Part shown: piece after piece, positions 1-64,000 of the stretch
Position numbering within the stretch: position 1 is the first letter of the stretch
How the letters are laid out: each line of letters starts with the position of its first letter
Assembly (NCBI RefSeq): GCF_039645975.1
Contig: NZ_CP147918.1
Location: 1,798,001 to 1,862,000, forward strand
Direction of reading: 5' to 3'
Origin: Sulfurimonas sp. HSL-1716
GTDB lineage: Bacteria > Campylobacterota > Campylobacteria > Campylobacterales > Sulfurimonadaceae
DNA length: 64,000 bases
Notes under the pieces: generated by a model
Database searches by the model: none
Told to the model about the DNA's origin: nothing
The model's input: the letters and a program-made list of their open reading frames with translations, nothing else
Translations under genes and position numbers: made by a program

Positions 1-2227
1 AGTCGCACCCGCATTTCAGGCTTTTTTCTTTACACCCTTTCACGACATTTGCCGTTAAAGTAGAGATAGGCGTACGCTTCAAGTTGCAGCTCTTTTCATA
101 ATATCGTATATCATCCACCGCTTCAAAACCGTTTTTTATAGGCATTTGATCATCCATGAGAACAAGATCATACCTGTTGTCTTTGAACATCGCAACGGCT
201 TCGACTCCGTCTGAAGCGATATCGTATGTCACGCCGTATTTGTCCAAAATGATTTTTATAAGCTCCTGATTTGCTTCATTATCTTCAGCGACTAAGATGT
301 GTCCGCTGAAATTTTTACCGTTTTTCAAACTGCTTTTACGTTTGTTATAAGCCTCTTTGAGACCCAAAGCGTCCAAGGTCCTGTCTCTTAATTTTGTCAG
401 ATACACGGGAAAGCAGAGGTTGGATATGCTGTTTATGAGATCGTAACTGTCGTCCATATACTCCATGATCGCTATTGAAGGCCTGTTCTTTTGAATAACT
501 TTGTATCTGTCGGCGTCATCAAGATCACTGTCCATAAAATAAAGCAGATCATAGTTGCTTTGCTTTATGTCATTGATAAGATTCAGTTTTATATTTATCT
601 GGTCGTAGTATTTTTTAAAGATATCCAGTTTTCTGGTGTCTGTTTTATCATTGACAAAAAAAGCGATGTGCTTATCCTGCAGCATTTTACAATCCAAACT
701 CAATATGTCGCTGTTTACTACTACTACGGGAAGATGCAGAGTAAATCTGCTTCCGTGACCGATCGTCGATTCCACCTCGATATGCCCGCCCATGATCTCT
801 GCAAGCTGTTTACAGATGGAGAGTCCAAGGCCCGTCCCTCCGCTACGCTTTATAACGCTGTTTTGCGCTTGAGTGAAAGCCTCGAATATCTTTTTAATAT
901 CGCGTTTTGCAATACCGACTCCCGAATCTTCTACCGATATTTTTATGGTTCCGTCCTCATATGTTGCATCGACTTCGACTATGCCGTTTATAGGCGTAAA
1001 TTTGATGGCATTGCTTAAAAAGTTCGAGACTATCTGCCCGAGCCTGAGCTGATCTGCCAGTATCTCTGAGGGGATCGTTGGATCGATAAAACTTATTATC
1101 GTTATCTGCTTCTGATTGGCAGAAGCCACGAACAGCTCCATTGTACGGGAAAGAACCTCCTCGAGATTAAATATTTTAGGCTCTATGGTAAACTCGCCGC
1201 TTCGAAGCTTGGAAAAATCAAGTATATCGTTTATGATATTTAAAAGATTTTCCCCGCTGTTATGGATGATGTCGAGATAGTTTTTATGTTTGGTAGACAT
1301 GTTTTCATCTTTTAAAAGCGACACAAATCCCAATATGGCATTTAAAGGCGTTCTGATCTCATGAGACATGTTTGATAAAAAATAGTCTTTTGCTTTATCG
1401 GCTTCTATCGCTTTTTGTCTTGCGTCGATCAGTTTTGTTACTTCATAACCTATGGCCATATACTCTTTTTTCCCGCTAAAAGGATCTTCTATAGGCATAA
1501 TAGTCGTATCGATATAAAAATAGCTGCCGTCCTTGCTTTTATTTTTGATCGTTCCCGTAAAGATCTGATTGGATTGGATCGTCTCCCAAAGCTTTTTGAA
1601 AAAGGCCTTTGACATATCTTCGTGTCTCATTATATTATGAGATCTGCCTATAAGCTCGTTCTCCTCATATCCGCATAATGTCACAAATTTTGAGTTAACA
1701 TGGGTAATAAATCCGTTTTGATCGGTCTTTGATACGAGCGCGCTTTCATTAAGAGCATAGATATACTGCTCCAAAAGCTCCACATTTTTTCCTATCTCTA
1801 TATCTTTTTCATAGATTGTTTCGGAATATATCTCCAGAACTTTTGAAAAGTTTTTATCAAAGACGTAACTGATCTCGCTAAAGAGCTCTTTTGTATTGAT
1901 CTGAGTTTCATATGAGTACTCCACCATCGAAAGTTTGAAATGGCTGCAGATCGTAAAAAGTTCTTTGGAACTTATGTTTCTATCTTTCAAATACCTCAAA
2001 AAATCTGCGATAACGGGGCAGTCTCCTATCTGTACAAGACCTTTGATAACACCCATAAAATAATCAAATACGGGCCCGGCGTAATCTTTTACAAACGTTT
2101 CTCTGTTTATATTATGATACATAAGTATGGATTGTGGAGCACTGTGTTGCATCCATTTGGAAATAATAGAAGATTTGCCGTTTTCTAAAGTCGATATATT
2201 TGATTTTAGATTTAAAAGTTCGCTCAT
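1..2227 (-). CDS. Hybrid sensor histidine kinase/response regulator (3' end outside window)
   Basis: Minus-strand reading frame open from an ATG at 2227 to the window edge, so at least 742 residues with the C-terminus missing. Order seen: an N-terminal helical region of about 150 residues (possibly RsbRD_N-like, a weak guess); a PAS domain (GYEENELIGRSHNIMRHED); a HisKA box NMSHEIRTPLNAILGF; a HATPase domain with NFLSNAIKFTP, DSGVGI and GGTGLGLSICKQLA; a receiver-like segment lacking a clear acceptor; then a genuine receiver with AEDNEANQELI and LVLMDDQMP. No membrane segments are seen, so it is probably cytosolic. The visible receiver ends just before the expected D-Y-x-x-K-P segment. Signal and output are unknown. 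A TATAAT box lies about 31 nt upstream of the start. Confidence 0.9.
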   Translation of the reverse strand, partial: MSELLNLKSNISTLENGKSSIISKWMQHSAPQSILMYHNINRETFVKDYAGPVFDYFMGVIKGLVQIGDCPVIADFLRYLKDRNISSKELFTICSHFKLSMVEYSYETQINTKELFSEISYVFDKNFSKVLEIYSETIYEKDIEIGKNVELLEQYIYALNESALVSKTDQNGFITHVNSKFVTLCGYEENELIGRSHNIMRHEDMSKAFFKKLWETIQSNQIFTGTIKNKSKDGSYFYIDTTIMPIEDPFSGKKEYMAIGYEVTKLIDARQKAIEADKAKDYFLSNMSHEIRTPLNAILGFVSLLKDENMSTKHKNYLDIIHNSGENLLNIINDILDFSKLRSGEFTIEPKIFNLEEVLSRTMELFVASANQKQITIISFIDPTIPSEILADQLRLGQIVSNFLSNAIKFTPINGIVEVDATYEDGTIKISVEDSGVGIAKRDIKKIFEAFTQAQNSVIKRSGGTGLGLSICKQLAEIMGGHIEVESTIGHGSRFTLHLPVVVVNSDILSLDCKMLQDKHIAFFVNDKTDTRKLDIFKKYYDQINIKLNLINDIKQSNYDLLYFMDSDLDDADRYKVIQKNRPSIAIMEYMDDSYDLINSISNLCFPVYLTKLRDRTLDALGLKEAYNKRKSSLKNGKNFSGHILVAEDNEANQELIKIILDKYGVTYDIASDGVEAVAMFKDNRYDLVLMDDQMPIKNGFEAVDDIRYYEKSCNLKRTPISTLTANVVKGCKEKSLKCGCD

Positions 2228-2257
2228 AATGACTACCTACTTGATTCGTAATAGTAT

Positions 2258-2263
2258 ATTATA
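2258..2263 (-). promoter_or_regulatory. -10 element for hybrid kinase gene
   Basis: TATAAT on the minus strand, 31 nt upstream of the kinase ATG. No convincing -35 hexamer is seen, which is common for housekeeping promoters of Campylobacterota. Assigned by sequence only. Confidence 0.45.
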
Positions 2264-2326
2264 CAAAAGTTAGTCGTTATAAAGGTAAAAAAAGAGTTTA
2301 TGAAGAGAGTTTTTGTAAGTAGTTTA

Positions 2327-2349
2327 CGAATCGGGAAAAATCCGATTCG
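2327..2349 (-). terminator. Hairpin downstream of the SQR-like/small-peptide pair
   Basis: Perfect 8-bp stem CGAATCGG/CCGATTCG with a 7-nt loop, just past the stop of the 54-residue ORF. There is no long T tract after it, so it may be a weak terminator or an mRNA 3'-end stabiliser. Confidence 0.45.
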
Positions 2350-2356
2350 CAATAAT

Positions 2357-2521
2357 TTAGTGGCTTTTTCCGACGACCACGATCATTTTAATATTGATCG
2401 CGATAAAACGTAAAAATTGCCAAATAAGACAAGTTCTCATCCATCTTGCGAATGGACCAGGTGTCATTGTAGTAAAGTTGTTTCCGTAAGCTTTGATATT
2501 CTTTTCACCGTATTTTGACAT
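2357..2521 (-). CDS. 54-residue hydrophobic peptide downstream of the SQR-like gene
   Basis: ATG at 2521, stop TAA at 2357-2359; 54 residues beginning MSKYGEKNIKAYGNNF. It is preceded by an AAGGAAAG-type ribosome binding site and lies 26 nt after the stop of the flavoprotein gene, so the two are probably cotranscribed. Residues 30-50 are mostly hydrophobic with a few basic residues, suggesting a membrane-associated or amphipathic helix. It has no family that I recognise. By position it could help anchor or assemble the flavoenzyme at the membrane, but that is inference only. Confidence 0.65.
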   Translation of the reverse strand: MSKYGEKNIKAYGNNFTTMTPGPFARWMRTCLIWQFLRFIAINIKMIVVVGKSH

Positions 2522-2547
2522 ATTCTTTCCTTTTCTTTATTTTATTT

Positions 2548-4017
2548 TTATTCTGGAATCAGAGTCCAGCCCGGATTTAGCTTAGCTTTATAGATGAACA
2601 GGTGGTGTAGGATATGTTTGATCCAGTGGCCGGCAAGACCGATTTCACCAAATGTATAATCCGTATCACGGCCTGTTCCAGGATATTTTTCAAAATCCGG
2701 TACAACAGGATAGATAGTCATAGCCGCTGCAGTACCAGTGAAGATACCTTTACCTGCCGATGCAACACACGCAGCACCCATTTCAGCCATTGAAGCTTCA
2801 TGTAAGTGAGCACTTTCACCTTTTGTCATCAAATCACAAACACTGTGAGCGACTGCTTTACCGATAATACCTGAAGGCATACCTGTACGTGGAGGAGTCG
2901 GATTGATCGGAGTTCCGTTTGGTGAACTCATCGGTTTAGATATACCATGCGGAGGAGCAAATGCGATACCCGCAGCAAACATATTTTTATATGTAGGGTT
3001 TTGGTATGTACGTGGCCAGTCACTAGCTTTCCAGTTCTCATATGCACCAGCAGCGTAGTTTGCATCAACTTTCATAAATCCGTTTGGAGCAAATACTGTC
3101 GCAGTGATATCTTCACCGGCTTTATCATATGCTTTTATGCCGACACCCGCAAACGGAGGGATAAGCATCGCGAAATCGAATTCATGTTCACCCATTGAAC
3201 CGTCTAGAAGTTCATAATGCGCTTTACCTTTTTCAACTTTATTTACGTGAGCACCGATAGTCCATTCAACGTTACGTTCTGCAAATAAAGACTCTGCAAA
3301 GATTCTAGAACTGACCGCGAAGCCCATAGCTTTCATATGAAGTCCGCCGACACCGAAGTCGCCAAGGAACGATTCGTTAGATATCCATTGTAGATCCGCC
3401 ATATCACGGACACCTGCTTTTCTTAGTTCATGCTCGATATTGAAGATATACTCAAACGCCGCACCTTGACAAGTACACATACCGTGACCTGTACCGATAA
3501 GGAATTTTTGACGCTCCCCTTTTTTCATCTTCTCGATTGTTTTTTGGAACTCTTCATTTGCATGAACAGCATGATCTGCCGTACAAACTGAAACTGTAAA
3601 CTCACCTAAACCGTTTGCATCACCAAGACCTGGAGTAGCAGCAAAGTTTAGTTTCGGACCAGTTGCATTGATCAGATAATCATATTGAACCTCTTCAGTT
3701 TCACCGACTTTACCTTGTCCTGTAAACTCTACAGTAACAAAAGGTTTGTCTGAACCCTCTTTACCTTCAGGATTAATAGAAACTGCTTTTGCTTGTTTAT
3801 AATTTATACCTGCTTTTTGGTACACAGGTGCCAAATCAAACGTAACATCCTCTTTACTCATCTCTCCAACACCAACCCAGATGTTTGAAGGAATCCAGTT
3901 CCACTTCGCGTTAGGTGTAACTACTACAACCTCATGCTCAGAACCTAACCATTTTGCTGCAAATGTAGCGGCTGTATGACCTGCAACCCCTCCGCCAAGA
4001 ACAACTAATCTTGCCAT
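2548..4017 (-). CDS. Sulfide:quinone oxidoreductase-like FAD flavoprotein
   Basis: Likely a peripheral membrane enzyme passing electrons from sulfide to quinone. The start was set at ATG 4017 (MARLVVLGGGVAGH), not the longer frame at 4035, because AGGAG sits directly upstream. The N-terminal GGGVAGH is the FAD dinucleotide-binding motif, with a second ATGPKLNF segment near residue 120. Cysteines near residues 145, 181, 183 and 417 match the general pattern of SQR redox cysteines, including the CxC in GHGMCTCQGA. Length is 489 residues, at the long end for SQR. The C-terminus (GHWIKHILHHLFIYK) is amphipathic, as expected for membrane contact. I cannot assign the SQR type; flavocytochrome c sulfide dehydrogenase-like or NADH dehydrogenase-like relatives are alternatives. 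Confidence 0.8.
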   Translation of the reverse strand: MARLVVLGGGVAGHTAATFAAKWLGSEHEVVVVTPNAKWNWIPSNIWVGVGEMSKEDVTFDLAPVYQKAGINYKQAKAVSINPEGKEGSDKPFVTVEFTGQGKVGETEEVQYDYLINATGPKLNFAATPGLGDANGLGEFTVSVCTADHAVHANEEFQKTIEKMKKGERQKFLIGTGHGMCTCQGAAFEYIFNIEHELRKAGVRDMADLQWISNESFLGDFGVGGLHMKAMGFAVSSRIFAESLFAERNVEWTIGAHVNKVEKGKAHYELLDGSMGEHEFDFAMLIPPFAGVGIKAYDKAGEDITATVFAPNGFMKVDANYAAGAYENWKASDWPRTYQNPTYKNMFAAGIAFAPPHGISKPMSSPNGTPINPTPPRTGMPSGIIGKAVAHSVCDLMTKGESAHLHEASMAEMGAACVASAGKGIFTGTAAAMTIYPVVPDFEKYPGTGRDTDYTFGEIGLAGHWIKHILHHLFIYKAKLNPGWTLIPE

Positions 4018-4171
4018 GCCTACTCCTCGTATCAAATAATATAACTAAAAATCACAACACTACTCAAGAAGAATATTTTATGATAGTATTATAATGTCTC
4101 CTTATTGTAGTGCTAGTTTTCAAAAATAAAGCTTAATTTTTTAAAAAATTATCCTATTTGTTGGTTATGTT

Positions 4172-6733
4172 TCATTTTTTATCCAAAATTTTAGAAACTA
4201 TCTCATATGTATTATCCGAAAGATTGTCCGTTGCAAGAATGCGCTCCAATTGAACCTTCATCACGTTTTTGTGACAACTGTCCAGTTTCCCGTATATCTT
4301 GAACGCACCTGCAAGCCCTGAAGCTATCTGTGCGTTTATCCTGTCTATCGCTATTACTTTGTCGGCGATAAACTCATAGCCGCTTCCGTCATCTGCATGA
4401 AAGTAACGGTAGTTTCTTGTAAAAGTGTAGATCAATGAGCGGACAAGGTTTGGCACTTTTTCATCATATACTTCGTCTCTTTGCGATTCGACGACTCTTG
4501 ATAACACATCCTCTCGTTTTGCAGAAGAGATGACTGTAAAATATTTATTCATTACCAGCATATCGTTTTTATATTTGTCGTAGAAATCTTTTAGTGCCGA
4601 TTCCGCAGTTTTGCTAAAATAGTTTTCCAGCAGCGAAAGAGCGGTCACTTTATCGTTCATGGTCTTAGAATCATAGTATTGCTTAGTGCATATCTCTTGA
4701 ATATCTTCGCTTTTGAGCGAACAAAGAAACTGCAGAGCTCTGTTTTTTAGAGCTCTTGCAGCCATCGCATCGGAAGAGACGGATTCATTCTCACCGTCGT
4801 GGTTCAATTTATAAAGGGTGAAAAACTCTTTTTTATATATAGACGCGATATGTCGGATCAGTGATTCTCTTGCATCGCATAATTTTACAAAATCTATTGT
4901 TTCTCTTGTCTGCATCAGGTTCGATATGCTCGGAAGCTCCAAAAGCTGCGCTTTATACATCAGGTCCGTATCGGCATCAAGAAGTTCTCTATACGACTGC
5001 ACATAGAGTTCATCGATCGTACCTGTATCTATGAGCTTGTTTAAAGTGCGCAGTGCAAACTCCTGAGCCGCTTCATATCTATTGAAACTGTCATTGTCGT
5101 ATTTCATCAAAAACGGATAATCCTGATCTTCATAGACCGTTTTTATCGGTGCGCAGAATCCTCTGTTTAAAGAGAGTTTCGGCTTGCAAGGAAGAAATTC
5201 GAACGTAAAGAGTTCCGTTTCCTCTTTGATGGTCAATGTCTCCTCTTTTATAAACTCCCCGTTCTCGCAGAACAAAGCTATTTTAAAAGGGTACATGAAA
5301 GGCAGCTGATCTTTGCCTTCCACCGTCGCCGGTACGATCTGCTTGCACGTAAGCTTTAATGTACCCTCGGCATAACTTTCGCTGACTTGCAGAGTCGGCG
5401 TGCCGGATTGGTGATACCATCTCTTAAACTGGCTCAAATCTCCCTCGTAGTTTTGCTCCATCGCCCAGAAAAAATCATCGACCCTGACGGCTTGTCCGTC
5501 AAAAGTATCAAAATAAAGATTCATGGATTTTTTATAATTCTCTTCACCTAAAAGCGTATGGTACATTCCTATGATCTCAGCGCCCTTTTCATAAACAGTC
5601 GACGTATAAAAATTATTCATCGAGATATACGAGTCAGGCTGTACAGGATGTGCCGTCGGTCCCGCATCCTCTACGAACTGACGCTCGCGCAGAGATTTTA
5701 CGTTGTCTATACGTACAACCTCTTTAGAGTTCATATCCGCACTAAAAGTCTGATCGCGATAAACGGTGAGCCCCTCTTTAAGCGTCAGCTGAAACCAGTC
5801 TCTGCATGTAATACGGTTTCCCGTCCAGTTATGAAAATATTCATGGGCTATCACACTCTCGATTCCCATATAATTCTGGTCCGTCGCGCTCTCTTTATCC
5901 GCAAGCACGTAATGGGAATTAAAGATATTGAGCCCTTTGTTCTCCATAGCTCCCATATTAAAACTATCGACTGCGACTATGTTGTAGATATCCAGGTCGT
6001 ATTCGCGGCCATATTTTTCTTCATCCCATTTCATCGCTTTTTTTAAAGACTCCATGGCATGAAAACATTTTGATTCATTTCCAAGATCGCAATAGATATT
6101 CAGCTCGATCTCTCTGCCGGTCATCGTTTTGAAGCTGTCACTTACAAAACCGAGATTTCCTGCTACCAGAGCAAAAAGATACGAAGGCTTTGCAAAAGGG
6201 TCTTCCCAGACACAAAAATGGCGATGGGCGTCTATCTCGCCGCTTTCCTTTTTATTTCCGTTGCTCAAAAGCATCGGGTATCTTTTATCGGCGATCACTT
6301 TTACGGTATATTTTGCCATCACGTCCGGTCTGTCCAAAAAGTAGGTGATACGTCTAAAACCCTCCGGTTCATTTTGCGTACAGAACATTCCGTTTGATTT
6401 ATACAGACCTTCGAGTTCCGTATTTTTATGCGGGTATATCTTCGTTACTATCTCAAGATCGAAATTTCCGTATACATTGTAAAGGGTCAGGCTCTCTTCA
6501 TCTACCTTATACATATCCCTGCTGAGTATTTTTCCGTCTACTTTAAAAGAGAGCAGTTCCAGATCGACTCCGTTAAATCTGACGTCATAAATATCGTTGC
6601 AGCATTGAACTACGTTCATCCTATTTTTGACGATCGTATACTCTTCAAAAATGTCAAATTCCAAATAACATTTCTCAATAGTAAAATCCGGAGCCCTGTA
6701 GTCTTTTAAAAAGATCATCTTATGTTTACTCAA
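4172..6733 (-). CDS. pepN: Aminopeptidase N (M1 zinc metallopeptidase)
   Basis: Cytosolic zinc aminopeptidase of 853 residues, close to the 870 of E. coli PepN. GAMEN substrate-binding motif at 261-265; zinc motif HEYFH at 297-301 with the third ligand Glu near 320 (LKEGLTVYRD). The C-terminal half is the helical M1 domain. The start is TTG at 6733. Its ribosome binding site GAGGAG is formed by the last codons of the upstream DUF2062 gene (stop TGA at 6737), so the two genes are translationally coupled with a 3-nt gap. The role is general peptide turnover. Confidence 0.95.
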   Translation of the reverse strand: MSKHKMIFLKDYRAPDFTIEKCYLEFDIFEEYTIVKNRMNVVQCCNDIYDVRFNGVDLELLSFKVDGKILSRDMYKVDEESLTLYNVYGNFDLEIVTKIYPHKNTELEGLYKSNGMFCTQNEPEGFRRITYFLDRPDVMAKYTVKVIADKRYPMLLSNGNKKESGEIDAHRHFCVWEDPFAKPSYLFALVAGNLGFVSDSFKTMTGREIELNIYCDLGNESKCFHAMESLKKAMKWDEEKYGREYDLDIYNIVAVDSFNMGAMENKGLNIFNSHYVLADKESATDQNYMGIESVIAHEYFHNWTGNRITCRDWFQLTLKEGLTVYRDQTFSADMNSKEVVRIDNVKSLRERQFVEDAGPTAHPVQPDSYISMNNFYTSTVYEKGAEIIGMYHTLLGEENYKKSMNLYFDTFDGQAVRVDDFFWAMEQNYEGDLSQFKRWYHQSGTPTLQVSESYAEGTLKLTCKQIVPATVEGKDQLPFMYPFKIALFCENGEFIKEETLTIKEETELFTFEFLPCKPKLSLNRGFCAPIKTVYEDQDYPFLMKYDNDSFNRYEAAQEFALRTLNKLIDTGTIDELYVQSYRELLDADTDLMYKAQLLELPSISNLMQTRETIDFVKLCDARESLIRHIASIYKKEFFTLYKLNHDGENESVSSDAMAARALKNRALQFLCSLKSEDIQEICTKQYYDSKTMNDKVTALSLLENYFSKTAESALKDFYDKYKNDMLVMNKYFTVISSAKREDVLSRVVESQRDEVYDEKVPNLVRSLIYTFTRNYRYFHADDGSGYEFIADKVIAIDRINAQIASGLAGAFKIYGKLDSCHKNVMKVQLERILATDNLSDNTYEIVSKILDKK

Positions 6734-6736
6734 TTT

Positions 6737-7228
6737 TCACTCCTCGTCGTCTTTTAGTGAATTTCTCTCTTTATGAACTGAGCGCTTCCATAAAAAGTTT
6801 ATCAAAAAATACATAGCGCTAGAAACAGTGACCGAATAAAAAAGCGTACCTACATACAGCGGCACAAATATATTTTTCAGATTGTCGCTGAACCACTGCA
6901 TCGTTATCTCAACAGGTGCAACCTGCGTTCCTAAAAAAAAGCTTCCCGTGAGGTACTCCATATAATACATGGCCGGCATCGTAAAAGGATTACTCAGCCA
7001 GACCATGGAGATCGCTATTGGGACATTGAACTTAGCAAAAGGCATCATGGCAACGACAGCGAGCATCTGCATAGGCATGGGAATAAATCCTATAAAAAGC
7101 CCTATAAAAACACCTTTTGATATGTTTTTTCTGTTTGTCGAGAGATAAGCTCTTGGAATATTGTATTTTTCTATAAACTGGTCAAGCTTCCCGCCGGAAC
7201 TCTTTTTTTTAAAAAATTTTCTAACCAT
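6737..7228 (-). CDS. DUF2062 family membrane protein
   Basis: Protein of 163 residues with a basic N-terminus (MVRKFFKKKSSGGK), then hydrophobic segments at about 38-65 (GVFIGLFIGFIPMPMQMLAV), 70-95 and 125-150. The pattern with IPMPMQ and SNPFTMPAMYY is typical of DUF2062. Function is unknown; relatives often sit near envelope or glycosyltransferase genes. Here it is coupled to pepN, which uses the end of this gene as its ribosome binding site. It is divergent from the DEAD-box helicase at 7309. Confidence 0.8.
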   Translation of the reverse strand: MVRKFFKKKSSGGKLDQFIEKYNIPRAYLSTNRKNISKGVFIGLFIGFIPMPMQMLAVVAMMPFAKFNVPIAISMVWLSNPFTMPAMYYMEYLTGSFFLGTQVAPVEITMQWFSDNLKNIFVPLYVGTLFYSVTVSSAMYFLINFLWKRSVHKERNSLKDDEE

Positions 7229-7269
7229 AAAATATGCCTGTTACTTCTAATATCGGTGTAATTATATCA

Positions 7270-7300
7270 ATTAAAATGCTAAAATTATGCTACCGAAAGG
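7270..7300 (+). promoter_or_regulatory. Probable promoter and ribosome binding site of DEAD-box helicase
   Basis: The short AT-rich gap between divergent genes contains TAAAAT/TAAAATTAT -10-like boxes at 7272-7288, followed by GAAAGGA at 7295-7301, seven nt before ATG 7309. This RBS decides the start over the longer frame beginning at 7234. Confidence 0.4.
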
Positions 7301-7308
7301 ATTTACAG

Positions 7309-8583
7309 ATGTCATTTGAAAAAATTGGTCTCATCAAACCTATACTAGACGCGATAGGCGAGTTGGGTTATGAAAAACCGACACCCATACAAGACAGAAC
7401 AATAGGGCTTGTCCTTGCTAAAAAAGATATCTTTGCAACCGCTCAGACGGGTACGGGAAAAACTGCTGCATTTTTACTTCCTATTATTCAAAGACTAAGA
7501 GACAACAGACCTCTTTCTCCAAAGGCAGTCAGAGTGGTAGTGATGACCCCCACGCGCGAACTGGCGATCCAGATAGAAGCAGAAGGTAAAAAATATGCCA
7601 AATATATGGGCAGCTCGTTCTCGCTTCTTGTCGGAGGAAAAAGTCTTGAGTCCCAAGAAAAACGGCTTAAAAACGGCATCGACATACTCATCGCCACTCC
7701 GGGAAGACTTCGCGAGCACATATTAAATAAAAGCATAGATTTGAAGCACTTGGAGATCTTTGTGGTCGATGAAGCGGACAGAATGCTTGACATGGGTTTT
7801 GTGACAGATATCAGACTTATCCATGCCGAGCTTCCCAAAAAGCATCAGACGCTTCTGTTCTCCGCGACATATGACGACAAAGTAAGAAAACTTTCGCGCC
7901 TTCTGTTGAAAAAGCCTGAGTTCATAGAAACAGCAAAACAGAACAAGACCGTCGATACTGTCAAGCAGATCATCTATCTCGTAGATGCAGACAGAAAAGC
8001 CGAACTGCTCTCGTTTTTGATCGGTTCAAAAAATTACCAGCAGGTACTTGTCTTTACCCGTACGAAAAAGAGTGCGGATATTCTGGCTCAGGAGCTGAAG
8101 CTCGACGGTTTGAAAACCGAAGTGGTTCATGGAGACAAGACGCTTGCGCAGAGAAACAAAACACTTTCTAAATTCAAGAAAAAAGAGATAAGAGTTTTGG
8201 TCGCAACCGATATCGCTTCGCGCGGAATCGATATCGAGCAGCTCCCGCAAGTAATCAACTACGAGCTCCCCTCTGTCGCAGAAGATTATATACACCGTAT
8301 CGGCAGAACCGGGCGTGCTGGAAACGACGGCGAAGCCATCACCCTGCTTGATATCAATGAGAAAGAGCAGATGAAAACCATAGAAAGACTCATACATGTC
8401 AAAATACCGAGGGTAGAGCTAGAAGGATTTGAGGTCGATATCACCAAAAAAGCCGCGAGTGACGATATAAAACCGAACCGTCCGAAAAAGAGCGTTAAAA
8501 ACACCGAAAAACCAAAAACACCTCAAAAAAGAAAACCTGCAGCGCAAAAGAAAAGAAAAATAACAAAAAGGTCCCCAAGATAA
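7309..8583 (+). CDS. DEAD-box ATP-dependent RNA helicase (RhlE-like)
   Basis: RNA helicase of 424 residues from ATG 7309 (MSFEKIGLIKPILDAI). Motifs in order: Q motif (YEKPTPIQ), Walker A AQTGTGKT near 45-52, PTRELAIQ, TPGRL, DEAD (VVDEADRMLDMGF), SAT, then the second domain with ATDIASRGID and HRIGRTGRAG. The last 50 residues are a Lys/Arg/Pro-rich tail, as in RhlE-type helicases, probably for non-specific RNA contact. Likely role is ribosome assembly or mRNA turnover. The stop overlaps the start of the S4-domain gene by one base (TAATG), so the pair is coupled. Confidence 0.93.
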   Translation: MSFEKIGLIKPILDAIGELGYEKPTPIQDRTIGLVLAKKDIFATAQTGTGKTAAFLLPIIQRLRDNRPLSPKAVRVVVMTPTRELAIQIEAEGKKYAKYMGSSFSLLVGGKSLESQEKRLKNGIDILIATPGRLREHILNKSIDLKHLEIFVVDEADRMLDMGFVTDIRLIHAELPKKHQTLLFSATYDDKVRKLSRLLLKKPEFIETAKQNKTVDTVKQIIYLVDADRKAELLSFLIGSKNYQQVLVFTRTKKSADILAQELKLDGLKTEVVHGDKTLAQRNKTLSKFKKKEIRVLVATDIASRGIDIEQLPQVINYELPSVAEDYIHRIGRTGRAGNDGEAITLLDINEKEQMKTIERLIHVKIPRVELEGFEVDITKKAASDDIKPNRPKKSVKNTEKPKTPQKRKPAAQKKRKITKRSPR

Positions 8584-8786
8584 TGGAATTCAGATTAACC
8601 GATGATTATATAGAACTCTATAAACTTATAAAGGTATTAGACCTCGTAGACAGCGGAGCAGATGCGAAGATCCTCATTGCCGAGGGCCATGTAAAAAGAA
8701 ACGGCGAGACAGAACTGAGGAAAAGAGCAAAAATAGTCTCAGGCGACATCATAAAGATCGCCGAAGTAACGATCAAAGTCGTCTGA
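8583..8786 (+). CDS. Small S4-domain RNA-binding protein (YbcJ-like)
   Basis: 67 residues forming little more than one S4 domain: IELYKLIKVLDLVDSGADAK, then EGHVKRNGETELRKRAKI and SGDIIKI. It is similar in size and pattern to the YbcJ/RqcP-like single S4-domain group, which binds RNA or ribosomes. Start ATG overlaps the helicase stop by one nt. Pairing with an RNA helicase supports an RNA-related role, but the target cannot be read from the sequence. Confidence 0.8.
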   Translation: MEFRLTDDYIELYKLIKVLDLVDSGADAKILIAEGHVKRNGETELRKRAKIVSGDIIKIAEVTIKVV

Positions 8787-8796
8787 TACCGGGGCT

Positions 8797-9504
8797 TTAT
8801 AGCAGTATCGAACTTACGACTCCTATGAGTCCGCCAAATACTCCTCCCCATACAACAAGCCAGCCGAGATGTTCCTTGATAATGCGTTCGATCATCTCTT
8901 TGACCATCTGCGGAGTGACTTCACAAAGTCTCGTATCGATAAGCTTTTCGATCGAATCAAGCATATCCTGACTCAGACTCGAACTTTTCAAATGGTTCTG
9001 CATCGTTTGGTTAAACGCATCGGATTCTACTATCTTTAAAACCGCATCTTTCATTTTTTTACTAAACGGATCTTTAAGGGCTTCGAGCGCTTTTTCACCG
9101 CCGAACATACCGAGCATGCTGCCAAAAGATGATTCCATGACCGTCTTTGTAAGCGCGTCGTATGCCGGAGAAAAATCCGTCTCTTCTATTATCGGGACAA
9201 GATCCAGCTTTTTTTCCTCTTTAGCAAAAAAACTGTCAAGCTGCCCTTTTGTAAAAAACTCTCTCATCATAAGATTTTTGATGCTTGCTTTAAATCCTTC
9301 AAATCTTGAAGTTATAACACCCGAACCGTAAAGAAACGGAACTTTTTCAAATAGCATATGGATAGCAAGCTGATTGGTAACGGAGCCTGAAAGTGCAAAT
9401 AACCCCGCATATAAAAAATATTTTGAGAACTCTTTTGGAACGATAAAAGCAATACCTATCAAAAGAAGAGATATGAAATTCGTCATAAAAGATTTATTTA
9501 ACAT
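8797..9504 (-). CDS. DUF445 family membrane protein
   Basis: 235 residues. Two hydrophobic segments at the N-terminus (about 9-24 and 28-45) and one at the C-terminus (LGWLVVWGGVFGGLIGVVSSILL) flank a helical soluble middle. The GSVTNQLAIHMLFEKVPF segment is typical of DUF445/YheB-like proteins, whose function is not established. It is convergent with the S4-domain gene (10-nt gap) and 38 nt downstream of fabH, so it may be the last gene of that operon. Confidence 0.75.
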   Translation of the reverse strand: MLNKSFMTNFISLLLIGIAFIVPKEFSKYFLYAGLFALSGSVTNQLAIHMLFEKVPFLYGSGVITSRFEGFKASIKNLMMREFFTKGQLDSFFAKEEKKLDLVPIIEETDFSPAYDALTKTVMESSFGSMLGMFGGEKALEALKDPFSKKMKDAVLKIVESDAFNQTMQNHLKSSSLSQDMLDSIEKLIDTRLCEVTPQMVKEMIERIIKEHLGWLVVWGGVFGGLIGVVSSILL

Positions 9505-9542
9505 GGCTGCCTCTGTTTCAAACGGAGTTTAGGATCTTAAAA

Positions 9543-10538
9543 CTATTTTTTTGGAGAAAAAGGGACTAATGCACTTCCCCATGTCAGTCCGCCGCCAAAA
9601 GCATCCAAAAGCATCATATCCCCCGCTTTTAGTTTTCCGCTTTCATATATATCGTTGATCGCCATAGGGATAGACGCCCCGGAAGTGTTCCCATATTTTG
9701 CAACGGTAAGCACCACTTGTTCGTCTTTCATCTCCAAAGCGTCGCCTACGGCTTTGATAATACGGTAATTTGCCTGATGCGGGACAAAATGCTTAATAGA
9801 ATCAGATGAGATCTTATTTGTCTCGAGTATCTCTTTGACATCGTTTGTCAACGTTCTGACGGCGACTTTAAAAGTCTCGTTGCCTTTCATCTGCATGAAT
9901 GCTCCCGCGGATTCCGCCGTAAGACTGTCATGGATCGAACCCGATCCGCCGTTTGGCGTCATAAGAAGTTCGGCATAAGAACCGTCGCTGCCCGTATGCA
10001 CGTCGATAATAGCTTCTCTCTTATCTTCAGTCGCACTTATCATAGCAGCACCTGCACCGTCACCGAAAAGGATACATGTAGCCCTGTCGCTGTAATCGGT
10101 GATCTTACTCAGCCTTTCCGCTCCGACAATGAGAACATTTTTTTTCAAGCCCGATTCCACGAAAGCCTTAGCTACATTCAGAGCATAGATAAATCCCGTA
10201 CATGCCGCAGATATATCAAATGCCATAATATTACCAAGACCGAGTTTGTCGGTTATAATCGTAGCAGTAGAGGGCATACATAAGTAATCGGGTGATATCG
10301 TCGCACAGACGACAAGATCTATCTCGCTCTTATCGATACCCGATCTTTCGATAGCCAAAGATGCAGCTTTGACGCCCATATCGCTGGTCGTTTCGTTTTC
10401 AGATGCGATACGGCGCTCTTTGATGCCTGTACGCTTGGTTATCCACTCATCGGACGTATCTACCATCTTTTCCAAATCTTCGTTTGTCAATATTTTTTCA
10501 GGTACATAGGCTCCAATAGAGCGAAAAGCTGCATACAT
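9543..10538 (-). CDS. fabH: 3-oxoacyl-ACP synthase III (beta-ketoacyl-ACP synthase III)
   Basis: Condenses acetyl-CoA with malonyl-ACP to start fatty acid synthesis in the cytosol. 331 residues, the usual length. The catalytic triad is present: Cys113 in AACTGF, His255 in PHQAN, Asn285 in KYGNTSGAS. The C-terminal [11 protein letters not shown] glycine-rich segment is typical. It follows plsX with a 2-nt gap, the widely conserved plsX-fabH arrangement that links phospholipid and fatty acid synthesis. Confidence 0.97.
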
Positions 10539-10540
10539 CG

Positions 10541-11539
10541 TTATTTTTCCTTTGATTTCATAGCTTCCAAACGGTCTTCTATATGCTGATTTACACCGGT
10601 ATCTATATACCTGATAGCCTGAAATATAGCATTTTTGATAGCTTTTGAATTACTTTTTCCATGGCTGACGATTGCACAGCCCTTTATACCTATCAGCGGA
10701 GCTCCGCCGATCTCGGCATAATCGATCTCTTTTTTAAGAAGTTTGAAAACTTTTCTCATTAAAAGCGCACCCGTGATCGCTATGGGCGATTTACGGATAT
10801 AGTCCTTTATCAAGATGCTGATGGTAGAGGCCACTCCTTCTGAAGTTTTCAACACCAGGTTACCCACAAACCCGTCACATGTGATCACGTCACAGCTGCC
10901 GTTAAAAATATCACTGCCTTCGACGTTGCCTTTAAAACCTTTATAGCCTTTTAAGAGTTTAAAAGCTTCTTTAGTGAGATCATTGCCTTTTGAGTCCTCT
11001 TCGCCGTTTGCAAGCAGGCCGATGCTCGGCTCGGATATTTTAAGCATATCTTCTGCGTAACATCCGCCCATTATAGCAAACTGCACTAAATGCTCAGCCT
11101 TTGAATCGACATTGGCGCCCACATCGAGTAAAACGGAACGGCGTCCGATCTTTGTAGGCATCAAAGTTACAAGCGCCGGACGAAGGACATGCTTGAGTCT
11201 TCCCAATCGAAGAGTAGCGAGTGTCATTGTCGCACCGCTGTGTCCGGCAGAGACGATCCCGTGGGCATGTCCCTCTTTTACTAGTTCGATCGCTTTATAA
11301 ATGCTGCTTTCTTTACGTTTTAAAGCATCGGTCGCAGCGTCATGCATGCTGATGAGATCATCAGCATCGACTATAGAAACTTTATCTTTATATCCCTTGG
11401 GTAATAAAGATAAAATTTCATCTCTTTTACCAACTAAAATAGGGTGAAACTTTCTTTTTTTTAGAGCAAGAACAACTCCACTTACGATAGGCTCAGGACC
11501 GAAATCCCCGCCCATTGCATCAATAGCGATTTTCACCAT
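10541..11539 (-). CDS. plsX: Phosphate acyltransferase PlsX
   Basis: Makes acyl-phosphate from acyl-ACP, the donor used by PlsY (also in this window at 46452) for the first step of phospholipid synthesis. 332 residues; N-terminal [17 protein letters not shown] is the family signature, with [20 protein letters not shown] and VGANVDSK further in. The start ATG at 11539 lies 3 nt after the rpmF stop. The rpmF-plsX-fabH order is conserved across many bacteria. Confidence 0.97.
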
Positions 11540-11542
11540 TGA

Positions 11543-11692
11543 TTATTTGTACTCACCGGTAGTTGGATTAATGTGGTGTGGTAATCTGTATGTTCCGTCA
11601 ACGTCTTTTACAGGACGTTTCAAACTGATTTTATAATGAGTTCTGCGTTTTGCAGAACGTGAATGTGACACACGTCTTTTTGGTACTGCCAT
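11543..11692 (-). CDS. rpmF: Ribosomal protein bL32
   Basis: 49 residues from ATG 11692: [20 protein letters not shown], ending in [11 protein letters not shown]. This is the classic bL32 start and basic composition. It lacks the zinc-binding cysteine pairs found in some L32 forms. Encoded immediately upstream of plsX with a 3-nt gap and preceded by AAGGAAA. It is a component of the large ribosomal subunit. Confidence 0.95.
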
Positions 11693-11711
11693 TTTTTAAT
11701 TTCCTTTCCTC

Positions 11712-12059
11712 TTATTTACAATCTTCACAGCTATGATAGCCACTCTTTATCAACTCTATTTCGGAGTTTAGTAACTCTTCGATATCAATATTTCCGTCAA
11801 AAGATTCTACGACATCATAATCTTCTCTCATTCCGTTATAAACTCCGTTGCTTATCAAAAATTCGACATCTTCATTAAGCTGAAGCACTACATCGCCTGA
11901 GCAGAGATAACAATCCAAATCGATTGATCCGGTTATAGTAGCTTGCAAAAGTACAAGATTTTCGCCATCATACTTCAAACTACCTTTAAAAACAATATTA
12001 TCAGACCTTATATCAAAGTCTAATGGTGTTTTAGTAACTTTTCTAAAATTAACGGTCAT
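11712..12059 (-). CDS. DUF177/YceD family protein
   Basis: 115 residues, acidic, with CYLC near the middle and a terminal SCEDCK. DUF177 (YceD) proteins are usually encoded just before rpmF, exactly as here, and have been linked to 23S rRNA accumulation in plants and bacteria. The assignment rests mainly on this position plus the DLDCYLCSGDVVLQL segment. The two Cys pairs could bind a metal, but that is inference. Confidence 0.72.
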   Translation of the reverse strand: MTVNFRKVTKTPLDFDIRSDNIVFKGSLKYDGENLVLLQATITGSIDLDCYLCSGDVVLQLNEDVEFLISNGVYNGMREDYDVVESFDGNIDIEELLNSEIELIKSGYHSCEDCK

Positions 12060-12068
12060 AAAAACGGA

Positions 12069-12482
12069 TTACGAAATCTCTTTTTCCGCAAAGAAAAACG
12101 CTATCTCCACTGCAGCATTTTCCAATGAATCGCTTCCATGAACCGCATTAGCATCGATATTTTCCGCAAAATCTGCACGGATAGTACCAGCTGCTGCTTC
12201 TTTAGGGTTTGTAGCCCCCATAAGATCACGATTTTTTTTCATCGCGTCTTCACCCTCTAGTACAGATACAACAACCGGTCCACTTATCATAAAATCAACT
12301 AAATCATTGAAAAACGGGCGCTCGCTGTGAACAGCATAAAAAGTCTCTGCATCTTTACGAGAAAGTTGAAGTTTTTTTGTAGCTGCTATTCTAAGACCAT
12401 TGCTTTCAAAACGATCCAAAATTTTACCGATAACACCTTTTGCAACAGCATCAGGTTTGATGATAGATAACGTACGTTCCAT
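12069..12482 (-). CDS. ndk: Nucleoside diphosphate kinase
   Basis: Balances NDP/NTP pools by a phospho-histidine ping-pong mechanism. 137 residues, the standard length. N-terminal [12 protein letters not shown], the catalytic His115 in NAVHGSDS, and [18 protein letters not shown] are all present. First gene of the ndk-yceD-rpmF-plsX-fabH run, with 9 nt to the next gene. Confidence 0.97.
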
Positions 12483-12517
12483 CAGTACTCCTAGTATATA
12501 TAAAAAAATAGAGTGGA

Positions 12518-12523
12518 ATTATA
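12518..12523 (-). promoter_or_regulatory. -10 element of the ndk operon
   Basis: TATAAT on the minus strand, about 35 nt upstream of the ndk ATG and within an AT-rich tract (12524-12553). No clear -35. It probably drives the whole ndk-to-fabH run. Confidence 0.5.
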
Positions 12524-12602
12524 CCCAAATAAAAGTATATTTTTATTTAAACCTGCGGATATTGTGTTAAAAAGACAAATGATTTAGAAAAAAAAGAGGG
12601 GT

Positions 12603-12630
12603 TTATAGGCATCTATAAAGACGCCTATAA
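12603..12630 (-). terminator. Hairpin after ferredoxin gene
   Basis: Inverted repeat TTATAGGC/GCCTATAA with a 12-nt loop directly after the ferredoxin stop; on the minus strand a CTCTTTTTTTT run follows about 6 nt later. Consistent with an intrinsic terminator, though the T run is offset. Confidence 0.5.
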
Positions 12631-12640
12631 TTAAGTTTAA

Positions 12641-13000
12641 TTAATCTACTACGTTCTCGCGGTTTTTACGAGCGTCTGCACTAACATCGTCGCGAGACGG
12701 CATCTCTGCATCAGCATCTTCTACTACGTAGTTTTTACCGCCGACATAGTTAGCACCTGCAAAGAAATCTTTATGAGCAGAGTCAAATGGCATATCCCAT
12801 GTGATACATCCTTCAGTCGGACATGCTGTAGCACATGCCGGCTCGTCATGATGACCGATACATTCTACACATTTATCTGGATATACATAATATAACTCTT
12901 CACCCGTCGGGTTATCATCCTCATCTACTATTGCCTCTACCGGACATTCGTCTATACAAGCACCACAGTTTATACATATATCGTTAATAATTACTGCCAT
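12641..13000 (-). CDS. 2[4Fe-4S] ferredoxin with C-terminal extension
   Basis: 119 residues. First cluster motif CINCGACIDECP near residues 8-19. The second is a YfhL/Alvin-type motif with an insertion: CVECIGHHDEPACATACP. About 45 residues follow the second cluster (DSAHKDFFAGANYVGGKNYV and an acidic end), longer than a minimal ferredoxin. It is monocistronic by appearance and probably a general low-potential electron carrier. A second, shorter ferredoxin of the same class lies at 49675. Confidence 0.88.
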   Translation of the reverse strand: MAVIINDICINCGACIDECPVEAIVDEDDNPTGEELYYVYPDKCVECIGHHDEPACATACPTEGCITWDMPFDSAHKDFFAGANYVGGKNYVVEDADAEMPSRDDVSADARKNRENVVD

Positions 13001-13186
13001 GTTATCTCCTATTTTTAATTCAAGTAACTATAAACAAAACTATTTTAAATCAAGCTAAAAGCCGACGATATTTGATGTGAAAATCACGATATGTTACACT
13101 TTTCTTGATGTAAAATTTATTATAATTACATATATTTATTCTTTCACATAAAAGCGCATTATACGCCTTATGCAAAAGAAAACTTC

Positions 13187-14344
13187 TTAGATCGAGAGAT
13201 ACTTTTTAATATCTTCCGCTCTGTCTGTTTTTTCCCATGTGAATTCATCCTCTTCACGACCGAAATGTCCGTATGCAGCAGTCTTTCTGTATATCGGACG
13301 AAGCAGGTTTAGAGATTCTATGATCCCTTTTGGCGAAAGATCGAATAGATCTGCAACACATTTTTCTATCATCTCTTCAGATACAACGGCAGTTCCATGC
13401 GTATTTACCATGATCGATACGGGCTTTGCGACACCGATGGCATAAGCCACTTGAATGGTCGCGCGTTCACACGCACCGGCCGCAACCAAATTTTTGGCTA
13501 CGTATCGGGCTGCATACGCCGCACTTCTATCGACTTTCGTAGGGTCTTTTCCGCTAAACGCTCCGCCGCCATGAGGACAAGATCCGCCGTATGTATCGAC
13601 AATGATCTTACGTCCCGTAAGTCCTGCATCGCCTTGCGGTCCTCCGATCACGAATTTTCCTGTCGGATTGATATGATAAACGATATTTTCGCTTATCATA
13701 TCCTCCGGAATTACTTTTTTTATCACTTCATTGATCATATCTTCATGAATTTTCTCTTGAGATACGTCAGGGGCATGCTGTGTAGATATTACAATAGTCT
13801 CGACTGATACCGGTTTGTCATCTATATATTTGACACTTATCTGTGCTTTGCCGTCAGGGCGCAGATAGGGAACCGTACCGTCTTTGCGGACCTGCGCCAA
13901 ACGCTCGGTCAAACGGTGAGCCAAATATATCGGCAAAGGCATTAAAACATCGGTCTCTTTACAAGCGTAACCGAACATCAAACCTTGATCGCCCGCGCCT
14001 ATTTCACCGCTTGCCTGATCAACCCCCTGATTGATATCAGGAGACTGCTCACCGATCCCGTTTAAAACAGCAGCCGATCTATAATCAAAGCCATATGTCG
14101 CATCCGTATAGCCGATCTCTTGGATCACTTTACGCGCTATTACCTGCATCGGCGCATAAGCCGTTGTTTTCAGTTCGCCTGCAATTACACAAAAACCATT
14201 CGATACCAATGTTTCACACGCTACACGTGCTGACGTATCATGCTCAATAATATAATCCAAAATTGCATCACTGATCTGATCTGCCATCTTATCAGGATGC
14301 CCTTCTGTTACAGACTCTGAAGTAAAAATATACTCTTTAGTCAT
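13187..14344 (-). CDS. metK: S-adenosylmethionine synthetase
   Basis: Forms SAM from methionine and ATP. 385 residues, the usual size. Family signatures seen: [21 protein letters not shown] at the N-terminus (ATP/methionine site), [12 protein letters not shown], and [19 protein letters not shown] near the middle. It stands alone between the ferredoxin and the divergent peroxiredoxin. The leader is about 50 nt with a small GAGGcaagaCCTC hairpin but no SAM riboswitch-like architecture. Confidence 0.97.
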
Positions 14345-14391
14345 CGATTTCCTTTATTGAAATACGAGGTCTTGCCTCATAAGTCATCGTG

Positions 14392-14397
14392 ATTATA
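14392..14397 (-). promoter_or_regulatory. -10 element of metK
   Basis: TATAAT on the minus strand, 47 nt upstream of the metK ATG. No obvious -35. The leader contains GAGGCAAGACCTC, a short hairpin of unknown significance. Confidence 0.5.
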
Positions 14398-14500
14398 TCT
14401 AAAGGATATTTAAAAAAAAACAATTATTAAAAAAACAATAAATTATTTAATCTTTATAGGGTAAACTTTCTCCATAAATAAATTTTATAAGGAAATAAAA

Positions 14501-15097
14501 ATGTTAGTAACAAACAAAGCTCCGGATTTTACTGCAACTGCGGTTTTAGCAGACGGTTCGATCGTCGAAAACTTTAACTTGATGGAAAATTTAGGAAAAA
14601 AAGGTGCCGTACTTTTTTTCTATCCGTTAGATTTTACATTTGTATGTCCTTCTGAGATTATAGCGTTCTCTCATAGAATAGAAGAGTTTACAAGCCGCGG
14701 CATTAATGTAATAGGCGTATCGGTTGACAGTCAATTCTCACACTTTGCTTGGAGAGAAACTCCTGTTGAAAAAGGCGGTATCGGAAAAGTAAGATTCCCA
14801 CTTGTTGCAGATTTGAGCAAACAGATATCAAGAGATTACGATGTACTTTTCGGTGAATCCGTTGCTCTGCGCGGATCATTTTTGATCGATGCGGACGGTA
14901 CTGTTCGTCATGCCGTGATCAATGACCTTCCTCTCGGACGCAACATCGATGAGATGATCCGTATGGTAGATACAATGCTATTTACCAATGAGCATGGTGA
15001 AGTATGTCCTGCAGGATGGCAAAAAGGCGACGAAGGGATGAAAGCTTCAACTGAAGGCGTAGCAGACTACCTTGCAAAACACGAAAACGATCTATAA
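14501..15097 (+). CDS. 2-Cys peroxiredoxin (AhpC/Prx1 type)
   Basis: Thiol peroxidase of 198 residues that reduces hydrogen peroxide and organic hydroperoxides in the cytosol. Peroxidatic Cys49 in DFTFVCPSE and resolving Cys169 in EVCPAGW, with the C-terminal YF-like helix region present (VADYLAKHE). This is the typical 2-Cys Prx1/AhpC subgroup. RBS AAGGAAA sits before ATG 14501. No ahpF neighbour, so its reductant is not shown here. A strong terminator hairpin follows at 15107. Confidence 0.95.
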   Translation: MLVTNKAPDFTATAVLADGSIVENFNLMENLGKKGAVLFFYPLDFTFVCPSEIIAFSHRIEEFTSRGINVIGVSVDSQFSHFAWRETPVEKGGIGKVRFPLVADLSKQISRDYDVLFGESVALRGSFLIDADGTVRHAVINDLPLGRNIDEMIRMVDTMLFTNEHGEVCPAGWQKGDEGMKASTEGVADYLAKHENDL

Positions 15098-15102
15098 TTG
15101 TT

Positions 15103-16386
15103 TTATAATAAGCCGAGAATCTCGCTTCTCGGCTTATTTTCCATAGTAAATTCCACAGCTTTTTTATCTACAAAAACAAGTTCTCTCCAATCTCTTTTGG
15201 GTTTTATCAATATCAGCCTTTTTTGAGACGTAGCACGGGAAAGCGCAACATAGAACTGAGAAGGTGCAAATATCTCATTTGTTTCAATTATCAGATCTTT
15301 TATACTCATTCCTTGAGATTTATGTATCGTTATTGCAAATGCCAATACGATAGGATATTGGTAAACAGAAAAAAGCTTCTTCTCTACGCTCTCTTTTTTT
15401 CCTTCGTTTTCCTGTTCTATCCAGATAGTTTTATGTTGAGCACTCTGATCAAGTTTTACGATGGTAGAATCACTTTTTCGAATATAAACGTATCTTTCGT
15501 CGATATTGACCACCACACCCCGTTCACCGTTAAAATGATTCCAAGAGTTTTTGGTAAAAAGTACGGGAACACCGATCTTCAACTCCAATTCTTTCATTAC
15601 TCTGGAGTCACTTAAATAACGCTCAACTTGAGTATCTGTAACAGAATCGTCATGTTTTATTATCTCGCATTTTTTTATATGCAGATCACCGTCGATATAA
15701 GAAAGCTGTCTTTTATTATGAGAAGAAGCGCTGCTGTTTTTTCCAAAAAGAAGAGTAAAGTTTTTTAGATCTTCGGTAAAAGGTTTTACAAAACTATTCA
15801 ATATTTCAGCCGAAGAAGTGTCCAATTGACCAAATCTTATACGATTTAATAAAGAGATAAAATCTTCATCATCAATTCTATGATTTTTTGTAAGTTCAAT
15901 GGTTAAAAAATTTAACTTTGCCCATGCCTGCGACTCAAAAGCAAAATTGACAGATTCATATCCTTTGACAACGGGAGGAAGCTGTAAAAAATCTCCGACT
16001 GCCAAAACGGCACCTTTATATTCCGCTTGAAGCAATCTGAATCTTATAAGATCAAATAAAGAGGAACTAATCATAGATATTTCGTCTATTATGATCAGAC
16101 TTATGCCAAAAAGGATGTTCTTTAATTTTTTACTGATTTTTATCTTGGATGATTGTTCTAGTTCTGAGAGGTTATTACATATGCCGATTTCCAAGAAACT
16201 ATGCAGTGTCTGACCGTTAATCAATGTAGCTGCCATTCCAGTAGAAGCCAATTTTGCGATCTTTTTTGAATCTTTTTCAAAGGTTTCAATAATCTCATTG
16301 ACCAATGTGGTTTTGCCGACACCCGCACCGCCGGTTAAAAAAATATTTTGATTGTTATAAAGATGATCTACAACGATATTTTTCAA
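15103..16386 (-). CDS. Pif1/RecD-like SF1B DNA helicase
   Basis: 427 residues; ATP-dependent 5'-3' helicase family. Walker A GGAGVGKTT at 19-27, Walker B IIIDEISMISS, motif III GDFLQLPPV, LTKNHR (motif IV-like), and C-terminal ITIHKSQGMSIKDL followed by YVALSRATS (motifs V and VI). This is the Pif1 subgroup pattern. The start is TTG at 16386 with AAAGAG upstream. A TTAAAAT -10-like box lies about 35 nt upstream. Likely role is genome maintenance (replication fork or G-quadruplex handling). Convergent with the peroxiredoxin gene. Confidence 0.88.
   Translation of the reverse strand: MKNIVVDHLYNNQNIFLTGGAGVGKTTLVNEIIETFEKDSKKIAKLASTGMAATLINGQTLHSFLEIGICNNLSELEQSSKIKISKKLKNILFGISLIIIDEISMISSSLFDLIRFRLLQAEYKGAVLAVGDFLQLPPVVKGYESVNFAFESQAWAKLNFLTIELTKNHRIDDEDFISLLNRIRFGQLDTSSAEILNSFVKPFTEDLKNFTLLFGKNSSASSHNKRQLSYIDGDLHIKKCEIIKHDDSVTDTQVERYLSDSRVMKELELKIGVPVLFTKNSWNHFNGERGVVVNIDERYVYIRKSDSTIVKLDQSAQHKTIWIEQENEGKKESVEKKLFSVYQYPIVLAFAITIHKSQGMSIKDLIIETNEIFAPSQFYVALSRATSQKRLILIKPKRDWRELVFVDKKAVEFTMENKPRSEILGLL
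15107..15140 (+). terminator. Intrinsic terminator of peroxiredoxin gene, inside the opposing helicase ORF
   Basis: Perfect 13-bp stem (15107-15119 with 15126-15138), loop of 6 nt, followed by TT on the plus strand; the right arm itself ends in TTATTTT. It starts 10 nt after the peroxiredoxin stop. The same bases encode the last residues of the helicase on the minus strand (stop at 15103-15105). Confidence 0.8.
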
Positions 16387-16499
16387 ATATATCTCTTTGT
16401 AAGTAAATAGATCGTGATTTTAACATAGTAGTGTTGTATAGAAATTTAAATGTAAAGAGTCAAAGGAAAAAAATAATTTGAAAGGAAGGGTAAATCCGA

Positions 16500-16619
16500 T
16501 AACTAGGCGGCGACCTACGTTTCCACACCTGAAAGGTGCAGTATTATCAGCGATGGGAGGCTTAGCTTCTGGGTTCGGAATGGGGCCAGGCGTTTCCCTC
16601 TCTCTGTAGCCACCTAGAC
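16500..16619 (-). rRNA. rrf: 5S ribosomal RNA
   Basis: About 118 nt. The 5' segment TGTCTAGGTGGC pairs with the 3' segment GCCGCCTAGTTA, and the internal GGTTCGGAATGGG region is typical for bacterial 5S. Ends are approximate. Flanking ATCCGAT/ATCGGAT repeats extend the terminal stem and probably form the processing helix. Last RNA of the operon. Confidence 0.93.
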
Positions 16620-16699
16620 AATCGGATATAAAAGCACCGGGATGCGCTTATATCCAACTGCTTGGACTTGAGGAGTTTATTATCAAAGTCAACATTTAC

Positions 16700-16740
16700 A
16701 ACAACAGACCACTTTGCTTATACTAAGTAAGGCAGTGAGC
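16700..16740 (-). repeat. 3' arm of 23S precursor processing stem
   Basis: Complementary to 19822-19862 over about 40 nt with few mismatches; GCTCACTGCCTTACTTA and CTGTTGT blocks match exactly. It flanks the 23S gene and would form the long double-stranded stem that RNase III cleaves in the precursor. An outer block at 16677-16692 also pairs with 19904-19919. Confidence 0.85.
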
Positions 16741-16744
16741 TAAA

Positions 16745-19665
<2,921 letters not shown>

Positions 19666-20035
19666 ATACGTTATCCGAACAAAGTCCGAATACCTACGTT
19701 AACACTGGGTTTACTTCAGCAGTAAGCTCATCGCACTAGTGCGATTGGACTCTCTGTCGAAGAGAACTTAGCGTTAGCGCAGCCTAAGGAATTACTTCCT
19801 TTGGCGTACTATTCTAATTTGCGCTCACTGCCTTACTTAACATAAGACAGCGATCTGTTGTAGTTGTTATTTCAAAAATAAACCTTGTTTATTCTTTACT
19901 TTAGTTGACTTTGACAATATTAATTTAATGAACTCTTCTTAGACTTTTAAAGTCTAACACTAAACCTACCTCTGTAGGTCTGGTGTTAAACTTCTTTATT
20001 CTCTTCTTCATTTTTCAAGTACTATAACTCAAAAA
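19666..20035 (-). other. tRNA-Ile to 23S spacer
   Basis: 370 nt without a gene. It holds the 5' arm of the 23S processing stem (19822-19862), an outer paired block (19904-19919), and an inverted repeat around 19950-19990 (AGTCTAACACtaaacctacctctgtaggtctgGTGTTAAACT). No tRNA-Ala gene, which often follows tRNA-Ile in such spacers, was found. Confidence 0.7.
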
Positions 20036-20112
20036 TGGTGGGCCTAAGAGGACTTGAACCTCTGACCTCACCCTTATCAGGGGTGCACTCTAACCAGCTG
20101 AGCTATAGGCCC
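20036..20112 (-). tRNA. tRNA-Ile (GAT anticodon)
   Basis: 77 nt on the minus strand, GGGCCTATAGCTC at the 5' end pairing with AGGCCC at the 3' end, CCA encoded. Anticodon GAT in the loop CTGATAA. T-loop GGTTCAAGTCC. Located between 16S and 23S as in many bacteria. Confidence 0.96.
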
Positions 20113-20144
20113 GAGAATAATCGGTCGATATGTGAAATAACATA

Positions 20145-20170
20145 GATCACTGAAAACTAAGCAAGCAGAC
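20145..20170 (-). repeat. 3' arm of 16S precursor processing stem
   Basis: Complementary to 21919-21944 over 26 nt with two mismatches that can be G-U pairs. The arms lie about 80 nt past the 16S 3' end and 150 nt before its 5' end, as expected for the RNase III stem enclosing 16S. Confidence 0.82.
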
Positions 20171-20251
20171 AACTGAACAACTAACATTTTTTTCTCGTGT
20201 GAGATTTTCTTTATATTGAGCATATCAAACGAATGATATCTCTTTACTCTA

Positions 20252-21768
<1,517 letters not shown>

Positions 21769-22136
21769 GAATTATTTGAACCAAAGCCCAAGATAAAAAT
21801 CATTGGCTTTATTTTTTAAAAAGTATCCATTTAATAAATAGTATTAAATAGACGGTTATGTTATAGTTATCTTTAAGTAAACTTCCGACAACCCTAACTC
21901 TCGTTAGCCGTCCCCGTCGTCTACTTGCTTAGTTTTCAATGATCTCAAACGTGAAATTCTTATCTCTCTTTAAATCCCTAAACTTTAGGTCTCTTCGTTT
22001 GTGGACGGGAATTATAGGGAAAAATCTATCCATTGTCAAGAGGTTTTTTACCGAATTTTTAAAATTTTCGTCTTTTTGTTGATTTACGTAATTCTTTTGC
22101 ACTTTTATCAGTGATATTTATGAAAAAATATTATTT
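21769..22136 (-). other. rRNA leader and promoter region
   Basis: 368 nt without a protein gene. It contains the consensus promoter at 22011-22039, a CCTAAA-G-TTTAGG inverted repeat at 21977-21989, the 5' arm of the 16S processing stem at 21919-21944, and a CTAAC-GAGA-GTTAG hairpin with a GNRA-type loop at 21893-21906. No boxA-like antitermination signal was recognised with confidence. Confidence 0.7.
22011..22039 (-). promoter_or_regulatory. rRNA operon promoter (consensus sigma-70)
   Basis: Minus strand: -35 TTGACA at 22034-22039, 17-nt spacer, -10 TATAAT at 22011-22016. Both hexamers are perfect. It is followed by TCCCGTCCACAAAC, nearly the same as downstream of the tRNA-Lys/Glu promoter at 61201. 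Confidence 0.92.
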
Positions 22137-23156
22137 TTAAGATATCCAGCCGCCGCCTATTAGCTTGTCCTCATCGTAAAATACTGCGGCTTGTCCTTTT
22201 GCAACACCGAACACCGCTTCATGCAGCTTAACTTCTGCAATACCATTGTCTATTTTAACGCTGCACTTTACGGCTTTTGTTCTATATCTCAGCTTTACGG
22301 TAGATTCAAAATCGGTTCTCTCGTCAAACATATTAATATCACGCAGTGTGACGCTGTAGCAGGCAAGGTCCTCTTTTTTTCCTACTACGATCTGATTTTT
22401 CTTCTGATCTATGCTCACTACATAATGCGGATCATGCGCACCCCGAACGGTAAAGCCTTTTCTTTTGCCGATCGTATAATGCATGTATCCCTTATGTTCG
22501 CCCACGACATTGCCGTTCATATCAAGTACTTCACCGGGTTGATCTACCTGCACATAATCTTTTAAAAGATCAACATAAGTATTTTCAACAAAACATATCT
22601 CGCTTGATTCTGCCTGAGAAGCAAAGGATTCTAAACCTTCAATGGAAGCCGCAAGCTTTTTAATATCACTTTTTTTACGACTGCCCATAGGAAATAAGAG
22701 CCTTGGAACTATTGTTTTATCTATATAGAATAAAAAATAGCTTTGATCTTTTGTATCATCTTGGGCCTGCATAAGATATTTTCCGTCTTGCTGAATATAA
22801 TGCCCGGTCGCTATGTAATCAGCACCTATAGTATCGGCAAATTTTACCATCTCGCCGAATTTCAAGCTTCTATTGCATAACGCACACGGGTTTGGAGTTT
22901 CTCCCGCCTCATACGTTTTGATAAAAGGATCAAATACTTTCTCTTTAAATATATCTTCTAAGTCTACTATGTGGAGTTTCATACCTACGAAATCTGCAGC
23001 TTTTTGAGCTCTGGCTTGATGGATCTCATGATAGCCCGGCTTTGTATGCAGGCGCATATAAATACCTTCGACCTCATATCCGTCTTCTTTTAGTATGAGT
23101 GCCGATACGGTTGAGTCTATACCTCCGCTCATACCTACCAAAACTTTTTTTTTCAT
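22137..23156 (-). CDS. mnmA: tRNA-specific 2-thiouridylase MnmA
   Basis: Inserts sulfur at C2 of wobble uridine-34 in tRNA-Lys, -Glu and -Gln. 339 residues. PP-loop SGGIDST near 9-15; catalytic Cys94 in CALCN and Cys188 in EICFV; the GHYIQQDGKY segment is also typical. Start chosen at ATG 23156 over the overlapping GTG at 23159, given the GAGAAG RBS. Two of its tRNA substrates (Lys, Glu) are encoded in this same window. Confidence 0.95.
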   Translation of the reverse strand: MKKKVLVGMSGGIDSTVSALILKEDGYEVEGIYMRLHTKPGYHEIHQARAQKAADFVGMKLHIVDLEDIFKEKVFDPFIKTYEAGETPNPCALCNRSLKFGEMVKFADTIGADYIATGHYIQQDGKYLMQAQDDTKDQSYFLFYIDKTIVPRLLFPMGSRKKSDIKKLAASIEGLESFASQAESSEICFVENTYVDLLKDYVQVDQPGEVLDMNGNVVGEHKGYMHYTIGKRKGFTVRGAHDPHYVVSIDQKKNQIVVGKKEDLACYSVTLRDINMFDERTDFESTVKLRYRTKAVKCSVKIDNGIAEVKLHEAVFGVAKGQAAVFYDEDKLIGGGWIS

Positions 23157-23235
23157 CACTTCTCTTTTTTAAAATAAAATCTATGATGAAATTATAACAT
23201 TATGCAAAGTATGCTCTTATGGCTTTTTATACCGT

Positions 23236-24105
23236 TTAAGATTTTAACTGATTGAGTCTTTCTCTTTTCGTACCGATGGTCGTGATCTGTATTCCAAAGT
23301 TTCCATCTACGATAACGACTTCACCTTGTGCGATCACATGATCGTCCACCAAAATATCCAGCGGATCGTTTGCAAGCTGATTCAATTCGATCACCGAACC
23401 GATATCCATGTTAAGGACATCTTTTAGAAGCATCCTTTTTTTACCTATTCTGACTCTTACAGGTAATTTGACATCGAGTATCAAAGAGATGTTTTTCATA
23501 TCGCCGCAGTCAAGATTGCTGTTTTCGTTCGATTTTGAAGAGATCGTAGGCGGCGTCAGCTCTTTTGCAGAGCCTTGCTCTTGTCCTTCAGTTTCGGAGC
23601 GAAACGATGATTCAAACGTATTATCGGTAATAAGCATCATCAAAGAGTTTATCTCTCCAAGAGTGAAAGTATAGACATACATCTTGCTGTAACTGTCAAG
23701 ATTTATATCTCCGTCATCTCCTATAAATTCGATATTATCTACTTTTAACGTTATCACCGGCAGCTCTTTTTGAGCACCGAGAGTATTTGATATTGCTCCC
23801 ATAATATTAGAGACGATCTCTTTGGTAGCATCCAGATCCTCTTCGTTCATATCCTCTTTGCTCTCGCCCTCGCCACCGAGCATCATATCGCCAAGAGCGG
23901 TTGCAAGAGCAGGAGACATAGCAACCATGATATTTGCCTCTATATCTCCGCTGACCGCTACTTTTATTAGAGATATAGGAGGCAGGATATTAGAAATTAT
24001 CGATAACGTCTCCTCCTCTTTTTTCACTATAGATGGAGCTTGTCCGATTAAACTCTCAATTGTAGCTACGGTCTCACGTTCAAACAGCTTAATAAACTCT
24101 TCCAT
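23236..24105 (-). CDS. fliY: Flagellar motor switch protein FliY (FliN family)
   Basis: 289 residues. The N-terminal two thirds has the CheC/CheX-like fold (MSPALATALGDMMLGGEG; EEDLDATKEIVSNIMGAISNTL). The C-terminal about 85 residues form a FliN/SpoA domain (LILDVKLPVRVRIGKKRMLLKDVL, VDGNFGIQITTI). It is part of the C-ring that sets motor direction. It ends the aroQ-folK-flhF-flhG-fliA-fliM-fliY run, starting 4 nt after fliM's stop. Confidence 0.92.
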   Translation of the reverse strand: MEEFIKLFERETVATIESLIGQAPSIVKKEEETLSIISNILPPISLIKVAVSGDIEANIMVAMSPALATALGDMMLGGEGESKEDMNEEDLDATKEIVSNIMGAISNTLGAQKELPVITLKVDNIEFIGDDGDINLDSYSKMYVYTFTLGEINSLMMLITDNTFESSFRSETEGQEQGSAKELTPPTISSKSNENSNLDCGDMKNISLILDVKLPVRVRIGKKRMLLKDVLNMDIGSVIELNQLANDPLDILVDDHVIAQGEVVIVDGNFGIQITTIGTKRERLNQLKS

Positions 24106-24109
24106 CTAA

Positions 24110-25198
24110 TTACTCCTCACCTTCGGTCTCATCTTCATTTATAATATCTTTTGCAATACTTATTTTTGCTTTACGCTGTCTTTCTAAGTTTTCCAACGAG
24201 CGCTTCACTGCATCTTTTTCCGTTTTTACGATCTCTGTTATCTGTATGGATTTTCTAAATCTTCTTAGACCGATCTCACCTTTAAACCTCACCTTTCCGT
24301 CTACTGAAAGAGTAACTATATCATTGGCATCTGCATCCAAACGTATAATATCTCCGATCTTAAGGTCCAAAACCTCTCTCATATCGAGTTCTGCAGAGCC
24401 TAAGTTTGCTTCGATATTTACCTGCGCCCCGCCAAGAAGAACCTGCAGTTCCTGATTTCTGCTTTTTTTGGAACTTGTTTCGTTAAGCATCAAATCTCTG
24501 CTTGCCAGTTTCGGTAGAACAGGTTCAAGAGATATAACGGGATAACATATGTTCATCATACCCGAACTGTGCCCGATTATGATCTCCATAACGACCATGA
24601 CGACGATCTCGTTTTGCGCAACGATCTGAACGACATTGGGGCTTGACTCTTTTGATTCCACGTTCGGATACAGATCCGTAACAGGTCCCCATGCCTCTTT
24701 GAGGGTTGACATCATAACGCGTAAAATAGTCTCGAACAAACTGAGTTCTATATCTGAAAACTCCCTTGTGGATTCAAACGGCTCGCCTTTTCCGCCTAAG
24801 AGCCTGTCAAGCATTGGAAAAGCGATGGAAGGGTTTATCTCCAAAACGCCGTTGCCTTCAAGCGGTTTCATCGAAAAGACGTTGAAGCTCGTCGGATTCG
24901 GCAAAGACATCAAGAACTCGCCGTAAGTCATCTGATCGACCGAATGCAGCTGTATCTCTACGATCGAACGCATGATGGAAGATATCTGCGACGACAATGA
25001 ACGTGCCATCTTGTCATGGATACCGCGGAATGCACGCAGCTGCTCTTTTGATACACGGTTTGGACGTTTAAAGTCATAAAGCGTTATCTGACGCTGTGAA
25101 TAGATCTCGTCGCTTGAAGCTTCTTCTAAAATATCCTCGCCGTCATCCACGACGTCGAGCAGCGCATCTATCTCTTCTTGGGAAAGTATATCTGCCAT
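24110..25198 (-). CDS. fliM: Flagellar motor switch protein FliM
   Basis: 362 residues. N-terminal LSQEEIDALL is the CheY-P-binding EIDALL motif near residues 4-11. The middle domain contains YGEFLMSLPNPTSFNVF (GGxG-type CheC fold; LLGGKGEPF). The C-terminal SpoA domain is VNIEANLGSAELDMREVLDLKIGDII. FliM is a C-ring subunit linking chemotaxis to the motor. The start codon follows the fliA stop after 1 nt. Confidence 0.96.
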   Translation of the reverse strand: MADILSQEEIDALLDVVDDGEDILEEASSDEIYSQRQITLYDFKRPNRVSKEQLRAFRGIHDKMARSLSSQISSIMRSIVEIQLHSVDQMTYGEFLMSLPNPTSFNVFSMKPLEGNGVLEINPSIAFPMLDRLLGGKGEPFESTREFSDIELSLFETILRVMMSTLKEAWGPVTDLYPNVESKESSPNVVQIVAQNEIVVMVVMEIIIGHSSGMMNICYPVISLEPVLPKLASRDLMLNETSSKKSRNQELQVLLGGAQVNIEANLGSAELDMREVLDLKIGDIIRLDADANDIVTLSVDGKVRFKGEIGLRRFRKSIQITEIVKTEKDAVKRSLENLERQRKAKISIAKDIINEDETEGEE

Positions 25199-25199
25199 C

Positions 25200-25886
25200 T
25201 TATGCTCCTATACTCTCTTGGATTTTTTTAATCACCGATTTGTGAATCTGTGAGATTCTTGATTCTGTAATATCCAGGATCGAACTGATCTCTTTTAAGG
25301 TCAGCTCTTCAAAATAATATAATTGAATCACCATCTGTTCCCGTTCGCTGTATTTTGATAAAACGTCCATTATAACCTCGACAAGCTGTTCCTTCTCGAC
25401 CCGCTCTAAAGTTTCGCCTTCATCGCCGGTATTGAGCTGGTCTTGAAGAGGCAAGATGGCATATATCGAAGACGCTATGCGGGCTTCGTGTATCTTTTCT
25501 TCACTCTCCCCTTCGATCATCTGGGCGAGCTGCGCATCCGTCGGCTCTTCATCATGAGTCAGAAGATACTCCTCTACAAGATAATCGATCCTCTTGACGA
25601 GCTTTCTGCTTGAACGGCTCAAAACGTCAAGCGATCTCAGATAATCGAGCATCGCTCCGTAAACCCTTGTTTTGGCATATCCCCAAAACGAGTCGTTTTG
25701 CGCCTCATCGTACCTTCTGGCAAGTTTTACGAGCTCTTCTGTTCCTATAGCGCTAAGATCCATGAAATCGACAGAGCTAGGCAGCCTCTCTTTAAGTCTG
25801 AACGCCATAGCTTTCACTGCAGGAAGATATGCGATCGCCAGTTCATCCTCTTTGTATTTGAGCTCGTTCTCATATGCATGTATCAT
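25200..25886 (-). CDS. fliA: Flagellar sigma factor FliA (sigma-28)
   Basis: 228 residues. Sigma-70 region 2 (LPAVKAMAFRLKERLPSSVDFMDLSAIG... YAKTRVYGAMLDYLR), region 3, and region 4 helix-turn-helix (LTLKEISSILDITESRISQIH) are all present. It directs late flagellar gene transcription. The start ATG overlaps the stop of the upstream small membrane-protein gene (ATGA). The gene's position between flhG and fliM is the same as in Campylobacter jejuni. Confidence 0.96.
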   Translation of the reverse strand: MIHAYENELKYKEDELAIAYLPAVKAMAFRLKERLPSSVDFMDLSAIGTEELVKLARRYDEAQNDSFWGYAKTRVYGAMLDYLRSLDVLSRSSRKLVKRIDYLVEEYLLTHDEEPTDAQLAQMIEGESEEKIHEARIASSIYAILPLQDQLNTGDEGETLERVEKEQLVEVIMDVLSKYSEREQMVIQLYYFEELTLKEISSILDITESRISQIHKSVIKKIQESIGA

Positions 25887-26218
25887 GCCGCAGCCTTCAT
25901 CTCGTCTTGGGTATTCATCTTAGCGGCCACATCCGTGATCTTATGCGCGGTATCGATCACTTTTTCACGTTTATTTATCTCTTTTACGATCTGGTCAAGA
26001 TTGGACTCATGACGGCTTTTTGCAAAACTGTATGTTCTTACGGAGAGTGTTCGAAAATAAAATGCGACGATCACATGCGAAAACAGATAAAAAAACACGC
26101 TGATCAAGAACGTATAAGTAAGCAAGCCGTCGGCGCTGTCGGATTTTAACAATCCAAAAACCAGCCCGATAAAAAAACCCTGCACTGTAAAAAAAGATAC
26201 AAAATTCGCCGCTAACAT
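25883..26218 (-). CDS. Small membrane protein between flhG and fliA
   Basis: 111 residues. Two hydrophobic segments at about 3-23 and 33-55, then a charged, probably cytosolic helical tail (LDQIVKEINKREKVIDTAHKITDVAAKMN). A small putative membrane gene occupies the same place in C. jejuni (Cj0062c, from memory). Overlaps fliA by 4 nt. Its conserved place suggests a flagellar link, but function is unknown. Confidence 0.75.
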   Translation of the reverse strand: MLAANFVSFFTVQGFFIGLVFGLLKSDSADGLLTYTFLISVFFYLFSHVIVAFYFRTLSVRTYSFAKSRHESNLDQIVKEINKREKVIDTAHKITDVAAKMNTQDEMKAAA

Positions 26219-26237
26219 AAAATTTTCGCCCCTTTGA

Positions 26238-27113
26238 TCAAAAATGCTGCATTAAACGTCTAAAAAGCCCCGTTAATCCGCTTTCGTTTGATGAAACTAG
26301 CACATTTCGTTCCAAATTTTTCGCTATCTCCTTGGCTATCAGCTCTAAATCGACCGCTGACTGCGAAGACGGGCTTACGACACTTACAAGCTCTCTTTGC
26401 TTCACGGACATGGAAACTTTTGAGTCTGCGTTCACTTTGCCCAAATAAGCAAGGTTCAAATCTTCTCTTATATTCGACAAAGCGACTTTTTTAATCTTGT
26501 CAAATACTGCCGTAGCTTCTTTTTCGCCTCTAACCTGATTCATTATAACAGAAATATCATTTCTCACGGATGAGATGGTCTTGATGGTCGCATATGCATC
26601 GGTGATCGCCGCAGGATCGGGAACGGTCACCACTACAACATCGTCCGCCGCATTTAAAAACATCTGGATATGCTCTCCGATCCCCGCGCCGGTATCTATG
26701 ATCATGACGTCAAGCTTATCGAGTACCTGGGCTTCTTGCATAAATCTTGTAAATAATGCTTCATCGGAATATTTCAGGATTTCATCTCCGCTGTCACCGG
26801 GGATAAGAATAAGATTTCTTGTTATAGGGATAAGAATATCTGCGACTTTCGCTTCGCCTTTTAATACATGCAGGATATTCTTTTTTATGCTCACGTTAAA
26901 CATGACATCCAAGTTCGCAAGACCGATATCCGCATCGAAGATACCGACATTAAGACCGTTTTGCGACAGTATATATGCCAGATTCGAACTGATGGTACTT
27001 TTGCCGACACCGCCTTTACCGCTTGTTATGGCTACGAATCTGGTCTTTTTGGATTTCTTGGCTGTCGATGATGCTACCAGTTTTTCCAGCTTTTCTGCCT
27101 GATGCCCCATCAT
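26238..27113 (-). CDS. flhG: Flagellar number regulator FlhG (MinD-like ATPase)
   Basis: ParA/MinD-type ATPase restricting flagellar number with FlhF. 291 residues from ATG 27113, chosen because it overlaps the flhF stop as ATGA and has GGAG seven nt upstream; a longer frame begins at 27146 but would run deeper into flhF. Deviant Walker A GKGGVGKST, then DADIGLANLDV and DTGAGIGEHI. The C-terminus (SGLTGLFRRLMQHF) resembles the membrane-targeting helix of MinD-like proteins. Confidence 0.93.
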   Translation of the reverse strand: MMGHQAEKLEKLVASSTAKKSKKTRFVAITSGKGGVGKSTISSNLAYILSQNGLNVGIFDADIGLANLDVMFNVSIKKNILHVLKGEAKVADILIPITRNLILIPGDSGDEILKYSDEALFTRFMQEAQVLDKLDVMIIDTGAGIGEHIQMFLNAADDVVVVTVPDPAAITDAYATIKTISSVRNDISVIMNQVRGEKEATAVFDKIKKVALSNIREDLNLAYLGKVNADSKVSMSVKQRELVSVVSPSSQSAVDLELIAKEIAKNLERNVLVSSNESGLTGLFRRLMQHF

Positions 27114-28384
27114 AATTTGCTCCGGCTGAATCCATGCAGCAGACATTCGACCAAAAAGTCGCTGTCCGCCACTACCAAATCTTCAGGAACCTCCTGACCG
27201 ACGGAAAAATAACTGATAGGTTTTTTGGTCTCATATACCAGTGAAAAGATATTCCCAAATCCTCTTGTCTCGTCCAGTTTTGTGAACATCATGGTATCCA
27301 CGTCAAGCGTTTCAAAATTATCGTACGTCGCTTTTAAATCTTCGTACTTTATAGAGCTCGGCATAACCAAAACGACATCGATATTGAACTCCGTGGTATT
27401 GGAGTTCAAACACTCGTATATCTTCTCTATTTTACCTTTATCATAGGGACTTGAGCCCATCGTATCAATCAAAATATAATCGCAGTACCGAAGAGAGTTC
27501 AGTGCACTCGAGAATTCCGGCGGATCTACTACGGTCTCGATACCGAGCTTCATCATCCTCGCATACTGCATCAGCTGCTCTACTGCACCTATACGGTACG
27601 TATCCAAAACCACAAGTCCGACCTTATATTTTTTCTCCATCAGATACGAGTATCTTGCAGCGAGCTTTGCAATGGATGTGGTTTTTCCGACACCGGTAGG
27701 ACCTACCAGCATGATCACTTTCTTGCTGTTGGACGTCGGAAGACTCTCCATTCTAACCGGAACCATTTTTCTAAGGATCGATTTAAAATATCTTTTGACG
27801 GTCTCTGAATTTTCTCTCATCTTAAGCGGCATATGTTCAAGACTCAGATGCATCATCTCATCGAGATGTTCCTTGTTCATACCGCTTTCCAGCGCCATCT
27901 TGTATATCTCTGCGAACTCCGAGGGAATTGCACGGTCTAAATTCGGTGAACGTTCCTGCCAGAACATGTTTTGGATCAGTTTTACCCTGTCTCCGAGCTT
28001 TGAGAGTTCGGCTTTGATATCCACGAGCTCCTTAGGCTGAGGTGCTTGCGCAAGCACGGTTTTTTCACCGTTATAGACCTCTTCGTCCGTTACTTTGGCA
28101 ATATCGGATATCTGTCTTGCCGCACGCGAAATATTATAGTAGACGTCTTCACTGTCCTGTTTTATGGGTTTTTGCATCTCAAGAGGTTTTGTTCTGGTTG
28201 TTTGCCGTGCGCTTTTCGTCTGTTTTTCATCCACACCGACGACGATCTCATACAACGGCTCTTTTCCGAGAGCTTTTTTTTGGATCTCGCGAGTCTCGAT
28301 AAGCATCGCATCTTCACCGACAGCAGCTTGTGCTTTTTTCAATGCTTCTGTCGGAGTTTTACCGCTAAATGTTAAAATCTTCAT
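27110..28384 (-). CDS. flhF: Flagellar SRP-type GTPase FlhF
   Basis: Polar SRP-like GTPase controlling flagellar placement and gene expression. 424 residues: N-terminal basic region, then NG domain with G1 VGPTGVGKTTSIAKL, DTYRIGAVEQL, G3-like DTMGSSP and TKLDETRGFGN. The DTMGSS replaces the usual DTAGRS. The start overlaps the folK stop by 4 nt and the end overlaps flhG by 4 nt. N-terminal KILTFSGKTPTEALKKAQAAVG is the FlhF B-domain start. Confidence 0.94.
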   Translation of the reverse strand: MKILTFSGKTPTEALKKAQAAVGEDAMLIETREIQKKALGKEPLYEIVVGVDEKQTKSARQTTRTKPLEMQKPIKQDSEDVYYNISRAARQISDIAKVTDEEVYNGEKTVLAQAPQPKELVDIKAELSKLGDRVKLIQNMFWQERSPNLDRAIPSEFAEIYKMALESGMNKEHLDEMMHLSLEHMPLKMRENSETVKRYFKSILRKMVPVRMESLPTSNSKKVIMLVGPTGVGKTTSIAKLAARYSYLMEKKYKVGLVVLDTYRIGAVEQLMQYARMMKLGIETVVDPPEFSSALNSLRYCDYILIDTMGSSPYDKGKIEKIYECLNSNTTEFNIDVVLVMPSSIKYEDLKATYDNFETLDVDTMMFTKLDETRGFGNIFSLVYETKKPISYFSVGQEVPEDLVVADSDFLVECLLHGFSRSKL

Positions 28385-28869
28385 CTGCTAACACTTGCTA
28401 ATGGGATCACTACGCTTTCTCTTTTCATCCAGTGGGGATGAGGGATTTTTAAAGACTTCGTATCTATAACTCGGTTGTCAAAAAATAAAATATCCAAATC
28501 TAAAGTCCTTGGCGCATTCGCAAAACTGCGTTTTCTTGAAAATTTTTTTTCCAAACGCATTAAATAAGCGAGAAAAAATTTCGGCTGCATCGATGTTGCT
28601 ACGACTGCAACGGAGTTTAAAAAGTCATCCTGTTCCAAATAACCAAAAGGCGGATTTTTCAAAATCGGCGCAGTTTCTAAAACCTCGACCCGTTTATCTT
28701 TCTTAAGTTTAAAAAAAAGATGATTAAATCTTCTTAAAACATCACCGACATTTCCGCCGATCCCTATGGTGACCCTGTATCTATGCGATGAAGTTTGTTG
28801 TTTTTTATATGGAAAAAATGCCGTATAGATAAGCGTAAGCTTTTCACTTAAGGCATATTTTTTCACCAT
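28381..28869 (-). CDS. folK: HPPK (6-hydroxymethyl-dihydropterin pyrophosphokinase)
   Basis: Folate pathway enzyme transferring pyrophosphate to hydroxymethyl-dihydropterin. 162 residues. Contains IGIGGNVGDVLRRF (GSNLGD-like substrate loop), ETAPILKNPPFG and the signature RTLDLDILFFD, with PHPHWMKRESVVIPLASV near the end. It carries an N-terminal stretch of about 33 residues before the usual start. It lies between aroQ (8-nt gap) and flhF, as in C. jejuni. Confidence 0.93.
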   Translation of the reverse strand: MVKKYALSEKLTLIYTAFFPYKKQQTSSHRYRVTIGIGGNVGDVLRRFNHLFFKLKKDKRVEVLETAPILKNPPFGYLEQDDFLNSVAVVATSMQPKFFLAYLMRLEKKFSRKRSFANAPRTLDLDILFFDNRVIDTKSLKIPHPHWMKRESVVIPLASVSR

Positions 28870-28877
28870 ATCTTTCC

Positions 28878-29351
28878 TTACGCCTGCTGTGTTTTTTGAG
28901 CTTCCTGCATCGCTTTTATCTCATTGAAAAGCTGAAGCATCCCTACCATCGCAAGGTGGTAGCCAAACGGTCCGAAACCGACAAGTGAAGAGGTGCAGAC
29001 AGGTGCTATAAGGTTCTTTTGACGAAACTCTTCACGACGGTACGTATTGGATATATGCACTTCGATGGCAGGGAGAGAGACTGCGCTCAAAGCATCGCGG
29101 ATAGCTATGGACGTATGCGTGTATGCCGCCGGATTTATGATGATCCCGTCAGCCTCGCCGTAGCACTCTTGAATCTTGTCAACCAGTTCACCCTCTAAAT
29201 TACTTTGAAAAAACTCTATCTCCACACCGCTTTGTGTTGCAACATCTTTCATTTGAGCATGAATCTGCTCCAACTTCATCGGTCCGTAAAACTGTTGTTC
29301 ACGTGTTCCCAACATATTTAAGTTCGGTCCTTGGATCACTACGATTTTCAT
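28878..29351 (-). CDS. aroQ: 3-dehydroquinate dehydratase, type II
   Basis: Shikimate pathway dehydratase. 157 residues. Signatures [17 protein letters not shown] (active-site Tyr and Arg loop), [17 protein letters not shown] (Asn-Pro-x-x-Tyr-Thr-His) and [13 protein letters not shown] are all present. First gene of the flagellar-linked operon; divergent from the amidohydrolase gene at 29449. Confidence 0.96.
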
Positions 29352-29448
29352 TTTTTACCTTTTTTTTATTTTATATACTTTAATTAAGCGCCCATTTTAT
29401 CAAAATAAAGCATAATATATTTTAAAACTATCCAGTAAAAGAGCAAAT

Positions 29449-30669
29449 GTGAAAATTATAAATCCAAACTATATTTATACCGCCGAGCAACTGCTTGAAA
29501 ACAAAGCCGTCGCATACGATAAGACCATACGCAAGATCGCGCCTTTAAAAGAGTTGAAAGAGATTTATAAAGATGCCGAGATCATCGAACTCGGCAAGAA
29601 CTCGCTTTTGATGCCCGGACTTATAAATGCTCATGTCCACCTGGAGTTCAGTGCGAATAAGGAGACTCTAAAATACGGAGATTTTTTACAGTGGCTTTAC
29701 AGTGTAATATCAAACCGCGAGGAGCTTGTAAACTCGTGTGATTTTACATGTATGAAAAAAGCGGCCGATATGATGCTTGCATCGGGTATTACCACCTACG
29801 GAGCTGTCAGCTCGCACGGGATGGATCTTGAAGCAGCCGCAGCATCTCCTCAAAACGTGGTGTTTTTCAATGAACTTATCGGCTCACAGGCAAGCATGGC
29901 GGATGCACTTTTTAACGATTTTTTACAAAGGCTCGATGCCTCAAAATCCGTTACGAGAGAAGGCTTTTATCCTGCGGTCGCCATTCATTCACCCTATTCG
30001 GTTCATCCGATTCTCATCAAAAAAGCTCTAAATATCGTAAAAAACGAAGGCTTGAAATTGAGTGCCCACTTTTTAGAAAGCAGAGCCGAAAAAGAGTGGC
30101 TTCAAAAAAATGAGGGCGATTTCAAAGAGTTTTTTGTAAATTTTTTAAAACAGGACAAAGCCGTAACGGACATAAAAGAGTTTTTACAACATTTCAAAGA
30201 GATTCCGACACTGATGACGCATGTCGTTCAAGCGACCAAGGAGGAGCTTCAAGAGCTTGCTCTCTCAAAACATACGGTTGTACACTGTCCGATTTCAAAC
30301 CGTCTGCTCGGAAACGGAGCTATCGGTCTTGACGATCTGGACAAACATGGCGTAAAATGGATCTGTGCGACGGACGGACTTAGTTCAAACTATACGCTAA
30401 ATCTCTTTGAAGAGATGAAGATAGCTCTTTTTATGCATCACGGAGCCGACCTTCTGCCGCTCGCCTCGCGCCTTATCAAGAGCGTCACAAAAGATGCGGC
30501 AGAAGCACTGGGACTTAATACGGGAGAGATAAAAGAGGGTAAAAACGCCGATATGCTGGTACTGGACCTTGTTTGTGAACCAAATGAACAGCTTGCACTT
30601 CATTTACTCTTACATAGATATAATATCTCCAAAATATATATAAACGGCAATCAAGTCAAAGGAGAATAA
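29449..30669 (+). CDS. Amidohydrolase, probable aminodeoxyfutalosine deaminase
   Basis: COG0402-type metal hydrolase of 406 residues. Metal ligands in NAHVHLEFS, a later His in LSAHFLES, HVVQ, and Asp in CATDGLSSN. In Campylobacterota (Nitratiruptor Nis0429, from memory) this family was shown to deaminate 6-amino-6-deoxyfutalosine in the futalosine route to menaquinone. The C. jejuni gene in the same place (Cj0067) is of the same family. The start is GTG at 29449. Together with UbiE/MenG at 33438 it suggests menaquinone respiration. A general chlorohydrolase/adenosine deaminase-like activity cannot be excluded. Confidence 0.82.
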   Translation: MKIINPNYIYTAEQLLENKAVAYDKTIRKIAPLKELKEIYKDAEIIELGKNSLLMPGLINAHVHLEFSANKETLKYGDFLQWLYSVISNREELVNSCDFTCMKKAADMMLASGITTYGAVSSHGMDLEAAAASPQNVVFFNELIGSQASMADALFNDFLQRLDASKSVTREGFYPAVAIHSPYSVHPILIKKALNIVKNEGLKLSAHFLESRAEKEWLQKNEGDFKEFFVNFLKQDKAVTDIKEFLQHFKEIPTLMTHVVQATKEELQELALSKHTVVHCPISNRLLGNGAIGLDDLDKHGVKWICATDGLSSNYTLNLFEEMKIALFMHHGADLLPLASRLIKSVTKDAAEALGLNTGEIKEGKNADMLVLDLVCEPNEQLALHLLLHRYNISKIYINGNQVKGE

Positions 30670-30671
30670 TA

Positions 30672-31541
30672 ATGGAAGGACTAAAAAAACTTTTTTTACC
30701 GATCACGGCAACTGTAAATTTTATTCAAAACCATTTTAAGGCGATGGTCTTTATACTCATAGTTATATTAATATTTATGCCTAAAGGAGATTCTTCTCTG
30801 ATACCGCATAATCTCGAGAAGATTTCTTTAACGGGTCCTATCATGGATGTAAGCGAAATCGTTAAGAAGATCGACGATGCCCGTTTAAACGAAAGGGTAA
30901 AAGGTGTTCTCATGGTAGTAAATTCGCCGGGCGGTGCAGTTGCCCCCTCGATCGAAGTCGCGTATGCGATAAAAAGATTGAGACGGGTTAAACCTGTTGT
31001 AGTCTATGCAAGCGGAACAATCGCAAGCGGAAGCTATTACTCCTCTATCTGGGCAAATGAGATCATAGCAAATCCCGGCAGTATGGTCGGAAGCATCGGG
31101 GTTATCATGCAAGGAGCGAACCTTAGCGAGATCATGCACAAGATCGGCATAAAATCTCAAGTGGTAATGGCAGGAAAATATAAACAGCTGGGAACGCCGG
31201 ATAGAGAGTGGCTTCCCTACGAAAAGGCCGAACTCAATAAAGTTATCCAAGACACCTACAATATGTTCGTAAACGACGTTGCAAGTGCACGGAGATTAAA
31301 AATAGAAGACGCCCCCTCTTTTGCAAACGCCCATATATTTACGGCATCTCAGGCAAAAGCCGTCGGACTTATAGACAAGATCGGAGTAAGCTATGATGCC
31401 CAAGAGGAGCTGATTCGCTTGTCCGGTGTCAAAACTCCGCTTTGGAACAAAGAGGACCCTATGGAAGAGTTTATCAAAAAGATCTCGGCACAGGCTGCCG
31501 TTACCCTAAACACATATTTTCCGGCATTGGTCCTAAAATAA
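30672..31541 (+). CDS. sppA: Signal peptide peptidase SppA (36K type)
   Basis: Membrane-bound serine protease clearing cleaved signal peptides. 289 residues with one membrane segment at about 23-37 (KAMVFILIVILIFMP). NSPGGAV near 84-90; Ser nucleophile in ASGSYY (residue 119) and Lys169 in AGKYKQLG form the expected Ser-Lys dyad. Starts 2 nt after the deaminase stop, so cotranscribed; the same pair occurs in C. jejuni (Cj0067-Cj0068). Confidence 0.93.
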   Translation: MEGLKKLFLPITATVNFIQNHFKAMVFILIVILIFMPKGDSSLIPHNLEKISLTGPIMDVSEIVKKIDDARLNERVKGVLMVVNSPGGAVAPSIEVAYAIKRLRRVKPVVVYASGTIASGSYYSSIWANEIIANPGSMVGSIGVIMQGANLSEIMHKIGIKSQVVMAGKYKQLGTPDREWLPYEKAELNKVIQDTYNMFVNDVASARRLKIEDAPSFANAHIFTASQAKAVGLIDKIGVSYDAQEELIRLSGVKTPLWNKEDPMEEFIKKISAQAAVTLNTYFPALVLK

Positions 31542-31547
31542 AACATC

Positions 31548-31571
31548 CATGTAAGAGCCTTTTCTTACATG
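31548..31571. terminator. Bidirectional hairpin between sppA and the FmdE-like gene
   Basis: 9-bp stem CATGTAAGA/TCTTACATG with a 6-nt loop in the 39-nt gap between two convergent stops. No strong T tract; AT-rich flanks on both sides. Position suggests a shared terminator. Confidence 0.5.
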
Positions 31572-31580
31572 AATAAAGAA

Positions 31581-32183
31581 TTAGATCTCCTGTACCTTTA
31601 CGACAGAGTCTATGTTATCGACTATGATTCTCTTTACTCTATCCTGCCAAAGAGAGCCGAACTCTTTTATCTGTTCTGCGTTTGCCATACCCTGCATCAT
31701 CATCTGCATAAGCGGCTGCATCTTTGCATCGGGTTGTATGGATGAAGGGTTATAAAATACGTCCACCTCTTTACCCGTGTCAACTCTTTTAAATCTCGCA
31801 CTCGAAGATATTTGTGCATCGAAGTGCATCAATGAGTGGCGTGCGAATCTTTGATTCAACCCTTTAAATCCGCTTTTATCGGTCGCTCCCGTTATATGTG
31901 TGACGACGTTTCCTATGACTCCCGCGACACCCTCTTCAAGCGATTCTTTAAAACTGACCTCAATCATACCGCGCATAGGCATCTCGTCTTTGTATAAGGC
32001 CTTTAAAGCCTTATAGGTCATTATATATGCTCCTCCTACCGTCGGACAGCTGTGTCCGGCAGCCTTTACGATATCCAGATATGTAAAGGTAAGCGCTCCG
32101 TTTTCAAATGTTCCCAAGACATTTGAAAGAGGATCGATCATATCTATACTAACAACTTGATCAAAAAAACTTGGATAATTCAT
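31581..32183 (-). CDS. FmdE-like protein
   Basis: 200 residues, soluble. The segment AAGHSCPTVGGAYIMTYKALKALY at residues 41-64 resembles the FmdE family Cys motif (GHxCPGxxxGxR). FmdE proteins are often linked to molybdenum formylmethanofuran dehydrogenase but occur widely with unknown roles. A Met-rich stretch MQPLMQMMMQGM lies near 155-167. Start overlaps the xseA stop by 4 nt (ATGA), so it is the last gene of the long lpxC-to-xseA run. Confidence 0.6.
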   Translation of the reverse strand: MNYPSFFDQVVSIDMIDPLSNVLGTFENGALTFTYLDIVKAAGHSCPTVGGAYIMTYKALKALYKDEMPMRGMIEVSFKESLEEGVAGVIGNVVTHITGATDKSGFKGLNQRFARHSLMHFDAQISSSARFKRVDTGKEVDVFYNPSSIQPDAKMQPLMQMMMQGMANAEQIKEFGSLWQDRVKRIIVDNIDSVVKVQEI

Positions 32184-33436
32184 CTATTATGCTCCTTAAT
32201 TTCAATAACTTTTGACGTGATCTTCAGTCTTTCGTTCATCAGATCAAAACTATCGTTTATATGTAAGTCCTCAAGCGAGATAACTTTACTCTTTTTGCTT
32301 ATCTGTACAAAACCCGATAATACCTTGTTTTTCGGATTGCTCGAGATAAGGTTTTCTCTTAAGGCATCAAGCCTGTTTTGTTTTTGAGAAAATAGGGTTT
32401 GTATTTGATAAGAAAGTCTTACATCTACGGATTCTATCTCTTTTTTTAAGTTTTGAAGATTAAACAGGATCGTTTGATCAAATCTCTCTTTTAATTGTGT
32501 AACTTCTACTTTTTTTTGTCTTATCTGCTGCTCGATCGAGTTTTGTTCATAGAGTTTTTTTATGTGAAAGAGCGCTTGTGAAAAGTTATATATTTTAGAA
32601 TCCACCGTATTATTATAACTTTGGGACAGACTGTCCAAATATTGGTAGAGCTCATTGGTATCGGGAAGGATCATCTGCATCGCCGCGCTCGGCGTCGGGG
32701 CTCTGAGATCGGCCGTAAAATCCGATATAAGATAGTCTATCTCATGTCCCACGGCAGAGACGATCGGAGTACGAGCTTCAAAGATAGCATCGGCGACGAT
32801 CTCTTCATTGAATGACCAAAGGTCTTCTATGCTTCCGCCGCCGCGGGCAAGAACGATGACGTCGTAATCTTTTTTATCGCTTACATGTAAAGCGTCCACG
32901 ATGCTCTGTGCACTTGAATTTCCCTGAACCAAGACATCATAGATGTCGATCTCTAAGAGTCTGTATCGCTGTGCGGCGACGCGGAGCATATCCTGCAAAG
33001 CGGCACCCGTTGCAGAGGTGATGAGTGCAATGCGGCGGGGAAATTTGGGAAGCTGTTTTTTGATCTCTGGATCAAAATAACCTTTTTGCGAAAGTTTTTG
33101 CTTTAGCTGTTCATATGCGAGAGCAAGGGCGCCCTGTCCCGAAGGCTCGATCATAAAACAGTTTATCTGGTACTCGCCTCTGGGTTTGTACACGGTAACT
33201 GCACCGTCAAGTATGACTTTTAGCCCCTCTTCAAGATTGAACCTGAGCTTGGCGGCATTGCCTTTGAACATGACACATTTGATCGCCGAGGTGCTGTCTT
33301 TTAAAGTAAAGTAGATATGTCCGCTGTTGTGATGTGTGATGCGGGAGAGTTCACCCTCGACGAACACTCTGACAAAACTGCTCTCTAAAAGAGTCTTTAT
33401 CTGTTCGTTGAGCGATGAGACGCTAAGAGTGTTCAT
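32180..33436 (-). CDS. xseA: Exodeoxyribonuclease VII large subunit
   Basis: Single-strand DNA exonuclease subunit; 418 residues. N-terminal OB fold (LNEQIKTLLESSFVRVFVEGELSRI; SGHIYFTLKDSTSAIKCVMFKG), then the catalytic region with RIALITSATGAALQDML, ARGGGSIEDLWSFNEE and AVGHEIDYLISDFTADLRAPTP. The C-terminal part is a coiled coil, as expected. No xseB gene is seen next to it. It follows ubiE with a 1-nt gap. Confidence 0.95.
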   Translation of the reverse strand: MNTLSVSSLNEQIKTLLESSFVRVFVEGELSRITHHNSGHIYFTLKDSTSAIKCVMFKGNAAKLRFNLEEGLKVILDGAVTVYKPRGEYQINCFMIEPSGQGALALAYEQLKQKLSQKGYFDPEIKKQLPKFPRRIALITSATGAALQDMLRVAAQRYRLLEIDIYDVLVQGNSSAQSIVDALHVSDKKDYDVIVLARGGGSIEDLWSFNEEIVADAIFEARTPIVSAVGHEIDYLISDFTADLRAPTPSAAMQMILPDTNELYQYLDSLSQSYNNTVDSKIYNFSQALFHIKKLYEQNSIEQQIRQKKVEVTQLKERFDQTILFNLQNLKKEIESVDVRLSYQIQTLFSQKQNRLDALRENLISSNPKNKVLSGFVQISKKSKVISLEDLHINDSFDLMNERLKITSKVIEIKEHNR

Positions 33437-33437
33437 C

Positions 33438-34148
33438 TTAAAGTTTGCGGGCGATTATCAGCGTAGAGATATCCATGGAGAAACTTTGCGTGAAAAGTAT
33501 CTCAAACCCTGCATTTTTAAGTTCGTTTTGCATATTTTCCACGGTTGAAAAGCTCTCGATAGAATTTGGAAGATACTCGTAAGCTTCGAGGTTTTTAGAG
33601 ATAAAACCGCCGACTTTTGGCAGGATTCTGTTCATATAAAAATCTCTGATCTGTCCGAGAAGCGACGGGTTCTCGTTTTTCATAAATTCTAATATCACGA
33701 CAAGTCCTCCGTGTTTGAGGACACGATTGAACTCTTTTAACGCTTCTTCGCGTTCGACTACGTTTCTGATTCCGTAAGTGATACTTAATATATCGGCACT
33801 TTCATCTTCCAGCGGGATCTCCGTCGCCTTTGCCGTATGAAATTCAAAATCGGGAAACTTTACTTTAGCGACATCGAGCATGCCCTTTGACGGATCTACC
33901 CCCACAATCTTACCAAGCGCAACGCCTCCGACTTGAGCCTGTCTTCTCCAATAATCCATCATATCGCCTGTGCCGCATGCCACATCGACGATCATATCAA
34001 CAGTGTCACTGTCACTGTAGCTGTACGAAAGATCACATGCTTTTTTTCTCCAGCTTCTGTCCACTCCCATACTCATGACACGGTTTGCCGTGTCGTATGT
34101 AGGCGCTATATCGTCAAACATCGATACGATTTTTTCTTGTTTTTCCAT
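33438..34148 (-). CDS. ubiE: Demethylmenaquinone methyltransferase (UbiE/MenG)
   Basis: SAM-dependent C-methyltransferase for the last step of menaquinone synthesis. 236 residues. SAM motif VDVACGTGDMMDYW; family signatures FDDIAPTYDTANRVMSMGVDRSWRKK and SITYGIRNVVEREEALKEFNRVLKHGG. This organism probably uses only menaquinone, so MenG is the likelier role. Six nt after ribD. Confidence 0.93.
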   Translation of the reverse strand: MEKQEKIVSMFDDIAPTYDTANRVMSMGVDRSWRKKACDLSYSYSDSDTVDMIVDVACGTGDMMDYWRRQAQVGGVALGKIVGVDPSKGMLDVAKVKFPDFEFHTAKATEIPLEDESADILSITYGIRNVVEREEALKEFNRVLKHGGLVVILEFMKNENPSLLGQIRDFYMNRILPKVGGFISKNLEAYEYLPNSIESFSTVENMQNELKNAGFEILFTQSFSMDISTLIIARKL

Positions 34149-34154
34149 AAATAT

Positions 34155-35165
34155 CTATCCCTTTAGTTTCATCCACATTAATATATCATCCGATATCTTC
34201 TCTACATGCAAGAGTTCAAAATCATCATTGTTTTTATGAAAACGTATTTTACCACCACTTTTCAGAGATACAAAACAAAGATGGTAATCTACATACTTTT
34301 TAGAGAATTCGAACATATTCGATCCGCCTTCGATCAAAATGCAGTTGTAATCTCTTATTTTGTCAAAATCTTTCTCTATCATCACTTTTCTGCCCGGTAC
34401 GTTAAAAAGCGGAATATTTTTATCAAACTCTTTGCCTCTTGAGACGATAAGAACATCGGGAGCTTTTCCTCCGCATAGTCTGGCATCGAGCGTAGGTCTG
34501 TCGGTTCTGACCGTCTCGCCGCCTACTACGATGAGATCGCACACGTCACGCATCCTATGAACAAGCTCTCTTGATTCTTTAGAGCTTATGACTCCGCCGT
34601 CAATCGTGCCGTCAAGTCTTTGTGCCCATTTAAAAAATACGAACCTCTCTTGGCTCCATTTTAAAAACGGCGATAAAAGTTCGGCTCCCTTTGCCTGCAA
34701 AGAGGAAAACTCGACTTTTGTACCGGACCGCGAAACCATCTTTGCTCCGCCTTTTGCTTTTTGACTCTCATCGGCAGACGCCATAACGACTCTTTTTACT
34801 CCCAGTTGTGAGATAAGAGCAGCACACGAAGGCGTCTTTCCCTCATGCACGCACGGTTCAAGCGTCACGTACAGAGTACACTCTTTAAAACATCCATGAT
34901 GATTTTTTAAAATGTAGTCATGTATCTCTTTTGATGATGTAAGAGGGAGGATGTTTGAGTCGTCTGTCAGTTTGTGGTATGCGCTCTGCAAGGCAAGTAC
35001 TTCGGCATGAGGTCCGCCTGCTTTTTTATGTGCTTCGACACAGAGCAACTCGCCGCTGCCTTTTACGATCGCGCATCCGACCGCCGGATTCGGGTACGTC
35101 AAAATCTGAGAGCTCCACGCTTCCTTCAGCGTGAGATCCATAAAAAATTTATCGTCGACTACCAT
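34155..35165 (-). CDS. ribD: Riboflavin biosynthesis bifunctional deaminase/reductase RibD
   Basis: 336 residues. N-terminal deaminase with the zinc site HAEV and PCVHEGKTPSC; the catalytic Glu is in HAE. The C-terminal reductase domain starts near 165 (RFVFFKWAQRLDGTI) with VGGETVRTDRPTLDARL. The reductase half is short and ends near 330, so it is somewhat divergent. ATG 35165 overlaps the rimP stop; a ribosome binding site is weak, implying translational coupling. Confidence 0.93.
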   Translation of the reverse strand: MVVDDKFFMDLTLKEAWSSQILTYPNPAVGCAIVKGSGELLCVEAHKKAGGPHAEVLALQSAYHKLTDDSNILPLTSSKEIHDYILKNHHGCFKECTLYVTLEPCVHEGKTPSCAALISQLGVKRVVMASADESQKAKGGAKMVSRSGTKVEFSSLQAKGAELLSPFLKWSQERFVFFKWAQRLDGTIDGGVISSKESRELVHRMRDVCDLIVVGGETVRTDRPTLDARLCGGKAPDVLIVSRGKEFDKNIPLFNVPGRKVMIEKDFDKIRDYNCILIEGGSNMFEFSKKYVDYHLCFVSLKSGGKIRFHKNNDDFELLHVEKISDDILMWMKLKG

Positions 35166-35593
35166 TCAAAATAGGTGCGCGCTTTTACGACGTCGCCAAA
35201 AGGTACGACTACTTCTTCATTGTCTATTTTAAGATAAAGAGAATCCTCTTTTACCCCTTTTAAAACACCTTTTAGCTTCTCTTTGGCTCTTGTAGTCAGA
35301 CTTACGTTTTCGCCGATCGAATTTACGAAATTTTCTAACTTCGTCAGCTTTCTCTCTATGCCTGGTGTCCCGACTTCCAGCCTGTATTCGCCTGAGACCG
35401 GAGGCGTCACATCCAGCAAAGGAGAGATAAGATGCGTGATCTCGACACATCTGTCCAGACTCACTCCCTTGTTTTGCGGATCCTTAACGCTTACTCTGTA
35501 GATGGTCTCACCGTTTTCGCTTGTGATCACAGTATCGTAGAGCATCAATCCGACGGATTCTACAATGGATTTGATATCACTTTCAAGACTCAT
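35159..35593 (-). CDS. rimP: Ribosome maturation factor RimP
   Basis: 144 residues, two-domain RimP. N-terminal VGLMLYDTVITSENGETIYRV, core EYRLEVGTPGIERKLTK (VSSPGLDRPL-like signature) and C-terminal SH3-like KGVLKGVKEDSLYL. Needed for 30S assembly. Start overlaps rbfA by 11 nt; the rimP-rbfA-infB group is conserved in bacteria, although the gene order within it varies. Confidence 0.92.
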   Translation of the reverse strand: MSLESDIKSIVESVGLMLYDTVITSENGETIYRVSVKDPQNKGVSLDRCVEITHLISPLLDVTPPVSGEYRLEVGTPGIERKLTKLENFVNSIGENVSLTTRAKEKLKGVLKGVKEDSLYLKIDNEEVVVPFGDVVKARTYFEW

Positions 35594-35948
35594 TTTTTTC
35601 CTCTTTTTTTATGCGTTTAAAAAGATCTTCTATGTTTTGGCTTTTTTCCAATTGATCATCAAAAACAAATGTCAATTTCGGAGACCTAAACCATCCCTGA
35701 TCTTTCAGGCAGTAATCTTCGATGATCGGAGCGACTTTTTTTAGTTGTTTTACATAAAAAGCTCTTTCCTCATCGCTAAACATGCTTGGGTCCATATAAA
35801 CCTTGGCATCGCTTCTGCCACGAGAGCATTTTACTTCTATAACATCGAGTTCATGCATTCTTGCATCGTTTAGCGAACTGAGCGCTTCTGGGATCAGTTC
35901 TTGAAGTATCGATTCGGTACGTTTTACTTTTATTTCCGAAGGAGTCAC
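35583..35948 (-). CDS. rbfA: Ribosome-binding factor A
   Basis: 121 residues, KH-type fold. Typical segments: [32 protein letters not shown], and [24 protein letters not shown]. Assists late 16S processing and cold adaptation. Overlaps infB by 4 nt and rimP by 11 nt, so strictly coupled. Confidence 0.93.
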
Positions 35949-38554
35949 AGGGAAACCTTGGTCTCGACTTTCGTAAATGTCTCTATAACGTCACCGACTC
36001 TGACATCATCGTAACCTTTGATAACGACACCGCACTCATAACCGTTTCCGACTTCTGCAACGTCGTCTTTAAAACGTTTAAGAGAAGTAAGTTCGCCTTC
36101 ATAAGCTACGACGCCCTCACGAATAACACGGACAAGTCCGCCGCGTACAAGTTTACCGTCAACGACCACACAGCCGGCAACCATTCCGCCTTTTGGTATC
36201 TTGAACGTATCACGCACTTCAGCTTGTCCCGTATTTGTTTCTGTAAATTTAGGAGACATCATTCCAGTAAGCATTCCGGTGACATCGTCAATCAACTGAT
36301 AGATGACGGAGTATGTTCTGATGTCGACACCTTTTTGTTTGGCAGCAGCTTTCACGCTTCCTGTCGGACGAACGTTAAAACCTAAAAGCGCACAATTTTG
36401 GCTATTTGCGACAAGTTCCACGTCATTTTCCGTAATCCCGCCGACACCGCTTGAGATGATATCCACTTTTACCTCGTCGTTACGAAGTTCGGAGAGTGCT
36501 CCGCGGATCGCTTCGAGTGAACCGTGAACATCCGTTTTAAGAACGATCTTAAGGGTTTTGAGTTTTCCTTCTGCGATGAGAGAGGTAAGCTCGTCTAACG
36601 TTGTTTTCGTAGAGTGTGAAAGTTCTTTGCGTCTTTCGTACTCATAACGTTTTTGAGCGTACTCGCGCGCTTCTTTGTCCGAGTTCATCGCTATCATCGT
36701 TTCACCGGCGGAAGGGACTTCGTTTAAACCTACGACAACTGCGGTATGACTCGGCTTAAGCGCTTTTATCTGCTGTTTTTGATCGTTGATGATCGCTTTG
36801 ACACGCCCGTAAGATTGACCGCAGACGACATAATCTCCTACTCTTAAAGTACCGTTTTGAACAATGACCGTAGCGACAGGTCCGCGGCCTTTTTCCAAGG
36901 AGCTCTCGACGACGACCGCCTTTGCGTTCGTATCTTCGTTTGCTTTGAGTTCTAAAACTTCAGCGGTCAAGAGAATATTTTCCAAAAGTTCATCGATACC
37001 TTCGCCTTTTTTCGCCGACATAGGTATAAATTCGATATCTCCACCCCAATCGACAGGGTTTAGACCCTGTTCTGCCATCTGTCCTTTTACCATATCCGGG
37101 TTGGCGTTCTCTTTATCCATCTTGTTAAGCGCGACTATGATTGGAACACCTGAATCTTTTGCTATTTTTACAGCTTCGAGCGTTTGAGGCTTCACACCGT
37201 CATCGGCAGCAACGACGATAACGATAATATCCGTCAGGTTCGCCCCGCGCTGACGCATCGAGCTAAATGCCGCGTGGCCCGGAGTATCTAAGAACGTTAT
37301 CCATTTGCCGTTTTGTTTTACGGTATACGCACCAATATGCTGAGTAATCCCGCCGGCCTCGCCGTCTGCAACCTTAGCACTTCTAATGGCATCTAGAAGT
37401 GATGTCTTACCGTGATCGACGTGACCCATAATCGTTATGACAGGAGGACGCTCTACCGTATTTCCATCCTCTTCGATCACCTCTTCTTCATACGATTCTT
37501 CATAATTAAAGGCATCTTTTGGATCGATCGTAGTTACTTCTACACCGAACTCTTCGGCCAAAATCTCTATCTCGTCTTTGCCGAGGAAGTCGTTTTTGGT
37601 CATCATCATACCAAGATCGAAAAGAACTTTTATGATATCTGTCATAGGACGGTTTATCTTCTCCGCAAACTCATATACGCGGATATCTTCAGGGATCTCG
37701 ACATGTGTCACTATTTCATCTGAAACCTTATCTTTCACATATTTCTTACGCTTGTCGCGCGATACTTTACGAGGCTGTTTACTCCCCTGTTTCTTACCGG
37801 AATTTCTTCCGATAGGTTTTGGTGTTTTAGGTTTTTTCGGCTCTTCAACTTTGACTTCATTCATTGTACTTGCATTTAGGTCAACCAATACAACTTCATC
37901 CTCGTCATAGTCCATAGAAAGTTCGCTCAGACTCTCTCCGAAAATATCCAGTTTCATCCCGCCGGACTGTTTTTTATTCGTTACGGACGGAGCCGGTTTG
38001 TTTTTCTTTTTGCGGGAGTTGAGTTCGGCTAAAGCTTCGGCGCTCATCTTGCCGTAGTTGGAAACAGCTTTTAGGGAGTTATCGTCATGAGTACTTATTT
38101 TAACATCGTCTTCAGGTTTGGGCTTTTTCTTTTTCACTATTTTCAAGCCGGAAGTTTTTACCGGTGCAGCCATAGTGATAGGCATCTTTTTCTCATCTTT
38201 TTTTATCTCTTTGTCGGAAGGATCGTTTCTATCTTCATCCTCTTTTGACGTTTGAGGTTTTTTGGCATCTTTTTTCTGCTTCTCTTTAGCGTCTGCCGGT
38301 TTCATATCTTTTTTCACTGAAGAATCGGCAGTTTTTTCACTTTTTTCGCTTTTTTCATCGGCAGAAGCCGTTTTTTGAGGCATATCGCTATCGGCACCGT
38401 TCATAATATAATTTACTATCTTCTCAGCTTCTTCCATCGAAACCGTGCTTGAAGCAGTTTTTAATTCTAGACCCATATCCGTAGCTTTTTTAACAACTTC
38501 TTTAGATGTAACCCCAAGTTCTTTTGCTATTTCGTGTACTCTAACTTTTTCCAT
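35945..38554 (-). CDS. infB: Translation initiation factor IF-2
   Basis: GTPase placing fMet-tRNA on the ribosome. 869 residues. N-terminal IF2_N domain ([24 protein letters not shown]), a Lys/Glu/Asp-rich linker at about 55-270, a second IF2_N-like segment ([22 protein letters not shown]), then the G domain: [18 protein letters not shown], followed by domains II-IV. Length is standard. Overlaps ylxR upstream by 14 nt and rbfA downstream by 4 nt. Confidence 0.97.
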
Positions 38555-38804
38555 TCTGAGCTATAATCTCCTTTAACTGGTTAGACAGACTTGCCATATC
38601 ACCTATTTTACATTGCCGCATTAGTGACTTTACGACTTTATTTTCATTTTTCAGACACTCTTGGCAAAGATAAAAACTTCTACCGGTATTTGAAAAATGT
38701 TGCAGTGATTTATCCGCACATCTCAAACGCAATAATGCAGCCTGCGAAAATCTTGTTCGGCAGGTTATACACATTCGAGTCGGACTGCTGTAATTTTTCG
38801 GCAT
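38541..38804 (-). CDS. YlxR-like (DUF448) protein
   Basis: 87 residues. [20 protein letters not shown] near residues 10-30 and the later CQEC match the DUF448/YlxR pattern (R-x-C-x-x-C-R). YlxR proteins are nucleic-acid binding, usually encoded just upstream of infB, as here. Overlaps infB by 14 nt. CxxC pairs may bind zinc. Confidence 0.82.
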
Positions 38805-38836
38805 TATATCTTAATATTACTTCAATTTTCTATAAA

Positions 38837-39718
38837 CTAACGCTCTACGACAAGTCCGTTATTGTCAAAATCCAAACATTTGACCTCATAATCAGGAAAC
38901 TTCTGCTTAAACCTGTTCACAAGTGCTGCGGCATCTTGATCATAGACCATTGAAAAGAATGTAGAGCCGCTGCCTGAAAGCGTGCTCATCAAAGCACCGC
39001 TGTCGTAAGCCATCTTTTGTATCGTGAAAAGTTCGGGCATCATCTTCATACGGATCTTTTGGTGAAACCTGTCCTGGGTGGAAAGACGCAGCATTTCCCA
39101 GTCTTCATTGAAAAATGCAGCCACCGTGACAGCCGTATGCGAAAGGTTATAGATCGCATTGTCTTTGGAATACGATTTTGGCAGAAGCGTTCTCGATTTT
39201 AACGTATTTATAGGTTTATTCGGCACGACGACGACCGCTTTTAGATAATCGGGCAGATGCTTTTTCTGCGAAAAGACTTTATTTTTCTCAATTGTCGCGG
39301 CATTAAAACCTCCCATTACAGCGGGAGTTATATTATCAGGATGAGACTCGTACGCCAATGCATGATTTAAGATACGCCTTTTCGAGACTCTTACGCCTGC
39401 TGCTTCGTGCGCAGTGGAGATAGCACTCACAATTACCGCAGATGAACTGCCAAGACCTCTGGACATAGGTATCTGATTGAAAAACGTAAACTTAAAGCTT
39501 TGCCTTTTCTCCGTTAAACGCTCATAATGTTCATTGAATATGCTTATAAAAAGGTTATTGCCTTTAAGTCTGGGATTGTTCGCCCCTTCTCCTTTAATGG
39601 CAATACTGAAAAATTTAGAGGGATGAAACTCAACCACATTTCTAAGATCGACCGCCAAACCGAGAGAATCGAATCCCGGTCCTAGGTTTGCGCTTGTCGC
39701 TGGTACGCTAATAGTCAC
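38837..39718 (-). CDS. thrB: Homoserine kinase (GHMP family)
   Basis: Threonine biosynthesis kinase; 293 residues. N-terminal [19 protein letters not shown], the ATP-binding GHMP motif [16 protein letters not shown] near 87-102, and the C-terminal [17 protein letters not shown] are all present. Lies between tsaB and ylxR with short gaps (8 and 32 nt). Confidence 0.95.
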
Positions 39719-39726
39719 TTTTTTCC

Positions 39727-40203
39727 TTATCCGACAGCACCGATTCCATATTCTGGAGCCGTCTTAATATCAAAATCATCATAGTTTAAAAAATCCGGCA
39801 ACTTAAAATCCGACATTATAACATCGTCGAACTTTTTAGTTTCAATTCCTGTTGAAGTTTTAACAAAATAGAGCTTTCCAACTGCTTTTATCGGTTGATT
39901 TTCATTAAAATAAAAGGCATCTGTTGCAAAGAGTGGTATATTTTTCAATATCGAGAGCGATTTTAAAAAAATATATGCCACTTTGATAGCCATGAAACTT
40001 CCCGGTCCTTTTGCGTAAAAAATATTGTTGATAGTATATGTTTTTTCCAAAGTTTCATAGATAACGGGCAGTATTTCCGAACTTTTTTCCTCGGTAACAA
40101 CCGAGTCGAGAAGTTTTTTGTTTTCATATACTCCGACCATAATCGGAGAGCTCAATGCCAAAACTACGAGATCGACCTCTTTTTTATGCATACGCTTTGG
40201 CAT
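39727..40203 (-). CDS. tsaB: tRNA t6A biosynthesis protein TsaB (short form)
   Basis: 158 residues with the TsaB N-terminal fold: [20 protein letters not shown] and [35 protein letters not shown] (the GPGSFTGLR-like loop). E. coli TsaB is about 230 residues, so the C-terminal lobe is much reduced here. It scaffolds TsaD in t6A formation on ANN-decoding tRNAs. Start 40203 overlaps lpxC by 20 nt; ATG 40191 is an alternative. Confidence 0.8.
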
Positions 40204-41068
40204 ATTCTTTTTCTGTCGCTCCTACGATATCTACTATCTCATAGTTCTGCGGATCTTTTAAAAGCTCCATAGTCAGCTTGTGGTTGAGATCATGACTTCC
40301 CGCAAGCGCTTCATAATTGCCGATAAAGTTCATGCCGATCAGACTCATATCGCCTATGGCGTCAAGAATCTTATGCCTGACAAACTCATCACTGAATCTT
40401 AAACCTTCGGGATTTAGTACTTTCTTCTCGTCGAGCACTATCGCATTTTCCAAAGAACCGCCGAGCGCCAGACCTTTTGATCTTAGATACTGTACTTCAT
40501 GCAAGAAGCCGAATGTTCTTGCACGGGCAACCTCTTTTTTATAGTTCTCTTTGCTGAACTCAAGTACATACGCCTGATTCTCTATGACGGGATGAGCGAA
40601 CTTGATCGTAAAATCATATTTCAAGTTCTTTGAAGGCGAAAGTTTCACATACTTGTCGCCCTCTTTGATCTCGACATCTTTTTTAATGATCATGATACGC
40701 TTTGGAAGTTCCTGCTCCGCGATTCCTGCTTCATCCAAAAGCATACAAAAACTTGCACTGCTTCCGTCCATCACGGGTACCTCATCGGAATCCACGACCA
40801 CTTTCAGATTATCTATCCCGTATGCATATATCGCGGATAAAAGATGTTCTATCGTCGATATCGAATAACCGTCTTTGCCGATCACGGTCGCCATTTTCGT
40901 ATCAACTACGTTTTCAGGGATCAAAGGGATGGAAACACCGACATCTTTTCTTACGAATACGATACCGTTTCCGGCTTCAAGCGGCTCTAACGTCAAATTT
41001 ACCGGATTACCGCGATGTAATCCTATTCCAACGAGTGAAACAGGTTTTTTAATAGTTGTTTGGTACAT
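40184..41068 (-). CDS. lpxC: UDP-3-O-acyl-N-acetylglucosamine deacetylase LpxC
   Basis: First committed step of lipid A synthesis; zinc enzyme of 294 residues. Zinc-site segments [12 protein letters not shown] and [16 protein letters not shown] (His and Asp ligands), [10 protein letters not shown] and the C-terminal GSHDLNHKL catalytic His region are all present. Indicates a lipopolysaccharide-bearing outer membrane. First gene of a long minus-strand run down to 31581, with a TATAAT box at 41128. Confidence 0.97.
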
Positions 41069-41127
41069 AATCTGATATCCTGTTATCTTTTATACTATAA
41101 ATCCTGACTAGCAATAAATATTCCGCT

Positions 41128-41133
41128 ATTATA
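41128..41133 (-). promoter_or_regulatory. -10 element of the lpxC operon
   Basis: TATAAT on the minus strand, 60 nt upstream of the lpxC ATG and 22 nt past the M23 peptidase stop. Marks a probable operon boundary. No clear -35. Confidence 0.5.
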
Positions 41134-41154
41134 ACCTATTAAGCTATGAAAAAA

Positions 41155-42525
41155 TTATTGTCTGTCTATTATCTTCTTCGCTTCAGCTATAATATCTTCT
41201 ATATTGACTTTCATCCAGTGCTTATCCATCCACTCTTCCGGACGTACTTCTACTCCTTGTACCAAAACACCGAAATGAAGATGATCGCCCATAGCGTATC
41301 CCGTCATCCCCGTTTTAGCTATCTCTTCGCCTGCTTTGACATTATCGCCTTCGTTTACAGAAAGGCTCGAACAGTGCCCGTAAAGCGTATAAAGTCCGAG
41401 TCCATGATCGATTATCGGATTGTTGCCGTATAGACCGTTATAGTTGGCAAATACTACATGCCCCGGATTTTGAGTCGTGATACTCCCCATCTGCACGCTT
41501 GCGAGGTCAAGGCCCATATGATACGCCTCACTTACTACTTTTCCTTGATAGGAGTATATCCTGTGATCTCCGAAGCTTGCAACAGGCGCGGCATTTTTAA
41601 GCGGATACATCGGTTTGATATCGAAATCGGATATCATAGTGTTTTGCGACACTTTCGACGTCACTTTATGTATCAAAGCTTCGTTTTTTGCACGGACCTT
41701 TTCATTGATGATCTTAAATCTTTCGATCCTGTCGTCGACACCGTCAGTCTCCTCGAACTCGTTTGAAAGCTCTGCAATCTTGCCGTCTAAAAACTTGTCT
41801 TTGAGCGTGATATGGGATTCTTTGTATTTTCTATCTTTAAGATAGAGGCGTACGTATTCTTGAGAGATATTTCCCGCCATATCCTTTACGACTATCGTCG
41901 CTCTAAAGCTGTTCTCTTTGATAGGCCATGCAATAAGCGATATATAGTACCCTTTTTTATAAAAAGGCTGTGCCAAAAAATCTTTACCGAAATTCGTAGA
42001 GATTTTTATGCTTTTTAGATTTTCGTCCTTGGCTTTAAAAATAACGACCGCGCAGCCTCCTTTTTGTATAGAGTAGGAGTTCGCAAGACTTATCAGCTCC
42101 GGCCTTTTTGAATCGACTATGAAATTAAACTCTTTTTTAACCTCGTTGCCTTTTAAAAAATCCCATTTGCTTGCATCTCTTGCGGTAATTATAAGTTTCG
42201 CGCTGTCTGTTCTTATTCTATAAAGCTGCTTGGGCGCTTTGAGCTCAAAAGAGATATTGTTCTGTTTTGCCATAAACCTTTCATCCGCTATATTGAAGGT
42301 CTTGTCATCCACTTTTAAGACTATGTTATAAGAAAGTATTCCCGTATCGTCGCTTATGTTTACATGCAACGGATCTTTTAAGTTCCAATATCCGTTATTG
42401 TCCAGCTTGACCACGGGAGCATTTCTTTCAAACATCGACGAGTTGAATATAAATACCGCTCCGCCTATCAAGGCTATAAAAAATATCAGAACCAACAGTG
42501 ACGACGAGTTTCTTCTTCTTCTCAT
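41155..42525 (-). CDS. M23 family metallopeptidase (membrane-anchored)
   Basis: 456 residues. One N-terminal membrane segment at about 8-27 (SSSLLVLIFFIALIGGAVFIF), a long periplasmic region with Ig-like beta repeats, then an M23 domain near 320-440: YHMGLDLAS (His and Asp zinc ligands), YTLYGHCSSL, and DHLHFGV (HxH). Likely a peptidoglycan endopeptidase or regulator of cell shape. Its ATG overlaps the DHH phosphoesterase stop by one nt (TAATG). Confidence 0.9.
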   Translation of the reverse strand: MRRRRNSSSLLVLIFFIALIGGAVFIFNSSMFERNAPVVKLDNNGYWNLKDPLHVNISDDTGILSYNIVLKVDDKTFNIADERFMAKQNNISFELKAPKQLYRIRTDSAKLIITARDASKWDFLKGNEVKKEFNFIVDSKRPELISLANSYSIQKGGCAVVIFKAKDENLKSIKISTNFGKDFLAQPFYKKGYYISLIAWPIKENSFRATIVVKDMAGNISQEYVRLYLKDRKYKESHITLKDKFLDGKIAELSNEFEETDGVDDRIERFKIINEKVRAKNEALIHKVTSKVSQNTMISDFDIKPMYPLKNAAPVASFGDHRIYSYQGKVVSEAYHMGLDLASVQMGSITTQNPGHVVFANYNGLYGNNPIIDHGLGLYTLYGHCSSLSVNEGDNVKAGEEIAKTGMTGYAMGDHLHFGVLVQGVEVRPEEWMDKHWMKVNIEDIIAEAKKIIDRQ

Positions 42526-43466
42526 TATATACTTTCCTTTAACAGTGTGATTATTTCTTGTGCCGCTTTTTGCATATCATTGCCGAGCAGGGTAAATCCT
42601 GCTGCATGCGGATGACCGCCGCCGCCGAAATGCTTTGCAATAGCGTTTACGTCGATATCCTCTTTGCTTCTTAGTGAAGCTTTAAGCGACATATTCTTGT
42701 TTTCTCTCAACAAAAATGCGATCTTGACGGTCGGCAGGTGCAGAGCTTCTTCTAATGCGGCTTCACAATCGCTTGCTTTGGCGCCGTATTTTTGCATCAT
42801 CTTCTGATCCACGCACAACACGGCGATAGAACCGTTTGCGTAAAGCTGCATATCAAGCATCATAGCGCCTTTCAAACGATACGCCGAAAGCGACATGTAT
42901 TGCGACACGAAACTATTGCATGATTTTGAATCCGCACCCAAAAGACACAGCTCTTTAGCCATATCAAAGACTCTGTGATCGGTTTTATGACTCGAAAAAT
43001 TGGATGAATCGTCGATAAGCCCCGCATACAGAGCCGTCGCTATTTTTCGGTTTATTTCTATACCGTTGGCTTTGAAAAAATCAAACAAGACCTGTGTCGT
43101 GCTGATCGCACTCTCATCCACGATATTGTACGTACCGTAATTATCGTTACTTTGATGATGATCGAAATTTATCAGATCGATATCCAGCTCTACTCCAAGC
43201 CTGGCATAGGAACCGCAGTCCAGACTGATCGCAAGATCAGCACCGCTTGGGAAACTGTTTTTTATCTTATCGACCCACGGCAGAAACTTCAATTTTTCAT
43301 CAATATTCTTCGATGAACAGAAAAAGGACACTTTCTTATGCAATTTTAACATATAAGTATAAACAGCCGAAGCACTGCTGAGAGAATCCGCATCGGGATT
43401 CACATGTGCTATTACAACGACATGTTCGGCTTTTTGGATTCTTTCTATGATCTCTTGCTGTTTCAT
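42525..43466 (-). CDS. DHH/DHHA1 phosphoesterase (NrnA-like)
   Basis: 313 residues. DHH motifs: AHVNPDADSLSS (NPDxD), LAISLDCGS, FDHHQSND, and the C-terminal DHHA1 GGGGHPHAAGF. Members act as nanoRNases, pAp phosphatases or cyclic-dinucleotide phosphodiesterases. The exact substrate is not readable. Sits between flhB (14-nt gap) and the M23 gene (1-nt overlap). Confidence 0.9.
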   Translation of the reverse strand: MKQQEIIERIQKAEHVVVIAHVNPDADSLSSASAVYTYMLKLHKKVSFFCSSKNIDEKLKFLPWVDKIKNSFPSGADLAISLDCGSYARLGVELDIDLINFDHHQSNDNYGTYNIVDESAISTTQVLFDFFKANGIEINRKIATALYAGLIDDSSNFSSHKTDHRVFDMAKELCLLGADSKSCNSFVSQYMSLSAYRLKGAMMLDMQLYANGSIAVLCVDQKMMQKYGAKASDCEAALEEALHLPTVKIAFLLRENKNMSLKASLRSKEDIDVNAIAKHFGGGGHPHAAGFTLLGNDMQKAAQEIITLLKESI

Positions 43467-43480
43467 AACGAAATTATATG

Positions 43481-44539
43481 CTATTTTCTGTTCATCTTAT
43501 AAACATAGGCCAAAACTTCGGCGACTGCGGCAAAAAGCTCTTCGGGTATTTCACGTTCTACTTCTACTTGTGCATAGAGAGATCTTGCAAGCGGCGGATT
43601 TTGAACTATATGTACATTATTTTCACGCGCTATCTTTTTGATCTGAATGGCTATGTGATTCATCCCTTTGGCTACGACAACCGGTGCACGGCTCTTTTTT
43701 TCATCATATTTTATAGCGACTGCGTAATGGGTCGGATTCGTTACGACAACGTCCGCATTGGGAATCTCGGCCATCATTCTTTTTCTCGATGCCTGCATCT
43801 GGATCTGACGGATCTTCGATTTGATAAGCGGATCCCCTTCCATGTTTTTCATCTCGTCTTTGACTTCCTGTTTAGTCATTTTTAGATTGTCTATATATTG
43901 TTTTCTTACGATGATAAGGTCTGCCAATGCAAAAACCGCTATGACAAAGAGCATGATCACAGCGAGAATGATCGCTTTTTTTATCATCCATGCAAGCTGT
44001 TCATGAAGACCGAAAAGAGCAACGGTCGGAAGTTCTTTTGTATAAAGAAAAAAGAAGTAAAAGCCTATCCCCAAAGTAGTCAGGGATTTTAGTGTCGTTT
44101 TTAAACCCTCAAGCGCTTTTTTTAAAGAAAAAAGGTTTTTAAACCCGCTTATAAAGTTCAGTTTATCGAATTTCGGAGCTATGGCATCGCTGTTAAAAAG
44201 AAATCCGAACTGTGCCACAGAACCTATTATCCCCGATATAGCTATTACCAAAGAAAAGGGTATGACTATGAGCAAAAACTCTTTTATCGATACTATTGCG
44301 ATGTTCATAAGCGTATCGCGCGTAAGTTCGGTATGACCCTGCAGTGAAAAAAAGTATTTGATCAGATGGATAAGATGCTCTTTCATAAAACTAAAAAGCA
44401 TCAAAAGGGTCAAGATCGCGACAAAAAGCGTTATGGCTCCGGAAGCATCTTGACTCTTGGGAACATTGCCTTCTTTTCTGGCATCTTCTATCTTCTTGGA
44501 GGTGGGTTCCTCTGTCTTTTCGCCTTCGTCTTCAGCCAT
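43481..44539 (-). CDS. flhB: Flagellar export switch protein FlhB
   Basis: 352 residues. N-terminal EGEKTEEPTSKKIEDARKEGNVPKS is the family start. Four membrane segments lie between about 30 and 210. The NPTH autocleavage site is in VVTNPTHYAVAIKYDEKKSRAP. It controls substrate specificity of the flagellar type III export gate. Located in a run with nadA and nadC rather than with other flagellar genes. Confidence 0.96.
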   Translation of the reverse strand: MAEDEGEKTEEPTSKKIEDARKEGNVPKSQDASGAITLFVAILTLLMLFSFMKEHLIHLIKYFFSLQGHTELTRDTLMNIAIVSIKEFLLIVIPFSLVIAISGIIGSVAQFGFLFNSDAIAPKFDKLNFISGFKNLFSLKKALEGLKTTLKSLTTLGIGFYFFFLYTKELPTVALFGLHEQLAWMIKKAIILAVIMLFVIAVFALADLIIVRKQYIDNLKMTKQEVKDEMKNMEGDPLIKSKIRQIQMQASRKRMMAEIPNADVVVTNPTHYAVAIKYDEKKSRAPVVVAKGMNHIAIQIKKIARENNVHIVQNPPLARSLYAQVEVEREIPEELFAAVAEVLAYVYKMNRK

Positions 44540-44549
44540 GGATCATCGC

Positions 44550-45365
44550 CTATTCAACTTTCATAGAGATATCTATCCAGTTTGCCTGATGTATGAGAGA
44601 ACCGCTGCTGATAGCATCGATACCTGTTCTAGCGACATCCTCTATCGTCTCAAGAGAGATATTGCCGCTTGCTTCAAGCAGGATCGAAGGATAATACTCT
44701 TTTTTATATTCGACCACCTCTTTTATCTCTTGAGTCGTCATATTGTCGCACATCACTATATCGGCGCCGGCTTTCATAGCGCTTTTTGCCATCTCGACAG
44801 TTTCGGCTTCGACCTCTATCTTGCAAGTAAAAGGTATCTTTTCTCTTGCACTTTTTATATACCCGTTTAGATCGGCTATCGTTTTGAGATGCGTGTCTTT
44901 GAGCATCAGACAATCGTCAAGCCCCATTCTGTGATTTACCGCACCGCCCGTTCTTGTTGCATATTTTTCAAAATTTCTCAGCATCGGACGTGTTTTTCTC
45001 GTATCTAAGAGTTTCGTTCCGTAGGGCTTTATCAGTTTTACATACCTGGCTGTAAGCGTCGCTATGGAACTTGCGTGCAAGAGCATATTAAGCAGCGTTC
45101 TTTCACATCTGAGAAGTGTATGCGAAGAACCCTGTATCTTGGCGATGATATCGCCTTTTGTAAACTCGTCTGCATCGTCTTTGAGCCACTCGATCTCAAA
45201 TGATTCGAGTTTTGCAAGGGCATCTATATAGATACGTCCGGCAACAACACCGTCACTCTTTGCTACTATCTTCGCACTTGCCTGAACCGGAGTTTCAACA
45301 AGCGCATACAGGTCGCCGCGTCCGACATCTTCGGCTAAAACGGCTTTTACAAAATCTTCTATCAT
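44550..45365 (-). CDS. nadC: Nicotinate-nucleotide pyrophosphorylase (quinolinate phosphoribosyltransferase)
   Basis: Converts quinolinate and PRPP to nicotinate mononucleotide. 271 residues from ATG 45365, which overlaps the nadA stop as ATGA; the frame also extends upstream to 45401 inside nadA, an unlikely start. Signatures: LLNMLLHASSIATLT, TRKTRPMLRNFEKYA, GGAVNHRMGLDDCLMLKDTHL, and EASGNISLETIEDVARTGIDAIS. Confidence 0.96.
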   Translation of the reverse strand: MIEDFVKAVLAEDVGRGDLYALVETPVQASAKIVAKSDGVVAGRIYIDALAKLESFEIEWLKDDADEFTKGDIIAKIQGSSHTLLRCERTLLNMLLHASSIATLTARYVKLIKPYGTKLLDTRKTRPMLRNFEKYATRTGGAVNHRMGLDDCLMLKDTHLKTIADLNGYIKSAREKIPFTCKIEVEAETVEMAKSAMKAGADIVMCDNMTTQEIKEVVEYKKEYYPSILLEASGNISLETIEDVARTGIDAISSGSLIHQANWIDISMKVE

Positions 45366-46360
45366 AATGCCATCATTCTTTCTAATGCGATCTTTGCCCA
45401 ATACTGAGTATCTTCTTCAACAAACACTTCATTTATCGGAGCGCCGTCGTCTATCGCTTTAAGAGTAAGATACACATCTTCCAAAGTGGTTTCGTTCATC
45501 GTCGGACACTCCGGTTTTGTAGAGGAAAGAACGTAAGTATTTTTCGGGCGCAGACGGTTAACCATGTTAAACTCCGTTCCCACAGCCACTTTTTGATCTT
45601 CTGGAAGTTCCGTTATATATCTGATCAGCTGAGAGGTAGAACCTACAAAATCCGCTCTGTCACAGATAGCAGGATCACATTCAGGATGTACCGCTATAAG
45701 GATACCCGGATACTTTTTACGGTAAAACTCTATATCTTCGACCGTAAAAAGCTGATGAACCGAGCAGAACCCGTCGTAACAGATGATGTCGCACTCTTTT
45801 GGATCACCGCCGAGCCCTATAACCATTGATTTTAATCCCATCTGGTTTGCTATGTTCTGTCCAAGACATCTGTCAGGTACGAAAAGGATCTTTTTTCCCT
45901 CTTTTAATGCGTTAGTTATGATCATCTTGGCATTTGCGCTCGTACAGACCATCCCGCCCATCTCTCCGACTTTGGCTTTGACATCCGCATTGGAATTGAT
46001 ATAGGTGATAGGGAGTACATCCTCTTTTTTTATTCCGTTGTCTTCCAAAAAAGCAACAGATTCGTCAAAATACAGGATATCTATCATTCTTGCCATGGCG
46101 CAGCAGGCTACTTTTGGCATCACTACGCGTTTTTCGGGACTTAAGACTTTTACGCTCTGTCCCATAAATCCGACACCGCAAAAGAGCACAAACTCGGCAT
46201 CGTCGGCCTGCGTTTTTTTCGCCAGTTCCAAAGAATCGCCTACGATATCCGCCATCTCAAATACTTCGTCCCTTTGATAAAAATGAGCGACTACGGTAAC
46301 GCTCAATTTTTCTTTAAGCTCTTTTATTTTTGCTTTTAATTCATCTGTAGTATAGTTCAA
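45362..46360 (-). CDS. nadA: Quinolinate synthase A
   Basis: [4Fe-4S] enzyme condensing iminoaspartate with DHAP. 332 residues from TTG 46360, with AGGA eight nt upstream. The open frame extends to 46765, but the extra 135 residues are antisense to plsY and low in homology-like pattern, so I reject them. Conserved Cys-bearing segments include VACCAMARM, VCTSANAKM, CYDGFCSVHQLF, VHPECDPAI and KPECPTMNET. The three cluster Cys cannot be separated from the others without alignment. Confidence 0.94.
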   Translation of the reverse strand: MNYTTDELKAKIKELKEKLSVTVVAHFYQRDEVFEMADIVGDSLELAKKTQADDAEFVLFCGVGFMGQSVKVLSPEKRVVMPKVACCAMARMIDILYFDESVAFLEDNGIKKEDVLPITYINSNADVKAKVGEMGGMVCTSANAKMIITNALKEGKKILFVPDRCLGQNIANQMGLKSMVIGLGGDPKECDIICYDGFCSVHQLFTVEDIEFYRKKYPGILIAVHPECDPAICDRADFVGSTSQLIRYITELPEDQKVAVGTEFNMVNRLRPKNTYVLSSTKPECPTMNETTLEDVYLTLKAIDDGAPINEVFVEEDTQYWAKIALERMMAL

Positions 46361-46451
46361 TTTTAAAGTCCTAAAAATCCATAATTTCGAAATTATATCA
46401 AATTCTAATAATATTTCCTGTAGAATTCCCTCAATCAAAATATTAGGATTT

Positions 46452-47075
46452 ATGCAGATGATGGATTTTTTATTCAGCTTGAACGGACAGCTTTTTTTAG
46501 CGGCATATCTTATTGGAGGCATACCTTTTGGTCTCTTGCTTGCAAAGTTCTTTGCGGGAGTCGACCTTAAGACAAGCGGAAGCGGAAGTATCGGTGCGAC
46601 CAACGTACTGCGGGTGGTAAAAGAATCAAATCCTGCTTTAGCAAAAAAACTGGGAGCTGCCACGCTTGTTCTGGACGCTTTAAAAGGGATTGCCGTTTTG
46701 GCTGCAGGCCATTTTTTAGGCGCAAGTGAAGCAACTCTGTGGGGAATCGCTTTTTTAGCCGTCATAGGCCACTGCTTTAGCCCTTATCTGAATTTTGAAG
46801 GCGGAAAAGGCGTCGCGACCGGCATGGGAGTAATGCTGTTCATGCTTCCGTATGAAACGATCATTGCACTCGTCGTATGGTTCGGCTTTGCAAAAACACT
46901 GAAAATATCATCGGCTTCTTCGCTTTTGGGCCTTACGGCTCTTATGATATCGAGCTTTTATATTCATCCCAACATGGCACATGCGCCGGTGATACTGATA
47001 GGATTCATCCTTTTTTATAAACACATTCCAAATATCATCAGGATTTTTCAAGGCAAGGAGAAAAGAGTCATTTGA
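46452..47075 (+). CDS. plsY: Glycerol-3-phosphate acyltransferase PlsY
   Basis: Membrane enzyme using acyl-phosphate made by PlsX (10541) to acylate glycerol-3-phosphate. 207 residues with five hydrophobic segments. Signatures GGIPFGLLLAKFFAG, SGSGSIGATNVLRV and EGGKGVATGMGVML are all present. ATG 46452 may be preceded too closely by AGGA; ATG 46458 is an equally good start. Divergent from nadA; stop overlaps folB. Confidence 0.95.
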   Translation: MQMMDFLFSLNGQLFLAAYLIGGIPFGLLLAKFFAGVDLKTSGSGSIGATNVLRVVKESNPALAKKLGAATLVLDALKGIAVLAAGHFLGASEATLWGIAFLAVIGHCFSPYLNFEGGKGVATGMGVMLFMLPYETIIALVVWFGFAKTLKISSASSLLGLTALMISSFYIHPNMAHAPVILIGFILFYKHIPNIIRIFQGKEKRVI

Positions 47076-47398
47076 AAATCTATATAGAAGATTTTAGATT
47101 TAGCTGTATCATCGGTATACTCGATTTTGAAAGAGAAACTCCTCAAGATGTCGTAATAAATCTTGAGCTCGAATACGAATTCAGATCGGATTTTATAAAC
47201 TATGCCGATATTGCCGAACTTGTAAGATCTGCTATGCAGGAAAAAAAATTCAAACTTTTAGAGGATGCACTTCATCATCTTTTTTCACTTCTGAAAGAAA
47301 AATATCCCGATATTTCGACACTTTTCATGAAAATAACAAAACCTTCAATATTACAAGAGTGTGTGGTTAGCGTGAGTGATTTCAGGTCCTATTCTTAA
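47072..47398 (+). CDS. folB: Dihydroneopterin aldolase FolB
   Basis: Folate pathway aldolase/epimerase; 108 residues. FSCIIGILDFERETPQDVVINLEL at 11-34 is typical, with the Glu in LLEDALHHL and Lys in MKITKPSIL. TTG start at 47072 overlaps the plsY stop. Complements FolK at 28381 in the same pathway but in a different operon. Confidence 0.88.
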   Translation: MKIYIEDFRFSCIIGILDFERETPQDVVINLELEYEFRSDFINYADIAELVRSAMQEKKFKLLEDALHHLFSLLKEKYPDISTLFMKITKPSILQECVVSVSDFRSYS

Positions 47399-47460
47399 TC
47401 TAAAATTAGAGAAATTTTAAAAAAAGTTGAAAAAAACTTTAAATTTTTCTAAAAGTATGC

Positions 47461-47466
47461 TATCAT
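47461..47466 (+). promoter_or_regulatory. Possible -10 element of the HsrA-like regulator
   Basis: TATCAT 35 nt upstream of the ATG at 47501, preceded by a T/A-rich stretch with imperfect inverted symmetry (47409-47450: AAATTTT and AAATTTTTC blocks). HsrA-type regulators often bind their own promoters, so this could be an autoregulatory site; that is inference. Confidence 0.3.
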
Positions 47467-47500
47467 TGCGCAAAATTTTTCGCTCATAGGAACTTAAAAT

Positions 47501-48175
47501 ATGCGTATTCTGATTATAGAAGATGAAGTTACTCTAAACAAAATGCTGGCAGAGGGGCTAAAAGAGTTTGGCTACCAAAGTGACGTTGTAGAAACCTTAA
47601 AAGATGGCGAATACTATCTTGATATCCGTAACTACGATTTAGTATTGATGGACTGGATGTTACCGGACGGCGATAGCGTCGATATCATCCCTAACATAAA
47701 AACAAATACACCAAAAACCGTTGTAGTCGTACTTTCTGCCCGAGATGACGATGAAAGCGAGATCGAAGCACTGCGTGCGGGTGCCGATGATTATATCCGC
47801 AAACCGTTTAACTTCGACGTTCTCATAGCCCGTTTAGAAGCTCGTCTTCGTTTTGGCGGAAGCTCTATTATCGAGATCGAAGATCTTACGATCAATCCCG
47901 AAGAGGAAAAGATCATCTATAAAGAGCAGGAGATCGAGCTCAAGGGCAAACCATTCGAAGTTCTTACACACCTTGCACGCCACCGCGACCAGATCGTCTC
48001 AAAAGAGCAGCTGCTTGATGCTATCTGGGAAGAACCTGAACTTGTAACTCCAAACGTTATCGAGGTCGCGATCAATCAAATTCGTCAAAAAATGGACAAA
48101 CCGTTAGGAATTACCACTATCGAAACGGTCCGCCGCCGCGGTTACAGATTTTGTTTTCCAAAAGAAGTAAACTAA
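47501..48175 (+). CDS. hsrA: OmpR-family response regulator, HsrA/CosR orthologue
   Basis: 224 residues. Canonical receiver: acid pair Glu7/Asp8, phospho-acceptor Asp51 (LVLMDWMLPDG), Ser79, Lys101 (YIRKPF). Winged-helix C-terminal domain with LKGKPFEVLTHLARHRDQIV and VTPNVIEVAINQIRQKMDKP, which closely match the DNA-binding domains of H. pylori HsrA (HP1043) and C. jejuni CosR as I remember them. The single Cys218 (GYRFCFP) corresponds to the redox-active Cys218 described for CosR. HsrA/CosR are known as essential atypical regulators lacking a usual phosphorylation site; this one keeps it and is followed by a kinase gene. Confidence 0.88.
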   Translation: MRILIIEDEVTLNKMLAEGLKEFGYQSDVVETLKDGEYYLDIRNYDLVLMDWMLPDGDSVDIIPNIKTNTPKTVVVVLSARDDDESEIEALRAGADDYIRKPFNFDVLIARLEARLRFGGSSIIEIEDLTINPEEEKIIYKEQEIELKGKPFEVLTHLARHRDQIVSKEQLLDAIWEEPELVTPNVIEVAINQIRQKMDKPLGITTIETVRRRGYRFCFPKEVN

Positions 48176-48193
48176 TCACTGTTTTATGCGCTT

Positions 48194-48211
48194 AAGGGCT
48201 TCAGCCTTTTT
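48194..48211 (+). terminator. Short hairpin with T run after the regulator gene
   Basis: AAGGGC-TTCA-GCCTTT stem (one G-U pair) running into TTTTT, 18 nt past the regulator stop. A plausible intrinsic terminator separating it from the kinase gene, which has its own promoter. Confidence 0.5.
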
Positions 48212-48262
48212 GCCGCGCCAAAATGCTTTGTTTTTTCTCTCAGCATATATCCGCCATCACTC

Positions 48263-48290
48263 TTTACATACAAGACACTTTCGTTATAAT
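48263..48290 (+). promoter_or_regulatory. Promoter of the sensor kinase gene
   Basis: -35 TTTACA at 48263-48268, 16-nt spacer, -10 TATAAT at 48285-48290; ATG follows at 48318 with AGGA seven nt upstream. Suggests the kinase is transcribed separately from the regulator. Confidence 0.65.
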
Positions 48291-48317
48291 TTCCGTATAT
48301 TATATTAGGAACTCGAC

Positions 48318-49616
48318 ATGTTAATGCAAAGAAGTATACGCAAGCGCTTTTTCATTCAACTTATTTTTGCTTCTGCATCCTTGATACTGATATTTACCTC
48401 TTTTGCTTATTTGTACATTGAAAAATCGATCTATGACGAAAAAAGAGACGAACTGATAAAGTTTGCTCAAAATATCGCTTCTTATAAATCCCTTTATGAC
48501 GCAACCGTAACAAACCCCGATACCTTTTTGGGACTCTCCGTTGAACTTGTGAACCTGAAACAGCAGCTGGATTATGTACATATGTATGAAAAGACAACAA
48601 AAAACAGGACATATCTTACCATCATCTATCCCTTTAAGATCCATGATCTTAGCTATCTGAAGATCACCAGAGACATCACTCCCACAAAACAGCTTTTAAA
48701 CAACATCTTAAACTCTATATTTATCATAAACACCGTCGGTTTCATTCTCATAATTTTGTATGCTATCGCTCTGTCTAAGATGCTGATCGCTCCGGTCACA
48801 ACACTCTCAAACAGACTCTCGAACATGAACGAACACTTGATGCAGACCATCAAAATAGAAGAGCTGCCAAAAGAGTTTGAACCTCTTGGCAATACCCTGA
48901 ATCATCTTATCAACAGACTTCAAAATTTTGTAAAATATCAAAAAGAGCTCTTTATCGGTACTGCACACGAACTAAAGACTCCTCTTGCAGTCATAAAATT
49001 GAAAAATCAGGTCACTCTTCTTAAAAAACGCACACCCGAAGAGTACGTAGAGGCTCTAAAAACTACCAACAAAGCCGTGGACGACATGAACCACATAGTT
49101 TCAAACATACTCAATATCGGACGTCAGGAGGGAGCACAGCTTGAAAAACCGACAGAAGTCGATATCATAGCCGTTTTGCGGGAAAAAGCCAACGACTTCA
49201 AACTGCTTGCGGAAAATGAAGGTAAACAGCTCATCATGAGCTTTAAACCCGACTTGTTTATGGCAACGCTTCAGGTCAGTCTTTTAAACCAGATAGTCCA
49301 AAACTTTTTGCAAAACGCCCTGAAGTTCACTCCAAAAGACAAAAGAGTTTATATAAGCAGTTATTTAAACGATGAAGGGCTTGTTATAGAAGTACTCGAT
49401 GAAGGCTGCGGTATCGATGACAGCGTCGATCTGTTCGCTCCTTTTAAACGCCAGGGAAATAAAAGCGGGGTCGGACTGGGCCTCTTTTTGGCAAAAAGCG
49501 CCGCTGATGCCATAGGCGGTAAAATAGAGCTGAAAAATAGAGGGGATGGGGTATCCGGAACAAAAGCGTCACTCACGATTATCTCCAAGCTCTGCTGTCC
49601 TTTGCATTTCAAATAA
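48318..49616 (+). CDS. Membrane sensor histidine kinase
   Basis: 432 residues. Membrane segments at 11-33 and 133-154 bound a periplasmic sensor of about 100 residues. A HAMP linker follows, then HisKA with His217 (GTAHELKTPLAV) and a HATPase domain (NFLQNALKFTP, DEGCGI, GVGLGLFLAKSAADAIGG). A standard class I kinase. It lies 142 nt downstream of the HsrA-like regulator on the same strand and is its likely partner, though a terminator and a separate promoter lie between them. Confidence 0.92.
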   Translation: MLMQRSIRKRFFIQLIFASASLILIFTSFAYLYIEKSIYDEKRDELIKFAQNIASYKSLYDATVTNPDTFLGLSVELVNLKQQLDYVHMYEKTTKNRTYLTIIYPFKIHDLSYLKITRDITPTKQLLNNILNSIFIINTVGFILIILYAIALSKMLIAPVTTLSNRLSNMNEHLMQTIKIEELPKEFEPLGNTLNHLINRLQNFVKYQKELFIGTAHELKTPLAVIKLKNQVTLLKKRTPEEYVEALKTTNKAVDDMNHIVSNILNIGRQEGAQLEKPTEVDIIAVLREKANDFKLLAENEGKQLIMSFKPDLFMATLQVSLLNQIVQNFLQNALKFTPKDKRVYISSYLNDEGLVIEVLDEGCGIDDSVDLFAPFKRQGNKSGVGLGLFLAKSAADAIGGKIELKNRGDGVSGTKASLTIISKLCCPLHFK

Positions 49617-49674
49617 TTTAAAGGTTATTTTTGCTATAAATCGAGCATAAAACAATTAACTATAAGGTTTTTTA

Positions 49675-49929
49675 ATGGCTTTACTAATAAATGAAGAGTG
49701 TATAGCGTGTGATGCATGTCGTGACGAATGTCCTACTACGGCAATTGAAGAGGGAGATCCGATCTATTTTATTGATCCGGATAGATGTACGGAATGTGTC
49801 GGTGTTTATGATGAGCCTTCATGTATAGCGGTTTGTCCTGTTGAATGTATCGTTCCCGACAAGGACAATGTGGAAACAATAGCAGAACTTCAATATAAAT
49901 ATAAATCGATTTTAGCGGAAGAGGAATAG
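49675..49929 (+). CDS. 2[4Fe-4S] ferredoxin (YfhL/Alvin type)
   Basis: 84 residues. First cluster CIACDACRDECP at 9-20; the second contains the Alvin-type insertion CTECVGVYDEPSCIAVCP. Cytosolic electron carrier. Stop is followed one nt later by the Ppx/GppA start, so cotranscribed; no direct functional link is known to me. Compare the longer ferredoxin at 12641. Confidence 0.92.
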   Translation: MALLINEECIACDACRDECPTTAIEEGDPIYFIDPDRCTECVGVYDEPSCIAVCPVECIVPDKDNVETIAELQYKYKSILAEEE

Positions 49930-49930
49930 T

Positions 49931-51397
49931 TTGGCAAAAATAACGGCTGTCATAGATATAGGCTCTAACTCGGCCAGAATGGTTATCTATGAAAAAACAA
50001 GCCGTTTTGCCTTTCATCTTTTACACGAGGTAAAAAGCCGTGTAAGGCTTCCAGAAAATGCCTATAAAAACGGAGGCAATCTGCAAGAGGAAGCTATGCA
50101 GAGAACCTATGACGCGCTTGAAAACTTTTTAAGCATAGCGTCGTCGTTTAAAGCCAGAAAGATCCTTTGTGTCGCAACGTCGGCACTGCGCGACGCTCCC
50201 AACAAAAAAGAGTTCATCTCGCGCGTAAGAAGCGGTCTGAAACTCAACATTAAAGTGATCGACGGCGAAAAAGAAGCGTTGTACGGCGCTTTAGCCTGCT
50301 GTAATCTGCTGCCGCAAGCCGAGGCGCTGACCATAGACATAGGAGGCGGTTCTACGGAATTCTCCTATATCCTAAACGGCAAAGTAGAAAACACCCTCTC
50401 GCTTGCTCTTGGAACCGTGAGGCTCAAAGAACTTTTCTTTGATAAAAAAGATATAGAGGGCGCAAAAAAATATATCAACGAAGAACTGGATAAGCTCAGT
50501 GATATCAGTATCTCAAACCTCATAGGTATAGGCGGTACTTTTCGCGCCCTTTCACGCGCTATTATGAAAGATATCAGATATCCGCTCAACAAGCTCCACG
50601 CTTTTGAATGTTCTTCAAAAACCATGTCCAATTTCATAGACAAGATACTAAATGCAAATGAACGGCGTCTGAAGCATCTGAACATAAGACCCGACCGTTA
50701 CGACGTCATAAAACCGGGCAGTCTGATAATATCCGAACTGCTTAAGAGAAAAAACGATATAGATAACCTCATAACAAGCGGCGTCGGAGTCAGAGAGGGT
50801 GTCTATCTCAGCGACCTTCTAAGAGGTCAAAAAGACAGCACTTTCCCCGCAAATTTCAATCCGTCCGTAAGATATCTGCTTGATTCATACATCTTTGACA
50901 AGAACCACTCAAACCAATTGGCAAAACTCTCAAAACATATTTTTGATCTTATATGTGAAAGTTACGATATAGATGAAAAATATAAAAAATCGCTGGTCAT
51001 CGGCGCAAAACTTTCCCCTATCGGGGCTTCGCTTCATAATTATTCCAGCAATCAGCACAGCTATTACCTCATCCAGACGGCGCTTGAATACGGTTTCACG
51101 CACCAGGAAATAATACTTATCGCAACGCTTACCCGATATGCCAAAAGAAAAGCACCGGCAACAGCACATATTACGGAATATAAAAATATATTGCCAGATG
51201 AGAAGATCGCCGAACTCTTAAGCTTTATCATCTCTCTCTCATCCGCTCTTTTAACGCATAGACCAAGAAACCTCGACTACAACATCGGCTTTAACGAAAA
51301 CTCTCTGCAAATAGCTTCAAAAGACAATCTCTATCTTGTAAAAGACGCGGTCAAGAATCTAGAGTTCCCGCAAGGGATACGAGTAGAGTTCGTTTAA
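49931..51397 (+). CDS. Ppx/GppA phosphatase family protein
   Basis: 488 residues. Actin-like ATPase fold: AVIDIGSNSARMVIYE, CVATSALRDAPN, LTIDIGGGSTEFSY, and GIGGTFRALSRAI. The C-terminal half (300-488) is the HD-like helical region. Acts as exopolyphosphatase and/or pppGpp phosphohydrolase, so likely part of the stringent response or polyphosphate turnover. TTG start at 49931. Confidence 0.92.
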   Translation: MAKITAVIDIGSNSARMVIYEKTSRFAFHLLHEVKSRVRLPENAYKNGGNLQEEAMQRTYDALENFLSIASSFKARKILCVATSALRDAPNKKEFISRVRSGLKLNIKVIDGEKEALYGALACCNLLPQAEALTIDIGGGSTEFSYILNGKVENTLSLALGTVRLKELFFDKKDIEGAKKYINEELDKLSDISISNLIGIGGTFRALSRAIMKDIRYPLNKLHAFECSSKTMSNFIDKILNANERRLKHLNIRPDRYDVIKPGSLIISELLKRKNDIDNLITSGVGVREGVYLSDLLRGQKDSTFPANFNPSVRYLLDSYIFDKNHSNQLAKLSKHIFDLICESYDIDEKYKKSLVIGAKLSPIGASLHNYSSNQHSYYLIQTALEYGFTHQEIILIATLTRYAKRKAPATAHITEYKNILPDEKIAELLSFIISLSSALLTHRPRNLDYNIGFNENSLQIASKDNLYLVKDAVKNLEFPQGIRVEFV

Positions 51398-51413
51398 ATA
51401 CCTTCTCTACCCC

Positions 51414-53645
51414 TTAAAACCTTTGTCCCATCGTAAATTCAAAGTGTGATACTTTGTCACCGGATTGCTGGTTCAATGGATTTGCAAACATCAGCTGGAT
51501 CGGTCCGACAGGAGAGAACCACTCCATCCCGACTCCATAACCGCCGCGAGATATTTCACTAAGAGAGTTATCTCCTATGAATCCCCAGTCAAGGAACGTT
51601 ACCAGACGCATTTTTGCCTTAGGCACCAGCGGAAAACTTATCTCTGCGTTATTTGAAAAGGTTTCATTGGCTCCCACGCGTCTTACTTCGCCGTTATCAA
51701 GAACGGTCGGAGAAAGAGAATATGACTGATATCCTCTCACGCTTCCGATACCCCCCATATAAAATTTCTCGGCGATCGGAAGATACCCTGAATCGACCGC
51801 ATAATTGAATCTTGCTTTATATCTAAAAATCGCATCAAAACCTACATAATCTTTTAAGCCGTTGTATTTGCTAAATTTAGTCAAAAATTTATAAAAATCC
51901 GCATCTCCGCCGATACCGGATTTTTCTATGCTCTGACTTGCGATCATACCTTCACGCGGAAGATAGTAATCATCGGTATTGTCAAAACTCATACTTACTA
52001 CCGCAGAACTTTTCGAGTAACTCTCAAAATAGTAGCTCCCGTACGTACTCGTTGCATTAAGATCCACGTTGCTGTACGTATTTTGAGAATAGTTGTACCC
52101 CAGATATCCGGAAACATGTCTTGTAAATCTATGCCCGACACCCACGCTTACTCCGTTACTTTCCACCGAATAATCCGTATAATCGGTCGCGGATTGATAG
52201 ATAGAGAAGTTGCCGCTGTAATCACTATCGTTAAGTCTTGGATTTGAGATAGAGAATGAATAGTTATGCGTCATTTGGGATTTTTCAAGTTTAACGCCGA
52301 CGTTTATACCAGATCCCCAGATATTTCTGTCACTCACGGCAACGCTTAAAAGCAATCCGCCGTAACTTCCGTATCCTCCGCCCAGCTGAATGTTTCCGGT
52401 AGGAGTCTCTTTGACTTTCACTATAAGATCCATCGTGCGCTCGTCTATACGTTTTTCTTCGATAGTGTTGCTTTCAAAATACCCAAGACGTCCGATCGCA
52501 TTTCTCGAATCTTTCAGGTCGGTAAGACTGTACATATCTCCGGGCCCCAGATAGAGTTCGCGTCTGATGATCCTGTCCAGAGTACGCGTGTTCCCAGAGA
52601 TGATAACATTTCTTATACGTACTTTTTCGCCGGGTATGACCTTAAAAACGACATTGACAGTATGGTTCTTTTTATCTTTTTGAAGATCGGGTACGACATT
52701 TACAAATGCATATCCGAGATCTGCAACTATGGTTTTTATTCTGTCGGAATCTTCACGGAAAGTTTTGATGTTGAACGGTTCGTTCTTTTTAAGTTTGACG
52801 ACTGCTAAAAGCTTCGCATCGTCGATGACCTGTTTTGTCTGATCCACATCGATGCCGCTTATGCGGTATACGTCGCCTTCGGCGATCTGGTAACTCATCT
52901 CTCCCGTATAATGATCAAAATTGACCCTCACAAACGGAGCATCCACTTTGGCGTCGAGATAGCCGTACTGCATATAGTAATCGCGTATGCGAAACGGATC
53001 ATACTGCAGGTCCTGTATTTTCAGCTCACCGCTGTTTCTGCCCCAGAACCATCCCATGAACTGATGCTCTTTATTTGCCACCGTATCGTCAAAATCGCTG
53101 CTTTTGAATCTTTTGAGACCGCTGTATTTTATCTTTTGTATAATGATCTTTTCGCCTTCGTTTATAACAAATTTGATATGCATACTGCCGTTTTCTTGAA
53201 TAGTTTTTTCAACTTCGACGACAGAATCGATCTTTCCGTCATGGTTGAGTGATTCTATAATTCTGTTCTTTGCGGCTTCTATCTTTTTCTCATCATACAG
53301 CACACCCCGTTTTATCATGACCACATCGTTTAAAAAATCTTTGTCGTCATCCTTATAGCCTTTTAACTCGACTTTGGAGATGATCGGCTTCTCTTTAAAG
53401 TGAAACGTAACATTCCCGTCCATATTAGTTACGTATATGTCTTGAAAATATCCCTGTTGGAAATATTTTTTAATAGCATCGTCCACCTTTTTGGCGTCTA
53501 GCTCATCTCCGACATCCAAGTCGACCATACGCATAGCGACATCTCTTGAGATGTGATACAGACCGTCATAATTTATCTCTTTTATCTTATCGGCGTAAAC
53601 GCTCAGCCCCATAAAAAAAGCAAATGCTAAAAAAACTATTTTCAT
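51414..53645 (-). CDS. bamA: Outer membrane assembly factor BamA
   Basis: 743 residues. Signal peptide (MKIVFLAFAFFMGLSVYA), five POTRA-like repeats to about residue 400, then a beta-barrel ending in MGQRF with a C-terminal Phe. VRGYQSYSLSP matches the conserved VRGF/Y motif of Omp85 strand 6 loop. It inserts beta-barrel proteins in the outer membrane. Convergent with ppx; divergent from tyrA. Confidence 0.95.
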   Translation of the reverse strand: MKIVFLAFAFFMGLSVYADKIKEINYDGLYHISRDVAMRMVDLDVGDELDAKKVDDAIKKYFQQGYFQDIYVTNMDGNVTFHFKEKPIISKVELKGYKDDDKDFLNDVVMIKRGVLYDEKKIEAAKNRIIESLNHDGKIDSVVEVEKTIQENGSMHIKFVINEGEKIIIQKIKYSGLKRFKSSDFDDTVANKEHQFMGWFWGRNSGELKIQDLQYDPFRIRDYYMQYGYLDAKVDAPFVRVNFDHYTGEMSYQIAEGDVYRISGIDVDQTKQVIDDAKLLAVVKLKKNEPFNIKTFREDSDRIKTIVADLGYAFVNVVPDLQKDKKNHTVNVVFKVIPGEKVRIRNVIISGNTRTLDRIIRRELYLGPGDMYSLTDLKDSRNAIGRLGYFESNTIEEKRIDERTMDLIVKVKETPTGNIQLGGGYGSYGGLLLSVAVSDRNIWGSGINVGVKLEKSQMTHNYSFSISNPRLNDSDYSGNFSIYQSATDYTDYSVESNGVSVGVGHRFTRHVSGYLGYNYSQNTYSNVDLNATSTYGSYYFESYSKSSAVVSMSFDNTDDYYLPREGMIASQSIEKSGIGGDADFYKFLTKFSKYNGLKDYVGFDAIFRYKARFNYAVDSGYLPIAEKFYMGGIGSVRGYQSYSLSPTVLDNGEVRRVGANETFSNNAEISFPLVPKAKMRLVTFLDWGFIGDNSLSEISRGGYGVGMEWFSPVGPIQLMFANPLNQQSGDKVSHFEFTMGQRF

Positions 53646-53801
53646 AAATTTCCTAAAATTTAAATAATAAGTCTAAGATTTTACCCTTAATGTGATTAAT
53701 CTTACGTAAACTCAAGTAATTTAAGTGTATCATTGCTGTAAAAAAGAATGATTCTTGCTAAAAAGCGAAGCTTCAGCAGGCAATATGTGATAGGAATAAT
53801 T

Positions 53802-54632
53802 ATGAAAGTAGGTATAATCGGTCTTGGACTGATGGGCGGTTCCCTTGCGCTGAGTCTCAAAAAACTACCGTTTGTAAACGAGATCATCGGAAACGATCAT
53901 AACAAAGAGCATCAAAAGCAAGCTCTTGAACTTTCGCTTGTAAAAAGAATCGTGGAGTTCGAAGAGATAAAAAGATGCGATGTTATCTTTCTTGCCGTTC
54001 CCGTGGATGGTATCATCTCCATCATAAACCAGCTGACAGACATCTCCCCTTACGCGACCGTTATAGATTTTGGAAGTACAAAAGAAAAGATCGTAAAATC
54101 CATTCCTCCGCAAATACGCGCAAACGTAGTCGCAGCACACCCTATGACGGGAACGGAGTTTTTCGGTCCCTATGCCGCGGTGGAGAACTTGTACAAAGAC
54201 AGCGTTGTTGTCTTATGTGATCTGCAGGAGAGCGGGATCCGTCAAAAAGAGACGGCTATCAGGCTCTTTGAGGGGCTTGAAATGAAAATAAGCTATATGC
54301 ATGCCCACGAGCATGACCGTCATACCGCATTCATCAGCCATATGCCCCATGCCATCTCATACTCGCTGGCAAACACGGTTATACAGCAAGAAAACAGAGA
54401 AGATATCCTCACCCTTGCAGCCGGCGGTTTCAGATCGATGAGCCGCCTTGCGAAAAGTTCTCCCGCTATGTGGGAAGATGTCTTTAAACAAAATAGAGAG
54501 AACGTCCTTGAAGCGATAGAGCTGTTTGAAAAAGAGCTTCGTATATTCAAAAATCATATAAAAGATCAAAACTGGAAAGAGCTGCATAAAGATATGCAAG
54601 ATGCCAATACTCTTTACAATATCTTCAGTTAA
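53802..54632 (+). CDS. tyrA: Prephenate dehydrogenase
   Basis: Tyrosine biosynthesis; NAD-dependent. 276 residues from ATG 53802, chosen for AGGAAT upstream; the frame opens at 53748 but the extra 18 residues are not conserved-looking. Rossmann GIIGLGLMGGSLALSLKKL, VAAHPMTGTEFFGPYAAV, and HEHDRHTAFISHMPHAISYSLAN are signatures. No fused chorismate mutase. Convergent with batD and overlapping it by 4 nt (54629-54632). Confidence 0.94.
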   Translation: MKVGIIGLGLMGGSLALSLKKLPFVNEIIGNDHNKEHQKQALELSLVKRIVEFEEIKRCDVIFLAVPVDGIISIINQLTDISPYATVIDFGSTKEKIVKSIPPQIRANVVAAHPMTGTEFFGPYAAVENLYKDSVVVLCDLQESGIRQKETAIRLFEGLEMKISYMHAHEHDRHTAFISHMPHAISYSLANTVIQQENREDILTLAAGGFRSMSRLAKSSPAMWEDVFKQNRENVLEAIELFEKELRIFKNHIKDQNWKELHKDMQDANTLYNIFS

Positions 54633-56080
54633 AAACCATATCTCTTTCTAAGCTCCTTGAGCTTATTCTTGTCTATCTGCACATCTTCGCCTGAATAAAG
54701 CTTTTTCTCCAATATATCTATCATCTCTTTTACTTCCGGGTCTTCTTTGAACTCTATGAGCTTTGAAAGTATCGCTTTTGTATCTTTTGAGGATATATGC
54801 ACGGTACGTTTTTTTGCTCTAAACAACGGCTTGAGCAGCATAAGAAGTATTCCAAGGACAAAGCCCGCCAAAGCGGAAAAAGCGATATAAATGTAGGAGA
54901 TATTGGGGGCTCCCTTTACTCCGACTGCTTTTTCTTCGATAGATGATCTCTCTACTTTAAGAGGTTCTTCGCTTTTTTTAGCAGCACCTCCGGCGATCTC
55001 TATATGTACCGGCTGCGTTTTCAGGGTCTTCACGCTATTGGTTTTAGTATCCAGATATCTTATCTGTATAGCAGGGATCGTAAAGTTTCCGTCCCCGACA
55101 AATGCTATTTTCTTACTATATTCGCCGCTGTATGCGCCGTTTTTTATAAAATGTTCTATCTTTGCGTCATCTTCAAACACGGAAACATCGGGAATAAAAG
55201 GCTTTATGGAACCTATATCTTCGAAATTCGCCACACCTGTAAGCTTTACGGTCGCATTTACGGGCTCGTTACGGTTGGCTTTTGTTTTGTCTATCGAGAT
55301 ATCCATAGTTATGTCATGCCCTACTATGTCGATACCGTTTGGCAGAGGCTTCACCTTTACATGCAGCCTATTAGAAATGTATCTGCTCCATTTGATACGG
55401 GGCATCATATCACCCCAAAAATCATCTCTGGGACCTCTTTGCGCAAGACTCATCTTGGCAGGACGTATGGTCAGATTGCCGTCTCTTTGCGCAGCGAGGA
55501 TATATATCACCTTTGTCTGCAGATAATCTCCCTCATACGTACCGTCTGTCTGCTGCTGTTTTTTTATCCAAAACCCATTCATATCCGAAGGCTCGAATTT
55601 TGAATCGATTATCTTCATGTCCCTTCTGATCCTTGAAGTCAAAATAACCTTAAAAGGTTCGCCGGCGTAAACCTCTTTCCTATCGCTTTTATACATTAGA
55701 GAAAACTTGGCCTTCGCATCTGCAGAAAGCGGACGCACATCTATTTTTATGGGCTTGGTCTTGACTACGCCACTGTCTGTTTTGATCTCTATGGGGTCGA
55801 TCGTACAGCTTTTTTCCGGCGAGAATCTGTATACGAGCGTCTGGGTTTTTGTGAACTTCCCGTTTATGCCGCTGATGCTCGTTTGAGATGAACGTCCAAG
55901 TATGTTCACGCCGCACAGGGTATCGATATCTGGTTTCTCAAAACCCGTATCGCTTACCTGCAGGCTGAAGTTTACGATGTTGCCCGGAGTGATGACACTT
56001 TGATCGACACTTGCCGTGACACCGGCAAAAAGATTTGCAGCAAATATTAAAAAAATTATTATCTTACCAAGGTTTTTCAT
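54629..56080 (-). CDS. batD: BatD-like protein
   Basis: About 483 residues. Signal peptide at the N-terminus (GKIIIFLIFAANLFAGV), large periplasmic beta-rich region, one membrane segment near 400-425 (YIYIAFSALAGFVLGILLMLL), and a short cytosolic tail. Start ATG 56080 is preferred because AAGGA lies 8 nt upstream; ATG 56089 is possible. BatD proteins work with VWA proteins BatA/BatB in the periplasm; the role is stress tolerance in Bacteroides and Leptospira. The start lies inside the batB stop region. Confidence 0.88.
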   Translation of the reverse strand: MKNLGKIIIFLIFAANLFAGVTASVDQSVITPGNIVNFSLQVSDTGFEKPDIDTLCGVNILGRSSQTSISGINGKFTKTQTLVYRFSPEKSCTIDPIEIKTDSGVVKTKPIKIDVRPLSADAKAKFSLMYKSDRKEVYAGEPFKVILTSRIRRDMKIIDSKFEPSDMNGFWIKKQQQTDGTYEGDYLQTKVIYILAAQRDGNLTIRPAKMSLAQRGPRDDFWGDMMPRIKWSRYISNRLHVKVKPLPNGIDIVGHDITMDISIDKTKANRNEPVNATVKLTGVANFEDIGSIKPFIPDVSVFEDDAKIEHFIKNGAYSGEYSKKIAFVGDGNFTIPAIQIRYLDTKTNSVKTLKTQPVHIEIAGGAAKKSEEPLKVERSSIEEKAVGVKGAPNISYIYIAFSALAGFVLGILLMLLKPLFRAKKRTVHISSKDTKAILSKLIEFKEDPEVKEMIDILEKKLYSGEDVQIDKNKLKELRKRYGF

Positions 56081-57992
56081 TTTCATCATCCTTATCGGTT
56101 TTCATGGCTTTTAGCTTATAGATATGTGCAGGAGTGTTTGAGTTCAATCTTTTTATCCATTTTTTCTCCTCTTTGTCACTCATGGATCCTTTCTTTGCCG
56201 ATGAAGCATCTGAACCCGTCTGCTGATCTTGTTGCTTCTCTTTATCGCTTTTTTGCGTTCCTGTTAGCTCTTGAGTGTCGTTTTGACTTTGTTTACCTTT
56301 GTTCTGAGCGTTTTTGTTTTGCTGATCTTGTTGCTTCTCTTTTTTCTCTTGATCGGCTGCTTTACTTGATTTTTTCGAATCGTTTTGTCCGTTTTTATTC
56401 TGCTCTTTTTGGTTCTGTTTATTTTGAGACCCCTGATTATCGCTGTTTTTATTGTTTTTGCCGTTTTGCTTGTTCTGGTCTTGTCCGTTTTTGTTTTGCC
56501 CCTGTTTGTTCTGGTCTTTTTGATTATTTTGTCCGCTCTTATTATTTTGGTTGTTCTGCTTATTTTGCTGCTGCTTTTTGTTTTGCTGGTTTTGTTTCTT
56601 GTTTTTTCTCTTTTTTAGCAGTTTTTCTATGATATCCCTGTTTATCTTTGCATCTTCGTCATCTTTTAAAGAAAGAGATTTATTATAAGTATCAAGGGCT
56701 TCTTGAAGTTTTCCGGATTTTGCATAGGAGTTTGCCAGATTGTACAAAACTCCCGCCTGTTTCTTTTTATCCGCAAAATGAACACTGTTGTAAAGATGCG
56801 AGGCTTTTTTATATTTTTTATCTTTATACAGCGCAGAAGCAAGGTTGTAATTGGCTTCGTTCGTATCATGCTCTTTTACATATTTGTCGTACAATAAACT
56901 GCTCTTTTTATAATCTCCCTTCTCATACGATTTTTTTGCATCGTCGACAAGTTTAAAATCCATGATTCCCGCATAAGAGGGGACAGAAGCCGATAAAAAC
57001 AGAGCTATCAAAAACGCTCCCGGCACGTTTACCGTCTCCCGTCTGCCCATGGAACTCGTCGCGATAAGAAGCAAAAACAGAGCAAATCCTACGGGTATAT
57101 AAAACAGCGGTATGTATCTTGTGATCGTCTCGGATTTCAAAGTTTTTTGTTTGCTGCGAGACCGTATCTCTTTTAACATCTCTTTGACGTCTCTGTCGGA
57201 ATTTACTCCCTCTATATAAACACCTCCCGTGCTTGTCGCAAGAGAAGATACTGACTCGTTGAGTTTCGAGATTATGATTTTGCCGTTTTGCGTTATGAAT
57301 CCATCCTCTTCTTTGATGGGAGCACCTTTTTTTGTTCCAAGCGCGAGAATAAATACCGTAATGTTATGCGCTTTTGCATACGCTATCTCTTTGCTAAAGT
57401 CCTTTTTGTCACCGCCGTCGCTTAAAAGCAGCAGATATCTGTTTTTCTGCTTTTTGAGATTATCATTAACAGAATAAAGCAGCTGCAGCAGATCCGTTCC
57501 TTTTTCTGTTATGGATTCCGGTTCAAGCTGTTTTGTCAAAAACGAAACGGCATCATGATCAAAACTAAGCGGAGAGACGAGATAGCTTGATTTTGCAAAG
57601 GCAACTACCCCTATGCGCTCGTTGGGAGCTATTTTCAAAAGATCGAGTATCTTGTGTTTTGCAAGTTCCAGGCGCGAAGGATAAACATCCGTCGCCAGCA
57701 TGGAATCCGATATATCCAATGCTATCATAATATCTGCACTTTTGGCTTTTATTTCTACCTTTCCGTTTGGAACGACGGGCTGTGCAAGCGACAAAATGAG
57801 CAGTAAGCCTATGATAAAAAAAAGGACGTTTCTGACACGAAGGCTCATTCTTTTTGAATTGATACGGAGTTTTTCCATCGTCTCCTCTGAAAAAAAGAGG
57901 GCATGTCTGTCTTTTTGCGTTAAAAGAAGCGCAAACAGAGCGATAAGCGGAAGCAGCATATAGTATATAAACTCAGGATGTAAAAATGTCAT
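56064..57992 (-). CDS. batB: BatB-BatC fusion (VWA + TPR, Asn/Gln/Lys-rich tail)
   Basis: 642 residues. Two N-terminal membrane segments (10-25, 54-70); VWA domain with the MIDAS motif DISDS near residue 93; another membrane segment near 308-325. TPR-like repeats follow at about 365-455 (YEKGDYKKSSLLYDKYV; LYNLANSYAKSGKLQEALDTY), matching BatC. A very low-complexity Asn/Gln/Lys-rich stretch covers about 466-600. So BatB and BatC are one protein here. MoxR-VWA systems are thought to act as metal- or chaperone-type insertion machines in the periplasm. Confidence 0.88.
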   Translation of the reverse strand: MTFLHPEFIYYMLLPLIALFALLLTQKDRHALFFSEETMEKLRINSKRMSLRVRNVLFFIIGLLLILSLAQPVVPNGKVEIKAKSADIMIALDISDSMLATDVYPSRLELAKHKILDLLKIAPNERIGVVAFAKSSYLVSPLSFDHDAVSFLTKQLEPESITEKGTDLLQLLYSVNDNLKKQKNRYLLLLSDGGDKKDFSKEIAYAKAHNITVFILALGTKKGAPIKEEDGFITQNGKIIISKLNESVSSLATSTGGVYIEGVNSDRDVKEMLKEIRSRSKQKTLKSETITRYIPLFYIPVGFALFLLLIATSSMGRRETVNVPGAFLIALFLSASVPSYAGIMDFKLVDDAKKSYEKGDYKKSSLLYDKYVKEHDTNEANYNLASALYKDKKYKKASHLYNSVHFADKKKQAGVLYNLANSYAKSGKLQEALDTYNKSLSLKDDEDAKINRDIIEKLLKKRKNKKQNQQNKKQQQNKQNNQNNKSGQNNQKDQNKQGQNKNGQDQNKQNGKNNKNSDNQGSQNKQNQKEQNKNGQNDSKKSSKAADQEKKEKQQDQQNKNAQNKGKQSQNDTQELTGTQKSDKEKQQDQQTGSDASSAKKGSMSDKEEKKWIKRLNSNTPAHIYKLKAMKTDKDDENEKPW

Positions 57993-58918
57993 TCATGCCC
58001 CCTTTTGTTCATAAGATAAACATACAGCATCAAAGTAAGCAATCCTATAAAAAGAGGATAGAAATAGTAATATTTTACGTTTGTGAAAGTCTGCGATTTT
58101 AGGTCGGATTTCTCAAGCTTGTCAATGTCGTTGTAAATACCTTGAAGCTGTGAAGCGTCTCCTGCACCGTATGCTTTTGCACCTGTTTCTTTTGCTATTT
58201 TCACCAAAAGATCCTGATCGAACTCGCCCGGATTTCCTATGCCTATGGTGTAGACTTTTATCTTCTCTTTTTTTGCCATGTCCAGTGCTACGCGCAAAGG
58301 TATTTTCGTAGCTTCGGGCGTATTGTAGCCGTCTGTCAAAAGAATGGCTATCTTTGTCTTTGCCTTAGAGTTTTTAAGCAGATTCACGCCTTGTGCCAGA
58401 GAATCGTAAAGCGCCGTATACCGTCCGGCGATAGAGATATACATCTGATCAACCACTTTTTGAAGTATGTTCTTATCGTATGTCAAAGGCGAAGCTATGA
58501 ACGAGTAGGCTCCAAATACCACTATCCCAAGATTATCGTTCTTTCTTTTGACGATAAAATCTTTTACTATGCTCTTTACCGCATCAAATTTCGTGGCATT
58601 GACGTTCGTGGTATCAAAACCATGCGAACCCATGGATTCCGAGCTGTCGAGTATAAGCGCTATGTCGTAGCCATGCTTTGGTGCGATCTCGTAGGGTTCG
58701 TCTTTTACCGGCGACATGAACGCCAGTATGAGCATGACTATAGAGAGCCATTTGAGCAAAAAAAGCAGTTTTGACTTGCCGAGTGTATCTTTTGCGAACT
58801 GCTGCGAATGGGGAAAATAAAACGACGGCAGCCGCATGCGGCATAATGAGGCGCATGCTATAAAGAAAAAAATGACAAATAAGACTTTGGGGTGTTCAAA
58901 ATAGAAACCGTCAAACAT
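57989..58918 (-). CDS. batA: BatA-like VWA domain protein
   Basis: 309 residues. Membrane segments near 10-25, 50-66 and 285-302; VWA domain with MIDAS DSSESMGS at about 94-101 and the later TDGYN. The pattern of BatA in the MoxR operon. Overlaps batB by 4 nt and the DUF4381-like gene by 8 nt. Confidence 0.88.
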   Translation of the reverse strand: MFDGFYFEHPKVLFVIFFFIACASLCRMRLPSFYFPHSQQFAKDTLGKSKLLFLLKWLSIVMLILAFMSPVKDEPYEIAPKHGYDIALILDSSESMGSHGFDTTNVNATKFDAVKSIVKDFIVKRKNDNLGIVVFGAYSFIASPLTYDKNILQKVVDQMYISIAGRYTALYDSLAQGVNLLKNSKAKTKIAILLTDGYNTPEATKIPLRVALDMAKKEKIKVYTIGIGNPGEFDQDLLVKIAKETGAKAYGAGDASQLQGIYNDIDKLEKSDLKSQTFTNVKYYYFYPLFIGLLTLMLYVYLMNKRGHE

Positions 58919-59312
58919 CTATCATCCCTTTATAGAGTTCAAAATAGCTTTTTGCTTCCTCATCAAAATCCTGTACATCTTTTCTATACTTGTACTTTTC
59001 GAGTCTTTCGACGAGATTATGATACATATCCCTGTTTCTTTGCGAATCATCTTTAAAGAGATATCCGTATTTGGTTATTTCGTAAGCCGCTTTTTTCGCT
59101 TCAAAGAGTTCTACCTGCAAAAGCTTTTTATATGCGGATTTTCTTATATTTATGCGGTTTTTGTTTTTATACCATCGAAAAATAAGGTATGCGCTGCCAA
59201 AGAGTATAATCAGCGCGATGACGATCAACGCGGCAAAAAGATAGATGCTGTGATCTTGTATCTCTAAAAGCGGTTTTATATCTCGTATTTTTATCTCATC
59301 CGGGTTCATCAT
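58911..59312 (-). CDS. DUF4381-like membrane protein
   Basis: 133 residues. Single membrane segment at about 22-45 (IYLFAALIVIALIILFGSAYLIF), with PLLEIQDHS before it and a charged C-terminal helical part. Small proteins of this class (DUF4381) occur between DUF58 and BatA in MoxR operons. Overlaps DUF58 by 4 nt and batA by 8 nt. Confidence 0.72.
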   Translation of the reverse strand: MMNPDEIKIRDIKPLLEIQDHSIYLFAALIVIALIILFGSAYLIFRWYKNKNRINIRKSAYKKLLQVELFEAKKAAYEITKYGYLFKDDSQRNRDMYHNLVERLEKYKYRKDVQDFDEEAKSYFELYKGMIDV

Positions 59313-60139
59313 CTTCTCTCAAAAACTCTTCTTAAGCTTACGCTTGCAACATCGTCGGTATAGACTTTTGTGAATCTGACACCGCTTTTTCTAAAGTTCT
59401 CATACAGCTTCTTATCATGGATATGCACTTTTTTCGCGTATTCATTGACGCTTTTTTCATTAAAGTCGCCTTCGAGCACTCCGCCGCTCTCAGGATCCAT
59501 TAACGATGAAAATCCCATAACCGGCGGATTTTCTTCCAACCTGTCGCGGACGATAAGAGCTATGACCTCATGTTTTTTTGCCAAAACTTTGATGTCGGGT
59601 ATATCAAAAAAATCCGCGATAAGGATTATCAGGGATTTTCGTTTCAATCTTTTATACAGACTCTCGACCATAAGTTTGTAATCGGCTTTTTCGTTTAATG
59701 GATCGAATTCGACTATCTGCTGTACATTTTTTGTGGCAAAGCTCATCTTTTTGGTCGGTTTTGAATGAGATACGATCCTGTCTGTGAAAATATAAGAACT
59801 TAAAAGGTCGCCGTTTTTGAGAGTTGAAAAACCAAGAAGGGCGACAAGCTCTGCTATAAGATCCTGCTTGAACTTTTTGCTTCCGAAGTAGACGCTTCCG
59901 TTTAGCATCGAAGCTACAACGACGTTGAGTTCTCTTTCTTCTTTAAATATCTTGATATAGGGAGACTGCATCTTTGCCGTGATGTTCCAGTCGATATGGC
60001 GGATATCATCGCCGGGCATATACTCGCGCAGCTCTATAAAATCGTATCCTTCGCCTTTGAAGATGGAAGGGTTGTTTCCGCTCATCTCGCTGAAGACTTG
60101 ACGGCGGGCACGCACAAGTATTTTTTTTAATTTGCTCAT
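59309..60139 (-). CDS. DUF58 protein of MoxR operon
   Basis: 276 residues. Contains FKGEGYDFIELREYMPGDDIRHIDWNITAKM, the DUF58 signature, then a degenerate VWA-like region (VVASMLNGSVYFGS). DUF58 proteins accompany MoxR ATPases and VWA proteins. Cytosolic by sequence. Eight nt gap from MoxR. Confidence 0.9.
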   Translation of the reverse strand: MSKLKKILVRARRQVFSEMSGNNPSIFKGEGYDFIELREYMPGDDIRHIDWNITAKMQSPYIKIFKEERELNVVVASMLNGSVYFGSKKFKQDLIAELVALLGFSTLKNGDLLSSYIFTDRIVSHSKPTKKMSFATKNVQQIVEFDPLNEKADYKLMVESLYKRLKRKSLIILIADFFDIPDIKVLAKKHEVIALIVRDRLEENPPVMGFSSLMDPESGGVLEGDFNEKSVNEYAKKVHIHDKKLYENFRKSGVRFTKVYTDDVASVSLRRVFERR

Positions 60140-60147
60140 AAGAACCT

Positions 60148-61095
60148 CTACGGAATAGGAACCGTTTTTACGATCTTATCTATGATAAAGTCCGTCGTTA
60201 TCCCCTCCGCTTCTGCCTCATAGGTCAAAACCAAACGATGATGCATGACCTCTTTTACGATGTAAGCGACATCCACCGGAGTCACGAAATCCTTACCCCG
60301 TAAAAATGCCATCGCTTTTACGGCTTTGAACATGTCGATACTTACACGCGGGCTCGCTCCGTACTGGATGAACTCCGCTATCTCATCAAGACCGTACTGC
60401 TTTGGATTACGGGAAGCATCGACAAGAGTTATCATATACTCTTCAACTTCGGCATCTACATGTATGTTTTTTACGACCTCTTTGAGCTGAGCAAGATCGT
60501 CTTTATTTATGATCGCGACGATCTGCTCATATTTTCCGCTGGAGATTCGTCTTGCGATCTCCAGCTCTTCATCTTTCGTATTATATCCTACGTCGAGCTT
60601 CAGCATAAAACGGTCAAGCTGAGCTTCTGGAAGCTGATAGACTCCCTCCTGTTCTACAGGGTTTTGCGTTGCCATAACAAAAAAGGGAGCTTCAAGTTTA
60701 AAGCTCTCTTCGCCTATGGTCACCTGACGTTCTTGCATAACCTCCAAAAGAGCCGACTGGACTTTTGCCGGAGCACGGTTTATCTCATCGGCCAAAAGCA
60801 GGTTGGTAAAGATCGGGCCGCGTTTTATTTTGAACTCGTTTGTCTGCGGATCATATATCTGTGCACCTAAAATATCCGAGGGCAAAAGATCGGGCGTAAA
60901 CTGTGCACGTTTAAAATTAAGCCCCAGACTCTGCGAAAGCGCTTTTACGGTCGTTGTCTTTGCAAGTCCCGGAACGCCTTCTATAAGTATATGCCCCTCG
61001 CAAAGAAGTCCGATCAAAAGACCGTCGATCATTTTTTCCTGACCGATAACAACTTTAGCAACTTCGTTTTTTATCTCATTTATCTTAGAAATCAT
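60148..61095 (-). CDS. MoxR family AAA+ ATPase
   Basis: 315 residues. Walker A EGVPGLAKTTTVKAL near 38-49; Walker B LLADEINRAPAKVQSALLEVMQE; sensor I MATQNPVEQEG; C-terminal lid from about 210. MoxR chaperones act on VWA-domain partners, here BatA and BatB/C encoded in the same operon. First gene; a TATACT -10-like element is at 61143-61148 on the minus strand. Confidence 0.93.
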   Translation of the reverse strand: MISKINEIKNEVAKVVIGQEKMIDGLLIGLLCEGHILIEGVPGLAKTTTVKALSQSLGLNFKRAQFTPDLLPSDILGAQIYDPQTNEFKIKRGPIFTNLLLADEINRAPAKVQSALLEVMQERQVTIGEESFKLEAPFFVMATQNPVEQEGVYQLPEAQLDRFMLKLDVGYNTKDEELEIARRISSGKYEQIVAIINKDDLAQLKEVVKNIHVDAEVEEYMITLVDASRNPKQYGLDEIAEFIQYGASPRVSIDMFKAVKAMAFLRGKDFVTPVDVAYIVKEVMHHRLVLTYEAEAEGITTDFIIDKIVKTVPIP

Positions 61096-61200
61096 CCGTT
61101 TTTCCTATATTTGATATTTTCTCAAAGTATCGTCTTCGTGACAGTATAACTTAGCTGAAGTAAATAAATACCAAATAAAATCGCGTTTTAAAAAAAACTC

Positions 61201-61229
61201 TTGACATTAAAAAATAGTTTTACTATAAT
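61201..61229 (+). promoter_or_regulatory. Promoter of tRNA-Lys/tRNA-Glu operon (consensus)
   Basis: -35 TTGACA at 61201-61206, 17-nt spacer, -10 TATAAT at 61224-61229. Followed by TCCCCTCCACAAAC, almost the same as downstream of the rRNA promoter. A 7-bp inverted repeat ACAAACA/TGTTTGT lies at 61238-61255. Confidence 0.93.
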
Positions 61230-61294
61230 TCCCCTCCACAAACACAGGTGTTTGTTTTAGGAAACATCGCAAAGCGGGCGTTTCTTTATATTTT

Positions 61295-61370
61295 GTCTCG
61301 TTAGCTCAGTTGGTAGAGCACGTCACTTTTAATGATGTGGCCGATGGTTCGAGTCCATCACGGGACACCA
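61295..61370 (+). tRNA. tRNA-Lys (TTT anticodon)
   Basis: 76 nt: acceptor GTCTCGT pairs with ACGGGAC, CCA encoded. D-loop AGCTCAGTTGGTAGAGC, anticodon TTT in the loop CTTTTAA, T-loop GGTTCGAGTCC. A substrate of MnmA. First of two tRNAs in a short operon. Confidence 0.96.
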
Positions 61371-61380
61371 CTTTATAACT

Positions 61381-61455
61381 GGCTCCATCATCTAATGGTT
61401 AGGATTCAAGGTTTTCATCCTTGCCATAGGGGTTCGAATCCCCTTGGAGTCACCA
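61381..61455 (+). tRNA. tRNA-Glu (TTC anticodon)
   Basis: 75 nt: acceptor GGCTCCA pairs with TGGAGTC, CCA encoded; anticodon TTC in the loop TTTTCAT; T-loop GGTTCGAATCC. Ten nt after tRNA-Lys. An integrase gene begins 100 nt downstream, so its 3' half is the likely attachment site of an integrated element. Confidence 0.96.
61420..61455 (+). other. Candidate attachment site (attL) in tRNA-Glu 3' end
   Basis: Inferred: tyrosine recombinases of islands usually recombine in the 3' half of a tRNA gene. No second copy of the tRNA-Glu 3' end is in this window, so the other boundary must lie beyond 64000 if the element is intact. Confidence 0.4.
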
Positions 61456-61554
61456 CTTTTTCTTTCTAACTCCCTATTTTAGCCACTTTAACAATTTAGT
61501 GAATGTCACATAGCGCGTTTTGTACACATTTTTGTCACACACGGTGGTCAAATT

Positions 61555-63176
61555 ATGAGTAACTTTTTTCTACAACGCAATAAAACTTTCTATTTTCGCA
61601 GAAGAATCCCCAAAGAATGTTTAAAATACTTCAAAAATCGTGAAGAAATCCGAATCAAAGTGTCGCAAAGCAGCCATTTCCAGGTTACACTGTCGATAAA
61701 GGTACTAAATTCAATCTATGAGGAGCTTCTCACTATGCTAGTTTTATATGGCGGAAACAATAAAGATGCACTTGTTATGCAGTACATGACACGGATGAAA
61801 GAGTTTGCAGAACTCAATACTCCAACTCTTCCAATCATCACCTACTCAACAGAGCAGTTCTACCATGAACAAAACGAAGAAATCAACGATCAGATATTAA
61901 ACAAGATAGGAAACTATACTCTCCAAGAAAAAAAGAAACTCCTCAAGAACCTCGATGCATTAGAGACATTCACGCAGATCATTGATGTGCGTTCAGACTT
62001 TGCACCTCAAATAAAGAGGAACCAAAAGAAGTAAAAAGAACGACCATCACCTTTAAGGAACTCTATGAGCTTTTCATAAAAGAGAAAAAGCTCACAGCTC
62101 CAAATACTACTCAAAGTACATGGAGAGATTATGAAGCTGCATATCAAGACTTTATCTATGTCATTGAAAATGCAGAGGCTAGAGACATTACCTCCTTTAC
62201 AAAAGAAGACCTAAGAACCTTTGCAGATGCACTGCATAACCACCTTCCCTCTAGCAGAACTAAAAAACCACAGTTTAAACACCTTACCTACTCTGAGCTT
62301 AAAACCATAGAGTTAAAAGAGAATGAAAAAACAGCATTCGCTACAAAGCAAAAGAAGATGCTCTCAATAAAACAGATATTCGATATTGCAAGCGATGCGA
62401 GATACAGCTATATAACAGAAAACATAGTCGAACCATTCTTGATGAAAAAACCAAAAAACAGCAAGAAGATTCAAAAAGAGAGAAAACCACTAAGCGAAGA
62501 GAATCTTAAAAAGCTTTTCACTTCTAAACTCTATACGGACAAGCTGAAGCATACCCTCACATTTGCACCTGAGAAATACTGGATTCCTATAATTGCTGGT
62601 TATTCTGGTATGCGACAAAACGAGATATGCCAGCTCTATGTAGAAGACCTTAAAAGTATTACAACAGACATGGGTGAGATTATATGGTACTTTGACCTCA
62701 ATGAAGAGAAAGACAAACATCTTAAAAATGAGAATGCCTTCCGTCTAGTGCCACTTCATCCTAAGCTTATTGAGCTTGGATTTATTGAATACTACAATTC
62801 CATAAAAAATAAACAGCCAAGACTATGGAAAAACCTGAGGCTCCACCCGAAAGAGGAAAGGTACAACACGGACTATGGCAAGAATTTTATGAAGTATTTC
62901 AGGAAGCATGTAACTGAAGAAGAAGATCAGGTATTTCATAGTCTTAGACATAATGTTGGAGACCAGCTTATGAAAAATGCTGTTCACTATAAGCTGCCAA
63001 AAGACCTTATGAATCGCATTATGGGTCACGAACCTGACAAAGATATGACCTCTGTTGTTTATTCGCAAGGGTATGGAGTTGAAGAGCTTTATGAGGGGAT
63101 TAAGACACTTGACTTCAAAGATCTTATTCACTTGAAATTAAATTCAACCTGCGCTATGCTTCCTTTTCAGAATTAA
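61555..63176 (+). pseudogene. Tyrosine recombinase (island integrase), frameshifted
   Basis: Two frames together read as one integrase. 61555-62034 encodes the N-terminal domain (FLQRNKTFYFRRRIPKECLK, DUF6538-like). The rest is in the -1 frame, open from 61986, and contains a SAM-like core-binding domain (ITFKELYELFIKEKKLTAPN; STWRDYEAAYQDF), then the catalytic domain: GMRQNEICQLY (Arg), HSLRH (HxxR), MGHEP (His) and SVVYSQGY (Tyr). The shift falls between 61986 and 62034 around a CAAATAAAGAGGAACCAAAA stretch. A -1 slippery heptamer is not evident, so this is probably a mutation or sequencing error. About 540 residues if restored. It directly follows tRNA-Glu. Confidence 0.85.
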
Positions 63177-63533
63177 AGCTCCTGGTGTTTTAGACATGAT
63201 TCGATAATTATTGCGGATAGCTTTAAGGCCAACTATTCCGCCCATAACCACTCCTAAACTTATCATTGCAATCGCCGCAGGCATACCAATCAAAACTGAC
63301 ACTCCACCAGCGGCGATAGCTGATACGGGAGTTGTACTTCCTCCTGTTGCTGGTGTTGCAAGGAGACTATATATACCTGCTGCCACTAGGCAAATTGCCA
63401 CACTCCATGTAACTTGTTTAATTCCATGAATAAGAATAATCCATTTTTCTAGCTCTGGATTGTCAACTTTAATTTCATCTTCACCGCTTAGAATAGCATC
63501 TTTCAATGTTTGCTTTGATTTTACTTCTACCAC
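63144..63533 (-). CDS. Small membrane protein of unknown function (island)
   Basis: 129 residues from GTG 63533 (VVEVKSKQTLKDAIL), chosen because AAGGAA lies about 10 nt upstream; the frame opens at GTG 63572. Two hydrophobic segments: about 37-55 (VTWSVAICLVAAGIYSLLA) and a longer glycine/alanine-rich one near 68-100. Basic C-terminus. No family recognised. Its 3' end overlaps the integrase 3' end by 33 nt in convergent orientation. It may be coupled to the DUF2326-like gene upstream. Confidence 0.55.
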   Translation of the reverse strand: MVEVKSKQTLKDAILSGEDEIKVDNPELEKWIILIHGIKQVTWSVAICLVAAGIYSLLATPATGGSTTPVSAIAAGGVSVLIGMPAAIAMISLGVVMGGIVGLKAIRNNYRIMSKTPGALILKRKHSAG

Positions 63534-63595
63534 TATTAGATATTTCCTTATAAATAATACAAATAGATTCACCTAAAAAGATAAGTGATCTATAC

Positions 63596-64000
63596 TTAAA
63601 AATCGCCTATTAATTTATCTGTTTCACTTAAATATCTAACAACATAATTATCTTTAATCTCTTGTAGATTAGTTGCATTATTAACAACCTCAGATACTGT
63701 AGTAATAATCGTTTGAATATTTTTTGCACCTAATTCTTTGATGGCAGTATACACACCATCTTGATATGTATTTTTATCACCATCAAAAGGACTATCAAAA
63801 GCAACAAATTTTATGAACTCTTTATCTTTATATGATTCTGCCAGTGCAGCAGCAAAAACAAAACATAAAAGCTTTTTAAGCGTATGCCCTTCATCTAAAG
63901 CATTATCAAAACCTTGACTATTTTCTACCTTCAAGTCAAATTCAATATTATCTGAAGTATTAAATCCTATTGAAAAAGCCAATTCTCTATTAAAAACAAG
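63596..64000 (-). CDS. C-terminus of DUF2326-like protein (5' end outside window)
   Basis: Reading frame is open from the window edge (reads LVFNRELAFSIGF at its start) to stop at 63596; at least 134 residues. GHTLKKLLCFVFAAALAESY followed by FVAFDSPFDGDKNTY and IQTIITTVSEV resembles the DUF2326 C-terminal domain of SMC-like coiled-coil ATPases, where a signature-like K-K-L-L-C segment and a Walker-B-like D occur. Such proteins occur in ABC-type mobile-element defence systems. The ATPase N-terminus and coiled coil, if present, are beyond 64000. Confidence 0.55.
   Translation of the reverse strand, partial: LVFNRELAFSIGFNTSDNIEFDLKVENSQGFDNALDEGHTLKKLLCFVFAAALAESYKDKEFIKFVAFDSPFDGDKNTYQDGVYTAIKELGAKNIQTIITTVSEVVNNATNLQEIKDNYVVRYLSETDKLIGDF

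What the first reader, a model, noticed from the sequence alone, without database searches (positions are those of the whole stretch)
61201..61255. rRNA and tRNA-Lys/Glu promoters share a near-identical block past the -10
Both promoters are perfect TTGACA-17-TATAAT, and the 20 nt from the -10 onward match at all but one position (TATAATTCCC, then C or G, then TCCACAAAC). The match runs through the discriminator and the first transcribed bases, further than core promoter constraint explains. The other TATAAT promoters here (ndk, kinase, lpxC) lack it. Each leader then has a short inverted repeat. It may be a stable-RNA signature for stringent or initiating-NTP control.
Basis: seen in the sequence. 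Interest (0 to 1): 0.6.

Follow-up and report, generated by a model that had tools for sequence, protein, structure and literature searches.

The report
Shared start block of ribosomal-RNA promoters
The genes for ribosomal RNA and one lysine/glutamate tRNA pair in this Sulfurimonas-type bacterium and its relatives start with the same 20-letter block, which combines a known kind of growth-rate switch with the first strand of a fold at the front of the RNA.

Summary
TATAATTCCC[G/C]TCCACAAAC follows a perfect TTGACA-17 at the window's rRNA operon and at tRNA-Lys-Glu. It is exact at 3 of 4 own rRNA operons plus tRNA-Lys-Glu; the fourth rRNA copy differs by one base. All 86 readable rRNA promoters sampled in the family carry it (+1 A or G, -4 free). 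Shuffled sequence gives none.

The block is two overlapping modules. TCCC[N]TCC is an 8-nt C-rich discriminator, start expected nine bases past the -10, as at E. coli rrn P1. Graded versions precede most other tRNA genes and the S10, EF-Tu and S15 genes; the genome encodes one RelA/SpoT-type and two DksA-family proteins. This favours the stringent/initiating-NTP reading, untested. ACAAAC looks conserved because CAAAC forms a 5'-terminal RNA stem with GTTTG: a hairpin in tRNA-Lys leaders, and in rRNA leaders a closing stem beside the RNase III processing stem. Support: covariation and excess 5' pairing, in related sequences.

Unexpected: 46 of 86 rRNA promoters use TTGACA-17; the other 40 have TTAAN8TAAG instead, the published HP1043/HsrA site. 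An HsrA homologue lies in this window.

New variant of a known kind.

The parts
61201..61229 (+). tRNA-Lys-Glu core promoter, TTGACA-17-TATAAT
   Evidence: 0 mismatches
61230..61237 (+). 8-nt C-rich discriminator TCCCCTCC
   Evidence: sequence; same length and start position as E. coli rrnB P1 (PMC7822876); rrnB P1 letters from own knowledge
61238..61255 (+). inferred +1 A (61238) and 5'-terminal hairpin ACAAACA-CAGG-TGTTTGT
   Evidence: minimum-energy and centroid structure, leader z = -3.15; the same hairpin in most relatives' Lys leaders
61295..61455 (+). tRNA-Lys(TTT) and tRNA-Glu(TTC)
   Evidence: ARAGORN and Rfam
22011..22039 (-). rRNA core promoter, TTGACA-17-TATAAT
   Evidence: 0 mismatches
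22003..22010 (-). 8-nt discriminator TCCCGTCC; inferred +1 A at 22002
   Evidence: sequence; identical in the other three own rRNA operons
21996..22001 (-). 5' strand of the leader-closing stem, CAAACG (+2 to +7)
   Evidence: paired with CGTTTG in minimum-energy and centroid fold
21946..21951 (-). 3' strand of the leader-closing stem, CGTTTG
   Evidence: GTTTG (GTTTTG in own operon 4) at this place in the family leaders that could be read
21924..21944 (-). 5' strand of the pre-16S processing stem (GATCATTGAAAACTAAGCAAG), one base after the leader stem
   Evidence: complementary to 20145-20165; cofold
20145..20165 (-). 3' strand of the pre-16S processing stem, in the 16S-tRNA-Ile spacer
47501..48175 (+). 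HsrA/HP1043/CosR homologue, candidate activator of the second class of rRNA promoters (own 4th rRNA operon, outside the window)
   Evidence: phmmer E 4.6e-107 to 8uvx, 8.3e-88 to 2hqr; PF00072 and PF00486

Best explanation
The block is the common initiation module of rRNA and tRNA-Lys-Glu transcription in this family, made of two overlapping parts. (1) TCCC[N]TCC is an 8-nt C-rich discriminator that places the start A nine bases after the -10 box. By analogy with E. coli rrn P1 it makes a short-lived open complex whose output follows initiating ATP and is cut by ppGpp/DksA (inferred). (2) The first transcribed bases, ACAAAC, form a 5'-terminal RNA stem with a downstream GTTTG. In tRNA-Lys this is a small hairpin ahead of the mature tRNA. 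In pre-rRNA it closes the 5' leader next to the 16S processing stem. The pairing is shown as sequence complementarity with covariation. Its role is inferred: it hides the 5' end from 5'-dependent RNases and/or orders leader folding.
For: Block at 86/86 readable rRNA promoters of the family (2 more were truncated) and at Lys-Glu leaders of many relatives. Position -4 is free (G 47, A 31, C 8) while its neighbours are fixed, which argues against recent copying between loci. Own fourth rRNA operon has CAAAAC paired with GTTTTG, a matched insertion. In other families ACAAAC pairs with GTTTGT (f4) and TCAAAC with GTTTGA (f5). At the next pair (+7) in f1, partner C occurs only with G and partner T only with A; permutation p = 0.0012. 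Predicted pairing of the first 8 nt: 33 rRNA leaders 0.575 vs 0.389 in shuffles, p 2e-5; 28 tRNA leaders 0.46 vs 0.24, p 1.5e-8. Window leaders z = -3.15 and -2.03. GTTTG lies outside the processing stem. Discriminator geometry as at rrnB P1 (PMC7822876). One RSH and two DksA-family proteins, one with a DxxDxA motif.
Against: Start sites are inferred, not mapped. Sequences are related, so the p-values are too small. Several tRNA leaders (Asn-Phe, Thr-Tyr, Ala, one Met) show no 5' hairpin, and f8 rRNA leaders show none. The rRNA stem is only 5-8 bp and shows no excess with 40-nt leaders, as expected from a partner at +50 or later. One Lys leader keeps ACAAAC without a hairpin partner (L103). 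ppGpp/DksA contact residues of RNA polymerase were not checked.
Confidence: 0.6

Rival explanations
1. The whole block, ACAAAC included, is DNA/polymerase signal: discriminator plus initially transcribed sequence tuned for start selection, escape and NTP sensing; the complementarity to GTTTG is secondary.
For: The block is nearly invariant over a whole family; L103 keeps ACAAAC at tRNA-Lys without the hairpin; the initial sequence is also fixed within other families (f7 AATTTGA).
Against: Matched changes on both strands (own rrn4, f4, f5, +7 pair), and several families have a predicted 5' stem made of different letters.
Confidence: 0.22
2. The tRNA-Lys promoter was copied from an rRNA promoter by duplication or gene conversion, and the match is recent descent without function.
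For: Match at 19 of 20 bases, and CTCTTGACA shared upstream.
Against: The spacer and the leader beyond the block differ, position -4 differs between the two loci of the own genome, and many relatives' Lys operons carry only the graded discriminator.
Confidence: 0.08
3. The block is a binding site for a dedicated DNA-binding regulator of stable RNA genes lying over the start.
For: Long contiguous conservation past the core promoter.
Against: No dyad or repeat within TCCC[N]TCCACAAAC, graded divergence at other tRNA promoters, and the known stable-RNA regulator of the phylum, HP1043, binds upstream of the -10 (PMC5253667).
Confidence: 0.05

Closest known systems
E. coli rrn P1 (rrnB P1) promoters, G+C-rich discriminator under ppGpp/DksA and initiating-NTP control
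   Same: 8-nt discriminator rich in C/G, start nine bases after the -10 (PMC7822876), start with A; found at rRNA and tRNA genes
   Different: TCCC[N]TCC instead of GCGCC[N]CC (E. coli letters from own knowledge); fixed ACAAAC that pairs downstream; UP element and Fis sites not examined; 40 of 86 family copies lack a -35 box
HP1043/HsrA-bound promoters of Helicobacter pylori (PMC5253667, PMC8345958)
   Same: TTTAAG-N5-TTTAAG just upstream of the -10 with no -35 box; bound in vivo at 16S rRNA and tRNA promoters; homologue encoded in the window
   Different: The window's two promoters use TTGACA instead; only own rRNA operon 4 and 40 of 86 family rRNA promoters (that operon included) have the HsrA-type layout
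5'-terminal stem-loops that protect transcripts (E. coli ompA type, own knowledge; a stem-loop in a H. pylori 5' UTR influences expression, PMC4843948)
   Same: base-paired 5' end of the primary transcript
   Different: here on precursors of rRNA and tRNA, with the first strand embedded in the promoter block

Membership tests
ppGpp/DksA-sensitive stable-RNA promoter (rrn P1 type) | G/C-rich discriminator of about 8 nt with the start nine bases after the -10 | tested here: inconclusive
   discriminator met; the start site itself is inferred, not mapped
ppGpp/DksA-sensitive stable-RNA promoter (rrn P1 type) | ppGpp synthetase and DksA encoded in the genome | tested here: met
   PF04607 1 hit, PF01258 2 hits; DxxDxA in one DksA-family protein
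ppGpp/DksA-sensitive stable-RNA promoter (rrn P1 type) | transcription inhibited by ppGpp/DksA and dependent on initiating NTP | not testable with these tools
   needs in vitro transcription or a starvation experiment
HsrA/HP1043-type promoter | TTTAAG-N5-TTTAAG replacing the -35 box | tested here: not met
   the window's two promoters have TTGACA-17; met at own rRNA operon 4 and at 40/86 family rRNA promoters
HsrA/HP1043-type promoter | HsrA homologue present | tested here: met
   window 47501-48175(+), E 8.3e-88 to 2hqr
5'-terminal stem on a transcript | first transcribed bases paired, with compensatory change | tested here: met
   start sites inferred, sequences related, some leaders without it
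5'-terminal stem on a transcript | stem protects the RNA or is needed for maturation | not testable with these tools
   needs mutants or probing

The most novel reading that the evidence does not exclude
In Campylobacterota the initially transcribed sequence of rRNA and tRNA operons is under joint selection as promoter DNA and as the first strand of a 5'-terminal RNA stem. It sits below two exchangeable upstream modules (sigma -35 box or HsrA site), so that operons with the same output module answer to different inputs within one genome.
Probability: 0.4. Interest if true: 0.6.

Novelty: new variant of a known kind. Interest (0 to 1): 0.45.

Why it matters
I found no analysis of rRNA promoters of Sulfurimonas-type Campylobacterota in the papers I could search; in Campylobacter jejuni most promoters lack a clear -35 box (PMC3656092). 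The block gives an exact, testable map: which bases should set the ppGpp/ATP response, which should act through RNA folding, and which rRNA operons within one genome should need HsrA. The split of one rRNA module between a sigma-type and an HsrA-type upstream half could help explain why HsrA/CosR is essential.

Tried and rejected
Rejected: chance (0 in shuffles); the full block as a mark of all stable RNAs (most tRNA promoters have only the graded discriminator); GTTTG as part of the RNase III stem (the cofold leaves it out); f7 rRNA leaders pairing with a far downstream segment (weak; a local hairpin fits better). Led nowhere: 40-nt folding of rRNA leaders showed no excess pairing because the partner mostly lies further on; an HsrA-site scan of the window shows no enrichment (14 hits against 15.6 by chance), so only the fixed position at rRNA promoters counts; literature searches found no description of the block or of a 5' stem in this phylum. 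A first response-regulator candidate was not HsrA. A first regular expression missed or under-counted the HsrA-type layout and was corrected.

Full report
What was checked. The window is bases 1798001-1862000 of a 2.26 Mb single-contig genome whose block is shared mainly with records titled Sulfurimonas and relatives. TTGACA-17-TATAAT without mismatch occurs twice in the window, at 61201-61229(+) and 22011-22039(-). The block TATAATTCCC[CG]TCCACAAAC occurs at the same two places and nowhere else in the window with up to three mismatches; none is expected by chance. The first precedes tRNA-Lys(TTT)-Glu(TTC), the second 16S-tRNA-Ile-23S-5S.

Whole genome. Exact copies are at three rRNA operons and Lys-Glu; the fourth rRNA operon has ACAAAA in place of ACAAAC. 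Upstream regions of the tRNA operons show a graded version: after TATAAT comes roughly T[TC]C[GC][GC]Y[TC]C in Pro, Met-Gln, Glu, Gly, Lys-Asp-Val and others, mostly followed by A. A looser pattern, TATAATTYCNNYYC, has 14 hits against 2 for the reversed control. Eight are rRNA or tRNA genes; others precede genes that read as ribosomal protein S10, EF-Tu and S15, a DEAD-box helicase and a transporter-like protein, and one has no clear gene (gene names by reading the translations). So the discriminator belongs to the translation machinery in general; the full block belongs to rRNA and tRNA-Lys-Glu.

Relatives. A scan of genome contigs with the block returned Campylobacterota-type records (plus one titled only 'bacterium'). 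To avoid choosing by the block, 16S 5' ends were located in 100 family genomes and the DNA upstream was read. All 86 readable rRNA promoters have TATAATTCCC[GAC]TCC followed by [AG]CAAAC, or CAAAAC in the own fourth operon; two more were truncated before the promoter. The base at -4 is G 47, A 31, C 8. In other families of the order the discriminator is mostly still C-rich but the first transcribed bases differ: f11 and f4 keep CCACAAAC, f7 has CCAATTTGA, f3 mostly TCACGA, f10 CCTCGTTTGAG.

What the extra six bases do. In most tRNA-Lys leaders of this type ACAAACA is followed closely by TGTTTGT: a hairpin at the very 5' end, then a short stretch and the mature tRNA (window leader z = -3.15). 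In the family's rRNA leaders GTTTG stands immediately before [AC]GATCATTGAAAACT. That downstream element is the 5' strand of the pre-16S processing stem, whose other strand is in the spacer at 20145-20165. GTTTG itself is outside that stem and pairs with +2 to +6. Evidence that the pairing is selected: the own fourth operon has CAAAAC and GTTTTG; f4 has ACAAAC/GTTTGT and f5 TCAAAC/GTTTGA; at +7, partner C is seen only with G and partner T only with A (permutation p 0.0012 on 26 types). The first eight bases are predicted more paired than in dinucleotide shuffles, in 33 rRNA leaders (p 2e-5 at 110 nt) and in 28 tRNA leaders (p 1.5e-8). These p-values overstate the case because the sequences are related. 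Some leaders show no stem (Asn-Phe, Thr-Tyr, Ala, f8 rRNA; one Lys leader, L103, keeps ACAAAC without a partner).

Most likely mechanism. Shown: the sequence pattern, its gene specificity and its complementarity. From established work on E. coli rrn P1 (PMC7822876): a G+C-rich discriminator and a start nine bases after the -10 give an unstable open complex that escapes quickly and is sensitive to initiating ATP and to DksA/ppGpp. The genome has one RelA/SpoT-type protein and two DksA-family proteins, one with DxxDxA. Inferred: the block sets stringent and ATP control, and the transcribed half protects or organises the 5' end of the precursor. H. pylori has an RNase J-based degradosome (PMC7492731, title), which makes 5' protection plausible but does not show it.

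Unexpected upstream split. Of the 86 promoters, 46 have TTGACN with a spacer of exactly 17, and the other 40 have TTAAN8TAAG exactly 11 bases before TATAAT, with no overlap and no remainder. The latter fits the published HP1043/HsrA site: two TTTAAG hexamers 5 bp apart, just upstream of the -10, no -35 box, with in vivo peaks at 16S rRNA and tRNA promoters of H. pylori (PMC5253667) and activation shown in vitro at one promoter (PMC8345958). Own rRNA operon 4 is of this class; own operons 1-3 and Lys-Glu are TTGACA. The HsrA homologue is in this window at 47501-48175(+). That this protein acts on operon 4 is a prediction.

Verdict. The discriminator half is a known kind. The fixed transcribed half as the first strand of a 5' stem, and the exchange of two upstream halves over one fixed block, I did not find described. 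New variant of a known kind; interest 0.45.

Noticed in passing
G000:C1:760529 (L164, own rRNA operon 4) and 40 of 86 family rRNA promoters: rRNA operons of one genome split between TTGACA-17 and an HsrA-type TTAAN8TAAG-11 upstream half over the same downstream block.
   Followed up: partly
47501-48175(+): HsrA/HP1043/CosR homologue, followed at 48318 by a histidine-kinase-like ORF on the same strand, although HP1043 is described as an orphan regulator.
   Followed up: partly
61555-63176(+): A tyrosine-recombinase gene just downstream of tRNA-Glu that appears split into ORFs 61555-62034 and 62358-63176 (PF00589 in the second); it looks like a decayed integrase of an element inserted at the tRNA.
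   Followed up: partly
L404, L406, L413 (own genome): Genes that read as S10, EF-Tu and S15 have the same kind of C-rich discriminator as the tRNA genes, which hints at a growth-rate regulon.
   Followed up: no
L408 (G000:C1:553885-553898, minus strand): The nearest relative of the block outside stable RNA genes, TATAATTCCGTTCCGCAAAA, precedes a DEAD-box helicase gene with a leader of about 80 nt.
   Followed up: no
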